64,000 bases of DNA from Proteinivorax tanatarense (GTDB taxonomy: Bacteria > Bacillota > Proteinivoracia > Proteinivoracales > Proteinivoracaceae). Each line of letters begins with the position of its first letter. The stretch's first letter is position 1. The stretch is from the NCBI RefSeq assembly GCF_040267685.1, contig NZ_CP158367.1, positions 124,001 through 188,000 on the forward strand, given 5' to 3'. The notes under the pieces were generated by a model. The model saw nothing but the letters and a program-made list of their open reading frames with translations, was not told the DNA's origin and ran no database searches. The translations under genes and the position numbers were made by a program. This document shows positions 1 to 64,000 of the stretch, one piece after another.

Positions 1-221
<221 letters not shown>

Positions 222-269
222 ACTTAGTTTAGATAATGACTTAGTTTTCTTTCCTTATGGTAATTTGAA

Positions 270-385
270 TCCAGTGACCATAGCGAAGAGGTCCCACCGG
301 TTCCCATCTCGAACACCGAAGTTAAGCTCTTCAGCGCCGATGGTACTTGGGGTCTACCCCCTGGAAGAGTAGGACGTCGCTGGGT
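270..385 (+). rRNA. rrf: 5S ribosomal RNA
   Basis: About 116 nt with typical 5S features: CCATAGCGAAGAGG, the CCGAAGTTAAGC core and a closing helix. The 5' strand TCCAGTGAC (270-278) pairs with GTCGCTGGG (376-384). It lies between 23S and tRNA-Asn. Confidence 0.95.
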
Positions 386-393
386 AAAAATGT

Positions 394-468
394 TCCTCAG
401 TAGCTCAACGGTGGAGCAACCGGCTGTTAACCGGTAGGTTGTAGGTTCAAATCCTACCTGAGGAGCCA
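394..468 (+). tRNA. tRNA-Asn(GTT)
   Basis: Cloverleaf with acceptor TCCTCAG (394-400) pairing with CTGAGGA (458-464), anticodon loop CTGTTAA (anticodon GTT) and T-arm loop TTCAAAT. The CCA end is encoded (466-468). It starts 9 nt after 5S and is co-transcribed with the rRNA operon. Confidence 0.96.
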
Positions 469-481
469 TTATTTGACTTTT

Positions 482-514
482 AAACATTGCTTATAAAATA
501 GCGATGTTTTTTTT
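482..514 (+). terminator. rRNA operon intrinsic terminator
   Basis: AAACATTGC (482-490) pairs with GCGATGTTT (501-509) and is followed by a run of T. It sits directly after tRNA-Asn and ends the rRNA transcript. Confidence 0.85.
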
Positions 515-658
515 ATGGGGTACATAGTGTTGAATACAATTTTGTATAATAGTCAACAATAGTTGCTAATGATGTTTATTTAAATGCATTTTGTAGCTAA
601 GTTAAATAACTGCAATATTGTCGAATAAATATCATATACTTTATATGAGGTGAATTAT

Positions 659-1648
659 ATGTCTAAAGTAAAATCATTGTTGTTGAGTGGTACATTAGCT
701 GCAACAGCTGTGCTTGTAACCAGCTCTGTTAGTCTTGGACAACAAGAAGTTACTATTTTTACACAAGATGGTCCGGTTACTGTTCGTACCAATGAAAATA
801 AAGTAAAAAATATAGTTAACGATGCTAACATTGAATTAACTAATAAGGATAAAGTGTACCCTTCGTTGGATCAACAACTAAAAACTGACTATATAGCCAT
901 TAAAAAGGGTAGTAAAGTTAAAATACATGTAGATGGTGAAAAAAAACAAACTATAAGCTGGGCGCACGATGTAGAAGAGTTACTAAATGAACAAGGTGTA
1001 ATTTTAAATGATGATGATATAGTAAAAATACCACTTGATACTAAGTTAAAAGAAGTAGATAACATTAAAATTGTACGAGTTAATAAGGAAATTGTAACAG
1101 AAACTTCTAATATACCATATGAGTCAAATTACTATGTTGACAGAAGTTTACCTTCAGGAAGCAGTAGAACTATAATACCTGGTAAAAAGGGTAAAAAAGA
1201 AGTTTCCTATGAAGTTACCTACCACGATGGTGAAGAGCAAGAGCGTACTGTGTTGCAAAAAGAAGTAGTTTCTCAGCCCCAAAGTGCTAAAGTTTATACA
1301 AACCAGAGGAATATGGTTGCTTCGAGAGGTTCTAATAGTAGTACCACAACTGGGGTATCGGGATATGTAGGAGTAGCTTCTTGGTATGGCTCTAATTTTC
1401 ATGGAAGTGGGACCGCAAGTGGTGAAACATACGATAAAAATGCAATGACTGCAGCACATCGATATCTTCCTTTTGGTACAAGAGTACAAGTTACATTTTT
1501 GAAAACTGGAAAAAGTGTTGAAGTAACGATAAATGATAGAGGTCCGTTTACAGGAGGGAGAATTATAGATTTATCTGAAGCGGCAGCTCGGGAAGTTGGG
1601 CTTTTGCCTCATGGAACTGGTAGAGTGGAAATTAAAATAATAAACTAA
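659..1648 (+). CDS. Exported G5/DUF348 and RlpA-like (double-psi beta-barrel) wall protein
   Basis: A 329-residue secreted cell-wall protein. The N-terminus is a signal peptide (basic start, then a Leu/Ala/Val-rich stretch to about residue 27). Two YabE-like DUF348 repeats follow at about 30-135, then a G5-type segment at about 140-205 and a Ser/Thr-rich linker. The C-terminal RlpA-type double-psi beta-barrel (about 235-329) has GVASWYG, the conserved TASGE and NDRGPF with the catalytic-type Asp, and RIIDLS. RlpA domains cleave peptidoglycan glycan strands; G5/DUF348 proteins resemble resuscitation factors. In Bacillus YabE the C-terminal domain is the related 3D barrel instead. An in-frame GTG at 650 overlaps the ribosome site GAGGTGA, so ATG 659 is preferred. 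Lytic activity is inferred from family. Confidence 0.85.
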   Translation: MSKVKSLLLSGTLAATAVLVTSSVSLGQQEVTIFTQDGPVTVRTNENKVKNIVNDANIELTNKDKVYPSLDQQLKTDYIAIKKGSKVKIHVDGEKKQTISWAHDVEELLNEQGVILNDDDIVKIPLDTKLKEVDNIKIVRVNKEIVTETSNIPYESNYYVDRSLPSGSSRTIIPGKKGKKEVSYEVTYHDGEEQERTVLQKEVVSQPQSAKVYTNQRNMVASRGSNSSTTTGVSGYVGVASWYGSNFHGSGTASGETYDKNAMTAAHRYLPFGTRVQVTFLKTGKSVEVTINDRGPFTGGRIIDLSEAAAREVGLLPHGTGRVEIKIIN

Positions 1649-1719
1649 CAATAAAAGTTAACTTTTTATTACTCTCCTTCGCTTGTCTAAGATAATTGAC
1701 CTTAATAAATTAAGCTCCA

Positions 1720-1753
1720 AAAAAACTAGCTCTTTTAAAGGGCTAGTTTTTTT
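1720..1753 (+). terminator. Intrinsic terminator after the RlpA-like gene
   Basis: AAAACTAGC (722-730 of the second kilobase) pairs with GCTAGTTTT (1742-1750), followed by T residues. It ends the transcript of the wall protein 72 nt after its stop. Confidence 0.85.
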
Positions 1754-1825
1754 GTAAGTCTTCGAAAAGATTAATTAAAGAACTACTTTTAGGTGTAAAG
1801 CAAATAATGTGGCTAGTGTTATTAA

Positions 1826-1854
1826 TTTACAGATTACATGTGCACGAATATAAT
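1826..1854 (+). promoter_or_regulatory. Sigma-A promoter for the DUF4015 lipoprotein gene
   Basis: TTTACA (1826-1831), a 17-nt spacer and TATAAT (1849-1854) fit the vegetative consensus. A second TATAAT (1856-1861) is adjacent. Transcription would start near 1861 and drive the gene at 1899. Confidence 0.6.
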
Positions 1855-1898
1855 GTATAATGTAATTATGTAAACTATAAAAAGGGGAGATGGAGTAA

Positions 1899-3104
1899 TT
1901 GAAGCTAATAAAAGTTGCGCTAATTATGCTTATAACGGTTTTAATTTTACCTGCTTGTACAGACACTGATGCACCAAAAGAAAAGCTATCTAACGATAAA
2001 GATAGTACAGTAACCAGCCCAGCAGATGCTAAGGAAGACGACAATGATAAACAAGATGATAAGGAAGAAGAACCTGGGGAACCTAAGGTAGTAAGACCTG
2101 AAAACTTAAAGGGGATATACTTAACTGGTAATTCTGTAGGACACCCTACTAGGTTTATTGACCTAATAGAGTTTGTAAATGAAACTGAGCTTAATACCAT
2201 GGTAATAGATGTTAAAGATGACCACGGTGATATATCTTATAAAGACACTGAAGTACAGCTTGCTTTGGATATGGATGCTAATAAAAATAAAGTATCTTCT
2301 ATGGAAGAAGCTATGGACAAACTGGTAGAGAATGAAATCTATCCTCTGGCTAGAGTTGTTGTGTTTAAAGATAATAATTTAGGAGAAAGCAGGCCAGATC
2401 TAGCCATACAAGACCCTAATGGTGGAGTTTGGGTTGAAAGTGGCAGTAATGTAAGGTGGGCTGATCCACATAGCGAAGAGGTCTGGGAATATGTTGTAGA
2501 TGTTGCTATAGAGGCAGCAGAACTAGGATTTCAAGAGATTCAATTCGATTATATCAGATTCCCTAATCATGGTGGCTTAAAGTACCCTCACAAGGAAGAT
2601 TTTAAGGAGAACCACCTACAGGGAGACGAAGAATATAGTAGGTCATTGGTCATAAAGGCATTTACAGAGTATGCAGCAGCTAGATTGAAAGAGCACGAAG
2701 TAGATGTTACTGCAGATATTTTTGGGATGATTGGGCATACAAGTGGTGATATGGGAATTGGTCAACACTTAGAGACCCTAGTATCTGCAGAAGGGTTAGA
2801 TGCTATTTATCCTATGGTTTATCCCTCACACTATCATCATAATAATTACGGATTAAGCCCTAATAATGCTTATCCTTATGAAACGGTTTATTATGCTTTA
2901 GAAGAGTTTCAAGAACGTTTAGACGAAGCAGGTAGCGATGTGGAAATTATACCGTGGCTGCAAGCTTTTTCTTGGGGAAAACCAGCTTATGGCCCTGAAG
3001 AAGTAAAGCTTCAAATAGAAGCGGGTCGCGATCTTGGGATAGATGGTTATATACTTTGGAATTCAGGGAACGTCTATGGTCCATACAAGGATGCTTTAAA
3101 GTAA
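1899..3104 (+). CDS. Putative glycoside hydrolase lipoprotein (DUF4015 type)
   Basis: A 401-residue lipoprotein. The lipobox Leu-Pro-Ala-Cys places Cys at about residue 20, so the mature protein should be anchored to the outer face of the membrane. An Asp/Glu/Lys-rich linker (about 25-66) leads to a TIM-barrel-like domain. Recognisable blocks are LKGIYLTGNS, NTMVIDVKDDHG, YPLARVVVF, FQEIQFDYIRFP, DIFGM, DAIYPMVYPSHY and GIDGYILWNS. These match the putative glycosyl hydrolase family PF13200 (formerly DUF4015). The substrate is unknown; a wall or exopolysaccharide glycan is a guess. It starts with TTG, with GGGGAG about 9 nt upstream, and has its own promoter. Confidence 0.85.
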   Translation: MKLIKVALIMLITVLILPACTDTDAPKEKLSNDKDSTVTSPADAKEDDNDKQDDKEEEPGEPKVVRPENLKGIYLTGNSVGHPTRFIDLIEFVNETELNTMVIDVKDDHGDISYKDTEVQLALDMDANKNKVSSMEEAMDKLVENEIYPLARVVVFKDNNLGESRPDLAIQDPNGGVWVESGSNVRWADPHSEEVWEYVVDVAIEAAELGFQEIQFDYIRFPNHGGLKYPHKEDFKENHLQGDEEYSRSLVIKAFTEYAAARLKEHEVDVTADIFGMIGHTSGDMGIGQHLETLVSAEGLDAIYPMVYPSHYHHNNYGLSPNNAYPYETVYYALEEFQERLDEAGSDVEIIPWLQAFSWGKPAYGPEEVKLQIEAGRDLGIDGYILWNSGNVYGPYKDALK

Positions 3105-3112
3105 AAAAGTCT

Positions 3113-3141
3113 TTGACTTTCATTTACCTTCGTGGTATACT
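3113..3141 (+). promoter_or_regulatory. Strong sigma-A promoter of the structured leader/ncRNA
   Basis: TTGACT (3113-3118), exactly 17 nt, then TATACT (3136-3141): one of the best vegetative promoters in the window. Predicted start is near 3148. It lies just after the DUF4015 stop codon and has no gene for about 300 nt downstream. Confidence 0.8.
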
Positions 3142-3147
3142 CTTTAT

Positions 3148-3407
3148 ATAAAAGGTAAAAAAGTGGTTTGTGAAGTATCAGTTTGTAGTAGGTGGCTAAT
3201 GAGCTGGGGTATGCTTATTCTAAGTAGACTATAGTTAGTTAGCTAAACAATCGAGCCAAGCTGTGAAAAACTTTCCAGGGGAAAAGTGGCTTTATCTTGG
3301 TTCTGTATGGGCCAAGATTAGACTATAAACTTAAGTTTATGGTCTGGGCTAGTCGAAAGACGAAATCCAAGCACTCTAGTCTCTCTACGAGACTAGAGTG
3401 CTTTTTT
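3148..3407 (+). ncRNA. Structured RNA of unrecognised class: candidate attenuator leader (or stable ncRNA) before an amino acid ABC operon
   Basis: About 260 nt without a credible ORF, between a strong promoter and a strong terminator. Visible helices: TGGCTAA (3193-3199) with TTAGCTA (3239-3245); AGCCA (3255-3259) with TGGCT (3287-3291), enclosing CTTTCC/GGAAAAG; ATCTTGG (3294-3300) with CCAAGAT (3312-3318); and a near-perfect palindromic hairpin at 3320-3345. AGACTA occurs at 3224-3229 and 3320-3325 and is complementary to TAGTCT in the terminator 5' arm, so an alternative (antiterminating) pairing is possible. Only 43 nt separate the terminator from the next start codon, which leaves little room for another promoter. 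I see no T-box, lysine, SAM, TPP, glycine or cobalamin core. A 6S-type RNA is the main alternative. Confidence 0.6.
3371..3407 (+). terminator. Strong intrinsic terminator of the leader/ncRNA
   Basis: A 13-bp perfect stem: GCACTCTAGTCTC (3371-3383) with GAGACTAGAGTGC (3389-3401), a 5-nt loop and six T residues. It precedes the transporter gene at 3451, so transcription of that operon probably depends on read-through or antitermination. Confidence 0.92.
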
Positions 3408-3450
3408 ACACCCCTTTTTACCAAAAATTTATAGGAGGTTAGTTATAGGA

Positions 3451-4236
3451 ATGAATTTTTTTAAGAAAAGCTTTGGATTACTTACTGTTTTACTGCTAAC
3501 TATTGGTATGATCGGCTGTACTTCTAATGGAGGAACATATGATGAAGTAATGGAAAGAGGTTATATTGAATTTTCTATGAGTGGAGGATATCCACCGTTT
3601 AATTATTATAATGATGATGGTGATTTAGTAGGGTTTGATGTAGAGATTGCCGAGGAAGTGGCAAAAAGGATGGGTGTTGAATCGAAACCAGTAACAGCAC
3701 CTTTTGATGGATTAGTTTTTGGTCTTCAAACAGGGGACTTTGATGGGATACTAGGAAGTATGGCTATCACAGAAGAAAGGAAGGAAAATGTTTCCTTTTC
3801 CAACCCTTACTATTATTCTGGTGCCCAAATATTTGTCGAAGAAAATTCTGATATAAATGGCATAGATGATTTGACAGATAGTCATCAAGTTGCAGTTGTG
3901 ACAGGTACTACTTTCGAAGAAGCTGTGGCAGAAACAGGTGCTGAAATAGTGCCCCTAGAAGACGATGCTGAAACCCTCAGACAACTGGATTCTTCTGATG
4001 TTGACGCTGTAGTTACTGACTATCTTGTAGGGTTGATAAATATCGAAGAGCACGGATATAACTTTGTTCCTGCTGGTGATTTTTTATACACCGAAGAGAT
4101 TGCAGTGGCTTTCCAGCAGGAAGATGTGGAACTTGTTGAGGCCGTTAATCAAGCCTTAGAAGAAATGATTGAAGATGGAACTTATGAGGAAATATCTTAC
4201 AGTTATTTTGGTACTGATATAAGTGAACCAAGATAA
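3451..4236 (+). CDS. Polar amino acid ABC transporter, substrate-binding lipoprotein
   Basis: A 261-residue family 3 (PBPb type) solute-binding protein. It has a signal peptide with lipobox Gly-Met-Ile-Gly-Cys (Cys about 23), then the family blocks IEFSMSGGYPPFNYYNDDG, LVGFDVEIAEEVAKRMG, GLVFGLQTGDFDGILGSMAITEER and the hinge-side DAVVTDYL. It would bind an amino acid outside the membrane and deliver it to the permease encoded downstream. The specificity (glutamine, arginine/ornithine/lysine or cystine) cannot be read from sequence alone. The protein is unusually acidic, with about 53 Asp/Glu and only about 10 Lys/Arg. It is the first gene of a three-gene operon and is preceded by the structured leader. 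GGAGG lies about 12 nt before the ATG. Confidence 0.92.
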   Translation: MNFFKKSFGLLTVLLLTIGMIGCTSNGGTYDEVMERGYIEFSMSGGYPPFNYYNDDGDLVGFDVEIAEEVAKRMGVESKPVTAPFDGLVFGLQTGDFDGILGSMAITEERKENVSFSNPYYYSGAQIFVEENSDINGIDDLTDSHQVAVVTGTTFEEAVAETGAEIVPLEDDAETLRQLDSSDVDAVVTDYLVGLINIEEHGYNFVPAGDFLYTEEIAVAFQQEDVELVEAVNQALEEMIEDGTYEEISYSYFGTDISEPR

Positions 4237-4246
4237 GAGTTTAGTG

Positions 4247-4284
4247 TTGTTGATTCCCCCTGTTTCTTTAGGGGGAATCAACAA
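4247..4284 (+). other. Intercistronic stem-loop without a T-tract
   Basis: TTGTTGATTCCCCC (4247-4260) pairs perfectly with GGGGGAATCAACAA (4271-4284), giving 14 bp with a 10-nt loop, between the binding-protein and permease genes. The stem is not followed by T residues. Such hairpins commonly stabilise the upstream mRNA or partly block read-through, so that binding protein exceeds permease; that role is inferred. Confidence 0.8.
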
Positions 4285-4325
4285 TAAATAATATTTATTT
4301 AATCCTAGACATTGGGGGTGCTAGT

Positions 4326-5003
4326 TTGATTTCTGATTTAGTTAATTCAGTACAAGAATGGTTTTCTTTTTTAATTGGAAGCTTTACTTTATATCCTGAT
4401 GCTATTATTATAACTTTTCAAATAACAGCTATTGGAATTTTGCTTGGAACAGTATTAGGGCTAATTTTCGCATTTTTAAAAATATCAAAGTATAAGGCTT
4501 TAAACATCATTGCTAATGTTTACATAAGTATTATACGAGGGACGCCTTTATTGTTACAAATTATAGTATTTTATAATGTTATAAGAATCGTAATCAATTT
4601 TGGTCGTGTAGAGGCTGCTGCTCTAGCATTAGCTGTTCATAATGGAGCATATATAGCAGAGATATTTAGAGGTTCTATCGAATCCATATCAAAAGGGCAG
4701 ATGGAAGCTGCTCGCTCCTTAGGCATGACTCATTGGCAAGCTATGAGAAGAATAATTTTGCCACAGGCTTTTAAACGCGCTATTCCACCACTTGCAAACC
4801 AGTTTAGTATAGCTCTAAAAGACTCATCTTTAGCTACGGTAATTGGAGTACGTGAGATTTTACAAGTTACAAGGACACATGTAGCAAGTTCTTATGAACT
4901 CAGATTTTATTTAACTGCAGGTCTTATATACTGGGTGCTAACTACTGTAATAACTTATATAGTTCGAATTTTGGAGAAAAAGTTTTTTTCTAATGAAAGG
5001 TAG
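4326..5003 (+). CDS. Polar amino acid ABC transporter, permease
   Basis: A 225-residue HisM/GlnP-type inner-membrane permease with about five hydrophobic segments. The EAA loop that docks the ATPase is seen as [30 protein letters not shown] (given here only as family evidence), and the typical [10 protein letters not shown] block lies at about residues 68-77. TTG start, 90 nt after the binding-protein gene and beyond the intercistronic stem-loop. It probably forms a homodimer with two copies of the ATPase encoded 11 nt downstream. Confidence 0.9.
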
Positions 5004-5014
5004 GTGTAAAAAGC

Positions 5015-5734
5015 TTGATTAAGATTGATAATTTAAATAAGTGGTTTGGAAAGCTGCATGTACTTAAAGACATAAACTTAGATATCAAAGAGCAGGAGGT
5101 AGTAGTAATTATAGGTGCCAGTGGCTCGGGGAAAAGTACACTTCTACGTTGTATAAACTTACTGGAGCAATACCAAAAGGGAGACATAACAATTAAAGGA
5201 GAAACTTTAGGAAATGGAGAAAATATCAACCAAATTAGGCAAAAAGTAGGGATGGTGTTTCAACGTTTTAACTTATTTCCTCATAAATCAGTAATTGAAA
5301 ATGTAATGGAAGGTCCTACTCAAGTAAAAGGAACTAATAAAGAAGAAGCTGAGTTGATTGCTAAGGAATTATTAGCAAAAGTTGGTCTTGATGATAAATC
5401 CTATCAGTATCCTGCTCAACTTTCGGGAGGCCAGCAACAAAGAGTGGCAATTGCCCGCTCATTGGCGATGGAGCCAGAGATTATGCTATTTGATGAGCCT
5501 ACCTCAGCCTTAGATCCTGAACTGGTAGGTGAAGTTTTACAGGTAATGAAAGATTTAGCTAAAGAAGGAATGACAATGGCTGTTGTAACCCATGAAATGG
5601 GATTTGCAAAGGAAGTAGCAGACAGAGTTGTTTATATTGATGAAGGGAAAATAATAGAAGAAGGAACTCCACAACAAATTTTTGACAACCCAAGAGAAGA
5701 AAGAACACAAGAATTTTTGAGTAAAATATTATAG
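5015..5734 (+). CDS. Polar amino acid ABC transporter, ATP-binding protein (GlnQ-like)
   Basis: A 239-residue ABC ATPase of the polar amino acid class. Walker [10 protein letters not shown] is at about residues 33-41, the Q-loop is [10 protein letters not shown], the signature is LSGGQQQR, Walker B is [14 protein letters not shown], and the switch His is in VVTHEMGF. It energises uptake through the permease. TTG start, 11 nt after the permease stop, so it is translationally close-coupled. The operon ends at the terminator just downstream. This subfamily does not let me assign the transported amino acid. Confidence 0.93.
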
Positions 5735-5744
5735 TGTTACCACA

Positions 5745-5772
5745 AAAGCCACTAATTTAGTGGCTTTATTTA
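5745..5772 (+). terminator. Terminator of the amino acid ABC operon
   Basis: AAAGCCACTAA (5745-5755) pairs with TTAGTGGCTTT (5757-5767), followed by ATTTAT. The T-tract is imperfect, so some read-through into the next gene is possible. Confidence 0.7.
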
Positions 5773-5797
5773 TAAATAAAAAATATTTGCAAAGTTA

Positions 5798-5806
5798 TGA
5801 TATAAT
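5798..5806 (+). promoter_or_regulatory. Possible extended -10 promoter for the amidase-family gene
   Basis: TGATATAAT (5798-5806) is an extended -10 element (TG-N-TATAAT), but there is no good -35 at 17 nt. The implied start near 5813 would leave a leader of about 13 nt carrying only the ribosome site GGAGGG. Confidence 0.35.
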
Positions 5807-5825
5807 GGCTGTAGGAGGGAAAAAG

Positions 5826-6722
5826 ATGAAAACAAAAACAATAAATAACTTTTCAACTTCAAACTCACCTATAGCCAGTTTAAACTTAGGAGAAAAAGTC
5901 ATAGTAGAAGTGTTAGATAAATTTAATGGACAGCTAACTTATAATAATGAGAATATTTCAAGTCTCAAGGCAGATAAACTCAACCCTGCTACTGGTCCAT
6001 TTTACATAAGAAATACTTACCCAGAAGAAATACTGGTGGTTAATATTCATCAATTAACCGCTGAGTCAATTGGGGTATCTACTGTTTTCCCAGACTTGGG
6101 AGTTTTAGGAGAAAAAATAGAAAAACCTGAAAGCTTTTTTTACAACTTAGACTTTAATACAATAGGGATAGAGGAAGGTAAGATAGAATTTACACCCTTT
6201 ATTTCAATAATAGGAACAACACCTAATAAACTAATAAGTACAGGGGTGCCAGCCAATCACGGAGGAAAAGTAGATTGTCCTAATTTAAAACAAGGCTGTA
6301 AAATTTTATTACCTATATTTCAGGAGGGGAGTTTACTGGCTTTAGGTGGGATCAAAGCTATGCAAGGTTTTGGTCAGGTTGCAGGTACTGGTATAGAGTG
6401 TGGAGGGGAAATTGCCTTTAGCTGTAACAAAACTACAATAGAAGCGTTGAAAACCCCTATGGTGATATCAGAAGAAGGTTATGAAATATTGGCAAGCCAT
6501 TATAATTTAGAAAAAGCTATACACATGGCTACTGAGCAGTGGTGCTATTTATTAGAAGATATTTGTGGTTTTTCTTTTCCAAAGTCATACCATTACCTAA
6601 GTATTGCTTCAAACTTAAGTATAGTTCAATTGGTAAATCCTAATGTTACTGTATCTTTAAGTATTCATAAGAGCATTATATTAGATAAGTTAAAATTATT
6701 TTTTTCTTTACTTGACAAGTAA
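5826..6722 (+). CDS. Acetamidase/formamidase-family protein with degenerate active-site motif
   Basis: A 298-residue member of the FmdA/AmdA fold, judged from the NPATGPFYIRN block (about residues 54-64), the HGG...D block (HGGKVD, about 145-150) and the following ILLPIFQEGSLLALGG region. Family members hydrolyse small amides to ammonia and the acid. Active homologues have a GDxHAxxGDGE motif; here the equivalent reads GGIKAMQGFGQ, so the expected Asp, His, Asp and Glu are replaced by Gly, Lys, Phe and Gln. Loss of classical amidase activity is likely, with some other binding or structural role possible. ATG 5826 follows GGAGGG at a good distance; an upstream in-frame start would run through the promoter-like element. 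It sits alone between two promoter/terminator-bounded operons. Confidence 0.75.
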   Translation: MKTKTINNFSTSNSPIASLNLGEKVIVEVLDKFNGQLTYNNENISSLKADKLNPATGPFYIRNTYPEEILVVNIHQLTAESIGVSTVFPDLGVLGEKIEKPESFFYNLDFNTIGIEEGKIEFTPFISIIGTTPNKLISTGVPANHGGKVDCPNLKQGCKILLPIFQEGSLLALGGIKAMQGFGQVAGTGIECGGEIAFSCNKTTIEALKTPMVISEEGYEILASHYNLEKAIHMATEQWCYLLEDICGFSFPKSYHYLSIASNLSIVQLVNPNVTVSLSIHKSIILDKLKLFFSLLDK

Positions 6723-6740
6723 TTCAATAATAAATACAAT
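6712..6740 (+). promoter_or_regulatory. Sigma-A promoter of the ctsR-clpC operon
   Basis: TTGACA (6712-6717), 17 nt, TACAAT (6735-6740). The -35 box lies inside the last codons of the upstream gene. The predicted start near 6747 falls beside the CtsR operator. Confidence 0.8.
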
Positions 6741-6750
6741 GAAAATAAAA

Positions 6751-6767
6751 GGTCAAGGAAAGTCAAA
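6751..6767 (+). promoter_or_regulatory. CtsR operator
   Basis: GGTCAAGGAAAGTCAAA matches the CtsR heptad direct-repeat consensus RGTCAAANANRGTCAAA with one mismatch. It lies at the predicted transcription start of the ctsR operon, the usual autoregulatory arrangement in Firmicutes. Confidence 0.85.
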
Positions 6768-6784
6768 CCAAAGAGGTGTTGTGC

Positions 6785-7240
6785 ATGGCAAGTGTTGCGG
6801 GAAGGGTAGAAAATTATATTTTAGATCTATTAAATAAAAATCATGTGGCAGTTTTTAAACGAAATGAAATGGCGATAATTTTAAACTGTGCACCATCCCA
6901 AATAAACTACGTATTACAAACTAGATTTTCAACTGAAAAAGGATATAAGGTTGAAAGTCAGCGGGGTGGGGGAGGGTTTATAAGGATAACAAAAATTTCC
7001 TCTAAAGGACAAACTGTATTAGAGGAAATCTCACATATGCTAGAAAAGGGAGTTACAGAAAAACAAAGCAAAAACATTATAGCAAGGCTTGTAGAGCAGG
7101 GTATATTTACCCAGAGGGAAGGCAACATATTAGTAGAAGCTACTGCTGCCTCTACTTTAGATCTTCCATTGCCAATTAGAGATATTATAAGGGGTAAAAT
7201 CTTAAAAAGTGCTATTGTATATGTTTGTAAACTTAGTTAG
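6785..7240 (+). CDS. ctsR: Transcriptional repressor CtsR
   Basis: A 151-residue repressor of class III heat-shock genes. The N-terminal winged helix-turn-helix includes CAPSQINYVLQTRF and the glycine-rich wing RGGGGFIRI (about residues 61-69), which acts as the thermosensing loop in Bacillus CtsR. The C-terminal half is the dimerisation domain, which McsB and ClpC act on. The start ATG 6785 lies 8 nt after AAGAGG; a GTG at 6776 would overlap that site. It is the first gene of ctsR-mcsA-mcsB-clpC and has its own operator upstream. Confidence 0.95.
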   Translation: MASVAGRVENYILDLLNKNHVAVFKRNEMAIILNCAPSQINYVLQTRFSTEKGYKVESQRGGGGFIRITKISSKGQTVLEEISHMLEKGVTEKQSKNIIARLVEQGIFTQREGNILVEATAASTLDLPLPIRDIIRGKILKSAIVYVCKLS

Positions 7241-7252
7241 GGGGTGTTTATT

Positions 7253-7780
7253 ATGGTATGTCAAGAGTGTAAAAAAAGACAGGCTTCAGTACATTTTACC
7301 AAGATAATTAATGGTGAGAAAATTGAAATGAAACTTTGTGAAAATTGTGCGGAACAAAGAGGCGATTTAGATTTTGGTGGCCAACAGCCCTTTTCTGTAC
7401 ATCAACTTTTAGCAGGACTTTTAGACCTTGAAGAGCTATCTGGCACAAAGGGAGACTCGCCAGCTACCTATTCTGGTATTTGCAACAACTGTGGATTAAC
7501 AGAGATGCAATTTGCTAAAATTGGCAGGCTTGGCTGTACCCAATGTTATGAGACCTTTGGCAATAGGTTAAACCCGCTTTTAAAAAGAGTACAGGGACGT
7601 TCTAACCATAATGGGAAAGTTCCAAAACGAACAGGTGGAGATATTAAATTAAAAAGGGAGATTGAAAAACTTAGGGAAAAATTAAATCGTTGTGTTATAG
7701 AAGAAAATTTTGAAGATGCAGCTGTTTATAGGGATAAAATCAAAGACTTAGAATCTCAGCTTAACAAAGGGGGGGAATAA
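7253..7780 (+). CDS. mcsA: McsA, zinc-binding activator of the protein arginine kinase
   Basis: A 175-residue protein with four CxxC pairs: CQEC (3-6), CENC (about 27-30), CNNC (about 77-80) and CTQC (about 95-98). These bind zinc and confer heavy-metal and redox sensing in homologues. A C-terminal UVR motif (about 135-170) resembles the ClpC-interacting segment. McsA activates McsB and helps target CtsR to ClpCP. ATG 7253 was chosen because the family begins M-(I/V)-C-Q-E-C; a GTG at 7244 is part of the ribosome site. It lies 12 nt after ctsR and 4 nt before mcsB. Confidence 0.93.
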   Translation: MVCQECKKRQASVHFTKIINGEKIEMKLCENCAEQRGDLDFGGQQPFSVHQLLAGLLDLEELSGTKGDSPATYSGICNNCGLTEMQFAKIGRLGCTQCYETFGNRLNPLLKRVQGRSNHNGKVPKRTGGDIKLKREIEKLREKLNRCVIEENFEDAAVYRDKIKDLESQLNKGGE

Positions 7781-7784
7781 CCTT

Positions 7785-8831
7785 ATGTCTTTAATGGGAT
7801 TTATAGATAAAAATTTAAGCTTTTGGACTCAGGAAAAGAAGGGCCGTGAAAATGAAGTGGTTCTTAGTAGTAGAATTAGGCTAGCCCGCAACATCGATCT
7901 TATACCATTTCCTTTTCTGGCAGACAATAACGACCAAGCCAAAGTTGTTGAATTGGTAAAAGGCGCTATGAAAAATCAAAAAGAATTCTCTTACTTAAGT
8001 AGAAACAGCCTAAACTTAGAAGACCGACAAGCTTTAATGGAAAAACACTTAATTAGTATGCAACTAGTTAAAGAGAATAAAAATAGTGGTTTATGGATTA
8101 ATGCTGATGAATCTGCAAGTATAATGGTTAATGAGGAAGATCATATTAGAATACAGGTGCTTTTACCGGGTTTTAATCTAGAAAACGCTAGAGGAAAAGC
8201 TAATGATTTGGACGATCTTTTGGAACAAAAATTAGATTATGGTTTCAATGAAAAGAAAGGTTACCTGACTTCATGCCCTACAAATGTGGGGACGGGACTT
8301 AGGGCATCTGTTATGGTTCATTTGCCAGGGTTAGTTATTACTAAACAAATAAACAAAGTTTTAACTGCGGTTTCTCAACTGGGGTTAGCGGTTAGAGGCA
8401 TATATGGCGAAGGTTCTGATGCAGCTGGAAATATTCTTCAGATATCAAATCAGGTAACCTTAGGACAAAAAGAAGAAGAAATAATTGATAACATAAAAAG
8501 AGTTACTAAGCAGATTATTGATCATGAGCATAATGCTAGACAATGGCTCCTAAATGAGAAAAAAATAGAGGTTAAAGACAAAGTGCATAGGGCTTATGGA
8601 GTGCTCTCTAATGCATATACGATCTCCTCTAAAGAAGCACTAGAGTTGCTGTCACAAGTAAAGCTTGGGATTGATTTGCAACTACTAGATAAAGAAAGGG
8701 CACAAATATTTAAAGAACTTATTGTTCTTATAAGGCCAGGATATTTACAAAAGTTATATGGACAAAAGTTAGACGAAAAGCAGCGAGACATAAAAAGGGC
8801 TGAAGTTATAAGAGAAAGGCTTAAAAACTAA
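7785..8831 (+). CDS. mcsB: Protein arginine kinase McsB
   Basis: A 348-residue ATP:guanido phosphotransferase-fold kinase that phosphorylates arginine residues, marking proteins for ClpCP. Family features visible are SSRIRLARN (about residues 27-35), the TSCPTNVGTGLRASVMVHLP nucleotide/guanidino segment (about 165-184) and GEGSDAAGNILQISNQ (about 207-222). The C-terminal part forms the dimer and pArg-binding region in known structures. It follows mcsA by 4 nt in the CtsR-controlled operon. The ribosome site is the G-rich run of the mcsA 3' end. Confidence 0.95.
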   Translation: MSLMGFIDKNLSFWTQEKKGRENEVVLSSRIRLARNIDLIPFPFLADNNDQAKVVELVKGAMKNQKEFSYLSRNSLNLEDRQALMEKHLISMQLVKENKNSGLWINADESASIMVNEEDHIRIQVLLPGFNLENARGKANDLDDLLEQKLDYGFNEKKGYLTSCPTNVGTGLRASVMVHLPGLVITKQINKVLTAVSQLGLAVRGIYGEGSDAAGNILQISNQVTLGQKEEEIIDNIKRVTKQIIDHEHNARQWLLNEKKIEVKDKVHRAYGVLSNAYTISSKEALELLSQVKLGIDLQLLDKERAQIFKELIVLIRPGYLQKLYGQKLDEKQRDIKRAEVIRERLKN

Positions 8832-8846
8832 GAAGGAGTGGTTTTT

Positions 8847-11294
8847 ATGTTTGCAAGGTTTACTCAAAGGGCAAGACAGGTATTAGCGTTGGCCCAAGAA
8901 GAAGCGAGAAATTTTAAACATCCGGTAGTGGGCACAGAGCACATCTTGCTAGGGATTATAGATGAAGGTCAAGGGATTGCTGCTAAGGTGATAAAAAACT
9001 TAAATATCCAAAAGGAATCAGTAAAAAAGGAAATAAACTCTCTGGCTGGAACTGGAAATGAAGTAAAAGAAGGGCCTATAGGTTACTCACCACGGTCTAA
9101 GATGGTTATAGAATTAGCATCTCAGGAAGCTAGAGAAATGGGGCATGGGTATGTAGGCACTGAGCATCTCCTCCTAGGCTTAATAAAAGAGGGTGAAGGA
9201 ATCGCGGCAAAAGTGTTAACGTCTTTAGGGGTGGACCTAGAAAAAGCTAAGGAAATGGTTATTAAAGCCTTAGGAGAATATGAAAAAGGTTTAAATGGCA
9301 ATTCCCAAATGCCTAAAAGCAACATGCATCAAAAAGTAAAAAGGGGAAGTGGAAACATCGATAGCTTTGGGAGGGATTTAACCGATGAAGCTGAACAGCA
9401 AAAGCTAGACCCTGTTATAGGAAGAGAGAAGGAGATAGAAAGAGTAGTTCAAGTGCTTAGCAGAAGGACTAAAAACAATCCCTGCCTTATTGGTGAACCT
9501 GGAGTGGGCAAAACAGCTATTGCCGAAGGGCTTGCTCAAAAAATAGTAGAGGGGGATGTACCTGAAACTTTAAAAAACAAAAGAGTGGTGATTTTAGAGC
9601 TTGCTTCCATTGTTGCAGGGACTAAGTATAGGGGGGAATTTGAAGATAGACTTAAAAACCTAATAGAAGAAGTAAAAAATGCAGGAGATATAATTCTGTT
9701 TATAGATGAACTTCATACAATTGTTGGAGCTGGTGGAGCAGAAGGGGCGATTGATGCAGCTAACATTGTAAAGCCAGCATTAGCTCGTGGTCAATTGCAG
9801 ACAATAGGAGCTACAACTCTAGATGAGTATCGTAAGCATATAGAAAAAGATGCGGCATTAGAAAGAAGGTTTCAGCCAATTACCGTAGGAGAACCAACAA
9901 AGGAAGAGGCGGTGGCTATACTAAAAGGGTTGAGGGATAAATATGAGGCACACCATAGAGTTAAAATTAGTGATGAAGCGTTAGAAAGTGCGGTAAAATT
10001 ATCTGATAGATATATAACTGATAGATTTTTGCCAGATAAAGCCATTGACCTAATTGATGAAGCAGCATCGAAATTGCGATTAACTACCTTTACCGCTCCT
10101 CCAGAGTTGAAAGAGCTTGAGCAACAGTTAGAAGACTTATCCAAAGAAAAGGATTCTGCTGTTAAAAATCAAGAGTTTGAAAAAGCTGCAGAATTAAGGG
10201 ATAAAGAAGGTGAAATTAAAGATAAATTAAACTCTTTAAAAGAAAATTGGGAGCATAAACAGGTATCGGATAAGTACACAGTAACAGAAGAGGAAATTGC
10301 TCAAGTTGTTTCAATATGGACAAATATCCCTGTACAAAAGCTGGCTGAAGAAGAAACTCAGAAATTGCTCAGGTTAGAGGAGGAGCTTCACAAACGTGTC
10401 ATAGGCCAACAAGAGGCTGTTAAGGCAGTAGCCCAAGCTGTAAGAAGAGCTAGGGCAGGCTTAAAAGACCCTAAAAGGCCTATTGGTTCGCTGATGTTTT
10501 TGGGACCAACGGGGGTAGGTAAAACGGAGCTAGCAAGAGCATTAGCAGAAGTGCTATTTGGAGAAGATGATGCTATGATAAGAATAGATATGTCTGAGTA
10601 TATGGAAAAACATACAACCTCACGACTTATAGGCTCACCGCCAGGATATGTAGGTTATGATGAAGGTGGACAGTTGACAGAGAAGGTGAGGAGGAAGCCA
10701 TACTCTGTTATTCTTCTTGATGAGATAGAAAAAGCTCACCCTGAAGTATTTAACGTGCTACTACAAGTATTAGATGATGGTAGGTTAACAGATGGGAAAG
10801 GCAGAACTGTTGACTTTAGAAATTGTGTGATAATAATGACCTCAAATGTTGGGGCAAGCCTTATAAAAGAGGGGCCTAGGGTTGGCTTTAAGCCGCAAAG
10901 TCAAGAGGATAAGCACCAGGAAATGGAAGATAAAATAAACGATGAGTTAAAAAAGACTTTCCGTCCTGAATTTTTAAATAGATTAGATGAAACTATAGTC
11001 TTTCATAGTTTAGATAAAGAACATATAAAAGAGATAGTAAAACTCCTATTTAAAAAATTTAACAATAGAGTAAAAGATTATGGCGTAACCTTAGAAGCTA
11101 CTGAAAGTTTATATGAGCATCTGGCAAAGGAGGGCTATGATCCCTCATATGGTGCTAGGCCTTTGAAAAGGGCTATACAAAGGTGGGTAGAAGATAGTTT
11201 ATCTGAAGAAATTTTAAAAGGAGATATCAAAAAAGAAGATAATGTTTTAGTTGATTATGATGGAGAAAAGGTGATTTTTACAAAAAAAAGCTAA
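8847..11294 (+). CDS. clpC: ATP-dependent Clp protease ATP-binding subunit ClpC
   Basis: An 815-residue Hsp100 unfoldase that feeds substrates to ClpP. It has a double Clp_N repeat (about residues 1-145, both with GTEH(I/L)LLG), a first AAA domain with Walker A GEPGVGKT (about 215), a middle coiled-coil with a UVR-like segment (about 410-470) that distinguishes ClpC, and a second AAA domain with Walker A GPTGVGKT (about 552) and the arginine-finger region. The start ATG 8847 is 8 nt after AAGGAG and matches the family start MFxRFT; a GTG at 8838 lies within that site. Last gene of the ctsR operon; the terminator overlaps its stop codon. Confidence 0.97.
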
Positions 11295-11315
11295 GGGGAT
11301 TTCCCTTAGCTTTTT
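11286..11315 (+). terminator. Terminator of the ctsR-clpC operon
   Basis: AAAAGCTAAGGG pairs with CCCTTAGCTTTT around a short loop, with a T-run at 11311-11315. The stem includes the clpC stop codon. Confidence 0.88.
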
Positions 11316-11376
11316 AGTCTACATTTTTTTTTCTTTTTTGACAAAGAAGGATTTTAACAAATATCGAAGAATATTA

Positions 11377-11385
11377 TGTTATAAT
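11377..11385 (+). promoter_or_regulatory. Extended -10 promoter for radA-disA
   Basis: TGTTATAAT (11377-11385) has the TG-N-TATAAT extended -10 form. No strong -35 is present at 17 nt. The predicted start is near 11392, 29 nt before radA. Confidence 0.55.
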
Positions 11386-11420
11386 AGTAAATTAGAATAG
11401 TTTAATTTAGGTGTGGTATA

Positions 11421-12776
11421 ATGGCAAAAAAGAAGACTTATTTTATGTGTCAAGAGTGTGGTCATGAATCTATTAAATGGGTGGGTAAGTGCCCTGGTTG
11501 TCACCAATTTAATACAATGGTGGAAGAGATAAAAACGAAAAATGATAACTCCCATTTAAATTTATCAAAAGATATAAAAATTTATAACATAAATACAATA
11601 GCATCTGATGAAAAAAGTCGTATTAAAACTGGCAGTACAGAACTAGATAGGGTTTTGGGTGGTGGATTAGTAGCTGGATCACTAGTGCTTTTAGGTGGAG
11701 ATCCTGGTATAGGAAAATCAACTCTTTTGCTACAATCGGCCCATAGCATTTCTGAGAGGAAAAAAACGTATTACTTATCTGGCGAAGAGTCGCCTCAACA
11801 AATTAAACTACGAGCAAGTAGGCTAGGCGTCTCTTCAAAAAATCTATATGTCTTGTCCGAAACTGACATTGATATGTTAACTCACCTTGTAGAAAGAGAG
11901 CCACCACAAGTTCTTATAGTAGATTCCATTCAGACGGTTTTTAAAAGTAGCTTAGAATCAGCACCTGGAAGTGTTGCTCAAGTGAGGGAATGCACAAACA
12001 CCCTGATGAAGCTTGCTAAAAAAAGCGGAATTCCAATCTTTATTGTAGGTCATGTTACAAAAGAGGGTGGTATAGCAGGACCTAGGGTGCTTGAACATAT
12101 GGTAGATACTGTGCTTTATTTTGAGGGAGATCGCCATCAATCTTTTAGGATTTTGAGAGGAGTTAAAAATCGTTTTGGCTCTACAAATGAAATTGGAGTT
12201 TATGAGATGGTTCAAGAGGGCCTTAGGGAAGTGTTAAATCCTTCAGAGTTATTTTTATCACAACGGCCTATAGAAGGGCCTGGCTCTATTGCTACTGCCT
12301 CTATGGAAGGAACTAGACCTATATTAGTTGAAATACAAGGTTTGATAACAGCCACAAACTTTTCAACTCCACGAAGAATGACTAATGGAGTAGACTATAA
12401 TAGAGTTTCGCTACTAATGGCTGTACTTGAGAAGAGAGTGGGTTTGTTTTTGAATAATCATGATGCTTTTGTAAATGTAGCCGGTGGAGTTAAAATCGAA
12501 GAACCTGCTGTTGATCTAGCTATTTCCTTAGCAATTGCTTCATCTTTTAAAGAAAAACCTATAAATAAACACTGGCTTGCAATAGGCGAAGTAGGGTTGA
12601 CAGGCGAGGTACGTAGTGTTAATCAAATAGATCAAAGACTTAAAGAAGGTCAAAAGCTAGGGTTTGATAAAGCCTTAATACCTCATAATAAGAATATTCC
12701 CGATTTGGATGGTATAAAGGTTTATCCTATAAAAACTGTACAAGAAGGTATAAATATAGTGTTAGGAGGTGATTAG
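11421..12776 (+). CDS. radA: DNA repair protein RadA
   Basis: A 451-residue RecA-like branch-migration helicase for recombination intermediates. It has an N-terminal C4 zinc finger (C10, C13, C24, C27), a RecA core with Walker A GGDPGIGKST (about 92-101) and the RadA-specific KNRFGS motif (about 248-253), and a C-terminal Lon-protease-like domain (about 275-451) that lacks protease function in the family. The stop codon directly abuts disA; these two genes are linked in many Firmicutes. Confidence 0.96.
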   Translation: MAKKKTYFMCQECGHESIKWVGKCPGCHQFNTMVEEIKTKNDNSHLNLSKDIKIYNINTIASDEKSRIKTGSTELDRVLGGGLVAGSLVLLGGDPGIGKSTLLLQSAHSISERKKTYYLSGEESPQQIKLRASRLGVSSKNLYVLSETDIDMLTHLVEREPPQVLIVDSIQTVFKSSLESAPGSVAQVRECTNTLMKLAKKSGIPIFIVGHVTKEGGIAGPRVLEHMVDTVLYFEGDRHQSFRILRGVKNRFGSTNEIGVYEMVQEGLREVLNPSELFLSQRPIEGPGSIATASMEGTRPILVEIQGLITATNFSTPRRMTNGVDYNRVSLLMAVLEKRVGLFLNNHDAFVNVAGGVKIEEPAVDLAISLAIASSFKEKPINKHWLAIGEVGLTGEVRSVNQIDQRLKEGQKLGFDKALIPHNKNIPDLDGIKVYPIKTVQEGINIVLGGD

Positions 12777-13856
12777 ATGCAAGCTTTAAGAACTCCAGAT
12801 GATAATTTTTTAAAAACATTAAAATTAGTAGCTCCAGGTACTAAGTTAAGGGAAGGGCTTGAAAATGTTTTAAGGGCAAAGACTGGAGCCCTAATAGTTA
12901 TCGGAGAAAGTCCTCAGCTCCAAGAAATTGTAAGTGGTGGTTTCTTTATCAATAGTGACTTTTCTCCTGCCAATCTTTATGAACTGGCAAAGATGGATGG
13001 GGCAATTTTATTGAGTTATGATGCTAAAAAAATTCTTTATGCTAACACTCAACTAATTCCCGACTCTAAAATTTTGTCTACAGAAACAGGGATTAGGCAC
13101 CGAACTGCAGAGAGAGTAGCTAGGCAAACTGGAGAGTTGGTTATATCTATATCTCAGCGTAGAAACACTATTACCCTATATAAGGGGTATGTAAAATATG
13201 CACTAAAAGATATCAGCGTTATTCTAAATAAGGCAAATCAAGCTATACAAACCCTTGACAAGTATCGATCTGTTTTAGAACAAAGCTTGGTTAATTTAAG
13301 CGCTTTAGAGTTTGAAGAAATGGTAAATGTAGTAGATGTTGTTAATGTGTTACAAAGATACGAAATGGTATTAAGGATAGTAACAGAACTAGGAAAATAC
13401 ATTGTAGAGTTAGGAGACGAGGGCCGTCTTATAAAGATGCAGTTAGAGGAGTTAATTTCTAATGTTAAAGAAGAAGGCTATCTTGTCATAAAAGATTATA
13501 TGGTTAATAAAGAAACTACAGATCCTAATGAGATATTAAAAAGTATGTCTCAATTAACTTCTGAAGAGCTTTTAGAGTTAACCAATATCAGCAAAGTGTT
13601 AGGTTATGGAGTAAGTGTGGGAGCCTTAGAGCAGCCAGTAAAATCTAAAGGACATAGGATTTTAAATAAAATCCCCCGTTTACCTATGCCTGTAATAGAA
13701 AATGCCGTTAATTCCCTTGGTGGCTTACAAAATATATTGTTAGCTTCGATTGAAGAGTTGGATGAGGTAGAAGGGATCGGAGAAGTAAGGGCTAGGGCTA
13801 TAAAAGATGGATTGCGCAGGCTACAGCAGCAAGTGCTTCTAGATAGGCATGTTTAG
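12777..13856 (+). CDS. disA: DNA integrity scanning diadenylate cyclase DisA
   Basis: A 359-residue protein making c-di-AMP from two ATP and scanning DNA for branched structures, with a role in delaying sporulation upon damage in Bacillus. The N-terminal DAC domain shows [10 protein letters not shown] (about 71-80) and [13 protein letters not shown] (about 107-119), the two catalytic blocks. A helical spine follows, and the C-terminal helix-hairpin-helix (about 300-345) binds DNA. The ATG begins one base after the radA stop, implying translational coupling. Its 3' end overlaps the alternative early start of pssA. Confidence 0.96.
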
Positions 13857-13872
13857 CGAAGGGGGAAACAAA

Positions 13873-14562
13873 GTGTTTAAACGTATTATACCAAGTGTTT
13901 TTACTTTAGGTAATTTGGTTTTTGGGCTTATAGCGCTTTATTATACTATAAATGGTGACCCTGCCGGAGGAGCAGGTTTTATATTGGTGGGGACACTTTT
14001 AGATGGATTAGATGGTAAAGTGGCTCGATTTTTAGGAGTTAGTAGTGAGTTTGGCAAACAGTTAGACTCTCTTGCAGATATGGTTACATTTGGGGTGGCG
14101 CCAGCCATTGTAGCTTATGAGTTGGTATTAAACTCTTATGGACTGTATGGTTTGATTATATGTTTTGCCTTTCCAGTAGCTGGAGCTATCCGATTAGCCA
14201 GGTTTAATGTGACATCCGAGGAAACACCGGCTGGTTACTTTATTGGTATGCCTATTACAATTGCAGGAGGCATTTTAACAGTGTTAGTGCTATTTGATTT
14301 TTTCCCAATGCTATTTATTTTAGGAGCTGTACTTTTCTTAGCTTATATGATGATTTCTAGCACAAAATATCCAGATTTCAAAACAATAGGACTACCCAAA
14401 TGGGCGCAGTTGTCAATAGTGCTACTAATACTATTGATTGTATTTTACTTTAAAATTCCTGAACTGATTTTCCTGCCCATCACAATTTATATTCTTATAG
14501 GTTTAAAAGAGCGACTACAAACTATTTTTCAGTGGTATAAAAGAAGAAAACTTTGCAATTAG
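13873..14562 (+). CDS. pssA: CDP-diacylglycerol-serine O-phosphatidyltransferase
   Basis: A 229-residue membrane enzyme that makes phosphatidylserine, the precursor of phosphatidylethanolamine. It carries the CDP-alcohol phosphotransferase motif: DG-x2-AR-x8-G-x3-D-x3-D, seen as LDGKVARFLGVSSEFGKQLD followed by SLAD. About six to eight hydrophobic segments are predictable by eye. GTG 13873 is chosen (about 7 nt after AAGGGGG); an in-frame ATG at 13849 would overlap the disA end. It lies in the radA-disA transcript, ending at a bidirectional terminator. Confidence 0.9.
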   Translation: MFKRIIPSVFTLGNLVFGLIALYYTINGDPAGGAGFILVGTLLDGLDGKVARFLGVSSEFGKQLDSLADMVTFGVAPAIVAYELVLNSYGLYGLIICFAFPVAGAIRLARFNVTSEETPAGYFIGMPITIAGGILTVLVLFDFFPMLFILGAVLFLAYMMISSTKYPDFKTIGLPKWAQLSIVLLILLIVFYFKIPELIFLPITIYILIGLKERLQTIFQWYKRRKLCN

Positions 14563-14607
14563 ATATTAAAAAAAGATAGCACATTATGTGCTATCTTTTT
14601 AATATCT
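14561..14607. terminator. Bidirectional terminator between pssA and the convergent gene
   Basis: A long inverted repeat: AGATATTAAAAA and GATAGCACAT pair with ATGTGCTATC and TTTTTAATATCT. It has A-runs upstream and T-runs downstream, so it can stop transcripts from both sides. Confidence 0.88.
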
Positions 14608-15010
14608 AACTTAAGTTAAAGCGACCCAAAGTAGCTATTTTTTTGTATTCTTGTTCTAAAACATTTTGTAAGTCTAATCCCAAAATATCACAAAGCGCTG
14701 CCAAATAAAATATATTATTACCTAGCTCCATTTCAACTATTTCACGACAGTTATCACATAAACCACCTTTAACATGGGTTTCAGTATAATTCTTTAATTC
14801 TTTCAAACTAGCTTCTTGGGGTATTTCTTTTTTAGTTGCAGTTATTTTTAAACATCCACAATTTGTAACTGTTTTGGCAACAGACCGGTTTACTCTGCTG
14901 TTAGATTCCTGATACTTAGTCAATATATCCAAGATGCTTCTGTGCCTGATAAGCAGGTCATTTACTTTAAGTTGAAATTTATGACAATCCAACTCTTTGT
15001 TGTCCTTCAT
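14606..15010 (-). CDS. Conserved helical protein with paired cysteines, MazG-like tail (function unknown)
   Basis: A 134-residue cytosolic protein. I recognise the general type from Clostridia but know no function. The middle has a CGC (about residues 51-53) and a CDNC (about 84-87), suggesting a zinc or redox site, plus a further Cys in the tail. The C-terminal segment MELGNNIFYLAALCDILGLDLQNVLE resembles the MazG/NTP pyrophosphohydrolase helix (E-L-G-D-x-x-x-Y-L), but the metal-binding Asp is Asn here, so catalysis is doubtful. It is the only minus-strand gene seen, with its own good promoter and a ribosome site GGGGTG. It stands between pssA and carD. Confidence 0.8.
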   Translation of the reverse strand: MKDNKELDCHKFQLKVNDLLIRHRSILDILTKYQESNSRVNRSVAKTVTNCGCLKITATKKEIPQEASLKELKNYTETHVKGGLCDNCREIVEMELGNNIFYLAALCDILGLDLQNVLEQEYKKIATLGRFNLS

Positions 15011-15048
15011 TATTAATTTTCACCCCACAATTTTGAGCTTTTGCATTT

Positions 15049-15078
15049 ATTATATATATTTCAGGATTGCTTTGTCAA
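15049..15078 (-). promoter_or_regulatory. Sigma-A promoter of the minus-strand gene
   Basis: On the minus strand TTGACA (15078-15073), 18 nt, then TATAAT (15054-15049). The start would be near 15042, about 30 nt before the ATG at 15010. Confidence 0.75.
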
Positions 15079-15136
15079 ACCAAAATAAAATTAAATACAG
15101 TTTTTTTTCTTTTAAATAAAATATTATAAAAAAATG

Positions 15137-15166
15137 TTGACAATAATCGGCATCATATGATAAAAT
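15137..15166 (+). promoter_or_regulatory. Upstream carD promoter (P1)
   Basis: TTGACA (15137-15142), 18 nt, TAAAAT (15161-15166). It is the first of two tandem vegetative promoters facing carD. Confidence 0.5.
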
Positions 15167-15175
15167 AAAACAATT

Positions 15176-15204
15176 TTGACATTACCCCCTTAACATGTTA
15201 AAAT
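15176..15204 (+). promoter_or_regulatory. Downstream carD promoter (P2)
   Basis: TTGACA (15176-15181), 17 nt, TAAAAT (15199-15204). It would start near 15211, 37 nt before carD. Confidence 0.7.
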
Positions 15205-15247
15205 TATATAAAAATTCCAATTAGTATAATTGGAGGGGGTATAAAAA

Positions 15248-15727
15248 ATGTTTAGTATTGGCGATAAAATTGTTTACCCTATGCATGGTGCAGGAGTTAT
15301 TAAAAATATAGAGGAGCGAAAAGTATTAGATAAGTTAGAAAAATATTATGAGCTTAAAATACCAATAGGTTCTATAACTGCATTTGTGCCTGTTTCCAAA
15401 GTGGAAAGGTTGGGGATACGAAAAGTTGTTAGTGCTGGGGAGTTAAAAAAAGTTTTTGAGATCCTAAGTACAGATCAAGGTGCTATGCCATCAAACTGGA
15501 ATAGAAGGTACAGGCAAAACTTAGACAAACTAAAGACTGGAGATGTCTTTCAAGTGGCTGAAGTTGTAAAAGATTTGACTATAAGAGACGAAAACAAAGG
15601 ATTATCTTCTGGGGAAAAAAGAATGCTTGAGAAATCACGGCAAATATTAGTTAGCGAAATTGTTTTAGCTAAAGATATATGCGAAGATGAGGCTGATAAT
15701 TTGCTGTACAATGCTTGCAGGGTATAA
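15248..15727 (+). CDS. carD: CarD/CdnL-type RNA polymerase-binding regulator
   Basis: A 159-residue CarD family protein. The N-terminal Tudor-like RNA polymerase interaction domain has the family start FSIGDKIVYPMHGAGVI (residues 2-18), and the C-terminal helical bundle contains the NWNRRYRQNLDKLKTGD segment (about 79-95). CarD binds the beta subunit and stabilises open complexes, typically at rRNA promoters. GGAGGGGG precedes the ATG at a normal distance. Next are yacL and ispDF, a common clostridial order. Confidence 0.92.
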   Translation: MFSIGDKIVYPMHGAGVIKNIEERKVLDKLEKYYELKIPIGSITAFVPVSKVERLGIRKVVSAGELKKVFEILSTDQGAMPSNWNRRYRQNLDKLKTGDVFQVAEVVKDLTIRDENKGLSSGEKRMLEKSRQILVSEIVLAKDICEDEADNLLYNACRV

Positions 15728-15796
15728 CTTAAAATTAATACTGTATAACATTAAGTAAAAGGATTATAATATAGGGTAGGAGGTGAAGGGTTTCAA

Positions 15797-16861
15797 ATGA
15801 TAAAAACTCTAACAAGAATTATTGCTTTGCTTTTTGGAATTTCATTTGGGTATATGGTTTCTGTGCAACTAATTGAGTTTAATGTAATAAGTGTTGAAGG
15901 TACATCAAAATACGGGGTTATCAGTGGATTTTCCATATTATGCGCATTACTATTTTTTACTATATCGCCATTAATTTCAAGAAAAATAATTGCTCTTGGG
16001 CGATACTTAGATAAAAAACTTTACTACACTCCTGTACAGGATATAATAGCAGGGATAGTTGGTCTTATAATAGGCTTAGTTATCGCAACTTTGTTGATAT
16101 TTCCTTTAAAGGAGCTTCCCATAGTCGGACCATTTTTACCTTTTGTAGTAAACCTAACACTAGGGTATTTGGGGTACATAATAGCCATAAGTAAATGGGA
16201 TGATATATTAAGTTTATTTGGAAAAAGTTCAAAGGAAAAAAGTGACGGAGCGATGGTAAAGATTTTAGATACAAGCGTAATAATTGATGGCAGGATTGCT
16301 GATATTTGTGAAGCTCGTTTTATTGAAGGGAAGTTAGTGATTCCTGGATTTGTATTGGAAGAACTTAGACACATTGCTGACTCTTCGGATACGTTAAAAA
16401 GGAATAGAGGCAGGAGAGGGCTTGATATTTTAAATAGAATCCAAAAAGAAATTGATGTACCCGTAGTTATCATGGAAAATGATACAACTGGAGAAGGTAT
16501 GGAAGTAGATAGTCGCCTTGTCAGGTTAGCTCAGAAATTGAAAGGTATGGTAGTTACAAATGATTATAATTTAAATAAAGTGTGTGAACTGCAGGGTGTT
16601 CCTGTACTAAATATTAATGAATTAGCCAATGCAGTTAAACCTGTAGTTTTACCAGGGGAAGAGATGAATGTTGAGGTTGTAAAAGATGGAAAAGAAGCTG
16701 GGCAAGGAATTGGTTACTTAGATGACGGAACGATGATAGTTGTTGATGGTGGTAAAAACCATATAGGTGAAAACTTGGACGTTTTGGTGACCAGTGTTTT
16801 GCAGACAGCTGCTGGGAGAATGATATTTGCAAAAATAAAAACAAATCCAAAAGCTAGCTAA
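15797..16861 (+). CDS. yacL: YacL-type PIN/TRAM domain membrane protein
   Basis: A 354-residue integral membrane putative RNase. Four hydrophobic segments occupy about residues 1-130. The PIN domain (about 150-265) has ILDTSVIIDGRI and VTNDYNLNKV, supplying the acidic metal-binding residues. A C-terminal TRAM-like domain (about 290-350, around GYLDDGTMIVVDGG) would bind RNA. The substrate is unknown. It lies between carD and ispD, as in Bacillus; 11 nt separate it from ispD. Confidence 0.9.
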   Translation: MIKTLTRIIALLFGISFGYMVSVQLIEFNVISVEGTSKYGVISGFSILCALLFFTISPLISRKIIALGRYLDKKLYYTPVQDIIAGIVGLIIGLVIATLLIFPLKELPIVGPFLPFVVNLTLGYLGYIIAISKWDDILSLFGKSSKEKSDGAMVKILDTSVIIDGRIADICEARFIEGKLVIPGFVLEELRHIADSSDTLKRNRGRRGLDILNRIQKEIDVPVVIMENDTTGEGMEVDSRLVRLAQKLKGMVVTNDYNLNKVCELQGVPVLNINELANAVKPVVLPGEEMNVEVVKDGKEAGQGIGYLDDGTMIVVDGGKNHIGENLDVLVTSVLQTAAGRMIFAKIKTNPKAS

Positions 16862-16872
16862 GGAGTTTAAAA

Positions 16873-17577
16873 ATGGGGAACGTTATAGCACTAATAGCAG
16901 CTGCTGGTTCAGGCAGCAGAATGAAGATTAATACTAAAAAACAATATTTAAATTTAGCGGGTCAACCTATGTTGGCCCGTACTGTGTTATTATTTCAAAA
17001 AAATAAGAATATAGATAAGATTTACGTACTTTGTCCCTTGGCAGACATGAAATTCTGTCAACAGGTAATAAAAAATCACTGCGGTCAATTTAAAATTGCC
17101 GGAATTATTCCTGGGGGAGATACAAGATTTGACTCAATATATAATGGGATAAGTAAATGTGAAATAGAAGATACAGATAAAGTGCTTATCCACGATGGAG
17201 CTCGCCCCTTTGCTTCACAAGCGATTATTAACAACATAATAAACAAACTCTCACAAAAAGGTGTAAATGGAGTAGTTCCGGGAATTCCAGTAAAAGATAC
17301 CATAAAAAAAATTGATGGAGATCTAATAGTGGATAGTCCGCCGAGGAAACAACTAATAGCTGCCCAAACTCCTCAAGGGTTTTGTGCTAAGGTGCTTAAA
17401 GAGTTATATAAAATGGCGAAAAAGGATAACGTGAATAATCTAACAGATGACAGCTCTCTACTAGAGCACTACGGCTATCCCATGCATCATATTTTAGGGG
17501 AAGAAAATAATTTTAAGGTAACAACGCCGCAAGATTTAGAGTTAGCTCAGCTATATTTAAAGGAGGGGGAAAAGTGA
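16873..17577 (+). CDS. ispD: 2-C-methyl-D-erythritol 4-phosphate cytidylyltransferase IspD
   Basis: A 234-residue enzyme of the MEP isoprenoid pathway, joining MEP with CTP to give CDP-ME. It has the nucleotide-binding N-terminus AAAGSGSRM (about 9-17) and IHDGARP (about 106-112), plus the conserved Lys region near residue 20-25. Its stop overlaps the ispF start by 4 nt, so the two consecutive MEP-pathway enzymes are coupled. Confidence 0.95.
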
Positions 17578-18050
17578 AAATAGGCATGGGTTATGATGTA
17601 CATAAACTTAGTGATAATAGGAAATTAATTATTGGAGGAGTAGATATTCCATTTAATAAAGGATTAGATGGCCACTCTGATGCAGATGTTTTAATTCATG
17701 CAATCATGGACAGTATTTTAGGGCCGATGGGATTAGGAGATATTGGCAATTTATTTCCGGACACAGATAACAAATATAAAGATATAGATAGCATGGTATT
17801 GCTTAAAGAAGTAAATAATAAATTAAAACAAAGCCAACTAAAAGTTGCAAATGTTGACTGTGTTATTTTGGCGGAAAAACCAAAGATGTCACCCCATATA
17901 AAAGAAATGGCACAAAATATTTCTCAAGTTTTAGATATAAATCAGTCTCAAATTAGTATAAAAGCTACAACTACAGAAGGGTTGGGTTTTGTAGGGAGAG
18001 AAGAAGGGATTGCAGCACAAGCGGTTTCGCTACTTTTTCTAAATGAATAG
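17574..18050 (+). CDS. ispF: 2-C-methyl-D-erythritol 2,4-cyclodiphosphate synthase IspF
   Basis: A 158-residue trimeric MEP-pathway enzyme that cyclises CDP-ME 2-phosphate. Metal-binding DVH (residues 8-10) and [12 protein letters not shown] (about 33-44) are present, as is [16 protein letters not shown] near the C-terminus. It uses a GTG start overlapping the ispD stop (GTGA) and a strong AGGAGGGGG site inside ispD. Confidence 0.96.
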
Positions 18051-18098
18051 CGAAGAAACCAAGAAAAAATAAAAAAGTGTGAAAGCTAGGTTGATTTA

Positions 18099-18127
18099 TT
18101 GTCAAGTTGACACAAAGTTGGTATAAT
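18099..18127 (+). promoter_or_regulatory. Sigma-A promoter of the cysE-cysS T-box operon
   Basis: TTGTCA (18099-18104), 17 nt, TATAAT (18122-18127). The start near 18134 is right at the 5' end of the T-box leader. Confidence 0.8.
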
Positions 18128-18133
18128 AATTAA

Positions 18134-18357
18134 AAAAACCATAGCAATGATAAAAGATTAGTATGTCTTCTCACCTCAAACAGAGATGGTCTTTAAATGG
18201 TGGAAAAAGACTAGGTTAATAGAGGACAGAAATTGCACTTTTGGAGCTTAGGCGGGTGGTGCCGTTAACGACCTACTAAGATTAAACGACTACTGTCATT
18301 TAAATTAGAGTGGAACCGCGATAAAATCGCCTCTAAGCTTAGGGGCGATTTTTTTAA
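18134..18357 (+). promoter_or_regulatory. T-box leader with cysteine (UGC) specifier
   Basis: The T-box signature TTAGAGTGGAACCGCG is at 18305-18320, followed by the terminator pair AAATCGCCTCTAA / TTAGGGGCGATTT and T-run ending at 18357. Upstream is a long stem I region. In its 3' side the sequence AATTGCACTT supplies a UGC codon (18234-18236) at the expected specifier position, giving cysteine. Uncharged tRNA-Cys should stabilise the antiterminator and switch on cysE and cysS. This fills the 338-nt gap between ispF and cysE. Confidence 0.93.
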
Positions 18358-18388
18358 TATATTTCAAATTTAATTTGGAGGGTAAAAA

Positions 18389-19036
18389 ATGAGTGGGATA
18401 AAAGTTGATATAAAAGCGGTTTTTAATAACGACCCTGCAGCAAAAAGTGTCTTGGAAGTGCTTTTATGCTATCCAGGCCTACATTGTATTATGATTCATA
18501 GATTTTCACATCGACTTTATAAATTAAATCTTATCTTAATAGCAAGGTTAATATCTCAAATTGCTAGATGGCTAACTGGTATAGAAATACACCCGGGAGC
18601 ACAAATTGGACGAGGAGTTTTTATAGATCATGGGATGGGAGTAGTTATTGGGGAAACTACTCAAATAGGAGATGGTGTAATTATATATCAAGGAGTTACA
18701 TTAGGAGGGACTGGAAAAGATAAAGGCAAGAGACACCCGACAATAGAAGCCAACTGTACTATTGGGGCAGGAGCTAAAGTTTTAGGCCCCTTTAAGGTAG
18801 GGAGAAATTCCAAAATTGGTGCTGGTTCTGTTGTGCTTAAAGAAGTGCCAGAGAATTCCACTGTTGTAGGAGTGCCAGGTCAAGTTGTACAGGGAAGAAA
18901 AAGAAAAAAGGATTGCTTAGAGCACGGCAATATGCCTGACCCAGTCATGACAATCACTAAGTGCATGGAAAGGCGGATAAAAGATTTGGAACAGCAAGTT
19001 AAAGAACTAAAGGAGGGCAAGGTAAGTGACGATTAA
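18389..19036 (+). CDS. cysE: Serine O-acetyltransferase CysE
   Basis: A 215-residue left-handed beta-helix acetyltransferase making O-acetylserine from serine and acetyl-CoA, the first committed step of cysteine synthesis. Hexapeptide repeats run at about 70-175, with the active-site block [13 protein letters not shown] (about 80-92) and GVTLGGTGK loop. The charged C-terminal tail is longer than the minimal family form. It is the first gene behind the Cys T-box; its end overlaps cysS by 11 nt. Confidence 0.95.
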
Positions 19037-20432
19037 ATTGTTTAACTCGATAACTCAGAACCAAGAAAGGCTTAATCCTGTTAATAAAAACAAAATTAAT
19101 ATGTATGTGTGTGGACCTACAGTTTATAATTACTTTCATATTGGAAATGCCCGGGTTTTTGTTTTTTTTGATGTTGTTAGAAGATACTTAGAACATAGAA
19201 ATTACAACGTTAATTATGTGCAAAATTTTACCGATATAGATGATAAGTTGATTGAAAAGTCCAATGAGATTGGTGTGACAGTTAGTGAGCTGGCAGAAAA
19301 TATGATTGAAGCATATTTTAAAGATGCTAGGGCTTTGGGGGTTAAAGATGCGGACTTTCACCCAAAGGCCACAGAGCATATTAACGACATGATAGATGCC
19401 ATTTCAAGGTTAATTGAAAAGGGCTTAGCATACGAAACTGATAAAGATGTTTACTTTGACACCACTAAGTTTCCTGAATATGGGAAACTATCTGGTCAGG
19501 ACATCTCAAAACTACAGTCAGGTAGCAGGATAGAAGTTGACCCATATAAGAAAAATCCCCTAGACTTTGTGCTTTGGAAAAAAGCAAAGCCTAAAGAGCC
19601 TAGTTGGGATAGTCCATGGGGTAAAGGAAGACCTGGCTGGCATATCGAGTGTACTGCCATGTCTAGGAAATATCTAGGTGACACCCTTGATATTCATGCA
19701 GGTGGAGAGGATTTAGCTTTTCCCCACCATGAAAACGAGGTAGCCCAAAGTGAAGGGCTGACAGGCAAACTGTTTACCAGGCATTGGATGCATGCTCGAT
19801 TTTTGCAAATAGAAAGTAAAAAAATGGGCAAATCCCTAGGGAATCAGTTGATGGTAAGAGATCTATTGCAAAAGCACCCGCCATTAGCGCTTAGGTTTTT
19901 TCTTTTATCTGCCCACTATAGAAACCCTCTAAATTACACTGAAGAATTATTGCAGTCAGCTAAGAGTAGTGTAGAAAGATTAAATACTGCGTACAAAAAT
20001 TTAAAGTATGCTCTAGACGAATGTGCAGTTCAAAATCAAAGCAAAGAATATAGCGATAATAAGCAAATAGAAGAATATAAAAACAAGTTTTATAGAGCTA
20101 TGGATAATGACTTTAACACGGCAGATGCTATAAGTGTTATGTTTGAAGTTGTTAAAGAGGTAAATAACTATTTAGCTTTACCTTCGAGAGACTATGTAGA
20201 GTTGAAAAATTTTAAAGAAACGCTTGATAATTTTGATTCTATAATGGGGCTTATCGAAAGAGTCGAACAAAAAAGTTTAGATAGAGAAATAGAAGTGTTG
20301 ATAGAAAAAAGACAACAAGCTAGGTCTAACAAAGACTTTGCTACTGCTGATAAAATTAGAGATGAACTTTTGCAAAGGGGGATTACCTTAGAGGACACAC
20401 CCCATGGTGTGAGGTGGAAATACATTGAATAA
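19026..20432 (+). CDS. cysS: Cysteinyl-tRNA synthetase
   Basis: A 468-residue class I synthetase. The HIGH motif reads HIGNAR (about 38-43), and KMSKS reads KMGKS (about 266-270). The zinc site is formed by the Cys in [11 protein letters not shown], Cys in ECTAMSR and the HHENE segment. It charges tRNA-Cys, and so feeds back on the T-box leader. GTG start within the cysE end; AGGAGGG is upstream. Its stop overlaps the TTG start of mrnC. Confidence 0.96.
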
Positions 20433-20826
20433 AGATAAGTTGCAAAAAGAAGTGCCTGTAATAGCTTTGGCTTTTGTTGGAGATTCAGTATATGATACCT
20501 ATATCAGAACTATGTTATTAAATAATGGTAAGTACAAACCTAATCTTCTGCATAAAAGATCAAGTGCTTACTCTAAAGCTAAAGCTCAGTCTGTAGCATA
20601 TCTAAATATTAAGGATATCTTAAGCAATGAGGAGGAGAAACTAGCCAATAGAGGAAGAAATGCAAAGACAAATACCATGGCTAAAAATGCTTCTGTAGCT
20701 GAATACAAAAATGCTACTGCCTTAGAGGCACTTATAGGTTATTTGCATTTAACGAATCAAAAACAAAGAATAGATGAAATAATGGATAAAATCGTGCAAG
20801 AAATAGAAAAACAGGAGGTAAAGTAA
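20425..20826 (+). CDS. mrnC: Mini-ribonuclease III
   Basis: A 133-residue RNase III catalytic domain without a dsRNA-binding domain. The signature is FVGDSVYDTYIR (about 13-24) with the partner acidic site in ALEALIGYLHL (about 107-117). Homologues mature 23S rRNA ends. It starts with TTG inside the cysS 3' end (8-nt overlap), the usual cysS-mrnC-rlmB neighbourhood. Confidence 0.93.
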   Translation: MNKDKLQKEVPVIALAFVGDSVYDTYIRTMLLNNGKYKPNLLHKRSSAYSKAKAQSVAYLNIKDILSNEEEKLANRGRNAKTNTMAKNASVAEYKNATALEALIGYLHLTNQKQRIDEIMDKIVQEIEKQEVK

Positions 20827-20827
20827 A

Positions 20828-21508
20828 ATGGATGTAAAGCTTATTTGTCACACACCAAACTGTCAGCAAGTTGTTGCAACTGCTGCACGTTTGTGTTATT
20901 CGGCCGATGATATTGATACTATACTAACAAAAATGGGAGATAAGAGGGGGAAGAAACTTATTCTTAAGCTTATTGATTTAGGACATCAGTCTCCTTTTGA
21001 ACATATTTCATTTACTTTTGGAATAAGTGGTATAAGCCGCTCTTTGAGCCATCAGCTTGTAAGACATAGGATAGCAAGCTATTCTCAGAAATCTCAACGC
21101 TACGTATCTGAGAGTCAATTTGACTACATAACTCCCCCATCAATAAAAAAAGATGAAAAAACAAAAAAAAGATATGACCAGTTGATGGAAAATATAGCGA
21201 AATGCTATGAAGAACTGTCAGAAATTGCACCTAAAGAAGATGCTAGATATGTTTTGCCTAATAGCTGTGAAACTAAGATTGTTGCAACTTTTAATGCCAG
21301 ATCTCTTTTTAACTTTTTTCAGCATAGGATGTGTACTAGAGCTCAATGGGAAATTCGCCTATTAAGTGAAAAAATGTATGATATTGTAAATGAAATATCC
21401 CCTGAAATTTTTAGTTATTTTGGAGCTAGCTGTGATACATTGGGGTATTGTCCTGAAGGAACCATGTGCTGTGGAAAGGCACAAACCTTAGAACAAAGGG
21501 AGCGTTAG
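20828..21508 (+). CDS. thyX: Flavin-dependent thymidylate synthase ThyX
   Basis: A 226-residue FAD-dependent enzyme converting dUMP to dTMP with methylene-THF and NAD(P)H. The ThyX motif RHRxxSxxxxSxR is seen as RHRIASYSQKSQR (about 75-87), preceded by SPFEHISFTF with the conserved His. It begins 2 nt after the mrnC stop, with AGGAGG in mrnC. This position between mrnC and rlmB is typical for Clostridia. Confidence 0.96.
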   Translation: MDVKLICHTPNCQQVVATAARLCYSADDIDTILTKMGDKRGKKLILKLIDLGHQSPFEHISFTFGISGISRSLSHQLVRHRIASYSQKSQRYVSESQFDYITPPSIKKDEKTKKRYDQLMENIAKCYEELSEIAPKEDARYVLPNSCETKIVATFNARSLFNFFQHRMCTRAQWEIRLLSEKMYDIVNEISPEIFSYFGASCDTLGYCPEGTMCCGKAQTLEQRER

Positions 21509-21512
21509 TCAA

Positions 21513-22238
21513 ATGGATGATTTCATTTTTGGGAAAAATTCGGTGCGGGAGCTTTTGCAGTCTAATCGAAGTATAAACAAAATATTTGTAGTAAAAGGTT
21601 TTAAGGATAAGGAACTTTTGCAGTTAGCCAGACAAAAGAAAGTTATTATTAAAACAATAGAAAAAAAGAAACTAGACAGCTTGGTAGAAGGGAAGAACCA
21701 TCAAGGGATTGTCGCTTCTGTTAGCCCTAAAAATTATGTTGAAATCGAAGAAATCATACACAAAGGAACAGAGGGGGAAAAATTTATCATTGCTTTAGAT
21801 TCGTTAGAAGACCCTCATAATCTAGGAGCTATATTGAGAGTTGCTGATGGAGCGGGAGTAGATGGTATAGTTATTCCGAAAAATAGGGCTGTGCCACTAA
21901 CCTCTACTGTTGCAAAAGTAGCAGCAGGAGCCATGGAAACAGTTCCCGTTGCAAAGGTTACAAATTTGGGTAGGACCATAGAAAAATTAAAAGAGGCGGG
22001 ATTTTGGGTGACTGGCGCTGACTCCCAAGGAAGTCCCTTTTACACAACAGACCTTAAGGGAAATGTATGTCTAGTAGTTGGTGGAGAGGGAAAGGGTATA
22101 ACGAGATTAATTAAAGAAAAATGTGATTTTATAGCCTCTATACCACTAAAGGGAAAGGTTACCTCATTAAATGCTGCTACAGCAACAGCAATTTTATCTT
22201 ATGAGGTTGTAAGGCAAAGAGAAAATGAACGATCATAA
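21513..22238 (+). CDS. rlmB: 23S rRNA (guanosine-2'-O-)-methyltransferase RlmB-type (TrmH family)
   Basis: A 241-residue SPOUT methyltransferase with a short N-terminal substrate-binding domain (about 1-75). The three SPOUT motifs are visible: DSLEDPHNLGAILR (about 95-108), VVGGEGKGI (about 190-198) and PLKGKVTSLNAATATAI (about 211-227), the last forming part of the AdoMet knot. Exact target guanosine is inferred from family. It overlaps yacP by 14 nt. Confidence 0.92.
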   Translation: MDDFIFGKNSVRELLQSNRSINKIFVVKGFKDKELLQLARQKKVIIKTIEKKKLDSLVEGKNHQGIVASVSPKNYVEIEEIIHKGTEGEKFIIALDSLEDPHNLGAILRVADGAGVDGIVIPKNRAVPLTSTVAKVAAGAMETVPVAKVTNLGRTIEKLKEAGFWVTGADSQGSPFYTTDLKGNVCLVVGGEGKGITRLIKEKCDFIASIPLKGKVTSLNAATATAILSYEVVRQRENERS

Positions 22239-22740
22239 GGAAATGGTTGTAATTGATGGATATAATCTTATTTATTATTGGTACAATAAACAATTAAAAG
22301 AGATATCCCTTGAGGAGCTTAGGAAGGAACTGGTAGAAAAGCTTCAGGAGTTTCAAAACTATAGTGGAACTAAGGTTGTCTTAGTGTTTGATGCATATAA
22401 AGTAAGAGGTAGGGTAAAAGAAGAAAATTTTAACGGCCTTGAAGTCTGGTTTACTAAAGAAGGGGAAACAGCTGACACCTTAATTGAGAAAATGGTATAT
22501 CAATTAATGAAAAAGAAAAAGAAGATCACTGTTGTTACTTCTGATTATGCGCAACAGCAGTTTGTCCTAGGGAAGGGTGCTATACGGAAATCTTCCCGGG
22601 AGTTTATAAATGACCTAATGGGAATAAAAAACAAAATAAGAAAAACTATTACAAAGAATGTAAATAAATCGGGAAATACAATAGGAAGTAGCTTAAGCCC
22701 GGAAGAAGTCAAGATATTGGAGAAAAAGTTTAAAAACTAA
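22225..22740 (+). CDS. yacP: NYN (YacP/Rae1-type) RNA-processing nuclease
   Basis: A 171-residue NYN/PIN-like protein. The start VIDGYNLIYYW (about 8-18) and DTLIEKM and VTSDYAQQ segments provide the acidic residues of the fold. The Bacillus homologue Rae1 is a ribosome-associated mRNA endonuclease. It overlaps the end of rlmB and is the last gene of the cys T-box operon before the sigH promoter. Confidence 0.9.
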   Translation: MNDHKEMVVIDGYNLIYYWYNKQLKEISLEELRKELVEKLQEFQNYSGTKVVLVFDAYKVRGRVKEENFNGLEVWFTKEGETADTLIEKMVYQLMKKKKKITVVTSDYAQQQFVLGKGAIRKSSREFINDLMGIKNKIRKTITKNVNKSGNTIGSSLSPEEVKILEKKFKN

Positions 22741-22745
22741 AAAAC

Positions 22746-22774
22746 TTGACGAGTATTTCCCGATAAAGTATAAT
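22746..22774 (+). promoter_or_regulatory. Sigma-A promoter of sigH
   Basis: TTGACG (22746-22751), 17 nt, TATAAT (22769-22774), directly after yacP. The start would be near 22781, 26 nt before sigH. Confidence 0.75.
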
Positions 22775-22806
22775 TAATATCATTAAAAGAGGGGGAGGTT
22801 AGAGAC

Positions 22807-23445
22807 TTGGCTTTGACAGCAAATCAAACCCATAATCCAGAAGAGATGAGTGATGAAGAATTAGCTGTGTTGGCCTGTCAGGGAGACGAGATAGCTACTG
22901 AAGTTTTGATTAATAAGTATAAAAACTTTGTCAGGTCTAAAGCCCGCTCATATTTTTTAATAGGGGCTGACCGAGAAGATATTATTCAAGAGGGAATGAT
23001 TGGTTTGTACAAGGCTATCAGGGATTTTAAGGGGGACAAGCTGACTTCCTTTAAATCTTTTGCAGAACTTTGTGTAACAAGGCAAATAATTACGGCCATA
23101 AAAACTGCTACAAGGCAAAAGCATATCCCACTAAACTCCTATGTTTCGCTAAACAAACCAATTTTTGACGAAGAATCAGATAGAACACTATTGGATATCA
23201 TATCTGGTATTAAAATAACTGATCCTGAAGAGTTAATGATTAGCCAAGAAGAATATAGTGATATTGAAAAAAAGATGGCTGAAATTTTATCTGGGTTAGA
23301 AAGAAAGGTGTTAATGCTTTACTTGGAAGGGAAGTCTTATCAAGAGATAGCTGAGGAACTAAAGCGTCACGTAAAATCAATTGACAATGCACTTCAAAGA
23401 GTAAAGCGAAAGCTAGAAAGGTATTTAGAAATCAGGGAACTTTAA
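22807..23445 (+). CDS. sigH: RNA polymerase sigma factor SigH
   Basis: A 212-residue sigma-70 family factor of the SigH type, controlling early stationary phase and sporulation genes in endospore formers. Region 2 (about 20-95) has the ADREDIIQEGMIGLYKAIRDF block; region 4 (about 150-205) has a helix-turn-helix with EGKSYQEIAEELKRHVKSIDNALQRVKRKL. TTG start about 7 nt after GGGGGAGG. It has its own promoter, and a tRNA cluster follows. Confidence 0.93.
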   Translation: MALTANQTHNPEEMSDEELAVLACQGDEIATEVLINKYKNFVRSKARSYFLIGADREDIIQEGMIGLYKAIRDFKGDKLTSFKSFAELCVTRQIITAIKTATRQKHIPLNSYVSLNKPIFDEESDRTLLDIISGIKITDPEELMISQEEYSDIEKKMAEILSGLERKVLMLYLEGKSYQEIAEELKRHVKSIDNALQRVKRKLERYLEIREL

Positions 23446-23462
23446 AAAAAAGAAAAAACCCC

Positions 23463-23491
23463 TTGACTCTGTATCGGAAAAAATGTATAAT
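23463..23491 (+). promoter_or_regulatory. Sigma-A promoter of the tRNA cluster
   Basis: TTGACT (23463-23468), 17 nt, TATAAT (23486-23491). It lies just after sigH and 37 nt before tRNA-Tyr. Confidence 0.85.
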
Positions 23492-23528
23492 GTATATTGT
23501 CGCTGAGATGCAGCGAGATAAAATATAC

Positions 23529-23614
23529 GGAGAGGTTCCCGAGTTGGCCAAAGGGGGCAGACTGTAAATCTGCTGGCTCCGCCTTCACTGGTTCGAATCC
23601 AGTCCTCTCCACCA
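23529..23614 (+). tRNA. tRNA-Tyr(GTA)
   Basis: Acceptor GGAGAGG pairs with CCTCTCC, the anticodon loop is CTGTAAA (GTA), and a long variable arm typical of bacterial tRNA-Tyr is present. CCA is encoded. Confidence 0.97.
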
Positions 23615-23621
23615 CTAATGC

Positions 23622-23695
23622 GCGGGTGTAGCTCAATGGTAGAGCCCTAGCCTTCCAAGCTAGTTACGTGGGTTCGATTCCCATCACCCGCTCCA
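23622..23695 (+). tRNA. tRNA-Gly(TCC)
   Basis: Acceptor GCGGGTG pairs with CACCCGC; anticodon loop CTTCCAA gives TCC; CCA is encoded. It begins 7 nt after tRNA-Tyr. Confidence 0.96.
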
Positions 23696-23701
23696 TTTTA
23701 T

Positions 23702-23778
23702 GCTCGCGTAGCTCAGGAGGTCAGAGCGCATCCTTGGTAAGGATGAGGCCACCGGTTCAACTCCGGTCGTGAGCTCCA
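23702..23778 (+). tRNA. tRNA-Thr(GGT)
   Basis: Acceptor GCTCGCG pairs with CGTGAGC (one G-T pair); anticodon loop TTGGTAA gives GGT; CCA is encoded. Confidence 0.96.
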
Positions 23779-23785
23779 CAATTAT

Positions 23786-23862
23786 GGCGGCGTAGCTCAG
23801 GTGGCTAGAGCATGCGGTTCATACCCGCAGTGTCCGGGGTTCAAATCCCTGCGCCGCCACCA
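23786..23862 (+). tRNA. tRNA-Met(CAT), elongator type
   Basis: Acceptor GGCGGCG pairs with CGCCGCC; anticodon stem TGCGG/CCGCA with loop TTCATAC gives CAT; CCA is encoded. The first base pair is a normal G-C and the anticodon stem lacks three consecutive G-C initiator pairs, so it is not initiator tRNA. A lysidine-modified Ile tRNA is possible but less likely. Confidence 0.9.
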
Positions 23863-23874
23863 AATATGGATATA

Positions 23875-23899
23875 ACGTCCTGGATAGGGCGTTTTTTTT
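23875..23899 (+). terminator. Terminator of the tRNA cluster
   Basis: ACGTCCT (23875-23881) pairs with AGGGCGT (23886-23892) and is followed by eight T residues. Confidence 0.85.
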
Positions 23900-23973
23900 G
23901 TGTCAAACTAAGGAATTTGGGATAAGGGGAAGAAAAAAAGAGATAATAAATTCTAAGTACAGCTTTCTTAGTG

Positions 23974-24002
23974 TTGACATCCTATTTAAACTGTGATAGA
24001 TT
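23974..24002 (+). promoter_or_regulatory. Promoter of rpmG-secE-nusG
   Basis: TTGACA (23974-23979), 17 nt, TAGATT (23997-24002) with an extended TG at 23994-23995. The start would be near 24009. The rest of the 220-nt gap after tRNA-Met shows nothing else I can identify. Confidence 0.7.
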
Positions 24003-24082
24003 TTATTAGGTACCATTAAAATAGAGAAGTGTTTTTTATACAATAAAAGGTTAAATGTTTAGGCTTTAGGAGGTGCGAATAG

Positions 24083-24232
24083 ATGAGAGAGATAATCACA
24101 CTGGCATGTACAGAGTGTAAACAGCGGAACTATACTACCACTAAAAACAAAAAGAACCAACCAGATAGAATAGAACTGAAAAAGTATTGTCGTTTCTGCA
24201 AAGCTCACACTAATCATAAAGAAACCAAATAA
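24083..24232 (+). CDS. rpmG: 50S ribosomal protein L33 (zinc-binding form)
   Basis: A 49-residue L33 with CTEC (about 9-12) and CRFC (about 37-40), the two CxxC pairs of the zinc-binding C+ form. It starts at ATG, 7 nt after AGGAGGTGCG. The gene precedes secE and nusG, as in many Firmicutes. Confidence 0.94.
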
Positions 24233-24280
24233 TGGGGAAGAACCATTATAAAAATTTTGTTGAATAGGATGTGAGAATCT

Positions 24281-24475
24281 ATGGGTATGATTCAAAAATC
24301 AAAATCCTTTTTTAAAGGAGTAAAGTCAGAACTAAAGAAAGTTCAATGGCCTACCCGAAAAGAGTTGACAACATATACTGTGGTAGTAGTTGTTACAGTT
24401 CTTGTAGTTGCGGGCATAATAGCTCTTATGGATACATTTTATGGTAGCATAATTGGGTTGATAACTAGGAGTTAG
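24281..24475 (+). CDS. secE: Preprotein translocase subunit SecE
   Basis: A 64-residue, single-spanning subunit that clamps the SecY channel. The amphipathic segment [20 protein letters not shown] (about 10-29) and the following membrane helix (about 33-55) are characteristic. Its usual nusG neighbour follows 52 nt later. Confidence 0.95.
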
Positions 24476-24527
24476 CAAAACCTAAATTTAGAAATAAAAG
24501 GGGGGAGGGGTCATAAGGCCCCGAACT

Positions 24528-25052
24528 ATGGAGAAAAGATGGTATGTTGTACATACCTATTCAGGGTATGAAAATAAAGTAAAAGCCAATTTAGAAAAAC
24601 GTGTTGCATCTATGGAGATGGAGGACAAGATTTTTTCTGTACTTGTGCCCATGGAGGAACACCAAGAAACTAAAAATGGCAAACGTAAAACAACCATGAA
24701 AAAAGTTTTCCCGGCCTATGTGCTAGTGGAAATGGTTCTTTCTGACGATTCTTGGTATGTAGTTAGAAACACGCCAGGTGTTACAGGGTTTGTGGGTTCA
24801 GGGACTAAACCAATACCCTTAGAAGAAGAAGAAGTGAACCATATTATGAAAAAAATGGGTATGGAAGCTCCTAAAGTTAAAGTTGACTTTGAATTAAAGG
24901 AGCAGGTTAAAGTTAAATCAGGGCCATTTGAAGGCTTTGAAGGTGTTATTGAAGAGATAAGTGTAGAAAAACAACGATTAAAGGTTTTAGTTTCTATGTT
25001 TGGTAGGGAAACCCCTATTGAGCTAGAATTTGATCAAGTTGAAAAGATATAA
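24528..25052 (+). CDS. nusG: Transcription termination/antitermination protein NusG
   Basis: A 174-residue NusG. The NGN domain (about 1-110) begins RWYVVHTYSGYENKV and binds RNA polymerase; the C-terminal KOW domain (about 122-174, VKVKSGPFEGFEGVI) contacts Rho or ribosomal S10. It has no insertion. It lies ahead of rplK as is usual. Confidence 0.96.
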   Translation: MEKRWYVVHTYSGYENKVKANLEKRVASMEMEDKIFSVLVPMEEHQETKNGKRKTTMKKVFPAYVLVEMVLSDDSWYVVRNTPGVTGFVGSGTKPIPLEEEEVNHIMKKMGMEAPKVKVDFELKEQVKVKSGPFEGFEGVIEEISVEKQRLKVLVSMFGRETPIELEFDQVEKI

Positions 25053-25117
25053 CTTTGATTGGATAACCAATCAATATATATATTTTTACATTTCTACTAG
25101 GGTGACTTAGTAGGTTA

Positions 25118-25145
25118 GTGGGAGGGTAGTACCCGCTAAAACCAC
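25118..25145 (+). promoter_or_regulatory. L1-operator-like RNA element before rplK
   Basis: GTGGGAGG (25118-25125), then a GGG/CCC inner stem, then CGCTAAAACCAC. GTGG closes with CCAC, leaving an asymmetric loop (GA opposite GCTAAAA). This resembles the L1-binding kink of 23S rRNA, so it is a probable L1 translational operator for rplK-rplA. A near-copy lies at 25606-25632. Confidence 0.65.
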
Positions 25146-25172
25146 ATTAACTAAGAAGGAGGTGTGACCCTA

Positions 25173-25598
25173 ATGGCTAAAAAGGTGATTGACTTAGTGA
25201 AACTTCAAATTCCTGCTGGCAAGGCCACCCCAGCTCCACCAGTTGGTCCAGCTTTAGGTCAGGCAGGCATTAACATAATGGCTTTTTGTAAAGATTTTAA
25301 CGAAAGAACAAGTTCGCAAGCGGGCATGATAATACCGGTTGAAATAACTGTATTCGAAGACCGTTCGTTCTCTTTCATCACAAAAACACCGCCAGCTGCA
25401 ATTTTATTGAAAAAAGCCGCTGGAATTGATAAAGCTTCAGGCGAGCCTAACAAAGTAAAGGTTGCTAAAGTGAAAAGAGCTCAGCTGGAAGAAATAGCTG
25501 AACTTAAAAAAGCAGATTTGAATGCTGCTGATCTTGATGCAGCTGTAAGAATGATTGAAGGTACTGCCCGTAGTATGGGTATTGAAGTAGAAAAATAA
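25173..25598 (+). CDS. rplK: 50S ribosomal protein L11
   Basis: A 141-residue protein of the GTPase-associated centre, needed for stringent sensing via RelA. It has the N-terminal Pro-rich switch [18 protein letters not shown] (about 20-37) and the C-terminal rRNA-binding domain with TAKSMGIxV-type ending. ATG 25173 lies 10 nt after GGAGG; a GTG at 25164 overlaps that site and is rejected. Confidence 0.97.
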
Positions 25599-25605
25599 TA
25601 TTAAG

Positions 25606-25632
25606 GTGGGAGGATATATCCGTTAATACCAC
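25606..25632 (+). promoter_or_regulatory. Second L1-operator-like RNA element, before rplA
   Basis: GTGGGAGG (25606-25613), a small GGA/TCC stem, then CGTTAATACCAC ending at 25632. It shares the same shape and consensus with 25118-25145. It sits just upstream of the rplA ribosome site GGGAGG, where bound L1 could block initiation. Confidence 0.65.
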
Positions 25633-25648
25633 AGGGAGGTTTGTTAAT

Positions 25649-26350
25649 ATGGCGAAAAAAGGCAAAAGAATGGCCGATGTTTCTAAGAAAGTAAACAAAG
25701 AAGAGTTTTACAGTACAACTGAAGCCTTAGAGTTAGTAACTGAAACTGCTTCCGCAAAATTCGATGAAACTGTTGAAGCTGCCTTTAGATTAGGTGTAAA
25801 CCCAAAGCATGCCGATCAACAGATTAGAGGAGCCTTAGTGCTTCCTCATGGTACTGGTAAAGAGGTTAAGGTGCTGGTTTTTGCAAAAGGTGATAAAGCA
25901 GCAGAAGCTGAAAAAGCTGGAGCAGATTTTGTTGGGGCTGAAGAACTAGCTGAGAAGATACAAGGTGGATGGATGGATTTTGACGTAGCTGTGGCTACTC
26001 CTGATATGATGGGAGTTGTTGGTCGTCTGGGTAGAGTCCTTGGTCCTAAAGGTTTGATGCCAAACCCCAAGACTGGAACTGTAACTATGGACGTATCAAA
26101 AGCTGTAGAAGAAATAAAAGCTGGTAAAATAGAGTATCGTGTAGAGAAACATGGAATTATCCATGCTCCTATTGGCAAAGTGTCTTTCGGAGTTGACAAG
26201 CTAAAAGAAAACTTTAACACTTTGTTAGACACGATTATAAAAGCTAAGCCTGCTACGGCTAAAGGTATTTATTTGAAATCAATAACTGTATCCTCTACAA
26301 TGGGTCCGGGAGTAAAGGTTAGCCAACAAAAAGCAGCATCTTTTGAATAA
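25649..26350 (+). CDS. rplA: 50S ribosomal protein L1
   Basis: A 233-residue protein of the mobile L1 stalk beside the E site; also an mRNA-binding translational repressor in bacteria. The family block [20 protein letters not shown] (about 125-144) is present. It starts at ATG with GGGAGG about 9 nt before. L1 probably acts on both upstream operator-like elements. Confidence 0.97.
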
Positions 26351-26353
26351 GTC

Positions 26354-26382
26354 TTGACAAATAACCAACTTTGAATTAGAAT
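26354..26382 (+). promoter_or_regulatory. Promoter of rplJ-rplL
   Basis: TTGACA (26354-26359), 17 nt, TAGAAT (26377-26382), starting within 5 nt of the rplA stop. The start would be near 26389. Confidence 0.75.
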
Positions 26383-26388
26383 ATACTA

Positions 26389-26520
26389 TGTTGGTTTTAA
26401 AAATAAATAGAGACCGAAGACAGTAGGTGTCATAGCGCTTAATTTCCTACCGAGGTATGGACAAGTATAGAAGATTAAATTCTTTGTATACCCTTTCCTC
26501 GTAGGAAAGGGTACTTTTAT
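26389..26520 (+). promoter_or_regulatory. L10 leader (autoregulatory) with attenuator
   Basis: The region has the L10-leader type segment GAAGACAGTAGGTG, TTAATTTCCTACCGAGGT, which folds around the CCTAC/GTAGG pairing. It ends in a terminator: ACCCTTTCCT (26490-26499) pairs with AGGAAAGGGT (26503-26512), then TTTT. The terminator's arm is complementary to part of the leader's binding structure. Excess L10(L12)4 should favour termination before rplJ. Confidence 0.85.
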
Positions 26521-26551
26521 TTATCAAAGAAAACCTTGAGGAGGTGTTTAA

Positions 26552-27079
26552 GTGGGAGTACGAGAAGATAAAGTTCAGGTTGTAGAGGAACTTAAAGAAA
26601 AGTTTTCGTCAGCTCAAGGCACTATCATAGCTGACTATAGAGGGCTAGATGTAGCGGATGTAACTGAGCTTAGGGCGAAACTACGTGAAGCTGGTGTAGA
26701 ATATAAAGTTGTTAAAAATACATTAGCTAAGTTAGCTGTAAAGGATACCGATTACGAATCGGTAAGCGAACATTTACAAGGTCCTACAGCTATAGCTTTC
26801 AGTCCAGAAGATCCTGTAGCTCCAGCTAAAATTATCCATGAGTTTTCTAAAGAAAACGAAGCTTTGAAAATAAAAGCTGGAATTTTAGAGGGGGAAGTTA
26901 TAGACTTTAGCGGTGTAAAAGCGTTGGCTGAGCTACCGTCTAGAGAACAATTGCTAGCACAAACCGTTGCTGCACTACAGAGCCCGATAACTGGGTTTGT
27001 GAACGTTATGCAAGCAAACACAAGAGATTTTGTTAATGTGCTAGATGCTATTAAAAACAAAAAAGAGCAAGAAGCATAA
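26552..27079 (+). CDS. rplJ: 50S ribosomal protein L10
   Basis: A 175-residue base of the L12 stalk. It contains GTIIADYRGL (about 20-29), VKNTLAKLA (about 55-63) and the C-terminal helix that carries L7/L12 dimers. GTG start with GAGGAGG upstream, preceded by the L10 leader. Confidence 0.95.
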   Translation: MGVREDKVQVVEELKEKFSSAQGTIIADYRGLDVADVTELRAKLREAGVEYKVVKNTLAKLAVKDTDYESVSEHLQGPTAIAFSPEDPVAPAKIIHEFSKENEALKIKAGILEGEVIDFSGVKALAELPSREQLLAQTVAALQSPITGFVNVMQANTRDFVNVLDAIKNKKEQEA

Positions 27080-27132
27080 TGGATCGTAAACTTTAAAAAT
27101 TAAAAAATTAAAACTTTTGAGGAGGATTTTAA

Positions 27133-27507
27133 ATGTCTAAAGTACAAGAAGTAATGGAAATTGTAAAAGAAATGTCTGTTTTAGAACTATCTGAGTTAGT
27201 AAAAGCATGTGAAGAGGAGTTTGGTGTATCTGCAGCTGCTCCTGTAGCTATGGCTGCTGCTCCAGCTGCTGGTGGAGAGGCTGCTGAAGCAGAGCAAACT
27301 GAATTTGATGTAATCCTAACTGCAGCTGGTGACAAAAAAGTTCAAGTTATTAAAGCGGTTAGAGAGATCACTGGCCTTGGCCTAAAAGAAGCGAAAGCTT
27401 TAGTAGATGGCGCTCCAAAACCACTAAAAGAGAAAGTATCTAAAGAAGACGCAGAAGAAGTTAAAGAAAAAATTACTGCTGCCGGTGGTACTGCGGAAGT
27501 TAAGTAA
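27133..27507 (+). CDS. rplL: 50S ribosomal protein L7/L12
   Basis: A 124-residue stalk protein that recruits translation factors. It has the N-terminal dimerisation helices (about 1-35), an Ala-rich hinge (about 36-52) and the C-terminal domain with [22 protein letters not shown] (about 70-91). A terminator follows immediately. Confidence 0.97.
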
Positions 27508-27530
27508 TTTAACTATTTGCTATAGAAGCT

Positions 27531-27559
27531 CGCCCTGCCTTGGTAGGGCGTTTTTTTTT
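27531..27559 (+). terminator. Terminator after rplL
   Basis: CGCCCTGCC (27531-27539) pairs with GGTAGGGCG (27542-27550), followed by nine T residues. Partial read-through would link rplJL and rpoBC. Confidence 0.9.
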
Positions 27560-27571
27560 ACAAGTCAGATG

Positions 27572-27600
27572 TTGACTTTAAAAAAAAATTATGATAGTAT
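27572..27600 (+). promoter_or_regulatory. rpoB-rpoC promoter
   Basis: TTGACT (27572-27577), 17 nt, TAGTAT (27595-27600) with an extended TG at 27592-27593. The start near 27607 gives a 129-nt leader. Confidence 0.7.
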
Positions 27601-27625
27601 AGTAAATTGCTAAACAAGTGCTGAT

Positions 27626-27663
27626 TTCCCAAAATGTAGTATAAAATCTTATAAAATTGGGAA
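27626..27663 (+). other. Hairpin in the rpoB leader
   Basis: TTCCCAA (27626-27632) pairs with TTGGGAA (27657-27663), with an inner ATAA/TTAT pair. It lies between the rpoB promoter and the start codon and has no T-run, so it is not a terminator. A regulatory role is possible but unproved. Confidence 0.45.
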
Positions 27664-27735
27664 TAGTATTTTGGATGAAAAGAGTTTTAAATAGGTATGT
27701 TAATACCAAGAAATAGATAAGGGGTGAAGTGGCAA

Positions 27736-30700
27736 ATGGTAAAACCCGTACAGTCTGGAAAAAGAGTAAGACATACTTTTTCTCAAATTGACGAGCCCAT
27801 TGATTTTCCCAATTTAATTGAAGTGCAAAAAGGCTCTTATAATTGGTTTTTAGAAGAAGGTTTAAATGAAATGTTTAAGGACATTTCCCCCATTGAAGAT
27901 TTTACTGGGAACCTTTCTTTAGAATTTACTGGATACCAGTTGGGCGAACCTAAACAATCTGTTGAAGAATGCAAGGAAAGAGATTCTACATACTCTGCAC
28001 CACTTCGAGTTCAAGTAAGGCTCATCAGTCAAGAAACTGGTGAAGTTAAGGAACAAAGTGTATTTATGGGGGACTTCCCTTTGATGACAGAGAATGGTAC
28101 TTTCATAATTAATGGTTCAGAACGAGTTATCGTTAGCCAACTTGTAAGGTCTCCAGGTGTTTATTTTAACACCCAAAAAGACACCTCTGGTCGAGACTTA
28201 TTTACTGGTGTAATTATTCCAAATAGAGGTGCATGGTTAGAGTTTGAAACAGATGCAAATGAAATAATTTATGTGCGCGTGGATAGAACCCGTAAGCTGC
28301 CTGTAACAGTGTTGCTTCGAGCTTTAGGGTTTGGCACCAATGAAGAAATATTAGGTATTTTTGGTGAAAATAAAAGAATAAAAAACACTTTAGACAAAGA
28401 CCACACTGATTCATTTGAGACAGGTTTGTTAGAGGTATATAAAAGATTAAGGCCAGGGGAACCAGCTAACGTTGAAAATGCAAAACAACTGTTAGAGTCC
28501 CTGTTTTTTGATGCGCGACGTTATGACTTCGCCCATGTTGGTAGATATAAAGTAGATAAAAAACTAAACCCTAAATGGAGAATGCTAAATAGAAAATTAG
28601 CAGAGCCTATTGTCAGTGAAGATGGAGAAATTTTGGCAAATGGTGGCGAAACTCTGACAGAAGAGGTTTTAGATTCATTATTAACAAGGGACGATATACC
28701 TTCTGTTGTAAAGATATTTAATAACGAAGAAGAGGTTGTTCCAATAATAAATAACCTTAACCAGGAAAACGGTATTTTACATGTGACAAAAGAAGATATA
28801 ATTGCTTCTATAGGTTACCTACTTAACCTTATGGACTCAGTTGGATATACAGATGATATTGATCACCTTGGAAACAGAAGATTAAGATGTGTAGGTGAAC
28901 TTTTACAAAATCAGTTTAGAATTGGTTTGTCGCGTATGGAGAGAGTAGTTCGGGAAAGAATGACTATACAAGATGTAGATGCAATAACTCCGCAAGCCTT
29001 AATTAATATAAGGCCAGTGATAGCTTCCATCAAGGAGTTTTTTGGGTCAAGCCAGTTGTCACAGTTTATGGACCAGCACAATCCTCTTGCAGAGCTTACT
29101 CATAAACGCAGGCTTAGTGCTCTTGGGCCCGGGGGCTTATCTAGAGATCGAGCTGGATTTGAAGTTCGTGACGTACACCACTCTCATTACGGTAGAATGT
29201 GCCCAATAGAGACCCCTGAAGGTCCTAATATCGGTCTTATTGGTTCGTTAAGTACTTATGGGAAAGTAAACAGATATGGTTTTATAGAAACTCCATATCG
29301 AAAAGTAGATAAAGAAAAAGGTAGGGTTACCGACGAGATTGTCTATCTAACTGCAGATGATGAAGACCAATACTCGATAGCACAGGCCAATGCCCCCTTA
29401 GATGATGATGGCTACTTTTCAAATGAAACAGTAACGGTACGTTATCGTCATGAAATTTTAACCAAACAACCAACTCAAGTAGATTATATGGATGTTTCAC
29501 CAAAACAGGTTTTCAGTGTAGCTACTACGCTAATTCCTTTTTTAGAAAATGATGATGCTAACCGTGCTCTTATGGGAGCTAATATGCAGAAGCAGGCGGT
29601 TCCACTTTTAAAGCCGGAAGCTCCTCTTGTTGGGACTGGTATGGAGCATAGAGCAGCTAAAGACTCCGGAGTAGTGGTTAGCGCAGTGACAGATGGTGAA
29701 GTAGTTGAAGTAACAGCAGATAGGATAAAAATTAAGCGAAATGCATTTTCTGATACTCGTGATAGAGAAGTTCATGGAACAAGTAAAGAAATTTTCCCCA
29801 AAGATAGTTATAACGGAATAGACATCTACACTCTGACTAAGTTTCAACGTTCAAACCAAGGGATGTCCCTTAACCAACGTCCAATAGTTAGTTACGGAGA
29901 AAAAATCAAAGCTGGTGATATAATTGCTGATGGTTCTTCAGCGGAACAAGGTGAACTAGCTTTAGGGAAAAATGTTTTAGTTGCATTTATGACATGGGAA
30001 GGTTATAACTATGAGGATGCAATCCTATTAAGTGAAAAGCTGGTTAAACAAGATGTTTATACCTCAGTTCATATAGAGCAATACGAGTCAGAGGCAAGAG
30101 ATACTAAGCTTGGCCCAGAAGAAATAACTCGCGAAATTCCAAACGTTGGCGATGACGCTCTGAAACACCTAGACGAAAGAGGAATTATTATGGTAGGTGC
30201 AGAAGTGCGGCCAGGTGATATTTTAGTTGGCAAGGTGACTCCTAAAGGAGAAACTGAGCTAACTGCAGAAGAAAGACTTTTACGTGCTATTTTTGGAGAA
30301 AAAGCACGAGAAGTGCGGGATACCTCTTTAAGAGTGCCCCATGGGCAAGCTGGTAGAATTGTAGATGTAAAAGTCTTTACCAGAGAAGAAGGAGATGAAT
30401 TACCTCCTGGTGTCAACCAATTAGTGAGAGTATATATAGCTCAAAAAAGAAAGATTTCAGAAGGGGACAAAATGGCGGGACGTCATGGTAATAAAGGTGT
30501 TATAGCAAAAATTTTACCTGAGGAAGATATGCCGTTTTTGGAAGATGGGACCCCAGTTGATATAGTACTTAACCCACTTGGTGTACCTTCTCGTATGAAC
30601 ATTGGGCAGGTTCTTGAAACACACCTAGGTTGGGCAGCAAAATCTTTAGGAATGCACATGGCAACTCCGGTTTTTGATGGAGCATCAGAAATAGATGTCT

Positions 30701-31326
30701 TCCAGAAATTAAAAGAAGCGGGGTTACCAGAAACAGGGAAAACGACCCTTTTAGATGGCAGAACGGGAGAACCTATGGAAAATAAGGTTACAGTCGGCTA
30801 TGTTTATATGCTTAAACTTGCTCACTTGGTTGATGATAAGATCCATGCCCGCTCAACTGGTCCATACTCTCTAGTAACTCAGCAACCTCTCGGCGGTAAG
30901 GCGCAGTTTGGAGGACAAAGATTTGGAGAAATGGAAGTTTGGGCATTAGAGGCATATGGAGCATCCCATATACTACAAGAAATCTTAACGGTCAAATCTG
31001 ATGATGTGGTAGGAAGGGTAAAGACTTATGAAGCTATAGTAAAAGGTGAAAATATTCCTGAACCTGGTGTTCCTGAATCATTTAAAGTTCTTATTAAAGA
31101 ACTTCAAAGTTTAGGGATGGATGTAAAAGTTTTAGGAAATGAAGAAGAAGTAGAAATAAAAGAAGGCGAAGATGAAGAGCCAGTAGAATTAGATGTTAAC
31201 ATTGAAGGCTCCGAAGATAGCCCTAAACCACAACTGCCTAAAAAAGAAGATTTAGATGAAAGCAGCCAAGAAATGGAAGAAATAGGGAAACCTGAAGATG
31301 CTGACGGAACTGATGAAGAACTTTAG
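27736..31326 (+). CDS. rpoB: DNA-directed RNA polymerase beta subunit
   Basis: A 1196-residue catalytic subunit. The rifampicin pocket [15 protein letters not shown] and [13 protein letters not shown] (about 436-466) keeps the residues equivalent to E. coli Asp516, His526 and Ser531, with His at the variable position 518. [12 protein letters not shown] lies near residue 915. The last about 65 residues are an acidic tail rich in Glu/Asp. ATG 27736 fits the Bacillus-type start MVxPVQSGKRxR; an in-frame GTG at 27724 overlaps the ribosome site AAGGGG. Confidence 0.98.
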
Positions 31327-31377
31327 AAAAGTTATGTTTTTTATTAAGAAACTAAACTGTAAAGGGGGAAAAGGCCC

Positions 31378-34300
31378 TTGTTGGATGTAAACAATTTTGA
31401 TTCGTTAAAAATTGGCTTAGCTTCGCTGGAACAAATTAGAACATGGTCAAGGGGTCCTGTAAACAAACCAGAGACTATTAACTACCGTACACTAAAACCT
31501 GAGCGTGAAGGATTGTTTTGTGAAAAGATTTTTGGACCGCAACGGGATTGGGAATGTAACTGTGGTAAGTACAAGCGTATTCGTTATAAGGGTGTAGTAT
31601 GTGATCGCTGTGGTGTTGAAGTAACTCGAGCCAAAGTACGTAGAGATAGAATGGGGCATATAGAGCTAGCTGCGCCAGTATCACATATTTGGTATTTTAA
31701 AGGTATTCCTAGTAGGATGGGATTACTGTTAGATATGTCTCCTAGGGCTCTAGAAAAAGTTTTATACTTTGCATCGTATATAGTTTTAGACCCCGGAGAA
31801 ACAGGCCTTACTAAAAAACAACTATTAACAGAAAATGAGTATCGAGAGAATTATGAGAAGTATAGCCATCTGTTTAAAGAAGGAAAAGGCTTTAAAGCTC
31901 AGATGGGTGCAGAAGCAGTGCAAGCCTTGTTAAAAGAAATGAACTTAGATGATTTAGCAAAAGAGTTAAGGGCGGAGTTGAAAAATGCCACCGGACAACG
32001 AAGAATTAGAGCAATTAGAAGGCTTGAAGTTGTGGAATCCTTTAAAGCGTCTAATAATAAACCAGAATGGATGATTTTAGAAGCCATCCCTGTATTACCT
32101 CCTGACCTCAGACCTATGGTTCAGTTGGATGGAGGAAGGTTTGCAACTGCTGACTTAAACGACTTATATCGTAGAGTTATTAACAGAAATAATAGGCTAA
32201 AAAGACTGGCCGAACTACATGCTCCAGATATAATTGTGCGCAATGAAAAGAGAATGTTACAAGAAGCAGTTGATGCCCTCATAGATAACGGACGAAGGGG
32301 GAGGCCTGTAACAGGGCCTGGCAACCGCCCGCTTAAATCTTTAAGTGACATGCTTAAAGGTAAGCAAGGAAGATTTAGACAAAATCTTTTGGGGAAACGG
32401 GTTGATTATTCCGGACGTTCGGTTATAGTGGTTGGTCCAGAACTGAAGATGTATCAGTGTGGACTTCCAAAAGAAATGGCTTTAGAGCTGTTTAAGCCTT
32501 TTGTTATGAGAAGGCTATTTAAAAGTGGTCATGTCCAGAATATAAAAACCGCTAAAAAGAAGGTTGAAAAAGCAGATCCAATAGTATGGGATGTGCTAGA
32601 AGGTGTTATCAAACAGCACCCTGTACTTTTAAACCGCGCCCCAACCCTTCATAGACTGGGGATTCAAGCTTTTGAACCGGTATTGGTTGAAGGAAGGGCA
32701 ATAAAAATTCACCCACTTGTTTGCCCAGCATATAATGCGGACTTTGACGGTGATCAAATGGCCGTCCACGTCCCACTGTCTTCGGAAGCACAAGCGGAAG
32801 CAAGGATATTAATGTTAGCGGCTCATAATATATTAAATCCAAAGGATGGGAAACCAGTTGCTACCCCTACCCAGGATATGGTGCTAGGTTGCTACTATTT
32901 AACACTTGAAAATGAGGGAGAAAAGGGAGAAGGAAAGGTTTTCGGCAATCCTGACGAGGTGGTAATGGCATACCAAAACGGAACTGTTACCCTTCACTCA
33001 AGAATTGCGTTGCGGGCAAAAAGCCTTGGCAAAAAAGCGGTGTTGGGAGCAGGAGATGATGAAATTAAAAAAGGTTTCTTACTGACTACTCCAGGCAGGA
33101 TCCTATTTAACGAAATATTCCCTGAAGATTTCCCTTTTATTAACAGGCCAACCTATAAAAACTCTGTAACTAGTGAGGACTATATTACCGAAGCTGGTGT
33201 TAACCTTGCTGAGACTATAAAAAACAAAGGTGAGATCGGCGGAGCTAAGAAAGGGTTTTTAGGAGCGCTTATAGGAGAGTGCTTCCGTAGGTATGGTACT
33301 GTTAGAACCTCGGAAATTTTAGATGATGTTAAAAAACTTGGATTTAACTACTCTACAAAGGCCGGAATTACAATGGCGGTAGCCGATGTAAAAATTCCAC
33401 CTCAAAAAAAGGAAATTATGGAATGGGCTGAAGCTGAAGTTTCTAAAATAGATAGAAATTTCCGTAGAGGATTTGTTAGTGAAGAAGAGCGTTACAACAG
33501 AGTTATTGAAGTTTGGGGTAAAGCAAAAGATAATATTACAAAAGCTCTTATGGATAATATGGATAAAATGAACCCGATAAATATGATGGCTGGGTCTGGG
33601 GCAAGGGGTAATGTATCACAGATTACTCAGCTTGCAGGTATGCGTGGACTTATGGCAGATCCAACGGGTCATATTATTGAATTGCCGATAAAAGCAAACT
33701 TTAGAGAAGGATTAACAGTTCTAGAGTACTTTATTTCAACTCACGGCGCTAGAAAGGGTTTGGCGGATACAGCCCTTAAAACAGCTGATTCAGGCTATTT
33801 AACCAGAAGGCTTGTTGATGTTTCCCAAGATGTGATAGTTAGAGAAGAGGACTGTGAAACTTTTGACGGCATTACAGTAAAAGAAATCAAAGAAGGAAAT
33901 GATGCCATTGAAACTCTCGAGGAGCGCCTGATTGGACGTCATTCCTCCATAGACATTATAACTCCAGACGGTGAGATACTAGCTAAAGCTGGACAGTATA
34001 TTACAGAAGATATGGCTAATGAAATAGCAGAGCATGGAGTAATTATTTCTCCTGCAAGTGGAACAGTTAAAATAACCTCTAAATCAATAGTAGTAGAAGC
34101 TGATGATGGTCAAACCCATACTTTCGAACGACAGAAAGGGGTAACGATGTTCCTAGCTGACGGCAATAGAGTAAGAGCAGGAGAGAAGCTTTGTGCTACT
34201 TTTGATACCGTGAAAATAAGATCAGTGCTGACTTGTAATACAAGGCATGGAGTGTGTGTTAAGTGCTATGGTAAAGATCTAGCAACAGGTGGCAGAGTTA

Positions 34301-35154
34301 AGCCAGGGGAGGCAGTAGGTATTATAGCTGCTCAATCAATTGGAGAACCTGGAACTCAGCTAACAATGCGTACATTCCACACAGGTGGTGTAGCAGGTGA
34401 TGATATTACTCAAGGTCTTCCAAGGATTGAAGAGCTATTTGAGGCAAGAAAGCCAAAAGGTCAAGCAATAATTGCAGAAGAACCAGGGCTTGTAAAAGTA
34501 ATTGAAAGTAAAAATAAAAGAGAAATAGAACTTACAAAAGAAGATGGTGAACAGATACTTTACACTGTACCTTACGGCGCTAGGTTAAAAATTAGAGATG
34601 GGTTTCGTGTGGAAGCTGGAGATGAGTTGACTGAAGGCTCAGTAAATCCTCATGACCTACTGAAAATTAAAGGGGTTGCAGGTGTTCAGGCTTACTTAAC
34701 TCAAGAAGTTCAGAAAGTATATCGCTTACAAGGTGTTGAGATTTCTGATAAGCATATCGAAGTTATTGTAAAACAAATGCTTAGAAAAGTTAAGGTGGAA
34801 AATGCTGGAGACACAAGTCTGTTGCCAGGAACTTTAGTTGATGTTTTCGAATTGACAGAAACAAACGAGAAAAATATTGCAGAAGGCTTAGAACCTGCAA
34901 AAGCCCAACCGATACTTTTAGGTATAACAAAGGCTTCTTTGGCTACCGATTCTTTCTTGTCAGCAGCCTCATTCCAGGAAACGACAAGAGTGCTTACAGA
35001 AGCTGCTATAAAAGGGAAGAACGATCCGTTACTAGGGCTTAAAGAAAATGTAATAATTGGAAAATTAATTCCTGCTGGTACAGGGATGGCCAAGTATGCC
35101 AATGTAAAACCAAAAACTGTGCAAGAGGACTCAGAGGTAGTTGACAGTTTATAG
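31378..35154 (+). CDS. rpoC: DNA-directed RNA polymerase beta' subunit
   Basis: A 1258-residue subunit. Zinc-binding Cys residues appear near the start (CNCGKYKR and CDRCG, about 59-78), the catalytic NADFDGDQ is at about 451-458, and the second zinc site uses Cys near 825 and [13 protein letters not shown] near 951. A stretch at about 860-935 (around [17 protein letters not shown] to GEKLCATFD) appears longer than in Bacillus beta'. TTG start, 51 nt after rpoB, with AAAGGGGG about 8 nt away. Confidence 0.98.
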
Positions 35155-35215
35155 TCAAGGTGATAAAATAATCAAGGTGTATCTGCCCAGAATTAACAAA
35201 TGGAGGTATGGGTAA

Positions 35216-35467
35216 ATGACTATTGATGACTTATCAGTGGTTGATTCAAGGGTAGTAGGATTTAAACAAACTAAACTAGCCATTGAAAGTGGAAAGGCTG
35301 AAATAGTTTATGTTGCAAAAGATGCAGAAAAACACATATCTGACCCCATACTGCAACTTTGTGAAAATAGAGGTATAAAGTTATACTTTGTAGACAGCAT
35401 GGCTGTATTAGGTAAAAGTTGTGGAATTCAAGTTAGGGCAGCAACTGCAGCGATTATAAAGAATTAA
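35216..35467 (+). CDS. rplGB: L7Ae-family ribosomal-like protein (YbxF type)
   Basis: An 83-residue kink-turn-binding fold protein of the L7Ae/L30e/S12e/Gadd45 family. It shows [25 protein letters not shown] (about 14-38) and the Cys-Gly-Ile-Gln-Val-Arg-Ala block near the end. Homologues between rpoC and rpsL bind k-turn RNA. GGAGG lies 9 nt before ATG. A GC-rich hairpin follows. Confidence 0.92.
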
Positions 35468-35470
35468 AAA

Positions 35471-35489
35471 GCCCCGGCTTTGCCGGGGC
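35471..35489 (+). other. GC-rich intercistronic hairpin before rpsL
   Basis: GCCCCGGC (35471-35478) pairs perfectly with GCCGGGGC (35482-35489) around a TTT loop, with no T-tract. It may be an mRNA-processing or stabilising element at the start of the str genes. Confidence 0.75.
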
Positions 35490-35525
35490 AACCAAGGCCT
35501 ATGCCATGGGGAAGGAGGTGCAACT

Positions 35526-36405
<880 letters not shown>

Positions 36406-36458
36406 AATTATAATATTTGTTATTTTAGTTAAAATAGCACTAGAAGGGAGGAATTGTG

Positions 36459-38534
36459 GTGCCTAGACAATTTCCGTTAGAAAAATACCGTAATATAGGA
36501 ATTATGGCTCACATCGATGCCGGTAAAACCACAACAACAGAACGTGTGTTGTTTTACACTGGTCGAGTTCATAAGCTAGGTGAAACTCACGATGGGGCTG
36601 CAACAATGGATTGGATGGCCCAGGAACAAGAAAGAGGTATAACAATAACCTCTGCGGCAACTACTGCTGAATGGAAAGATCACAGGGTAAATATTATCGA
36701 TACACCAGGACACGTGGACTTTACTGTGGAAGTAGAAAGATCTCTTCGTGTACTTGATGGTGCTGTGGGAGTTTTCTGTGCAAAAGGTGGGGTTGAGCCA
36801 CAATCAGAAACAGTTTGGAGACAAGCTGACAAGTATGAAGTACCAAGAATAGCTTATGTTAACAAAATGGATATAACTGGTGCTGATTTTTATAGAGCGT
36901 TAGACATGATGAGGGACAGATTAAAAGCTAATGCAGTAGCGATTCAGTTGCCAATTGGTGCTGAAGATACCTTTGATGGAATAATCGACTTAGTTACCAT
37001 GAAAGCTCATAAATATATTGATGATTTAGGTACTAAATCTGAACAAACAGATATCCCTGCTGACATGAAAGACAAAGCAGAAGAATATAGAGAAAAGCTT
37101 TTAGACGCTGTGGCTGAAAACGATGAAGAGCTAATGATGAAATACCTTGAAGGTGAAGAACTTACTGAGCAAGAAATTAAAGATGCTTTAAGAAAAGGCT
37201 GTGTAAACAACGAAATAGTAGCTGTTCTTTGTGGTTCTTCTTATAAAAATAAAGGTGTACAGTTGTTACTAGATGCAGTGGTTGACTACCTTCCATCACC
37301 TTTAGACATCCCTCCTATCCAGGGTGTAGATGTTGACGATGAGGAGGAAAAGATGGAAAGACCAGCTGATGATAATGAACCTTTCTCAGCTTTAGCGTTT
37401 AAAATAATGACAGATCCATATGTTGGTAAGTTGGCTTTCTTTAGAGCGTATTCTGGTGTGTTGAAGGCTGGATCATATGTGTTTAATCCGGTAAAAGGCA
37501 AAAAAGAGAGAATCGGTCGCTTGCTTCAGATGCACGCAAACCATCGTGAAGAGATTGGTGAGGTTCGCACTGGTGATATAGCTGCTATAGTTGGTCTTAA
37601 AGACACAGCAACAGGTGACACCCTTTGTGATCAAGACAATCAAATTATACTAGAATCTATGGTATTCCCTGAGCCTGTTATTTCGGTAGCTATTGAGCCA
37701 AAAACCAAAGCAGACCAAGAAAAAATGTCTACATCTTTACAAAAACTCGCAGAAGAAGACCCAACGTTTAAAGCGTGGTCTGATGAAGAAACTGGCCAGA
37801 CCATCATAGCAGGTATGGGTGAGCTTCATCTAGACGTTATAGTTGACAGATTACTTCGTGAATTCAAAGTAGATGCTGATGTAGGTAAGCCTCAGGTTGC
37901 TTATAAAGAAACAATTACTAAGCAAGTTAAGGCTGAAGGTAAATTTGTTAGACAATCTGGTGGTAGAGGTCAATACGGTCATGTATGGATTGAGCTTGAG
38001 CCAAAAGAACCGGGCGAAGGTTACGAGTTTGTGGACAAGGTCGTTGGTGGTGTAGTACCTAGAGATTACATCAACTCAGTAGATCAAGGTATCCAAGAAG
38101 CGCTGCAAAATGGTGTTTTAGCAGGCTATCCAGTTCTGGATGTAAAAGCTACACTATTTGATGGTTCTTACCACGATGTAGACTCCTCAGAGATGGCCTT
38201 TAAGGTGGCTGGTTCTATGGGTGCTAAAGAGGCTATGAGAAAGGCAGGGCCTGCAATATTAGAGCCGATGATGAAAGTAGAGGCTGTTGTACCAGAGGAA
38301 TATATGGGAGATGTAATGGGTGATATAAACTCTAGAAGAGGTAGGATTGAAGGCATGGAAAACATTGGTGGAGCACAGGTGATTAGAGGTTTTGTTCCGC
38401 TGTCTGAAATGTTTGGATATGCTACAGATCTAAGGTCTAAGACCCAAGGTAGAGGTACCTACTCTATGGAGTTTAGTCATTACGATCAAGTTCCTAAGTC
38501 TATAGCTGAAGAGATTATGGAATCTAAAAAATAA
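36459..38534 (+). CDS. fusA: Translation elongation factor G
   Basis: A 691-residue translocase GTPase. G1 is AHIDAGKTT (about residue 16), switch II region [10 protein letters not shown], and NKMDITGAD supplies G4. Domains II-V follow in normal length. GTG at 36459 is 7 nt after GGAGG and gives [14 protein letters not shown], matching the family; a GTG at 36456 is one codon earlier. Confidence 0.97.
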
Positions 38535-38548
38535 TAGCAATCAAATTT

Positions 38549-38566
38549 TTGGGGACCTAACCCCAA
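38549..38566 (+). other. Intercistronic hairpin between fusA and tuf
   Basis: TTGGGG (38549-38554) pairs with CCCCAA (38561-38566). It lacks a T-tract. It may separate fusA and tuf mRNA levels. Confidence 0.55.
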
Positions 38567-38610
38567 GTAATAAATAAATAATTTATTGTATTTAAGGAGG
38601 ATGAGTAAGA

Positions 38611-39810
38611 ATGTCAAAAGAAAAATTTGAACGTTCAAAGCCCCATGTTAACGTTGGAACAATCGGCCACGTTGACCATGGTAAGACTACATTAACTGCT
38701 GCTTTAACAACTGTTATTTCTGCTACAGGTGGAGCTGATAAAATGGCGTATGATGCTATTGATAAAGCTCCAGAGGAAAGAGAAAGAGGTATTACAATAT
38801 CTACTGCTCACGTTGAGTACGAGACTGAAAACCGTCACTACGCTCACGTTGACTGCCCAGGCCATGCTGACTATGTTAAAAACATGATCACTGGTGCTGC
38901 ACAAATGGATGGAGCTATCCTAGTAGTATCTGCTGCTGATGGCCCAATGCCTCAAACAAGAGAGCATATCCTTCTATCTCGTCAGGTAGGTGTACCACAC
39001 ATCGTAGTATTCCTTAACAAAGCTGACATGGTAGATGACGAAGAGCTTCTAGAACTTGTTGAAATGGAAGTAAGAGACCTACTTTCTGAGTACGACTTCC
39101 CAGGTGATGATACTCCTATCGTTACTGGTTCTGCTCTTAAAGCTTTAGAGTGTGGCTGTGGAACTAGAGAGTGTGACTGGTGTGGCAAGCTTTGGGAACT
39201 AATGGATGCTATTGATGATTACATCCCAACTCCAGAGCGTGATACAGATAAAGATTTCTTAATGCCAATTGAGGACGTATTCACAATCACTGGCCGTGGT
39301 ACAGTTGTTACTGGCCGTGTTGAGCGTGGTCAAATCAAAGTTGGCGATGAGATTGAAATTGTTGGTCTTCAAGAAGAAACTAGAAAAACAGTTTGTACTG
39401 GTGTAGAGATGTTTAGAAAACTTCTTGATAGCGCAGAAGCTGGTGACAACATTGGTGCACTTCTTCGTGGTGTTAACAGAGAAGACATCGAAAGAGGCCA
39501 AGTACTTGCTAAGCCTGGTTCAATCAAACAACACACTGCTTTTGAAGCAGAGGTTTACGCCCTAAGTAAAGAAGAGGGTGGCCGTCATAAGCCATTCTTT
39601 AACGGTTACCGTCCACAGTTCTATTTCCGTACAACTGATGTAACTGGCGTGGTAACTCTTCCAGAGGGCACTGAAATGGTTATGCCTGGCGACAACGTTA
39701 AAATCGACGTTGAGCTAATAACTCCAATCGCTATTGAAGAGGGATTAAGATTTGCGATTCGTGAGGGTGGCCGTACTGTTGGTGCTGGCGTTGTAACTGC
39801 TATTAAGTAG
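38611..39810 (+). CDS. tuf: Translation elongation factor Tu with a CxCx4CxxC insertion
   Basis: A 399-residue EF-Tu that brings aminoacyl-tRNA to the ribosome. GTP-binding motifs are GHVDHGKTT (about 19-27), DCPGHADYV and NKADM. Between the SALKALE block and the [17 protein letters not shown] block is a cysteine-rich insertion with Cys at about 181, 183, 188 and 191. E. coli EF-Tu lacks it; similar insertions occur in some Clostridia as far as I recall. A metal site is plausible. GGAGG is 8-9 nt before ATG. Confidence 0.97.
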
Positions 39811-39837
39811 TTTGCATACGCTTTTTATAAAGTTTAA

Positions 39838-39882
39838 AATAAGGGTGGCTTACAGGTTGTACCTGTAACCCCCCTTATTTTA
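39838..39882 (+). terminator. Terminator of the str operon after tuf
   Basis: A long hairpin: AATAAGGG and TTACAGGT pair with ACCTGTAA and CCCCTTATT, followed by TT. It ends transcription before the separate S10 promoter. Confidence 0.85.
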
Positions 39883-39923
39883 ACTACATAACCGCAAACA
39901 TAAAAAAAGTCAAAAGTCAAGGC

Positions 39924-39952
39924 TTGTTTTTATAATTAAAAAGCGATATAAT
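39924..39952 (+). promoter_or_regulatory. Promoter of the S10-spc-alpha superoperon
   Basis: TTGTTT (39924-39929), 17 nt, TATAAT (39947-39952). The start near 39959 leaves a structured leader of about 107 nt before rpsJ. Confidence 0.7.
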
Positions 39953-39958
39953 ATAGTG

Positions 39959-40065
39959 GTTGTGTAATAGTGACAGCGATGATGCGAAAGGTTGCTCCTT
40001 GAATTTTGAGGAAATTTTCGCGGAGTATGTCCGTTTAAAAAAATGGGCGAAAAGGAGGTAAAAAA
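39959..40065 (+). promoter_or_regulatory. Structured rpsJ (S10 operon) leader
   Basis: GCGAAAG pairs with TTTTCGC to close a hairpin at about 39983-40021 that also contains TCCTT/GAGGA. A second hairpin CGGA-GTATG-TCCG follows, then GGGCGAAAAGGAGG. The structure spans the gap between promoter and rpsJ, with no ORF. It does not resemble the E. coli L4-controlled S10 leader in sequence. A ribosomal-protein-binding control element is inferred. Confidence 0.5.
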
Positions 40066-40374
40066 ATGGCTTCAGAAAAAATTAGAATTAGGCTTAAAGC
40101 GTTTGATCACCAAGCACTAGACCAGTCTGCTGAGAAAATCGTAGAGAACGCAAAAAGAACAGGGGCACAAGTTTCTGGACCTGTACCGTTGCCTACAGAG
40201 AAGAGTATCTATACTATCTTAAGAGCTGTTCATAAATATAAAGACTCAAGAGAACAGTTTGAAATGAGGACTCATAAGCGTCTTATTGACATTTTAGAGC
40301 CAACACCAAAGACTGTAGACGCATTAATGAAGTTGGATTTACCAGCAGGTGTTGATATCGAAATTAAGCTATAA
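40066..40374 (+). CDS. rpsJ: 30S ribosomal protein S10
   Basis: A 102-residue S10/NusE, part of the 30S head and of antitermination complexes. Blocks [10 protein letters not shown] (about 5-14), SGPVPLPT and [14 protein letters not shown] are typical. AAGGAGG lies 8 nt from the ATG. A terminator-like hairpin separates it from rplC. Confidence 0.97.
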
Positions 40375-40378
40375 ATTG

Positions 40379-40409
40379 AAGACCTAAAAAAGAATTGTAG
40401 GTCTTTTTA
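40379..40409 (+). terminator. Terminator/attenuator between rpsJ and rplC
   Basis: AAGACCTA (40379-40386) pairs with TAGGTCTT (40398-40405), followed by TTT. It lies within what is usually one operon, so it probably acts partially. A weak promoter candidate, TTGTAG-16-TATAGT (40395-40422), overlaps it. Confidence 0.65.
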
Positions 40410-40446
40410 GACTGTTTATAGTACTAATTTTAGGGAGGTGGCAAAC

Positions 40447-41076
40447 GTGAAAAAAGCAATCATTGGTAAAAAACTAGGGATGAGTCAAATATTTGCAGAA
40501 AACGGCGAGGTTGTGCCTGTTACTGTTATAGAAGCTGGTCCTTGTAAAGTTGTGCAAAAAAGAACTGAAGAAACTGATGGTTACTCTGCGGTTCAACTAG
40601 GTTATGGTGAAGTTAAAGAGGTTCGTGCTAACAAGCCGATGAAAGGACACTTTGACAAAGCTGGAGTAAAACCTATGAGACACCTGGTAGAGTTTAAATT
40701 AGAAAATAGTGAAAGTCTAGAGGTGGGTCAAGAGGTTAAAGTGGATTCTTTTGAAGAAGGTGAAGCTGTAGACGTAACTGGCACATCTAAGGGAAAAGGA
40801 TTTGCAGGTTCTATTAAAAGGCATAACTACAGCAGAGGGCCTATGACCCATGGTTCCCACTATCATCGTGGTCCCGGTTCATTAGGAGCTGTAGACCCAG
40901 CTAGAGTGTTCAAAGGAACCAAACTGCCTGGCAGAATGGGTGGCGAAACAGTGACTGTTAGAAACTTAGATGTTGTTAAAGTAGACGCTGATCGCAATTT
41001 GCTTTTAGTAAAGGGAGCGGTTCCTGGCAAAAACGGGAGCGTTGTATTCCTTAGAGATACTAACAAGACAAAGTAG
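40447..41076 (+). CDS. rplC: 50S ribosomal protein L3
   Basis: A 209-residue early-assembly protein near the peptidyl transferase centre. It starts [16 protein letters not shown] from GTG 40447, 8 nt after GGGAGG; the in-frame GTG at 40438 overlaps that site. The [12 protein letters not shown] loop (about 134-145) is typical. Confidence 0.95.
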
Positions 41077-41104
41077 TTGAGTCTTGATGAAAGGAGGAAG
41101 TAAA

Positions 41105-41728
41105 ATGCCAAAAGTGGCGATTTATGATATTCAAGGGCAAGTTGTTTCAGAAATGGAGCTAAGTCCTGAGATTTTTGAAGCAAAAGTTAATGAAGCAGCT
41201 GTACATCGAGTAGTTGTTGCTCATCTAGCTGCCAAAAGACAAGGGACAGCATCAACAAAAAGCCGTGGAGAAGTGAGCGGTGGAGGTGCGAGGCCTTGGC
41301 GCCAAAAGGGCACAGGTAGAGCCCGACATGGCACAATCAGATCACCTTTATGGGTTGGCGGTGGTGTTGCGTTCGGTCCTAAGCCGAGAGAGTACCGTTT
41401 AAAGGTTCCTAAAAAGGTGCGTAGACTAGCGATGAAATCCGCGTTAACTACAAAGGTGCAAAATGATAATCTAAAAGTGTTAAAGGCTTTAGAGATCAAC
41501 ACCCCAAAAACAAAAGAGGTAGTAGAATTGCTTAACAACTTAGATGTTGATAAAAAAGCTCTAGTTGTTACTGCAGGCGCTGACTCTATAGTTTATAAAT
41601 CTGCTAGAAATATTCCAGGAGTAAGCACTGCTTTTGTTGATACTCTAAATGTTTATGACATCCTAAACCACAACACCGTGATTATTACAGAAGAAGCGGT
41701 TAAAAAAGTGGAGGAGGTGCTTGGGTAA
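41105..41728 (+). CDS. rplD: 50S ribosomal protein L4
   Basis: A 207-residue exit-tunnel protein. Its extended loop [23 protein letters not shown]-type motif is present at about 47-69. ATG 41105 is 7 nt after GGAGG; upstream in-frame starts lie before that site. Its stop overlaps the rplW start by 1 nt. Confidence 0.96.
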
Positions 41729-42012
41729 TGAGAGATCCCCGCGATATTGTTAAAAGACCGCTTGTTACAGAAAAAACAAATGATATGATGGCTGACAATA
41801 AATATACTTTCGAAGTAGATAAAAATGCTAACAAAATAGAAATTAAAAATGCCATCCAAAAACTGTTTGATGTAAAAGTGGATAACGTTAATACTATGAA
41901 TATGAAGGGCAAATTCAAAAGGATGGGTGTTCACTCAGGTTATAGACCTAACTGGAAAAAAGCAATAGTTACGCTTAGTGAAGATTCTAAACCTATCGAA
42001 ATATTTGAATAG
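41728..42012 (+). CDS. rplW: 50S ribosomal protein L23
   Basis: A 94-residue protein at the tunnel exit that docks SRP and trigger factor. The start [16 protein letters not shown] is typical. It overlaps rplD by one base (TAATG), with GGAGG inside rplD, implying translational coupling. Confidence 0.96.
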
Positions 42013-42039
42013 ATAAACAAGCAAAGGAGGGAAATTAAA

Positions 42040-42873
42040 ATGGCAGTAAAAGGTTTTAAACCAACTTCCCCAGGAAAAAGGTTTATGACAATTTCTACCT
42101 TTGAAGAGGTTACTACATCAACGCCGGAAAAATCTTTGTTGGCGCCGCTAAAAAAGAAGGCTGGTAGAAATGCTCAAGGTAGGCTAACAGTTCGCCACCA
42201 AGGTGGTGGTCATAAACAAAAGTATAGAATTATTGACTTTAAAAGAAACAAGCATGATATTGAAGCTAAAGTGGCAAGTATCGAATATGATCCTAATAGA
42301 ACTGCAAACATAGCACTTTTGCACTATGTAGATGGTGAAAAAAGATACATTATTGCACCTAGTAACCTAAAGGTGGGAGATATAGTTAAAGCTGGTGAGA
42401 ATGCAGATATCAAAGTAGGGAATGCACTACCGTTGCGCAGAATACCTACTGGTACTGTAATTCATAACATTGAGCTAAAAAAAGGCAAGGGCGGTCAGTT
42501 AGTGCGTTCTGCTGGCAATTCAGCTCAGCTTCAAGCAAAAGAAGGGAAATATGCCCATGTTCGCCTTCCTTCAGGTGAAACAAGACTAATTCATCTGGAT
42601 TGCTACGCAACTATCGGTCAGGTAGGGAATATAGAACATGAAAACATTTCAATTGGTAAAGCAGGAAAATCTCGCTGGTTAGGTAAAAGACCTACAGTAC
42701 GTGGTGTAGTTATGAACCCTGCAGATCACCCGCACGGTGGTGGAGAAGGAAAGGCTCCAATCGGTCTTAAGAGCCCGGTTACCCCTTGGGGACAGCCTAC
42801 TTTGGGTTACAAAACACGCAAAAAGAATAAGTCCAGTGATAAATACATTATTAAAAGGCGTAAAAAGAAATAA
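42040..42873 (+). CDS. rplB: 50S ribosomal protein L2
   Basis: A 277-residue protein needed for subunit association and peptidyl transfer. The conserved [12 protein letters not shown] segment with the functional His (about 226-237) is present, as is the SPGRR-like end. It follows rplW by 27 nt with AGGAGGG upstream. Confidence 0.97.
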
Positions 42874-42907
42874 CGCCAACTAATAGGGTGAAGAGGAGGG
42901 AAAAGAC

Positions 42908-43189
42908 ATGGCAAGATCTCTTAAAAAAGGCCCTTTTTGTGATGACCATTTAATGAAGAAAATTGAAGAAATGAACAAAAAGAACGAAAAGAAAGTTATC
43001 AAAACTTGGTCTAGACGTTCTACTGTATTTCCAGAGTTTGTCGGCCATACAATAGCCGTACATGATGGAAGAAAGCACGTTCCAGTATTTATTAGCGAAG
43101 ACATGGTAGGTCACAAGCTTGGAGAATTCGTCCCAACAAGAACTTTTAAAGGTCATGGCGGAGACGAACGCACAAGCGGACTCAAATAG
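42908..43189 (+). CDS. rpsS: 30S ribosomal protein S19
   Basis: A 93-residue head protein beside S13. The start [18 protein letters not shown] and the HDGRKHVPV segment are typical. GAGGAGGG precedes ATG. Confidence 0.97.
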
Positions 43190-43220
43190 TGTTAACTAAC
43201 GCTAGAGAGGAGGATTACAG

Positions 43221-43562
43221 ATGGAAGCAAAAGCTGTGGCTCGTTATGTTCGTATAGCCCCCAGAAAAGTTAGAGTTGTCATAGATTTAATTAGGGGCAA
43301 GGATGTTGCAGAAGCTTTGGCAGTGTTGAAACACACACCGAAGGCCGCTTCTCCTCAACTGGAGAAAGTGTTAAACTCTGCTGTTGCCAACGCAGAACAT
43401 AATTTTGAAATGGATGCCAATAACCTTTATATTTCAGAAGCTTACGTTGACCAAGGCCCGACCTTAAAGAGGTTCCGTCCAAGGGCTCAAGGTAGAGCGA
43501 CTAGAATAAATAAAAGAACTAGCCACATTACATTAGTAGTGTCGGAGAAAAAGGAGGGATAG
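43221..43562 (+). CDS. rplV: 50S ribosomal protein L22
   Basis: A 113-residue protein with the long tunnel-lining hairpin; [18 protein letters not shown] (about 80-97) is the tip region where macrolide-resistance changes occur in other bacteria. It ends 3 nt before rpsC. Confidence 0.96.
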
Positions 43563-43565
43563 ATA

Positions 43566-44246
43566 GTGGGTCAAAAAGTTAATCCAATTGGCTTGAGAAT
43601 GGGAGTTATCCGTGACTGGGATGCAAAATGGTATGCTGGGAAAAAGGATTTTGTGGATACACTACATGAAGATATCAAGCTGAGAAAATACATTCGTGAA
43701 AACGTTAAAAACTCTGGAGTTTCTAAAATTGAAATTGAAAGAGCTGCCAACAGAATAAGAATAACTATTCATACCTCTAAACCTGGTATGGTTATAGGAA
43801 AAGGCGGTTCTGGAGTTGAAAAGCTTAGAAAGAAAATTACAGAAATGGTGGATCAAGCAAACGGCAAAAAACAAGTTCACCTAAACATCATGGAGATTAA
43901 AAGACCGGACTTAGATGCCCAACTAGTAGCTGAAGGAATTGCTTCTCAACTAGAAAGAAGGGTGGCTTTTAGAAGAGCTATGAAACAATCTATCGGACGT
44001 ACCCTGAGAAATGGCGCTGAAGGAATTAAAACAATGGTAAGCGGCCGTTTAGGTGGAGCAGACATGGCTCGTACCGAGTGGTATACCGAAGGTAATGTTC
44101 CTCTTCAAACTTTAAGAGCTGATGTAGACTATGGTTTTGCAGAGGCTGACACCACTTACGGCAAAATCGGTGTTAAAGTTTGGATTTATAAAGGTGAAGT
44201 TCTTCCAAAAGCAAAGGATAAACAAGCTGAGGAAGGAGGAAAATAA
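43566..44246 (+). CDS. rpsC: 30S ribosomal protein S3
   Basis: A 226-residue mRNA-entry protein with a KH domain ([15 protein letters not shown], about 78-92). GTG start with AAGGAGG at the end of rplV, so coupling is likely. The C-terminal end supplies the rplP ribosome site. Confidence 0.97.
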
Positions 44247-44248
44247 AT

Positions 44249-44683
44249 ATGTTAATGCCTAAAAGAGTTAAGTTCCGCAGACCACATCGCGGTGGAATTA
44301 AGGGAAAGGCTCATTCTGGTACAAACGTTGATTTTGGCGAGTACGGCTTGCAATCTCTAGATGCGTCATGGATTACAAACAGACAAATAGAGGCTGCTCG
44401 TGTAGCCATGACACGCTATATAAAAAGAGGCGGTAAAGTGTGGATAAAAATTTTCCCGCACAAACCAATAACTGCAAAACCTGCAGAGACTCGTATGGGT
44501 TCTGGTAAAGGTTCTCCTGAAAACTGGGTGGCAGTTGTAAAACCTGGTAGGGTAATGTTCGAACTTGCAGGTGTAAGTGAAGAGGTGGCAAGAGAGGCGC
44601 TTAGATTAGCAGCTCATAAATTGCCAGTAAAGTGTAAGATTGTAAAACGGGAAGAATTGGGTGGTGAAAACCATGAAGGCTAA
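44249..44683 (+). CDS. rplP: 50S ribosomal protein L16
   Basis: A 144-residue A-site-side protein. The [11 protein letters not shown] start at ATG 44249 lies 9 nt after GGAGG; the next ATG (44255) would be too far. The [17 protein letters not shown] block (about 89-105) is conserved. It overlaps rpmC by 11 nt. Confidence 0.96.
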
Positions 44684-44876
44684 TGAAGTTAGAAACCTAA
44701 ATGAAAAAGAGTTGGCCCAAAAGCTAGATGACTTGAAAACAGAGCTATTTAATCTTCGTTTTCAATTGGCGGCAGGACAGTTGGAAAACCCAATGCGCAT
44801 CCGTCAAGTAAGAAGGGATATTGCCCGTGTTAAAACGATTATGCGGGAAAGAGAGTTAGATATTAACACTCAATAG
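44673..44876 (+). CDS. rpmC: 50S ribosomal protein L29
   Basis: A 67-residue two-helix protein at the tunnel exit. It begins [14 protein letters not shown] and has the [17 protein letters not shown] signature (about 26-42). ATG 44673 lies inside the rplP end; an upstream GTG is not supported by homology. Confidence 0.94.
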
Positions 44877-44908
44877 CCTTAATATCAGGTGAAAGGAGGC
44901 TACTATAA

Positions 44909-45166
44909 ATGGTGGAAAGAAATAACCGAAAAGTGAGAGTTGGTAAAGTGGTCAGCGACAAAATGGACAAAACCGCTACAGTGGCTGTTGAAACAATGAC
45001 TTTCCATAAGCTTTATGGGAAGAGAATTAAAAGAACCACAAAATTTAAAGCTCATGACCAAGATAACCAATGTAAAATTGGCGATATAGTAAAAATTATG
45101 GAAACTCGTCCTTTAAGTAAGTCAAAAAGGTGGAGAGTTGTAGAAGTAACTGAAAAAGCTAAGTAG
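44909..45166 (+). CDS. rpsQ: 30S ribosomal protein S17
   Basis: An 85-residue OB-fold primary 16S binder. [16 protein letters not shown] (about 13-28) and the [11 protein letters not shown] block are typical. GGAGG is about 9 nt before ATG. Confidence 0.96.
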
Positions 45167-45207
45167 TTGATTATAGGTGTACCTAAGTTGAAAGGAGGGG
45201 CTGTAAA

Positions 45208-45576
45208 ATGATTCAACAGCAGACAGTGTTGAATACCGCCGATAACTCCGGTGCTCGTAAGTTACAGTGCATCAAAGTTTTAGGAGGTTCTAAACGTCGT
45301 ACTGCCAATATCGGAGACGTGATAGTGGCTTCTGTTAAAGAGGCAACACCCGGTGGTGTTGTAAAAAAAGGCGAAGTGGTAAGAGCGGTAATCGTTCGCA
45401 CCCGGTATGGAGTTCGCCGTAAAGATGGTTCTTATATAAGGTTTGATGAAAACTCAGCCGTTATAATAAATGATACTAACGCTCCTAGAGGCACTAGGAT
45501 CTTTGGACCAGTAGCTCGAGAGCTTAGAACTAAAGATTTCATGAAAATCGTTTCACTAGCACCAGAAGTAATTTAA
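45208..45576 (+). CDS. rplN: 50S ribosomal protein L14
   Basis: A 122-residue intersubunit-bridge protein, starting [19 protein letters not shown], with the usual [14 protein letters not shown] near the C-terminus. AAGGAGGGG is upstream. Confidence 0.97.
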
Positions 45577-45594
45577 TTGAGGAGGTGTTAAAAC

Positions 45595-45921
45595 ATGACT
45601 CCTAAAGTACATGTTAAAAAAGACGACAAAGTTGTTGTGCTTTCAGGTAAAGATAAAGGTAAATCTGGCAAGGTACTAAAAGTAATTCCTCGCGATAATA
45701 AAGTTGTGGTAGAGGGTGCTAATATTCAAAAGAAACATGCCAAGCCAACTCGTAACAATCCGCAAGGCGGCGTTATTGAGCAGGAAGCACCTTTATATAG
45801 TTCCAAAGTACAGCTTGTTTGTCCGCGTTGCGATAAGCCTGCTCGCGTTGGAGCAAGGTTCTTAGAAGACGGCAAAAAAGTTCGCGACTGTAAAAAATGT
45901 GGCGAAGTAATAGATAAGTAA
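45595..45921 (+). CDS. rplX: 50S ribosomal protein L24
   Basis: A 108-residue assembly initiator with a KOW motif ([15 protein letters not shown], about 13-27). The C-terminus carries a C-x2-C...C-x2-C set (CPRCDKP and CKKCG), a possible zinc ribbon seen in various L24 proteins. Confidence 0.96.
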
Positions 45922-45947
45922 TTTTGCTGGAAGGGAGGTAAACAATC

Positions 45948-46487
45948 TTGGCTAGATTAAAGAGTTTATACCGTGAAGAAATAATCCCGACTATGGTTGA
46001 AAAGTTTGGATATACAAATGTAATGGAAGTGCCATATATAGAAAAAATTGTTGTCAATATGGGTGTTGGCGAAGCAAAGGACAATCCTAAAGCTTTAGAG
46101 GCTGCTGTAAAAGACCTTGAAACAATTGCAGGTCAAAAGCCAGTTATTACAAAAGCTAAAAAGGCAATTGCTGGATTCAAAATTCGTGAGGGCATGAAAA
46201 TTGGCACAAAAGTTACTTTACGTGGAAATAGAATGTATGAGTTTTTAGATAGATTAGTAAACGTGGCTTTGCCTCGTGTTCGAGATTTTAGAGGCGTATC
46301 TGCTAAAGCTTTTGATGGAAGAGGTAACTATACCCTAGGACTTAAAGAGCAAATAATTTTTCCAGAGATTGACTATGACAAAATTGATAAAGTTAGAGGT
46401 ATGGATATAGTTGTTGTTACAACATCTAAAACAGACGAAGAAGCCCGTGAGTTACTAAGAGCGTTCGGAATGCCATTTAAATCCTAG
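45948..46487 (+). CDS. rplE: 50S ribosomal protein L5
   Basis: A 179-residue 5S rRNA-binding protein. [10 protein letters not shown] (about 35-44), [19 protein letters not shown] (about 63-81) and [17 protein letters not shown] are typical. TTG start, about 9 nt after GGGAGG. Confidence 0.96.
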
Positions 46488-46520
46488 TGGCTGGACCACA
46501 CAAACGAAGGAGGGAACAAA

Positions 46521-46706
46521 GTGGCTAAAAAGTCAATGATAGCAAAACAGAAAAGGAAGGCCAAGTTCTCAGTGCGTAAATACAACCGTTGCAAAATCTG
46601 CGGTCGTCCACACGCCTACATGAGAGACTTTGGAATGTGCCGTATCTGTTTCCGTGAACTAGCGTATAAAGGTGAAATACCTGGCGTAAAAAAAGCCAGC
46701 TGGTAA
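46521..46706 (+). CDS. rpsN: 30S ribosomal protein S14 type Z
   Basis: A 61-residue zinc-binding S14 with CKICGRP (about 24-30) and CRICFREL (about 40-47). GTG start with GGAGGG upstream. This short zinc form is normal in Firmicutes. Confidence 0.96.
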
Positions 46707-46736
46707 ACCAGAGTCTAAGGAAGGAGGTTTTTACAG

Positions 46737-47135
46737 ATGACTATGACAGATCCTATTGCTGATATGTTAACCAGGGTCAGAAATGCGAACATGGCTCTTC
46801 ATAATACATTAGAAGTACCAGGTTCAAACATGAAACGCAGTCTAGCGCAAATTTTAAAAGATAATGGCTTTATAAAAGATTTTGAGTGGATTGAAGATGG
46901 TAAGCAAGGTGTTATTAAAATCCACCTAAAATATGGTCCAGATCGTCAAAGAGTTATTACGGGACTTAAAAAAATCAGCAAGCCTGGATTGAGAGTATAT
47001 GCCAGTAAAGATGAGCTTCCTAAAGTATTAGGGGGATTAGGCGTTGCGGTAATATCAACCTCAAAAGGCTTGATGACAGACAAGGAAGCAAGAAAAGAAA
47101 ATGTTGGTGGCGAGGTAGTTTGCTATATCTGGTAG
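46737..47135 (+). CDS. rpsH: 30S ribosomal protein S8
   Basis: A 132-residue primary 16S binder. It begins [17 protein letters not shown]; the C-terminal [14 protein letters not shown] signature (about 107-120) is present. It is the classical spc operon repressor in E. coli; I see no obvious S8 site here. AAGGAGG is upstream. Confidence 0.97.
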
Positions 47136-47172
47136 AGTATAAAGCCCCACATGGAAATAGGAGGTGTGAAAC

Positions 47173-47712
47173 ATGTCAAGAATTGGTAAAAGGCCGGTAA
47201 GCATCCCTTCAGGTGTTGAAGTTAACGTCAATGAAAATAATTTAGTTACTGTTAAAGGACCTAAGGGCACACTTGCAAACCAAATTTCTCCTGAAATGGA
47301 TATCAAAATTGAAAATAACGAAGTAGTTGTCAACAGACCTTCTGACAATAAAAAACACCGTGCTCTACATGGTTTAAGTAGAAGCTTGGTTTCTAACATG
47401 ATTGAAGGTGTAACAAAAGGTTACTCTAAAAATCTTGAGTTGGTAGGGGTAGGTTATAGGGCTTCTAAAAAAGGCAAAAATCTAGTCCTAAATGTTGGCT
47501 ACTCACATCCTGTTGAAATAGAACAACCAGATTCAATTGAAATTGAGGTTCCTGAAAACACAAAGATTACTGTTAAAGGTATTAATAAGCAACTAGTAGG
47601 TCAAATGGCTGCTAGAATTCGTGCTGTTAGAGAGCCTGAGCCATACCTAGCTAAAGGTATTCGATACGAGGGTGAGTATATCCGTCGTAAAGAAGGTAAA
47701 ACTGGTAAGTAG
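47173..47712 (+). CDS. rplF: 50S ribosomal protein L6
   Basis: A 179-residue two-domain protein near the sarcin-ricin loop. [16 protein letters not shown] at the start and [25 protein letters not shown] at the end (each under the family pattern) are typical. Confidence 0.97.
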
Positions 47713-47752
47713 GCAAAATAAATGGCATAACGGAAGAAAGGAGTGAGCATGG

Positions 47753-48112
47753 GTGAGCCAAAAACTAAGTAAAAACGTTATTCGTTTAAAGCGTCACAAA
47801 AGGCAAAGAAGTAACATTTTTGGAACCCCCGAACGCCCGAGATTAAATGTTTTTCGTTCGCTAAAGAATGTTTATGCACAAGTTATAGATGACAGTACTG
47901 GAACTACTTTAGTTTCTGCTTCTACTCAAGACAAAGAGTTAAAAGGAACTGATGGAAACTCAGAAGGAGCTAAGGCTGTAGGTGAACTTGTTGCAAAAAG
48001 AGCGCTTGATAAAGGGATAGAAACCGTTGTTTTTGATAGAGGTGGATATATTTATCATGGACGTATAAAAGCTTTAGCAGATGCTGCTAGAGAAGCAGGA
48101 CTCAAATTTTAG
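47753..48112 (+). CDS. rplR: 50S ribosomal protein L18
   Basis: A 119-residue 5S rRNA-binding protein, with [19 protein letters not shown] (about 25-43) and [24 protein letters not shown] at the end. GTG start about 9 nt after AAAGGAG; the out-of-frame ATG at 47749 is ignored. Confidence 0.95.
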
Positions 48113-48130
48113 GAAAAGGAGGGGAACCGA

Positions 48131-48631
48131 GTGAAAAATTTCGACCCAAGCACTTTAGATTTAACTGAAAGAGTCGTAAAAATCAACAGAGTAGCAAAGG
48201 TAGTAAAGGGTGGACGTCGTTTCAGTTTTAGTGCACTTGTTGTTGTAGGTGATGGCAACGGGCATATAGGAGCTGGCATGGGCAAAGCCGGAGAAGTACC
48301 AGAAGCTATTCGTAAAGCTATAGAAGATGCTAAAAAGAAGATGATTAAGGTGCCTGTGGTAGGGACTACTATTCCTCACCAGGTAGACGGTAGATTCGGC
48401 GGTGGTAAAGTATTTATGAAACCAGCTGCTGAAGGTACTGGAGTTATTGCTGGTGGTCCAGTACGTGCGGTGTTAGAAGTAGCTGGTGTAAGAGACATCC
48501 TAACCAAATCTTTAGGATCGGATAACGCCCTTAACATCGTACATGCAACTATTGCAGGATTAAAAGAACTACGTACTGTCGAACAAGTAGCCAAACTGAG
48601 AGGCAAAACTGTAGAGGAAATTTTAGAATAG
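48131..48631 (+). CDS. rpsE: 30S ribosomal protein S5
   Basis: A 166-residue fidelity protein. The [23 protein letters not shown] block (about 20-42) is the loop involved in spectinomycin sensitivity. GTG start with AAGGAGGGG upstream. Confidence 0.96.
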
Positions 48632-48642
48632 GAGGGTTGAAA

Positions 48643-48825
48643 ATGGCTAAAACGTTAGAAATCAAACTAGTGAGAAGCTTAATTGGGAAGTCAAAAGACC
48701 AAAGAGCAACAGTAAAATCGTTAGGTCTTCATAAGCTCCAACAAGTTGTCACTCAGCCTGACAACCCTCAAACTAGAGGTAAAATAGAAAAAGTTTCTCA
48801 TCTAGTAGAAGTTGTAGAAGGTTAA
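48643..48825 (+). CDS. rpmD: 50S ribosomal protein L30
   Basis: A 60-residue protein starting [16 protein letters not shown], with LGLHKLQQ (about 27-34). ATG 48643 lies 6 nt after GGAGGG; a TTG at 48637 is disfavoured by spacing. Confidence 0.94.
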
Positions 48826-48872
48826 CAAAACCTCATTTAGTCACCATACCATAAAAGGAGGTGCGAAGCTTA

Positions 48873-49316
48873 ATGGAACTACACAAATTAAGGCCACCGA
48901 AAGGTGCTAAAAAAGCTCGCAAAAGAAAAGGTATCGGCCCCGGAACTGGGCTAGGAAAAACCGCTGGCCGTGGACATGGCGGTCAAAATTCTCGTAGTGG
49001 CGGTGGTGTTAGACCAGGTTTTGAAGGTGGGCAAACACCACTTCAGGGCAGGGTGCCAAAAAGAGGATTTAACAACAAAAGATATACAAAGAATTGGACA
49101 ATAATAAACTTAAAAGATTTAAATATTTTCGCAGCAGAAACCGTTGTAACACCTGAGCTCTTACTGGAAAAAAAGATTATCAAAAAAATTGGCGACGGTG
49201 TCAAAGTTTTAGGAAACGGTGAACTTTCAGTTAAATTAGACGTGAAAGCTCATGGTTTTACCAAATCAGCCGCTGCGAAAATCGAGGAGCAAGGCGGCAC
49301 AACTGAGGTGATATAA
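48873..49316 (+). CDS. rplO: 50S ribosomal protein L15
   Basis: A 147-residue late-assembly protein with Gly/Arg-rich N-terminal extension ([22 protein letters not shown], about 33-54). ATG 48873 is 11 nt after GGAGG; a GTG at 48861 overlaps that site. secY begins 1 nt after the stop. Confidence 0.94.
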
Positions 49317-49317
49317 A

Positions 49318-50583
49318 ATGAAGTTTTTAGAGACCTTACGAAACGCCTGGAAGGTAAAAGACATCCGTACTAAGATCCTATTCACTTTAGCAATGTTGCT
49401 AGTGTTTAGATTAGGTACTTTTGTCCCAGTGCCTGGCATCGATTCAGCCCAAGTACAAAACCTAGTACAAGACGGCGGCGGGTTACTAGGACTTTTTGAT
49501 ACCCTTGGAGGGGGAGCTTTTGCTAACTTCTCAATTTTTGCCATGGGTATCATGCCTTACATTAATGCCTCAATCATTATGCAACTTTTGACAGTGGTTG
49601 TCCCAACTTTTGAAAGATGGTCAAAAGAAGGAGAAGAAGGTAAAAAGAAACTTCAACAGGCTATCAGGTACGCTACTGTTGTCATCGCGTTGATTCAGTC
49701 AATAGGACTGAGCTTTGGATTTAGAGGCTTTGTTGACAATTTTGGAGTAGGTTCAGTAACCTTAATTGCTTTAAGTTTAACTGCAGGTACTGCATTTTTG
49801 ATGTGGTTAGGTGAACAAATTACAGAAAAGGGTATAGGTAATGGTATTTCTTTGATTATATTTGCTGGTATAGTTTCGCAACTACCGGCTACCTTAATGC
49901 GTTATTTTACCCTTTGGCAAGCAGGGGAACTTCAGCTTTTTGGTATAGTGATGCTGCTACTTATGGCAGTTTTAGTAATAGCAGGCGTTGTTTATATACA
50001 AGAGGGAGAGAGAAGAATCCCAGTCCAATATGCTAAAAGAGTTGTAGGTAGGAAAATGTATGGAGGGCAAGCTACCCATATACCTTTAAAAGTAAACCAA
50101 TCTGGTGTAATCCCTGTAATTTTTGCCACTTCGATATTGATGTTTCCTTCAGCTATAGGCCAATTTACCAATAATGCAATTATATCGGCTATAGCAGGAT
50201 TCTTTGATATTGCCAGTGTTTCTGGCCAAATCCTTCAAGTTCTGCTAATTATTGCTTTTGCTTACTTTTACACTGCAATAACCGTTAATCCGGAAGATTT
50301 AGCGGATAACATGAAGAAAAACGGTGGTTTCATCCCAGGTATAAGACCAGGGAGACCAACTGCGGCCCATATACAAACAATATTAACAAGAATCACCCTT
50401 GTAGGCGCTCTTTTCCTGGCCTTGATTGTTATGCTTCCGTTTATACTAGGTGCACTTGTGGATGGAGTACAAATTGGTATAGGAGGAACATCTTTGCTAA
50501 TTGTTGTGGGTGTTGCTTTAGAAACGATGAAGCAAATAGAAAGTCAAATGCTTATGCGTCACTACAAAGGGTTTATGAGCTAA
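49318..50583 (+). CDS. secY: Protein translocase subunit SecY
   Basis: A 421-residue channel with ten membrane segments. Characteristic parts are the plug/TM2 region FSIFAMGIMPYINASIIMQL (about 76-95) and the cytoplasmic ERRIPVQYAKR (about 227-237). It starts immediately after rplO and pairs with SecE encoded at 24281. Confidence 0.97.
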   Translation: MKFLETLRNAWKVKDIRTKILFTLAMLLVFRLGTFVPVPGIDSAQVQNLVQDGGGLLGLFDTLGGGAFANFSIFAMGIMPYINASIIMQLLTVVVPTFERWSKEGEEGKKKLQQAIRYATVVIALIQSIGLSFGFRGFVDNFGVGSVTLIALSLTAGTAFLMWLGEQITEKGIGNGISLIIFAGIVSQLPATLMRYFTLWQAGELQLFGIVMLLLMAVLVIAGVVYIQEGERRIPVQYAKRVVGRKMYGGQATHIPLKVNQSGVIPVIFATSILMFPSAIGQFTNNAIISAIAGFFDIASVSGQILQVLLIIAFAYFYTAITVNPEDLADNMKKNGGFIPGIRPGRPTAAHIQTILTRITLVGALFLALIVMLPFILGALVDGVQIGIGGTSLLIVVGVALETMKQIESQMLMRHYKGFMS

Positions 50584-50604
50584 ACCTATAGGGGAGGCTA
50601 AATA

Positions 50605-51267
50605 ATGAGATTAATCTTATTAGGACCGCCTGGTGCTGGAAAGGGTACACAGGCGACACAAATAGCACAAGAATATGACATACCTCATATTTCAACTGGA
50701 GATATGTTTAGGCAAGCAGTCAAGGAACAAACAGAAATGGGTGTAAAAGCCCAAAGCTATATGGATGCTGGTAAACTTGTTCCTGATGAGATTGTTATAG
50801 GTATTGTGGCAGAACGCTTAAACAAAAGTGATTGCGTTCAAGGGTTTTTGTTAGACGGTTTTCCGCGAACTAAAGCTCAAGCCAAAGCCTTAGACGAAAT
50901 TTTAGCTCAACTAAACTCTCCATTAAATAGAGCTATAAATATAGAAGTTCCACATGAGGATCTTATTGCTAGACTAACAGGTCGAAGGGTCTGTAAAGAT
51001 TGTGGTTCAACGTACCACGTGGTTTTTAATAATACCGACCAAGAGGGCAGATGTGACAGTTGCGGGGGCGAACTTTTCCAAAGAGATGATGATAAAGAGC
51101 ATACTGCTAAAGAGCGCCTAGCTGTTTATAACAAGCAAACCCTTCCACTAATTAACTATTACAAGGAAAAAGGTAAGCTTGATAATATCGACGGCACCGG
51201 CTCTATAGAAAAGGTTTTCAAACAAATTAAAAATGCCCTAGGGAGTACTGGAAATGATAATAATTAA
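50605..51267 (+). CDS. adk: Adenylate kinase (zinc LID form)
   Basis: A 220-residue kinase, AMP + ATP to 2 ADP. P-loop GPPGAGKGT (7-15), AMP-binding STGDMFR and [10 protein letters not shown] are present. The LID carries C-x2-C...C-x2-C (CKDC and CDSC, about 130-153), the zinc-binding variant of Gram-positives. Its end overlaps map by 14 nt. Confidence 0.97.
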
Positions 51268-52000
51268 ATCCAGTAGAGAGATAGGGCTTTTGGCCGAAGC
51301 TGGTCGTATAACTGCAGAGGCACATAAAGTTGTATCACAGGCCATAAAGCCAGGGGTAACAACTAAAGAGTTGGATAACATAGTGGAAGACTACCTCCTT
51401 TCAAAAGGGGCGCAGCCTGCGTTTAAAGGATACCATGGGTTTCCTGCTAGTATATGTGCATCCGTCAATGAAGAGGTAGTTCATGGAATTCCTGGGGGTA
51501 AAACCCTAAAAAATGGAGATATTATTAGTATTGATATTGGAGCGAAGATTAACGGCTACCATGGCGATGCAGCGAAGACATATGCTGTAGGGGAAGTTTC
51601 CTCGGAGATTAATCAGCTGTTAAAAGTCACAGAAGAGTCACTAATGTTAGGAATTGAAAAAGCTACAGTAGGAAATCGTTTATATGATATCTCTGCTGCA
51701 ATCCAACAGCATGTAGAACGCTTTAACTACGGAATAGTCAAAGATTATGCCGGACACGGCATCGGTCAAAAGATGCATGAGGCTCCTGAAATCCCTAACT
51801 ACGGAAAGCCAGGACAAGGGCCAAGGCTCAAAGCAGGAATGGCATTGGCTATAGAACCTATGATTAATTTAGGGACTCATAAGGTTAAAACATTAAAAGA
51901 TGGTTGGACAGTAGTTACGCTAGACAAAAAACCATCGGCTCATTTTGAGCACACAATAGTTATAACAGAAAACGGTCCCGAAATAATGACTATTTGCTAG
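51254..52000 (+). CDS. map: Methionine aminopeptidase type I
   Basis: A 248-residue metallo-aminopeptidase removing initiator Met. Metal ligands are seen in [17 protein letters not shown] (two Asp), [10 protein letters not shown] (His), ALAIEPMI (Glu) and HFEHTIVIT (Glu). ATG 51254 lies within adk, so coupling is likely. Confidence 0.96.
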
Positions 52001-52030
52001 CTTAGGGTAAAAAAGGAGGGGAAGATTTCC

Positions 52031-52288
52031 TTGACTGATATACAAACAGGACAGTTAGTCCGCTCTAAAAAGGGACGAGATTTAGGGAATTTGTATATAG
52101 TAATGGCTATAGAGGGTGATAGAGTGCTGTTGGTTGACGGCAAAAAAAGACCAACCAAAAAGCCTAAGGCGAAAAACATAAAGCATATCACTCCTATTAC
52201 AAAAAACAAGACCGGCTTCATTTTGCAAGGGTCTATAAAAGATAGTGCGGTAGTGCAATTTATCAATCTTAGCAAAATGGATCTTTAA
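52031..52288 (+). CDS. KOW-domain RNA-binding protein (L14e/L27e-like)
   Basis: An 85-residue basic protein with an N-terminal KOW-like SH3 barrel, visible as TGQLVRSKKGRDLGNLYIVMAIEGDRVLLVDG (two parts, about 5-38), followed by a Lys/Pro stretch. Proteins of this type lie between map and infA in many Clostridia and resemble eukaryotic/archaeal L14e. Ribosome or RNA association is inferred. TTG start about 10 nt after GGAGGGG. Confidence 0.85.
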   Translation: MTDIQTGQLVRSKKGRDLGNLYIVMAIEGDRVLLVDGKKRPTKKPKAKNIKHITPITKNKTGFILQGSIKDSAVVQFINLSKMDL

Positions 52289-52314
52289 CCGGTTAAAAAG
52301 GAGGTTTTAGCCAT

Positions 52315-52533
52315 ATGGCAAAACAAGACGTGATTGAAACAGTAGGGGAAGTTGTTGATACACTCCCAAATGCTATGTTCAAAGTTAAATTAGAGAATGA
52401 CCATGAAGTGCTGGCCCATGTATCCGGCAAGCTCAGAATGAACTTTATCAAAATACTACCTGGAGATAAAGTAACTGTAGAACTGTCTCCGTACGACCTT
52501 ACTAGAGGGCGAATCACCATTCGCCATAAATAG
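52315..52533 (+). CDS. infA: Translation initiation factor IF-1
   Basis: A 72-residue OB-fold A-site factor: [22 protein letters not shown] at the start, [20 protein letters not shown] in the middle and [12 protein letters not shown] at the end match the family. AGGAGG is upstream. Confidence 0.96.
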
Positions 52534-52540
52534 TCCATAG

Positions 52541-52672
<132 letters not shown>

Positions 52673-52690
52673 AGAATAGGAGGTGTCAGT

Positions 52691-53059
52691 ATGGCCAGAA
52701 TTGCTGGGGTTGACTTACCCAAAAATAAGAGAGTTGAAATTGGCCTTACCTATATCTATGGTGTTGGCAGAACAACTTCCAACCAAGTTCTAAGTGCTGT
52801 TGGTATTAATACAGATACAAGGGTAAAAGACCTTACCGATGAAGAGGTAAACAGACTTAGAGAAGAAATAGATAAAAGTTTAACCGTTGAAGGTGATCTT
52901 CGTCGAGAAAACGCTATGAACATAAAAAGACTTATAGAAATTGGAAGTTACCGCGGACGTCGTCATCGTCAAGGTTTACCAGTTAGAGGACAAAATACTA
53001 AAAATAATTCTCGTACTCGTAAGGGACCGAAAAAGAGCGGTATTCGCAACAAAAAATAG
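52691..53059 (+). CDS. rpsM: 30S ribosomal protein S13
   Basis: A 122-residue head protein contacting the P-site tRNA and 50[27 protein letters not shown] start and the [22 protein letters not shown] tail are typical. Confidence 0.97.
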
Positions 53060-53079
53060 GTTAAAGGAGGGACTAAAAT

Positions 53080-53469
53080 ATGGCACGTAGAAGCACCCGT
53101 CCAAAACGTAAAGAACGGAAGAATATAGAACGTGGCGCAGCTCACATTCATTCGACCTTTAATAACACAATTATAACAATTTCTGATGTAGCGGGTAACA
53201 CACTTGCTTGGTCAAGTGCAGGAGCAATGGGTTTTAAAGGCTCAAGAAAAAGCACTCCTTTTGCTGCTCAAACTGCTGCGGAATCCGCGGCGGATACAGC
53301 TATGGAACATGGGTTAAAGTATATTGAAGTTACAGTAAATGGACCTGGTTCTGGAAGAGAAGCTGCAATTAGAGCCCTTCAAGCTGCAGGTCTTGAAGTA
53401 AGCGCAATTAGAGATGTAACACCAATACCACACAACGGTTGTAGACCACCTAAGCGCCGTCGTGTATAA
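53080..53469 (+). CDS. rpsK: 30S ribosomal protein S11
   Basis: A 129-residue platform protein. The segments [11 protein letters not shown] (about 27-37), [14 protein letters not shown] and the end [17 protein letters not shown] are typical. GGAGG precedes ATG by about 9 nt. Confidence 0.97.
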
Positions 53470-53496
53470 CATTTTATAGGAGGTGTATGAATAGAT

Positions 53497-54123
53497 ATGG
53501 CAAGATATACTGAAAGCGTGTGCCGTCAATGTCGTAGAGAAGGCACGAAACTATTTCTAAAAGGCGAAAGATGCTATACGCCTAAATGTGCCGTTGATCG
53601 TAGAGCTTATGCTCCTGGTCAGCATGGACAATCAAGAAAAAAAGTGTCAGAGTATGGGCTACAGCTTAGAGAAAAACAAAAAGTTCGTAGAATCTACGGT
53701 GTTCTGGAAAAACAGTTTAGAAACTACTTTAAAGAAGCCAACAGGCTGCCAGGCATTACTGGTGACAACCTACTTCAACTACTAGAACAAAGATTAGATA
53801 ACGTAGTGTTCCGTCTAGGGTTTGCTACATCAAGAGTGGAAGGTAGACAATTAGTGAACCATGGTCATTTTTTAGTAAATGGCAAAAAAGTAAATATTCC
53901 TTCATACCAAATTCAACCTGGTGATGTAATTGAGGTTAAAGAAAAAAGCAAAAATTCTCCTAGATTAAAGGAAATTAAAGAAATTGCTGCTACTCAAAAC
54001 ACAGTTGCATGGTTAGAGAGAGACGTAGAGTCACTTTCAGGTAAGGTTGTAGCTGCTCCTAAGCGGGAAGACATCGATATGCCAATCGAAGAACACTTAA
54101 TTGTAGAGCTTTACTCTAGATAA
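53497..54123 (+). CDS. rpsD: 30S ribosomal protein S4 (cysteine-containing form)
   Basis: A 208-residue primary 16S binder. The N-terminus has Cys at about 9, 12, 26 and 31 (zinc-binding arrangement), followed by [10 protein letters not shown] and an S4 domain (about 98-160). In Bacillus S4 autoregulates from a leader; rpsD here sits inside the alpha operon instead. Confidence 0.96.
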
Positions 54124-54183
54124 GCTTAGTAAACTAGCAGCCCTCGAAAACTCCATATATAACGAGAAAGGGAGGGTATAAAC

Positions 54184-55131
54184 TTGATAGAAATTGAAAA
54201 ACCCACAATAGAATGTATAAAAATGTCAGAAGATAACACCTATGGTGAGTTTGTTGTAGAGCCTTTAGAGAGGGGATATGGCAACACACTTGGTAATTCT
54301 TTAAGAAGAATACTTATATCATCTTTACCTGGCGCTGCTGTCACCAGCGTTAAAATTGAGGGAGTCCCCCATGAGTTCTCCACAATTAAAGGATTAAAAG
54401 AGGATACCACTGAGGTAATTCTTAACCTTAAAGAGTTAAGTCTTAAAATTCATAGCCAACAACCGAAGACATTGCTATTAAATTATGAAGGTGCTGGTGT
54501 GATCACTGCAGGTGATATCTCGCCTGACGCTGATGTTGAAATTTTAAATCCAGATCATGTGATAGCTCATGCTTCGGAGGGTACCAACCTGTCCATGGAA
54601 ATCAGTGTAGAACCAGGCAGAGGCTATGTACCCGCAGAAAAGAAAAACACTGATGATCAACCTATCGGAGTAATAGCTGTTGATTCAATCTTTACTCCAA
54701 TTAAAAAGGTTAAGTATTCAGTGCAAGATACCAGAGTTGGTCAAATCACAAACTATGATAAATTGACTTTGGAGGTTCTAACCGACGGTAGCATTAGACC
54801 AGATGAAGCAATAAGTCTAGCTGCTAAAATCATGAATGAACATTTAGAACTTTTCATCGATCTAACCCATACTGTAAGCGATATTGAAGTAATGGTAGAA
54901 AAAGAAGAGGATGAAAAGGAAAAAGTCTTTGAAATGCCAATCGAAGATCTAGAGTTCTCCGTAAGATCCTATAATTGCTTGAAAAGAGCTGGAATTAACT
55001 ATGTTGAAGAGCTAGTTCAAAAAAGTGAAGGCGATATGATGAAGGTTAGAAACCTTGGCAGAAAATCCTTAGAAGAAGTGCAAGACAAACTAAGAAAACT
55101 AGGATTATCCCTAAGAGAAGAGGATGAATAA
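54184..55131 (+). CDS. rpoA: DNA-directed RNA polymerase alpha subunit
   Basis: A 315-residue subunit. The N-terminal domain (about 1-230) has [18 protein letters not shown] and dimerises to assemble beta and beta'; the C-terminal domain (about 245-310) has the helix-hairpin-helix [14 protein letters not shown]...[10 protein letters not shown] for UP elements. TTG start, with AGGGAGGG upstream. Confidence 0.97.
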
Positions 55132-55146
55132 AGGAGGGGATATTAG

Positions 55147-55485
55147 ATGGCACACAGCAAGTTTGGACGGACAACAAACCAAAGAAAAGCTTTGTTAAGA
55201 GGCTTAACTACTTCTCTACTAAAAGAGGGCAGAATTATGACTACTGTGACAAAGGCGAAGAACGTTCGCCCTTTAGCAGAAAAAATGATAACTCTAGGCA
55301 AACGTGGAGACTTACACGCTAGAAGACAAGCCGCCTCTTTCATTCTAGAAAAAGAAGTAGTAGCCCAGTTGTTTGATGATATAGCTCCAAAATACGCCGA
55401 AAGAAATGGTGGATATACTAGGATAGTTAAAGTTGGTCCTAGAAAAGGAGATGCAGCAGAACAAGTTATTATAGAGCTAGTTTAA
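55147..55485 (+). CDS. rplQ: 50S ribosomal protein L17
   Basis: A 112-residue protein, [20 protein letters not shown] at the start and [18 protein letters not shown] near the end. It closes the alpha operon; a complex terminator follows. Confidence 0.96.
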
Positions 55486-55499
55486 CTAAAAGCTAAACT

Positions 55500-55572
55500 G
55501 ACAGGACATGGGGCAGTTAACGGTTATAATCGGAAGCGGTTATAACCGATAACTGTTTTAGCCTGTCTTTTT
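55500..55572 (+). terminator. Nested terminator after rplQ
   Basis: An outer pair GACAGG (55500-55505)/CCTGTC (55562-55567) encloses CAGTTA/TAACTG and CGGTTATAA (55521-55529)/TTATAACCG (55540-55548). T residues follow at 55568-55572. The three-tier stem would end the S10-spc-alpha transcript. Confidence 0.85.
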
Positions 55573-55619
55573 AAATATTTGATACAGCCAAAATTGGCTC
55601 CCAAAAGGGAGGTAAAACC

Positions 55620-56450
55620 ATGGAGAATATAATAGAAATAAAAAACTTATATCACTACTATAATAAAGACTCAGAAGATAAAGTCACTGCATTAGATGGA
55701 GTGTCTATAACTATACAAAAAGGTGAATTTGTAGTAATTATAGGACATAATGGTTCAGGCAAATCCACCTTGGCAAAACACTTAAATGGAATATTAGATT
55801 CAGAAAAGGGCTCAGTTATAATAGACGGAGAAAAACTAACAGAAGAGAACTATTGGAATATTCGACAAAAAGTTGGACTTGTATTTCAAAATCCTGACAA
55901 TCAAATTATCGCAACAGTGGTTGAAGAAGACGTGGCTTTTGGGCCAGAAAACTTAGGCTTAGACCAAAAAACAATTATTCAACAAGTAGGAGAATCCCTA
56001 AAACAAGTAGGAATGGAAAACTATCGAAATCATGCTCCCCATCTTTTGTCAGGCGGGCAAAAACAAAGGGTAGCAATAGCAGGTATTTTAGCTATGCGCC
56101 CTAAATGCTTAGTTTTAGATGAGCCCACAGCCATGCTAGATCCTAAAGGTCGGAGAGAAGTTATGGAGACTGTAAAAGAACTAAACGAAAAAGAAAAAAT
56201 AACAGTTGTTCATATAACCCACCATATGGATGAAGCAGCTTTAGCAGATCGAGTGATAGTGATGGAAAATGGGAGTGTTGTGATGCAAGGTAAGCCCAGA
56301 GAGGTTTTTAAGCAAGTTGAAAAACTAAGAGGTTTAGGATTAGATGTTCCCCTAGCTACAGAAATAGCTTATGATCTTAACAAAGAAGGCTATCACCTTC
56401 CCGATGACATAACAACAATAGACGAGTTGGTGAATTATTTATGTCAATAA
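55620..56450 (+). CDS. ecfA1: Energy-coupling factor transporter ATPase EcfA1
   Basis: A 276-residue ECF ATPase for vitamin/micronutrient uptake. Walker [10 protein letters not shown] (about 41-49), Q-loop FQNPDNQ, signature LSGGQKQR and Walker [13 protein letters not shown] are present. Works with EcfA2 and EcfT and exchangeable S components encoded elsewhere. It overlaps ecfA2 by 10 nt. Confidence 0.95.
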
Positions 56451-57301
56451 AAGTTGAAAATTTAAGTCATGTTTACTCACCTAATACTCCCTTTGAAATA
56501 ACAGCGCTAAGCGATGTAACAACTACGATTTCCCATGGCGAGTTTATCGGAATTATTGGTCATACCGGGTCAGGGAAATCTACTTTAATTCAACACCTTA
56601 ATGGACTTTTAAAACCCACAAGCGGTAAAATCACAGTAGATGGTTTAGATTTAACATCAAGCCAAACTAAGTTAAAAGAAGTTAGGAAAAAGGTAGGTCT
56701 AGTTTTTCAGTATCCAGAACATCAACTATTTGAAGAAACAGTTTCTCAAGATGTAGCGTTCGGACCTAGAAATTTAGGAGTAGCGGAAAATGAAGCCATA
56801 TTGCGAGCAAAAAAAGCACTGCAGTGGGTTAATCTTGATTATGAACAAATTAAAAATCGTTCACCCTTTGAACTTTCAGGGGGACAAATGAGAAGAGTCG
56901 CCTTAGCAGGAGTTTTAGCAATGGAGCCTAAGTACTTAATTTTAGATGAGCCGACGGCAGGGTTAGACCCTAAAGGTCGTGAAGATATATTGGGTAGAAT
57001 AAAACAACTTCATAAGGAGCTAAACCTAACAATAATATTAGTTTCCCATAGCATGGATGAAATAGGAAAGCTAGTTGATAGAATTATGGTTATGGAAAAA
57101 GCAAAAATTTTTATCGACGACACTCCCAAGAAAGTTTTTTCAAAGAGGGATGAACTAATAAACTTAGGTTTAGACGTTCCAGAAGTAACCACATTGGCTG
57201 TTAAACTCAAAGAAAAAGGAATGGATATAGACTCAACTATTTATAAAGCAGAAGAGATGAAAAAAGAGTTGCGTAAGTTATTAGGGGGTGCCAGACCTTG
57301 A
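56441..57301 (+). CDS. ecfA2: Energy-coupling factor transporter ATPase EcfA2
   Basis: A 286-residue partner ATPase with Walker [10 protein letters not shown] (about 40-48), Q-loop FQYPEHQ, signature LSGGQMRR and Walker [20 protein letters not shown] with its Tyr is typical of EcfA2. It overlaps ecfA1 by 10 nt and ecfT by 4 nt. Confidence 0.95.
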
Positions 57302-58104
57302 GTATTTTAAAAAATATAACAATTGGTCAATATTACCCCGGTTCATCATATGTTCATAACCTTGATCCTCGGCTAAAGCTCATGGCAACCCTTGTTCTAA
57401 TAATCACTTTATTTTTCATAAATACTTTTTGGGGATATATCCCCTTGGTGATTCTATTATTTTTAACTATTAAATCTTCTCAAATACCGATAAGGATGGT
57501 ACTTAAAGGCTTAAAGCCGCTATGGTTTTTAATAGCTTTTACTTTGATTTTACATGTCTTTTTTACATCAGGAGGGACAGCCCTAGTTTCTTTTTGGAGG
57601 GTAGAAATACAAAGCGCGGGAGTTTACCAAGGTTTTTTTATGGCATCCCGTTTGGCACTTTTAGTAATTAATACATCGATTTTAACTTTAACAACATCTC
57701 CGATAGCTTTAACCGACGCCATAGAAAGTCTTCTCTCTCCATTTAAGAAAATTGGGATACCAGCCCATGAACTAGCGATGATGATGACAATAGCCCTAAG
57801 ATTTATCCCTACCCTATTAGAAGAAACAGATAAAATCATGAAGGCACAAATGGCAAGAGGAGCAGACTTTGAAAGTGGGAACATGCTGCGGAGGGCTAAA
57901 GCGCTAGTCCCTTTGTTAGTTCCTTTATTTATTAGCGCCTTTAGGCGAGCGGATGAGCTAGCCATGGCTATGGAATCAAGATGCTATCGTGGTGGAGAGG
58001 GAAGAACTAAAATGAAAGCATTAAAAGCAACAACTAAAGATTATTACCCCCTTATAGGGTCAATACTACTATTAATTATAATAATATTAACGCCATTTTT
58101 TTAG
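57298..58104 (+). CDS. ecfT: Energy-coupling factor transporter transmembrane protein EcfT
   Basis: A 268-residue scaffold with several membrane helices. The two coupling Arg motifs that dock the ATPases appear as KAQMARGAD (about 180-188) and AMAMESRCYRG (about 219-229). TTG start overlapping the ecfA2 end. Confidence 0.94.
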   Translation: MSILKNITIGQYYPGSSYVHNLDPRLKLMATLVLIITLFFINTFWGYIPLVILLFLTIKSSQIPIRMVLKGLKPLWFLIAFTLILHVFFTSGGTALVSFWRVEIQSAGVYQGFFMASRLALLVINTSILTLTTSPIALTDAIESLLSPFKKIGIPAHELAMMMTIALRFIPTLLEETDKIMKAQMARGADFESGNMLRRAKALVPLLVPLFISAFRRADELAMAMESRCYRGGEGRTKMKALKATTKDYYPLIGSILLLIIIILTPFF

Positions 58105-58113
58105 GTGATGAAA

Positions 58114-58857
58114 ATGCATAACACAAAACTTACCGTTGAATATGACGGAACAAATTATAATGGTTTTCAAATACAATCACAAACAAAGAATCAAACCATA
58201 CAAGGACACTTAGAAAGAGTTATAAATATGTTATATGGAGAAAAAATAAAAAGTATAATTTGCAGCAGAACAGATAAAGGAGTTCATGCAAAGGGGCAAG
58301 TAATAAACTTCCATCATAATAAAAACAAGTTTAACAGTTTTACTTTAATAAAGGCTATGAACGCAAACTTACCAGAAGATATAAGAGTAATAAAAGTAGA
58401 AAATGCGGCACCTGATTTTCATAGTAGATACCATGCTAAACGTAAAAAATACAGTTATTTAATCGACAACTCTATCGCCCACAGGCCTTTATTGAAAAGG
58501 TATTCTCATCATATTCCCCATAAATTGGACGTTCAAGCTATGCAAAACGGTGGAGATATTTTGTTAGGAACCCACGATTTTACATCTTTTAAAGGTAAAA
58601 AAGGTCTAACAAAATCGCCCATTCGTACGTTATATAACCTAAGCATCGAGGAAAAAAATCAGTTTATATATTTTGACGTAGAGGGCAACGGGTTTTTGTA
58701 CAACATGGTTAGGATAATTGTGGGAACGTTGGTTAAAGTAGGTAGAGGACAGCAACCATATCAACATATTGAAAATATATTGAAAAAAAAAGACAGAGAC
58801 TTTGCAGGGCCAACAGCGCCTGCCCATGGTCTGATACTTGAAAAAGTATACTATTAA
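58114..58857 (+). CDS. truA: tRNA pseudouridine(38-40) synthase TruA
   Basis: A 247-residue synthase. The catalytic Asp lies in CSRTDKGVHAKGQ (about 50-62). FHSRYHAKRKKYSY and GNGFLYNMVRIIVGTL are typical. Three close in-frame starts (GTG 58105, ATG 58108, ATG 58114) exist; ATG 58114 is preferred because AGGTGA lies just before it and the length matches homologues. Confidence 0.93.
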   Translation: MHNTKLTVEYDGTNYNGFQIQSQTKNQTIQGHLERVINMLYGEKIKSIICSRTDKGVHAKGQVINFHHNKNKFNSFTLIKAMNANLPEDIRVIKVENAAPDFHSRYHAKRKKYSYLIDNSIAHRPLLKRYSHHIPHKLDVQAMQNGGDILLGTHDFTSFKGKKGLTKSPIRTLYNLSIEEKNQFIYFDVEGNGFLYNMVRIIVGTLVKVGRGQQPYQHIENILKKKDRDFAGPTAPAHGLILEKVYY

Positions 58858-58870
58858 ATAACAATGTTAC

Positions 58871-58899
58871 TTGACATTGAAAAAAAATTGTACTAAAAT
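58871..58899 (+). promoter_or_regulatory. Promoter of rplM-rpsI
   Basis: TTGACA (58871-58876), 17 nt, TAAAAT (58894-58899), right after truA. The start would be near 58906. Confidence 0.75.
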
Positions 58900-58904
58900 T
58901 ATTA

Positions 58905-58975
58905 GAGTATGTATAATTCCATTAGCCCCGGGATTACTCATATCATAAGAAGTTAAATCAAGGAGGGAAACACCC
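58905..58975 (+). promoter_or_regulatory. Candidate L13 leader
   Basis: GAGTA (58905-58909) and TAATTCC (58914-58920) pair with GGGATTA (58930-58936) and the following CTC, forming one hairpin at the 5' end of the rplM mRNA. Firmicute rplM genes are known to have an L13 leader; I infer this is one from position and shape, not from a sequence match. Confidence 0.5.
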
Positions 58976-59428
58976 ATGCGTACAACCTTCATGGCAAAAG
59001 CTAACGAAGTTGAAAGAAAATGGTACATTGTAGACGCTGAAGGTCAAACCCTAGGTAGATTAGCTAGTGAAGTAGCTACTATCTTAAGGGGTAAACATAA
59101 AGCTATTTATACTCCCCATGTAGATACTGGAGATTTTGTAATTATTATCAATGCAGATAAAGCAGTTCTTACCGGGAAAAAGTTAGAGCAAAAAATTTAT
59201 TACAAGCACTCTCAATATCCAGGTGGCCTTAAGAAAACCACAGCATCTCAAATGATGGATGAAAAACCAGAAAGAGCACTATACCTTGCTGTAAAAGGTA
59301 TGTTGCCTCACAATAAACTGGGTAGTGCTATGCTTAAAAAACTACGTGTATACAGGGGTCAAGAACACCCCCACGAAGCCCAAATGCCAGTTGAGTGGCA
59401 ATTACGTGGAAGTAGAAAGGGGGAATAG
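58976..59428 (+). CDS. rplM: 50S ribosomal protein L13
   Basis: A 150-residue early-assembly protein. [19 protein letters not shown] (about 13-31), [10 protein letters not shown] and [11 protein letters not shown] are typical. It starts MRTTFMAK as in Bacillus, with AAGGAGGG upstream. rpsI follows after 3 nt. Confidence 0.96.
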
Positions 59429-59431
59429 CAG

Positions 59432-59827
59432 ATGGCAAATGTACAATTTATAGGGACTGGTCGTCGTAAAAAGTCAATTGCCAGAGTTAGGTTAATTCCT
59501 GGCGAAGGAAAAATTATAATTAACAAAAGAGATATGGATTCATATTTTGGAGGACTTGATACATTAAAGCTTATCGTGAAACAGCCACTAGAAGCAACTG
59601 AATTACAAAGTAAGTATGATGTATATGTAAATGTTGACGGTGGTGGTATTTCTGGTCAAGCAGGTGCTATACGTCATGGTGTAGCAAGAGCTCTTCTTCA
59701 AGCAGCTCCAGAAACTAGACCTGTACTTAAAAAAGCAGGCTTCTTAACTAGGGACCCAAGAATGGTAGAGAGAAAGAAGTACGGCTTGAAAAAAGCTCGT
59801 CGTGCGCCACAATTCTCCAAGCGTTAG
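59432..59827 (+). CDS. rpsI: 30S ribosomal protein S9
   Basis: A 131-residue head protein whose C-terminal Lys/Arg tail reaches the P-site t[20 protein letters not shown] at the start, [19 protein letters not shown] in the middle and the [11 protein letters not shown] end match the family. Confidence 0.97.
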
Positions 59828-59838
59828 AACTTATTCAC

Positions 59839-59871
59839 AAAACTTCTGTGTTTATACACAGAAGTTTTTTT
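59839..59871 (+). terminator. Terminator after rpsI
   Basis: AAAACTTCTGTG (59839-59850) pairs with CACAGAAGTTTT (59857-59868), followed by T residues. Confidence 0.9.
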
Positions 59872-59986
59872 ATGCTACAATCCACAATCATATAATTGTA
59901 TAACGAAAAAAAAGAAATAAAAAAAGTCACAACTACATAAAATAATAGTGAATTTTTGACAGAGGGATAAGGAGGGTGAAAGACCT

Positions 59987-60700
59987 ATGAAATTTGTTTT
60001 TTATAATAGCAAAGCGATAATCAGAAGAGTATCAATAGTCGCTCTAGCTTTATTATTGCTGTTTTTAATAGTTTATAAAATAAATACCCCCAATTTATCC
60101 CCAGCTTTGGGAACAAGCTTTATTAATACTGCTACTATAGGCATTGATGCTGGCCATGGTGGTTACGATGGCGGGGCAAATGTAGCAGGTGTGCTGGAAA
60201 AAGATATAAATTTAGAAGTCGCTTTAAAGCTTGAAGAGATATTTTTAGCAAACGGCTATAACGTAGTAATGACCAGAAGAAAGGATAAAGATTTTCTCCA
60301 GGAAACCTCCGGGCCTAAAAAAAGAAAAGATTTTGCCAACAGAAAAAAAATATTAACAGCTCAGCCTGTGGATATTATAATAAGCATCCATGTAAATAGT
60401 TTTCCATCTTCAAAGTGGAGTGGCGCACAAGTATTCTACGATAGAGAGTGCCCACAAGGAAAAGAACTAGCCCAGTTTATACAAGATAGTTTAAAAGAAA
60501 CTTTAGATAATACAAACAGAGACATAGCAACCCAAGATCATTTTATGACGCGAGAATTTCAACAGCCTTCAGTTATTGTTGAAACAGGTTTTATAAGTAA
60601 TCCACAGGAAAGAGAGAAGTTGCTAGAATCTAGCTACCAATATAAATTGGCTTGGTCTATATACAATGGAGTTGTTGATTTCCAGCAAAGCCATAGATAA
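59987..60700 (+). CDS. cwlD: N-acetylmuramoyl-L-alanine amidase CwlD
   Basis: A 237-residue exported or membrane-anchored amidase. A hydrophobic N-terminal segment (about 14-30) acts as signal/anchor. The Amidase_3 domain has IGIDAGHGGYDGGA (metal His, about 49-62), the second metal His in SIHVNSF (about 134-140) and catalytic Glu in VIVETGFISN (about 195-204). CwlD helps form muramic-delta-lactam in spore cortex, so this is evidence for endospores. Position after rplM-rpsI is the normal Firmicute arrangement. Confidence 0.93.
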   Translation: MKFVFYNSKAIIRRVSIVALALLLLFLIVYKINTPNLSPALGTSFINTATIGIDAGHGGYDGGANVAGVLEKDINLEVALKLEEIFLANGYNVVMTRRKDKDFLQETSGPKKRKDFANRKKILTAQPVDIIISIHVNSFPSSKWSGAQVFYDRECPQGKELAQFIQDSLKETLDNTNRDIATQDHFMTREFQQPSVIVETGFISNPQEREKLLESSYQYKLAWSIYNGVVDFQQSHR

Positions 60701-60703
60701 ACG

Positions 60704-60732
60704 TTGTATAAACTGCCCTCCTAAGCTATAAT
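60704..60732 (+). promoter_or_regulatory. Sigma-A promoter of the sigma-54 activator gene
   Basis: TTGTAT (60704-60709), 17 nt, TATAAT (60727-60732), just after cwlD. The start is about 15 nt before the GTG codon, leaving a very short leader with only the ribosome site GGGAGGTG. Confidence 0.7.
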
Positions 60733-60752
60733 CATAGTGGGAGGTGGGTTAT

Positions 60753-62288
60753 GTGGAAAAGTATTTTACTGAATATATCCCCTATACAATAACTTCTGAA
60801 CGAGGTGAGCCTATTTATTCTTCTCCTGCTTTAAAAAAAATAGCCAACAAAGATAATAGATCTACATACTCATATAGCTTGGGAGAAGGTAAAATCCTTA
60901 CTATCTACACCGCTGAAGGTATAGACGATGTTATAAAGCATAACATAAAGCAGATATTAGACTCCATAAATGAAGGAATACATATAGTGAATGATCAAGG
61001 AGAAACAATATTTTATAATCCCATGATGGCTGAAATGGAAGGAATAGGTGCCCATGAAGTGCTCAACAAAAAAGTTTTAGCAATGTTCCCGTCTTTGACT
61101 CCAGAGACAAGCACTATCCATAAAGTTCTTAAGTCTAAAAAAGCAATGTATGATCAGCTACAAAGCTATACTAACTATAAAGGTCGTGGCATAACTACCA
61201 TAAACTCAACCTTTCCGTTATATAATTCCGGTGACTTTGTTGGGGTGCTGGAAGTATCTAAAAACATTACAAGATTAAAAGAACTATCAGAGAAAGTAAT
61301 TGATTTACAACAAAAACTCTATTCTTCCAACGGTTCTAAAAAGAAAAAAGACTGCTGGTATACATTTACAGATATAGTAGGAGAAGATATAGATTTAAAA
61401 ACAATAAAGGAATATGCTAAAAGAGCAGCAGCTTCTAACTCCCCTGTTTTGATTTATGGGGAAACTGGAACCGGAAAAGAATTGTTTGCTCAAAGTATAC
61501 ACTCTGAGAGCAAAAGGAGTAACAAACCATTTATTGCTCAAAATTGTGCAGCCCTTCCCGAAGGACTTTTAGAGGGAATATTATTTGGCACAGTTAAAGG
61601 TAGCTTTACTGGTGCTATAGATAGACCGGGACTTTTTCAACAAGCTAACGGCGGCACTCTTCTGCTAGATGAACTTAATTCAATGGGCTTTGAGCTTCAA
61701 GCTAAGCTGTTGAGAGTTCTCCAAAATGGGAGAATACGCCCAGTTGGAGCTACGAAGGAAATAGACGTAGATGTGCGCATTATCGCAACTACAAATGCTG
61801 ACCCGTATCAAAGTATCCTTGAAAAAAAAATAAGAGAGGATTTATACTATCGCCTAGCTGTAGTAAACATTGAAATACCTCCTTTAAGAAGGAGGAAACA
61901 AGATATCACTGTGTTAATGGAGCATTTTTTGTACAAATATAAGAACAAGTTTAGATTAGCAAATCTGGATATGGATAAAGACGTAAAAGAAATTTTTCTT
62001 AATTATAGTTGGCCGGGCAATGTTCGTGAATTAGAGCACATAATAGAAGGAGCAGTTAATTTAATAGATGGTGATAACATCATCAAAACCATTCACCTGC
62101 CAAAATTTTTGCAGGGGGGCTGGTCAACAGTACAGCAGTCTACACTGACCAATCAAGTAAAAGATTTTGAAAAAAATATTATTTCTCAAGCTTACTATGC
62201 CTGTAATCGAAATATCAGCAAGACAGCCCAGAGGCTAGGAATTTCAAGGCAAAGCTTGCAATACAAAATAAAAAAATATGACTTATAG
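60753..62288 (+). CDS. Sigma-54-dependent transcriptional activator (RocR-like; PAS-AAA-Fis HTH)
   Basis: A 511-residue enhancer-binding protein. An N-terminal sensory part has a PAS domain (about 68-175). The AAA+ domain (about 205-435) has Walker A GETGTGKE (about 235), a GSFTGA loop (about 286; usual form GAFTGA), Walker B LLLDEL (about 303) and REDLYYRL. The Fis-type helix-turn-helix is at the end (NISKTAQRLGISRQSLQYKIKKYDL). In Bacillus, RocR of this class turns on arginine/ornithine use. It lies directly upstream of the -24/-12 promoter of the ornithine operon and most likely controls it. GTG 60753 is preferred to GTG 60744, which overlaps the ribosome site. Confidence 0.9.
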   Translation: MEKYFTEYIPYTITSERGEPIYSSPALKKIANKDNRSTYSYSLGEGKILTIYTAEGIDDVIKHNIKQILDSINEGIHIVNDQGETIFYNPMMAEMEGIGAHEVLNKKVLAMFPSLTPETSTIHKVLKSKKAMYDQLQSYTNYKGRGITTINSTFPLYNSGDFVGVLEVSKNITRLKELSEKVIDLQQKLYSSNGSKKKKDCWYTFTDIVGEDIDLKTIKEYAKRAAASNSPVLIYGETGTGKELFAQSIHSESKRSNKPFIAQNCAALPEGLLEGILFGTVKGSFTGAIDRPGLFQQANGGTLLLDELNSMGFELQAKLLRVLQNGRIRPVGATKEIDVDVRIIATTNADPYQSILEKKIREDLYYRLAVVNIEIPPLRRRKQDITVLMEHFLYKYKNKFRLANLDMDKDVKEIFLNYSWPGNVRELEHIIEGAVNLIDGDNIIKTIHLPKFLQGGWSTVQQSTLTNQVKDFEKNIISQAYYACNRNISKTAQRLGISRQSLQYKIKKYDL

Positions 62289-62317
62289 TTTGCACCAGAA
62301 AGGTGCAAATTTTTTTT
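62289..62317 (+). terminator. Terminator of the activator gene
   Basis: TTTGCACC (62289-62296) pairs with GGTGCAAA (62302-62309), then eight T residues. It isolates the regulator from the ornithine operon. Confidence 0.9.
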
Positions 62318-62344
62318 ACAACGATAATGCAAAAAATTTTTCAT

Positions 62345-62410
62345 TAGGTTATTTTTGACCAATTAAATAGTATAAAAAAACTTGTAAAACCTATATTAAT
62401 AGGGATTGGT
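62345..62410 (+). promoter_or_regulatory. Candidate activator-binding region (interleaved inverted repeats)
   Basis: TAGGTT (62345-62350) is the inverted repeat of AACCTA (62388-62393), and ACCAAT (62358-62363) of ATTGGT (62405-62410). The sites lie about 15-80 nt upstream of the -24 element. They are a plausible upstream activating sequence for the RocR-like protein; the match is by symmetry only. Confidence 0.4.
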
Positions 62411-62423
62411 AAATTATTTAAAT

Positions 62424-62441
62424 TTGGCATATATTTTGCAT
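62424..62441 (+). promoter_or_regulatory. Sigma-54 (-24/-12) promoter of the ornithine operon
   Basis: TTGGCATATATTTTGCAT has GG at 62426-62427 and GC at 62438-62439, exactly 12 nt apart, as in the consensus TGGCAC-N5-TTGCA. The start would be near 62452, 30 nt before ord. Confidence 0.88.
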
Positions 62442-62481
62442 AATATTTAAACAAATACAATATCAAAAGGAGTGGGAATTT

Positions 62482-63513
62482 ATGACAGTAAAAGTTATTC
62501 ACTGGGGTTTAGGTGCTATGGGAGGACAAATGGCTGAGCTTGTAGCTACAAAAAAAGGTATTACTTCTGTTGGGGCTATTGATTTAGACCCTAACAAAGT
62601 AGGTAAACCAATGGCAGAGCTTTTTGAGGGACAAACTAACGAGGTAAAAGTAAGTGATGATGCAACTAAGGTTTTAAATGAGAAAGCAGACCTTGTCATT
62701 ATTGCTACAGGTTCATTTACAGAGGAAGTATATCCTTTAGTGGAGCAAGCTTTAAACAGCAAAAAAAATGTAATATGTATCGCTGAAGAAATGGCTTTTC
62801 CAGCACAACAACAGCCCAAGCTTGCAGCCCAGCTTGATGAGCTAGCTAAAAAAAATAATGTAACTCTTTTAGGAACGGGTATAAACCCAGGCTTTGTGTT
62901 GGATTTACAAATCATTGCTCTTACAGGTGTCTGCTACGATGTTCAAAGAATTGAGGCAGCTAGAGTTAACGACCTATCGCCATTTGGACCTACTGTTATG
63001 AAGACCCAAGGCGTAGGAACATCAGTTGAAGAGTTTAACAAAGGTATTGAAGATGGGAGTATAGTTGGGCATGTTGGATTTCCAGAATCTATGGCCATGG
63101 TAGCGAAATCACTAGGCTGGGAGTTAGACGAAATTAAGGAAACTAAAGAGCCAATAATCTCAAACACCCATAGAAAGACAAAATATGTGGAAGTTCAACC
63201 AGGTATGGTAGCTGGGTGTAAACATATAGCTTATGGTATTAAAGATGGTGAAACAATTATCAAAATGGAGCATCCACAACAAATTTTACCAGAAACAGAA
63301 GGTATTGACACAGGTGATTACATCAATATATTCGGAACACCAGAAGTAAACATGGCAATAAAACCAGAAATTCCCGGTGGAATAGGAACGGTATCAGTTG
63401 CAGTAAACTCAATAGCAAATGTAATTAACGCAGAGCCAGGACTTGTTACAATGGCAGATCTTCCTGTGCCAGCGGCAATTATGGGAGATATTAAAGATAG
63501 AATAAAAAAGTAG
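62482..63513 (+). CDS. ord: 2,4-diaminopentanoate dehydrogenase
   Basis: A 343-residue NAD(P)-dependent enzyme of oxidative ornithine degradation. It converts 2,4-diaminopentanoate to 2-amino-4-oxopentanoate and ammonia. The Rossmann motif GLGAMGG is at residues 9-15, and IHWGLGAMGGQMAELVATKKG at the start matches the Clostridium sticklandii type as I recall it. TGINPGF (about 132-138) lies in the substrate domain. It is first in the operon behind the sigma-54 promoter, 13 nt before ortA. AAGGAG precedes the ATG. Confidence 0.9.
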   Translation: MTVKVIHWGLGAMGGQMAELVATKKGITSVGAIDLDPNKVGKPMAELFEGQTNEVKVSDDATKVLNEKADLVIIATGSFTEEVYPLVEQALNSKKNVICIAEEMAFPAQQQPKLAAQLDELAKKNNVTLLGTGINPGFVLDLQIIALTGVCYDVQRIEAARVNDLSPFGPTVMKTQGVGTSVEEFNKGIEDGSIVGHVGFPESMAMVAKSLGWELDEIKETKEPIISNTHRKTKYVEVQPGMVAGCKHIAYGIKDGETIIKMEHPQQILPETEGIDTGDYINIFGTPEVNMAIKPEIPGGIGTVSVAVNSIANVINAEPGLVTMADLPVPAAIMGDIKDRIKK

Positions 63514-63526
63514 GAGGTGGCCTGTA

Positions 63527-63844
63527 GTGTCTAAAACCTACCCAAAAGGAAGTTTCGTAGAAATACAAAGTGAGATTTTACCTCCGGGCAAAAGGGCTAA
63601 TCACCTTCCCGAGGATACAAAAGCAACCCCCCTTACAATGAAGGTCAAAGGATTTTTACAAAAACCAAGCAAAGAAGGGGAAACCATAAAAGTTAAAACA
63701 GTTATCGGAAGAATACACCAAGGTGTATTGGTGAATCCAAACCCCAAGCATACCCATGACTTTGGTGATATAATTGAAGAACTTTTTGATGCTCAAAAAA
63801 GCTTTAAAAAGTTTTTAAAAGAAGGTGGTGATAGCAATGGATAA
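63527..63844 (+). CDS. ortA: 2-amino-4-oxopentanoate thiolase, alpha subunit
   Basis: A 105-residue small subunit. It is recognised from the OrtA pattern RANHLPEDTKATPL (about 23-36), KGFLQKPSKEGETIKVKTVIGR, and the NP...HDFGD end. Together with OrtB it cleaves 2-amino-4-oxopentanoate with CoA to acetyl-CoA and alanine. GTG start with GGAGGTGG upstream. Its last 8 nt overlap the ortB start, so the two subunits are coupled. Confidence 0.88.
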   Translation: MSKTYPKGSFVEIQSEILPPGKRANHLPEDTKATPLTMKVKGFLQKPSKEGETIKVKTVIGRIHQGVLVNPNPKHTHDFGDIIEELFDAQKSFKKFLKEGGDSNG

Positions 63845-64000
63845 TAGCTATAACGCCGTTATGAGCAGAAGGAATCAGATTATGAAACAAGCCATAGGGT
63901 TAGACTACAGCCAGTTTAGTCTATCAGATTTGGCCTTTGATTATGAAAAAATGATGAACCATGGTGAGTATAGTATAGATAGAATAGTTGAAATACAAAA
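63837..64000 (+). CDS. ortB: 2-amino-4-oxopentanoate thiolase, beta subunit (5' part only)
   Basis: The first 54 codons of a gene cut by the window edge. The start AVMSRRNQIMKQAIGLDYS and FDYEKMM (about residue 38) match the PLP-dependent OrtB type. It is translated from ATG 63837 overlapping ortA. The rest, with the PLP Lys, lies outside. The next genes of known clusters (oraS, oraE) would be expected further on. Confidence 0.85.
   Translation, partial: MDNSYNAVMSRRNQIMKQAIGLDYSQFSLSDLAFDYEKMMNHGEYSIDRIVEIQ

Follow-up and report, generated by a model that had tools for sequence, protein, structure and literature searches.

What kind of RNA fills the long untranslated segment in front of an ABC transporter operon of Proteinivorax tanatarense, and what does it do for the genes behind it? 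The segment lies within a 64,000-nt stretch of contig NZ_CP158367.1 (the window, hereafter), and a first-pass annotation had seen in it a highly structured RNA, of no recognised class, on whose read-through the operon would probably depend, possibly an amino-acid-sensing attenuator or a 6S-like stable RNA. We find that the RNA is a cis-acting leader of ~240 nt in which two domains are conserved, P1/P1b/P2 forming the 5′ one and the hairpins P3, P4 and P5 the 3′ one; that it is a structured cis RNA with a terminator and an antiterminator is near certain. Its parts are as follows.

3113-3141, + strand: sigma-70-type promoter TTGACT-17-TATACT (sequence; kept at the same place in homologues)
3170-3177, + strand: conserved unpaired leader GUGAAGUA (in nearly all homologues)
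3179-3263, + strand: 5′ domain closed by P1, 3179-3185 / 3257-3263 (covariation in alignment A4; window pairs checked; covariance model R2)
3195-3243, + strand: helix P1b, 3195-3199 / 3239-3243 (window pairs checked; similar helix recognised by eye in homologues)
3204-3234, + strand: hairpin P2 with P2b, 3204-3210 / 3228-3234 and 3212-3216 / 3222-3226 (covariation; window pairs checked)
3263-3271, + strand: conserved linker GUGAAAAAC (alignment)
3278-3292, + strand: antiterminator strand, family consensus AGAGARCUGGGGCUU, pairing with 3369-3384 (covariation, folding, window pairs checked)
3294-3318, + strand: hairpin P3, AUCUUGGUUC / GGGCCAAGAU (alignment; unsupervised pair scan)
3320-3345, + strand: hairpin P4, AGACUAUAAAC / GUUUAUGGUCU (alignment; unsupervised pair scan)
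3346-3368, + strand: hairpin P5 with a conserved internal loop, family consensus GGGUGAGUC..GGCGAAACCC (alignment; unsupervised pair scan)
3369-3407, + strand: intrinsic terminator, 15 bp and U-run, whose 5′ arm doubles as the antiterminator partner (sequence, folding, alignment)

The RNA falls in no family of Rfam 15: a covariance-model scan of window positions 3113-3450 gave no match at the gathering threshold and, when relaxed, sub-threshold chance matches only, confirming the absence of known classes that had been claimed from the letters. The same scan of 20 homologous loci placed no family at the RNA; what it returned there, MIR9486-type matches, were merely terminator hairpins resembling miRNA precursors. 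A literature search likewise found no earlier description, the supplementary alignments of large RNA-motif surveys and one survey (10.1093/nar/gkx699) lying outside the comparison. Two known ribosomal-protein leaders occur elsewhere in the window, an L10 leader (26396-26528, +) and an S10-Clostridia leader (39971-40050, +).

Homologues are nevertheless readily found, in many anaerobic bacteria. DNA searches returned copies in a sister species (93% identity), before the same ABC genes in a second genus of the family, and before proV in a different family; these three, with the window copy, made up the four sequences on which we built a covariance model of the 3′ half (R1), which matched in 28 of 398 sampled genomes of the phylum. 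A second model, of the 5′ half (R2), matched in 26 genomes of the same sample, 25 of them already in the R1 set, and added one locus, L082, where the RNA is complete and accompanied by an AblA-like gene. Since the training loci of R2 came from R1 or from a pattern scan, this agreement is not independent; that in a second sample, 391 genomes drawn from the class to which G358 belongs, is, and there R2 found 13 loci in 11 genomes, all 12 of the loci new to the analysis also carrying the adjoining 3′ domain. In named genomes the pattern scan turned up 20 loci, including ones in Thermincola, Dethiobacter, Syntrophomonadaceae and Acetobacterium bakii. Both halves are present in all 49 loci examined, the 5′ half of one (L032) being weak (22.5 bits, E 0.08). 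A further weak match (L036, 1040-1175, 26 bits), with AGAACUGGGGCUU and CACUCUAACUC motifs before a phosphoribosyltransferase-like gene, was omitted for want of a recognisable 5′ domain; it may be a degenerate copy or chance.

The promoter called in the first-pass annotation is present, TTGACT (3113) and TATACT (3141) together matching the consensus at 10 of 12 positions with a TG preceding the -10 box. Shuffled sequence yields a mean of 1.7 sites of such quality, so that one site in the window is not above chance; homologues, however, keep a promoter at the same place, with at least 9 of 12 matches in 44 of 48 (shuffles, 24%) and at least 10 of 12 in 36 of 48 (shuffles, 4%). GUGAAGUA or a near variant opens nearly every aligned copy, 5-50 nt downstream of the -10 box. 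The longest closed reading frame inside the RNA has 21 codons in the window copy, in keeping with the earlier description of some 260 nt free of ORFs in that none is long, and 13 to 57 codons among homologues. That variation also contradicts a leader peptide, a candidate raised by GUGAAGUAG, which resembles a mini-ORF in many copies; the codon at its stop position differs between copies, being UAU in the window and UAC or UAA in others, and among homologues no conserved stop follows GUGAAGUA. Immediately upstream of the RNA is a DUF4015 putative glycosyl hydrolase gene (1899-3104, +), which also adjoins it at two other loci (L002 and L003) and apparently at a third (L027).

Is the RNA as structured as it appeared? 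Its folding energy in the window is -89.4 kcal/mol, far below that of shuffled sequences (-63.0 ± 4.5; z = -5.8, reached by 0 of 200), as the first-pass reading would predict, and homologues in another genus and another family give z = -6.8 and -5.9. In the 5′ domain, whose alignment (A4) was built from sequence alone without structure, 88.3% of cells in P1, P2 and P2b are paired, and 17 of 18 pairs are changed on both sides: P1 shows double changes at all 7 pairs, and P2 with P2b, 92% of whose cells are paired, at 10 of 11, between conserved flanks GAGC and GUUAG/GUAAG. The covariation score of the domain is 0.760, against 0.306 ± 0.020 for shuffled alignments and 0.13-0.20 when partners are slid. 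The GAAAAAC linker between the domains (3263-3271 in the window) is nearly invariant among homologues and could pair with the terminator U-run or make a tertiary contact.

The terminator stands where it had been placed, its U-run ending at 3407, 43 nt upstream of the ATG at 3451, with a stem (3369-3383 / 3389-3403) of 15 bp rather than 13; an automated pattern search for such features missed it, probably as a result of its A/U pairs consuming the T-run. Its 5′ arm is conserved in sequence (CACUCUAACUCU) beyond what pairing with its own 3′ arm needs, and has a second partner in the strand directly before P3 (AGAGARCUGGGG). Across 48 distinct homologues, the duplex of this strand with its own partner averages -11.24 kcal/mol, compared with -10.13 ± 0.22 when partners are permuted, a difference that none of 20,000 permutations reaches in a test that takes no account of relatedness among the sequences; an earlier test with fewer loci (56 of 5,000) had been only suggestive. 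Shuffled antiterminator strands form duplexes of only -7.7 ± 0.4 kcal/mol, and every other 20-nt segment in the 3′ domain falls short of the duplex, apart from the 3′ arm of the terminator itself. When all column pairs were scanned without supervision, P1-P5 and the terminator emerged together with an antiterminator pair (GU 19, GC 13, UA 7, AU 2, UG 2). Thus the homologues share covarying helices in the 5′ domain and a covarying antiterminator.

The two pairings exclude each other. Of 48 transcripts that stop short of the terminator 3′ arm, 45 fold the antiterminator, with a median of 10.9 expected pairs; of the 48 complete transcripts none does, the thermodynamic folding of truncated transcripts serving here as a proxy only for co-transcriptional folding. 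By the same measure the window antiterminator (3278-3282 with 3380-3384, 3285-3286 with 3376-3377, 3288-3292 with 3369-3374) is present at transcript length 3388 and gone by 3394. The RNA therefore has, like a riboswitch, an expression platform with mutually exclusive alternative pairings. The switch first suggested was a different one, between two AGACTA elements and TAGTCT in the terminator arm. Of these elements the one at 3320 was correctly located and forms the 5′ strand of P4; the other, which begins at 3226 and not 3224, lies within P2/P2b. Most homologous terminators read CUAACUCU, which is unable to pair with AGACTA, and since both AGACTA elements are also fixed in their own helices, AGACTA:TAGTCT cannot be the general switch; 3278-3292 is the better-supported antiterminator strand.

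Which genes, then, does the leader precede? In the window they are these.

3451-4236, + strand: family-3 solute-binding protein (SBP_bac_3), the first regulated gene
4326-5003, + strand: ABC permease, polar amino-acid type
5015-5734, + strand: ABC ATPase, GlnQ/TcyN-like

An acetamidase/formamidase-family gene (5760-6722, +) begins 26 nt past the ATPase and is possibly a fourth operon gene. In all 47 distinct loci the RNA is co-directional with, and directly upstream of, a gene, and the first downstream genes comprise 21 family-3 solute-binding proteins, 11 AblA (lysine 2,3-aminomutases, four of which were checked individually, all above the TIGR03820 cut-off), 11 ProV-type betaine/proline/choline ABC ATPases, 2 BCCT transporters and 2 AblB acetyltransferases; genes related in function thus share a conserved, covarying structure in their 5′ leaders, another hallmark of riboswitches. 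AblA and AblB make N-ε-acetyl-β-lysine, a compatible solute, while ProV and BCCT import betaine, and because the RNA precedes these genes we think it very likely that the regulon is mostly one of osmoprotection. Family-3 importers probably belong to it as importers of an osmoprotectant or a precursor, since several genomes with two copies place the RNA before different members of the regulon (for example SBP and AblA in G022, G106 and G504; SBP and AblB in G480). In G504 the two copies (L061 and L070) are divergent and within about 2 kb of each other, one before ablA and one before a family-3 ABC operon. By this reasoning the window operon, too, probably imports an osmoprotectant or precursor; its binding protein is nearest by sequence to amino-acid binders, and, the family-3 importer being the commonest target, some of the regulon may concern amino acids instead of osmotic stress. 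The early proposal of an unrecognised RNA gating the operon by read-through accords with the lack of any Rfam match, the co-directional placement before a gene in every homologue examined and the covarying terminator and antiterminator; its amino-acid sensing is not favoured, betaine transporters and AblA/AblB being found under the same RNA.

These features suggest how the leader might operate. In the ON state the strand before P3 would pair with the first arm of the terminator, closing the 3′ domain, and polymerase would read through; in the OFF state the same arm would pair with its own other half to form the terminator. Because the antiterminator closes the P3-P4-P5 junction, stabilisation of the junction should switch the operon on, an ON polarity predicted from geometry alone. 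An ion or an osmolyte-related metabolite, serving as a small signal of osmotic or ionic stress, may bind to the folded domains, and such binding would stabilise the antiterminator, making the RNA an ON switch. We consider it likely that the RNA is a transcription-attenuation leader, of a class absent from Rfam, that controls operons for osmoprotectant uptake or synthesis and probably senses a ligand. Direct sensing of a small molecule or ion with ON polarity is plausible, and we lean towards it. More tentatively, and at slightly less than an even chance, the RNA may represent a new riboswitch class that reads osmotic state directly, by way of a compatible solute (glycine betaine or N-acetyl-β-lysine, for instance), of K+ or of total ionic strength, and turns on a whole osmoprotectant regulon by antitermination.

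Several known RNAs invite comparison. Na+-I riboswitches (DUF1646 motif, RF03071) are transcription-terminating ON switches, the polarity predicted here, that sometimes precede ablA and eam and sometimes lie in tandem with c-di-AMP riboswitches (PMC9337991); by contrast with the window RNA, they have a short aptamer of two extended helices (a 55-position Rfam model). The RF03071 model matches neither the window RNA nor the 20 homologous loci scanned, has no copy in the window's genome, and is found in 1 of 34 carrier genomes. The c-di-AMP riboswitch (ydaO/yuaA, RF00379) also serves an osmotic regulon, including amino-acid transporters, and uses terminators, but is reported to cause termination (PMC9337991); it has no match at E ≤ 1 in 20 loci and no copy anywhere in the window's genome. 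By model, then, the RNA is unrelated to either. The orphan opuB and proX motifs are candidate riboswitches before compatible-solute transporters (PMC11109978, PMC8632094), yet, as compared by description only, they come from Enterobacteriaceae and from Spiribacter and have proposed translational (SD-masking) platforms. Closer in setting is the trpB motif (SRC-39-1), found in Firmicutes mostly before an uncharacterised amino-acid-type ABC transporter and with a terminator/antiterminator; again by description only, it differs in having at least two hairpins and an antiterminator in the right shoulder of P1, and in occurring also in Fusobacteria and at trpB, and it is not described with ablA or betaine genes (PMC11109978). 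Their descriptions thus set all three motifs apart from our RNA in architecture, taxa and genes. T-box leaders (RF00230) are likewise large Firmicutes leaders controlling a terminator; the Rfam scan found a T-box match in no copy of the RNA, and separate T-box matches lie on the other strand of two loci (L013 and L014).

Could something other than a ligand set the choice between terminator and antiterminator? An osmotically responsive RNA-binding protein might do so: conserved multi-helix leaders with terminators can be protein targets too, a protein-operated antiterminator would look much alike, and the authors of a 50-genome survey could not exclude protein targets for their own candidates (PMC11109978). 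We nonetheless judge such an attenuator unlikely, the RNA being large and two-domained and keeping many unpaired nucleotides invariant, as aptamers more typically do, and no regulator gene being seen among the first downstream genes of the loci examined. That high ionic strength or crowding alone folds the RNA into its antiterminated state, with no specific ligand, would suit both the recognisable targets, which are salt-stress genes, and the antiterminator, a modest helix closing a multi-branch junction that salt would stabilise; bulk ionic sensing would, however, leave the invariant loop sequences of both domains superfluous, and we hold it to be quite unlikely.

Improbable, too, is a second, structurally unrelated c-di-AMP riboswitch class that shuts off osmolyte uptake at high c-di-AMP. 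In the uptake of osmolytes c-di-AMP is a master regulator, and RNAs of the ydaO class govern related genes (PMC9337991, PMC7266159), but the geometry predicts ON rather than OFF, the two RNAs share no detectable homology, and ydaO RNAs occur at other loci in 18 of the 34 carrier genomes, the remaining 16, the window's among them, having none. An amino-acid riboswitch, for lysine or the glutamate family for example, governing uptake and use of that amino acid would account for 21 of 47 targets being amino-acid-type family-3 binding proteins and 11 of 47 lysine 2,3-aminomutases; it would leave unexplained why 11 ProV and 2 BCCT glycine-betaine transporters are also preceded by this RNA, and seems improbable. 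As for a stand-alone stable RNA, 6S-like or an sRNA, that lies upstream of the operon by chance, the strong promoter and terminator would fit, but we reject it with little hesitation: the association is strictly in cis, with 47 of 47 loci co-directional and directly upstream of genes of few related functions, the 5′ arm of the terminator before those genes covaries with an upstream strand, and no 6S model matches.

The leader belongs to a widespread class, which occurs in about 7% of the genomes sampled from the phylum and is absent from Rfam 15. It marks out a coherent regulon of betaine import (ProV, BCCT), N-acetyl-β-lysine synthesis (AblA, AblB) and a family-3 ABC importer, and hints at what the many uncharacterised family-3 importers found under it may do. 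Direct sensing of osmotic state by RNA is little explored beyond Na+ and c-di-AMP, and for this family the list of likely signals is short.
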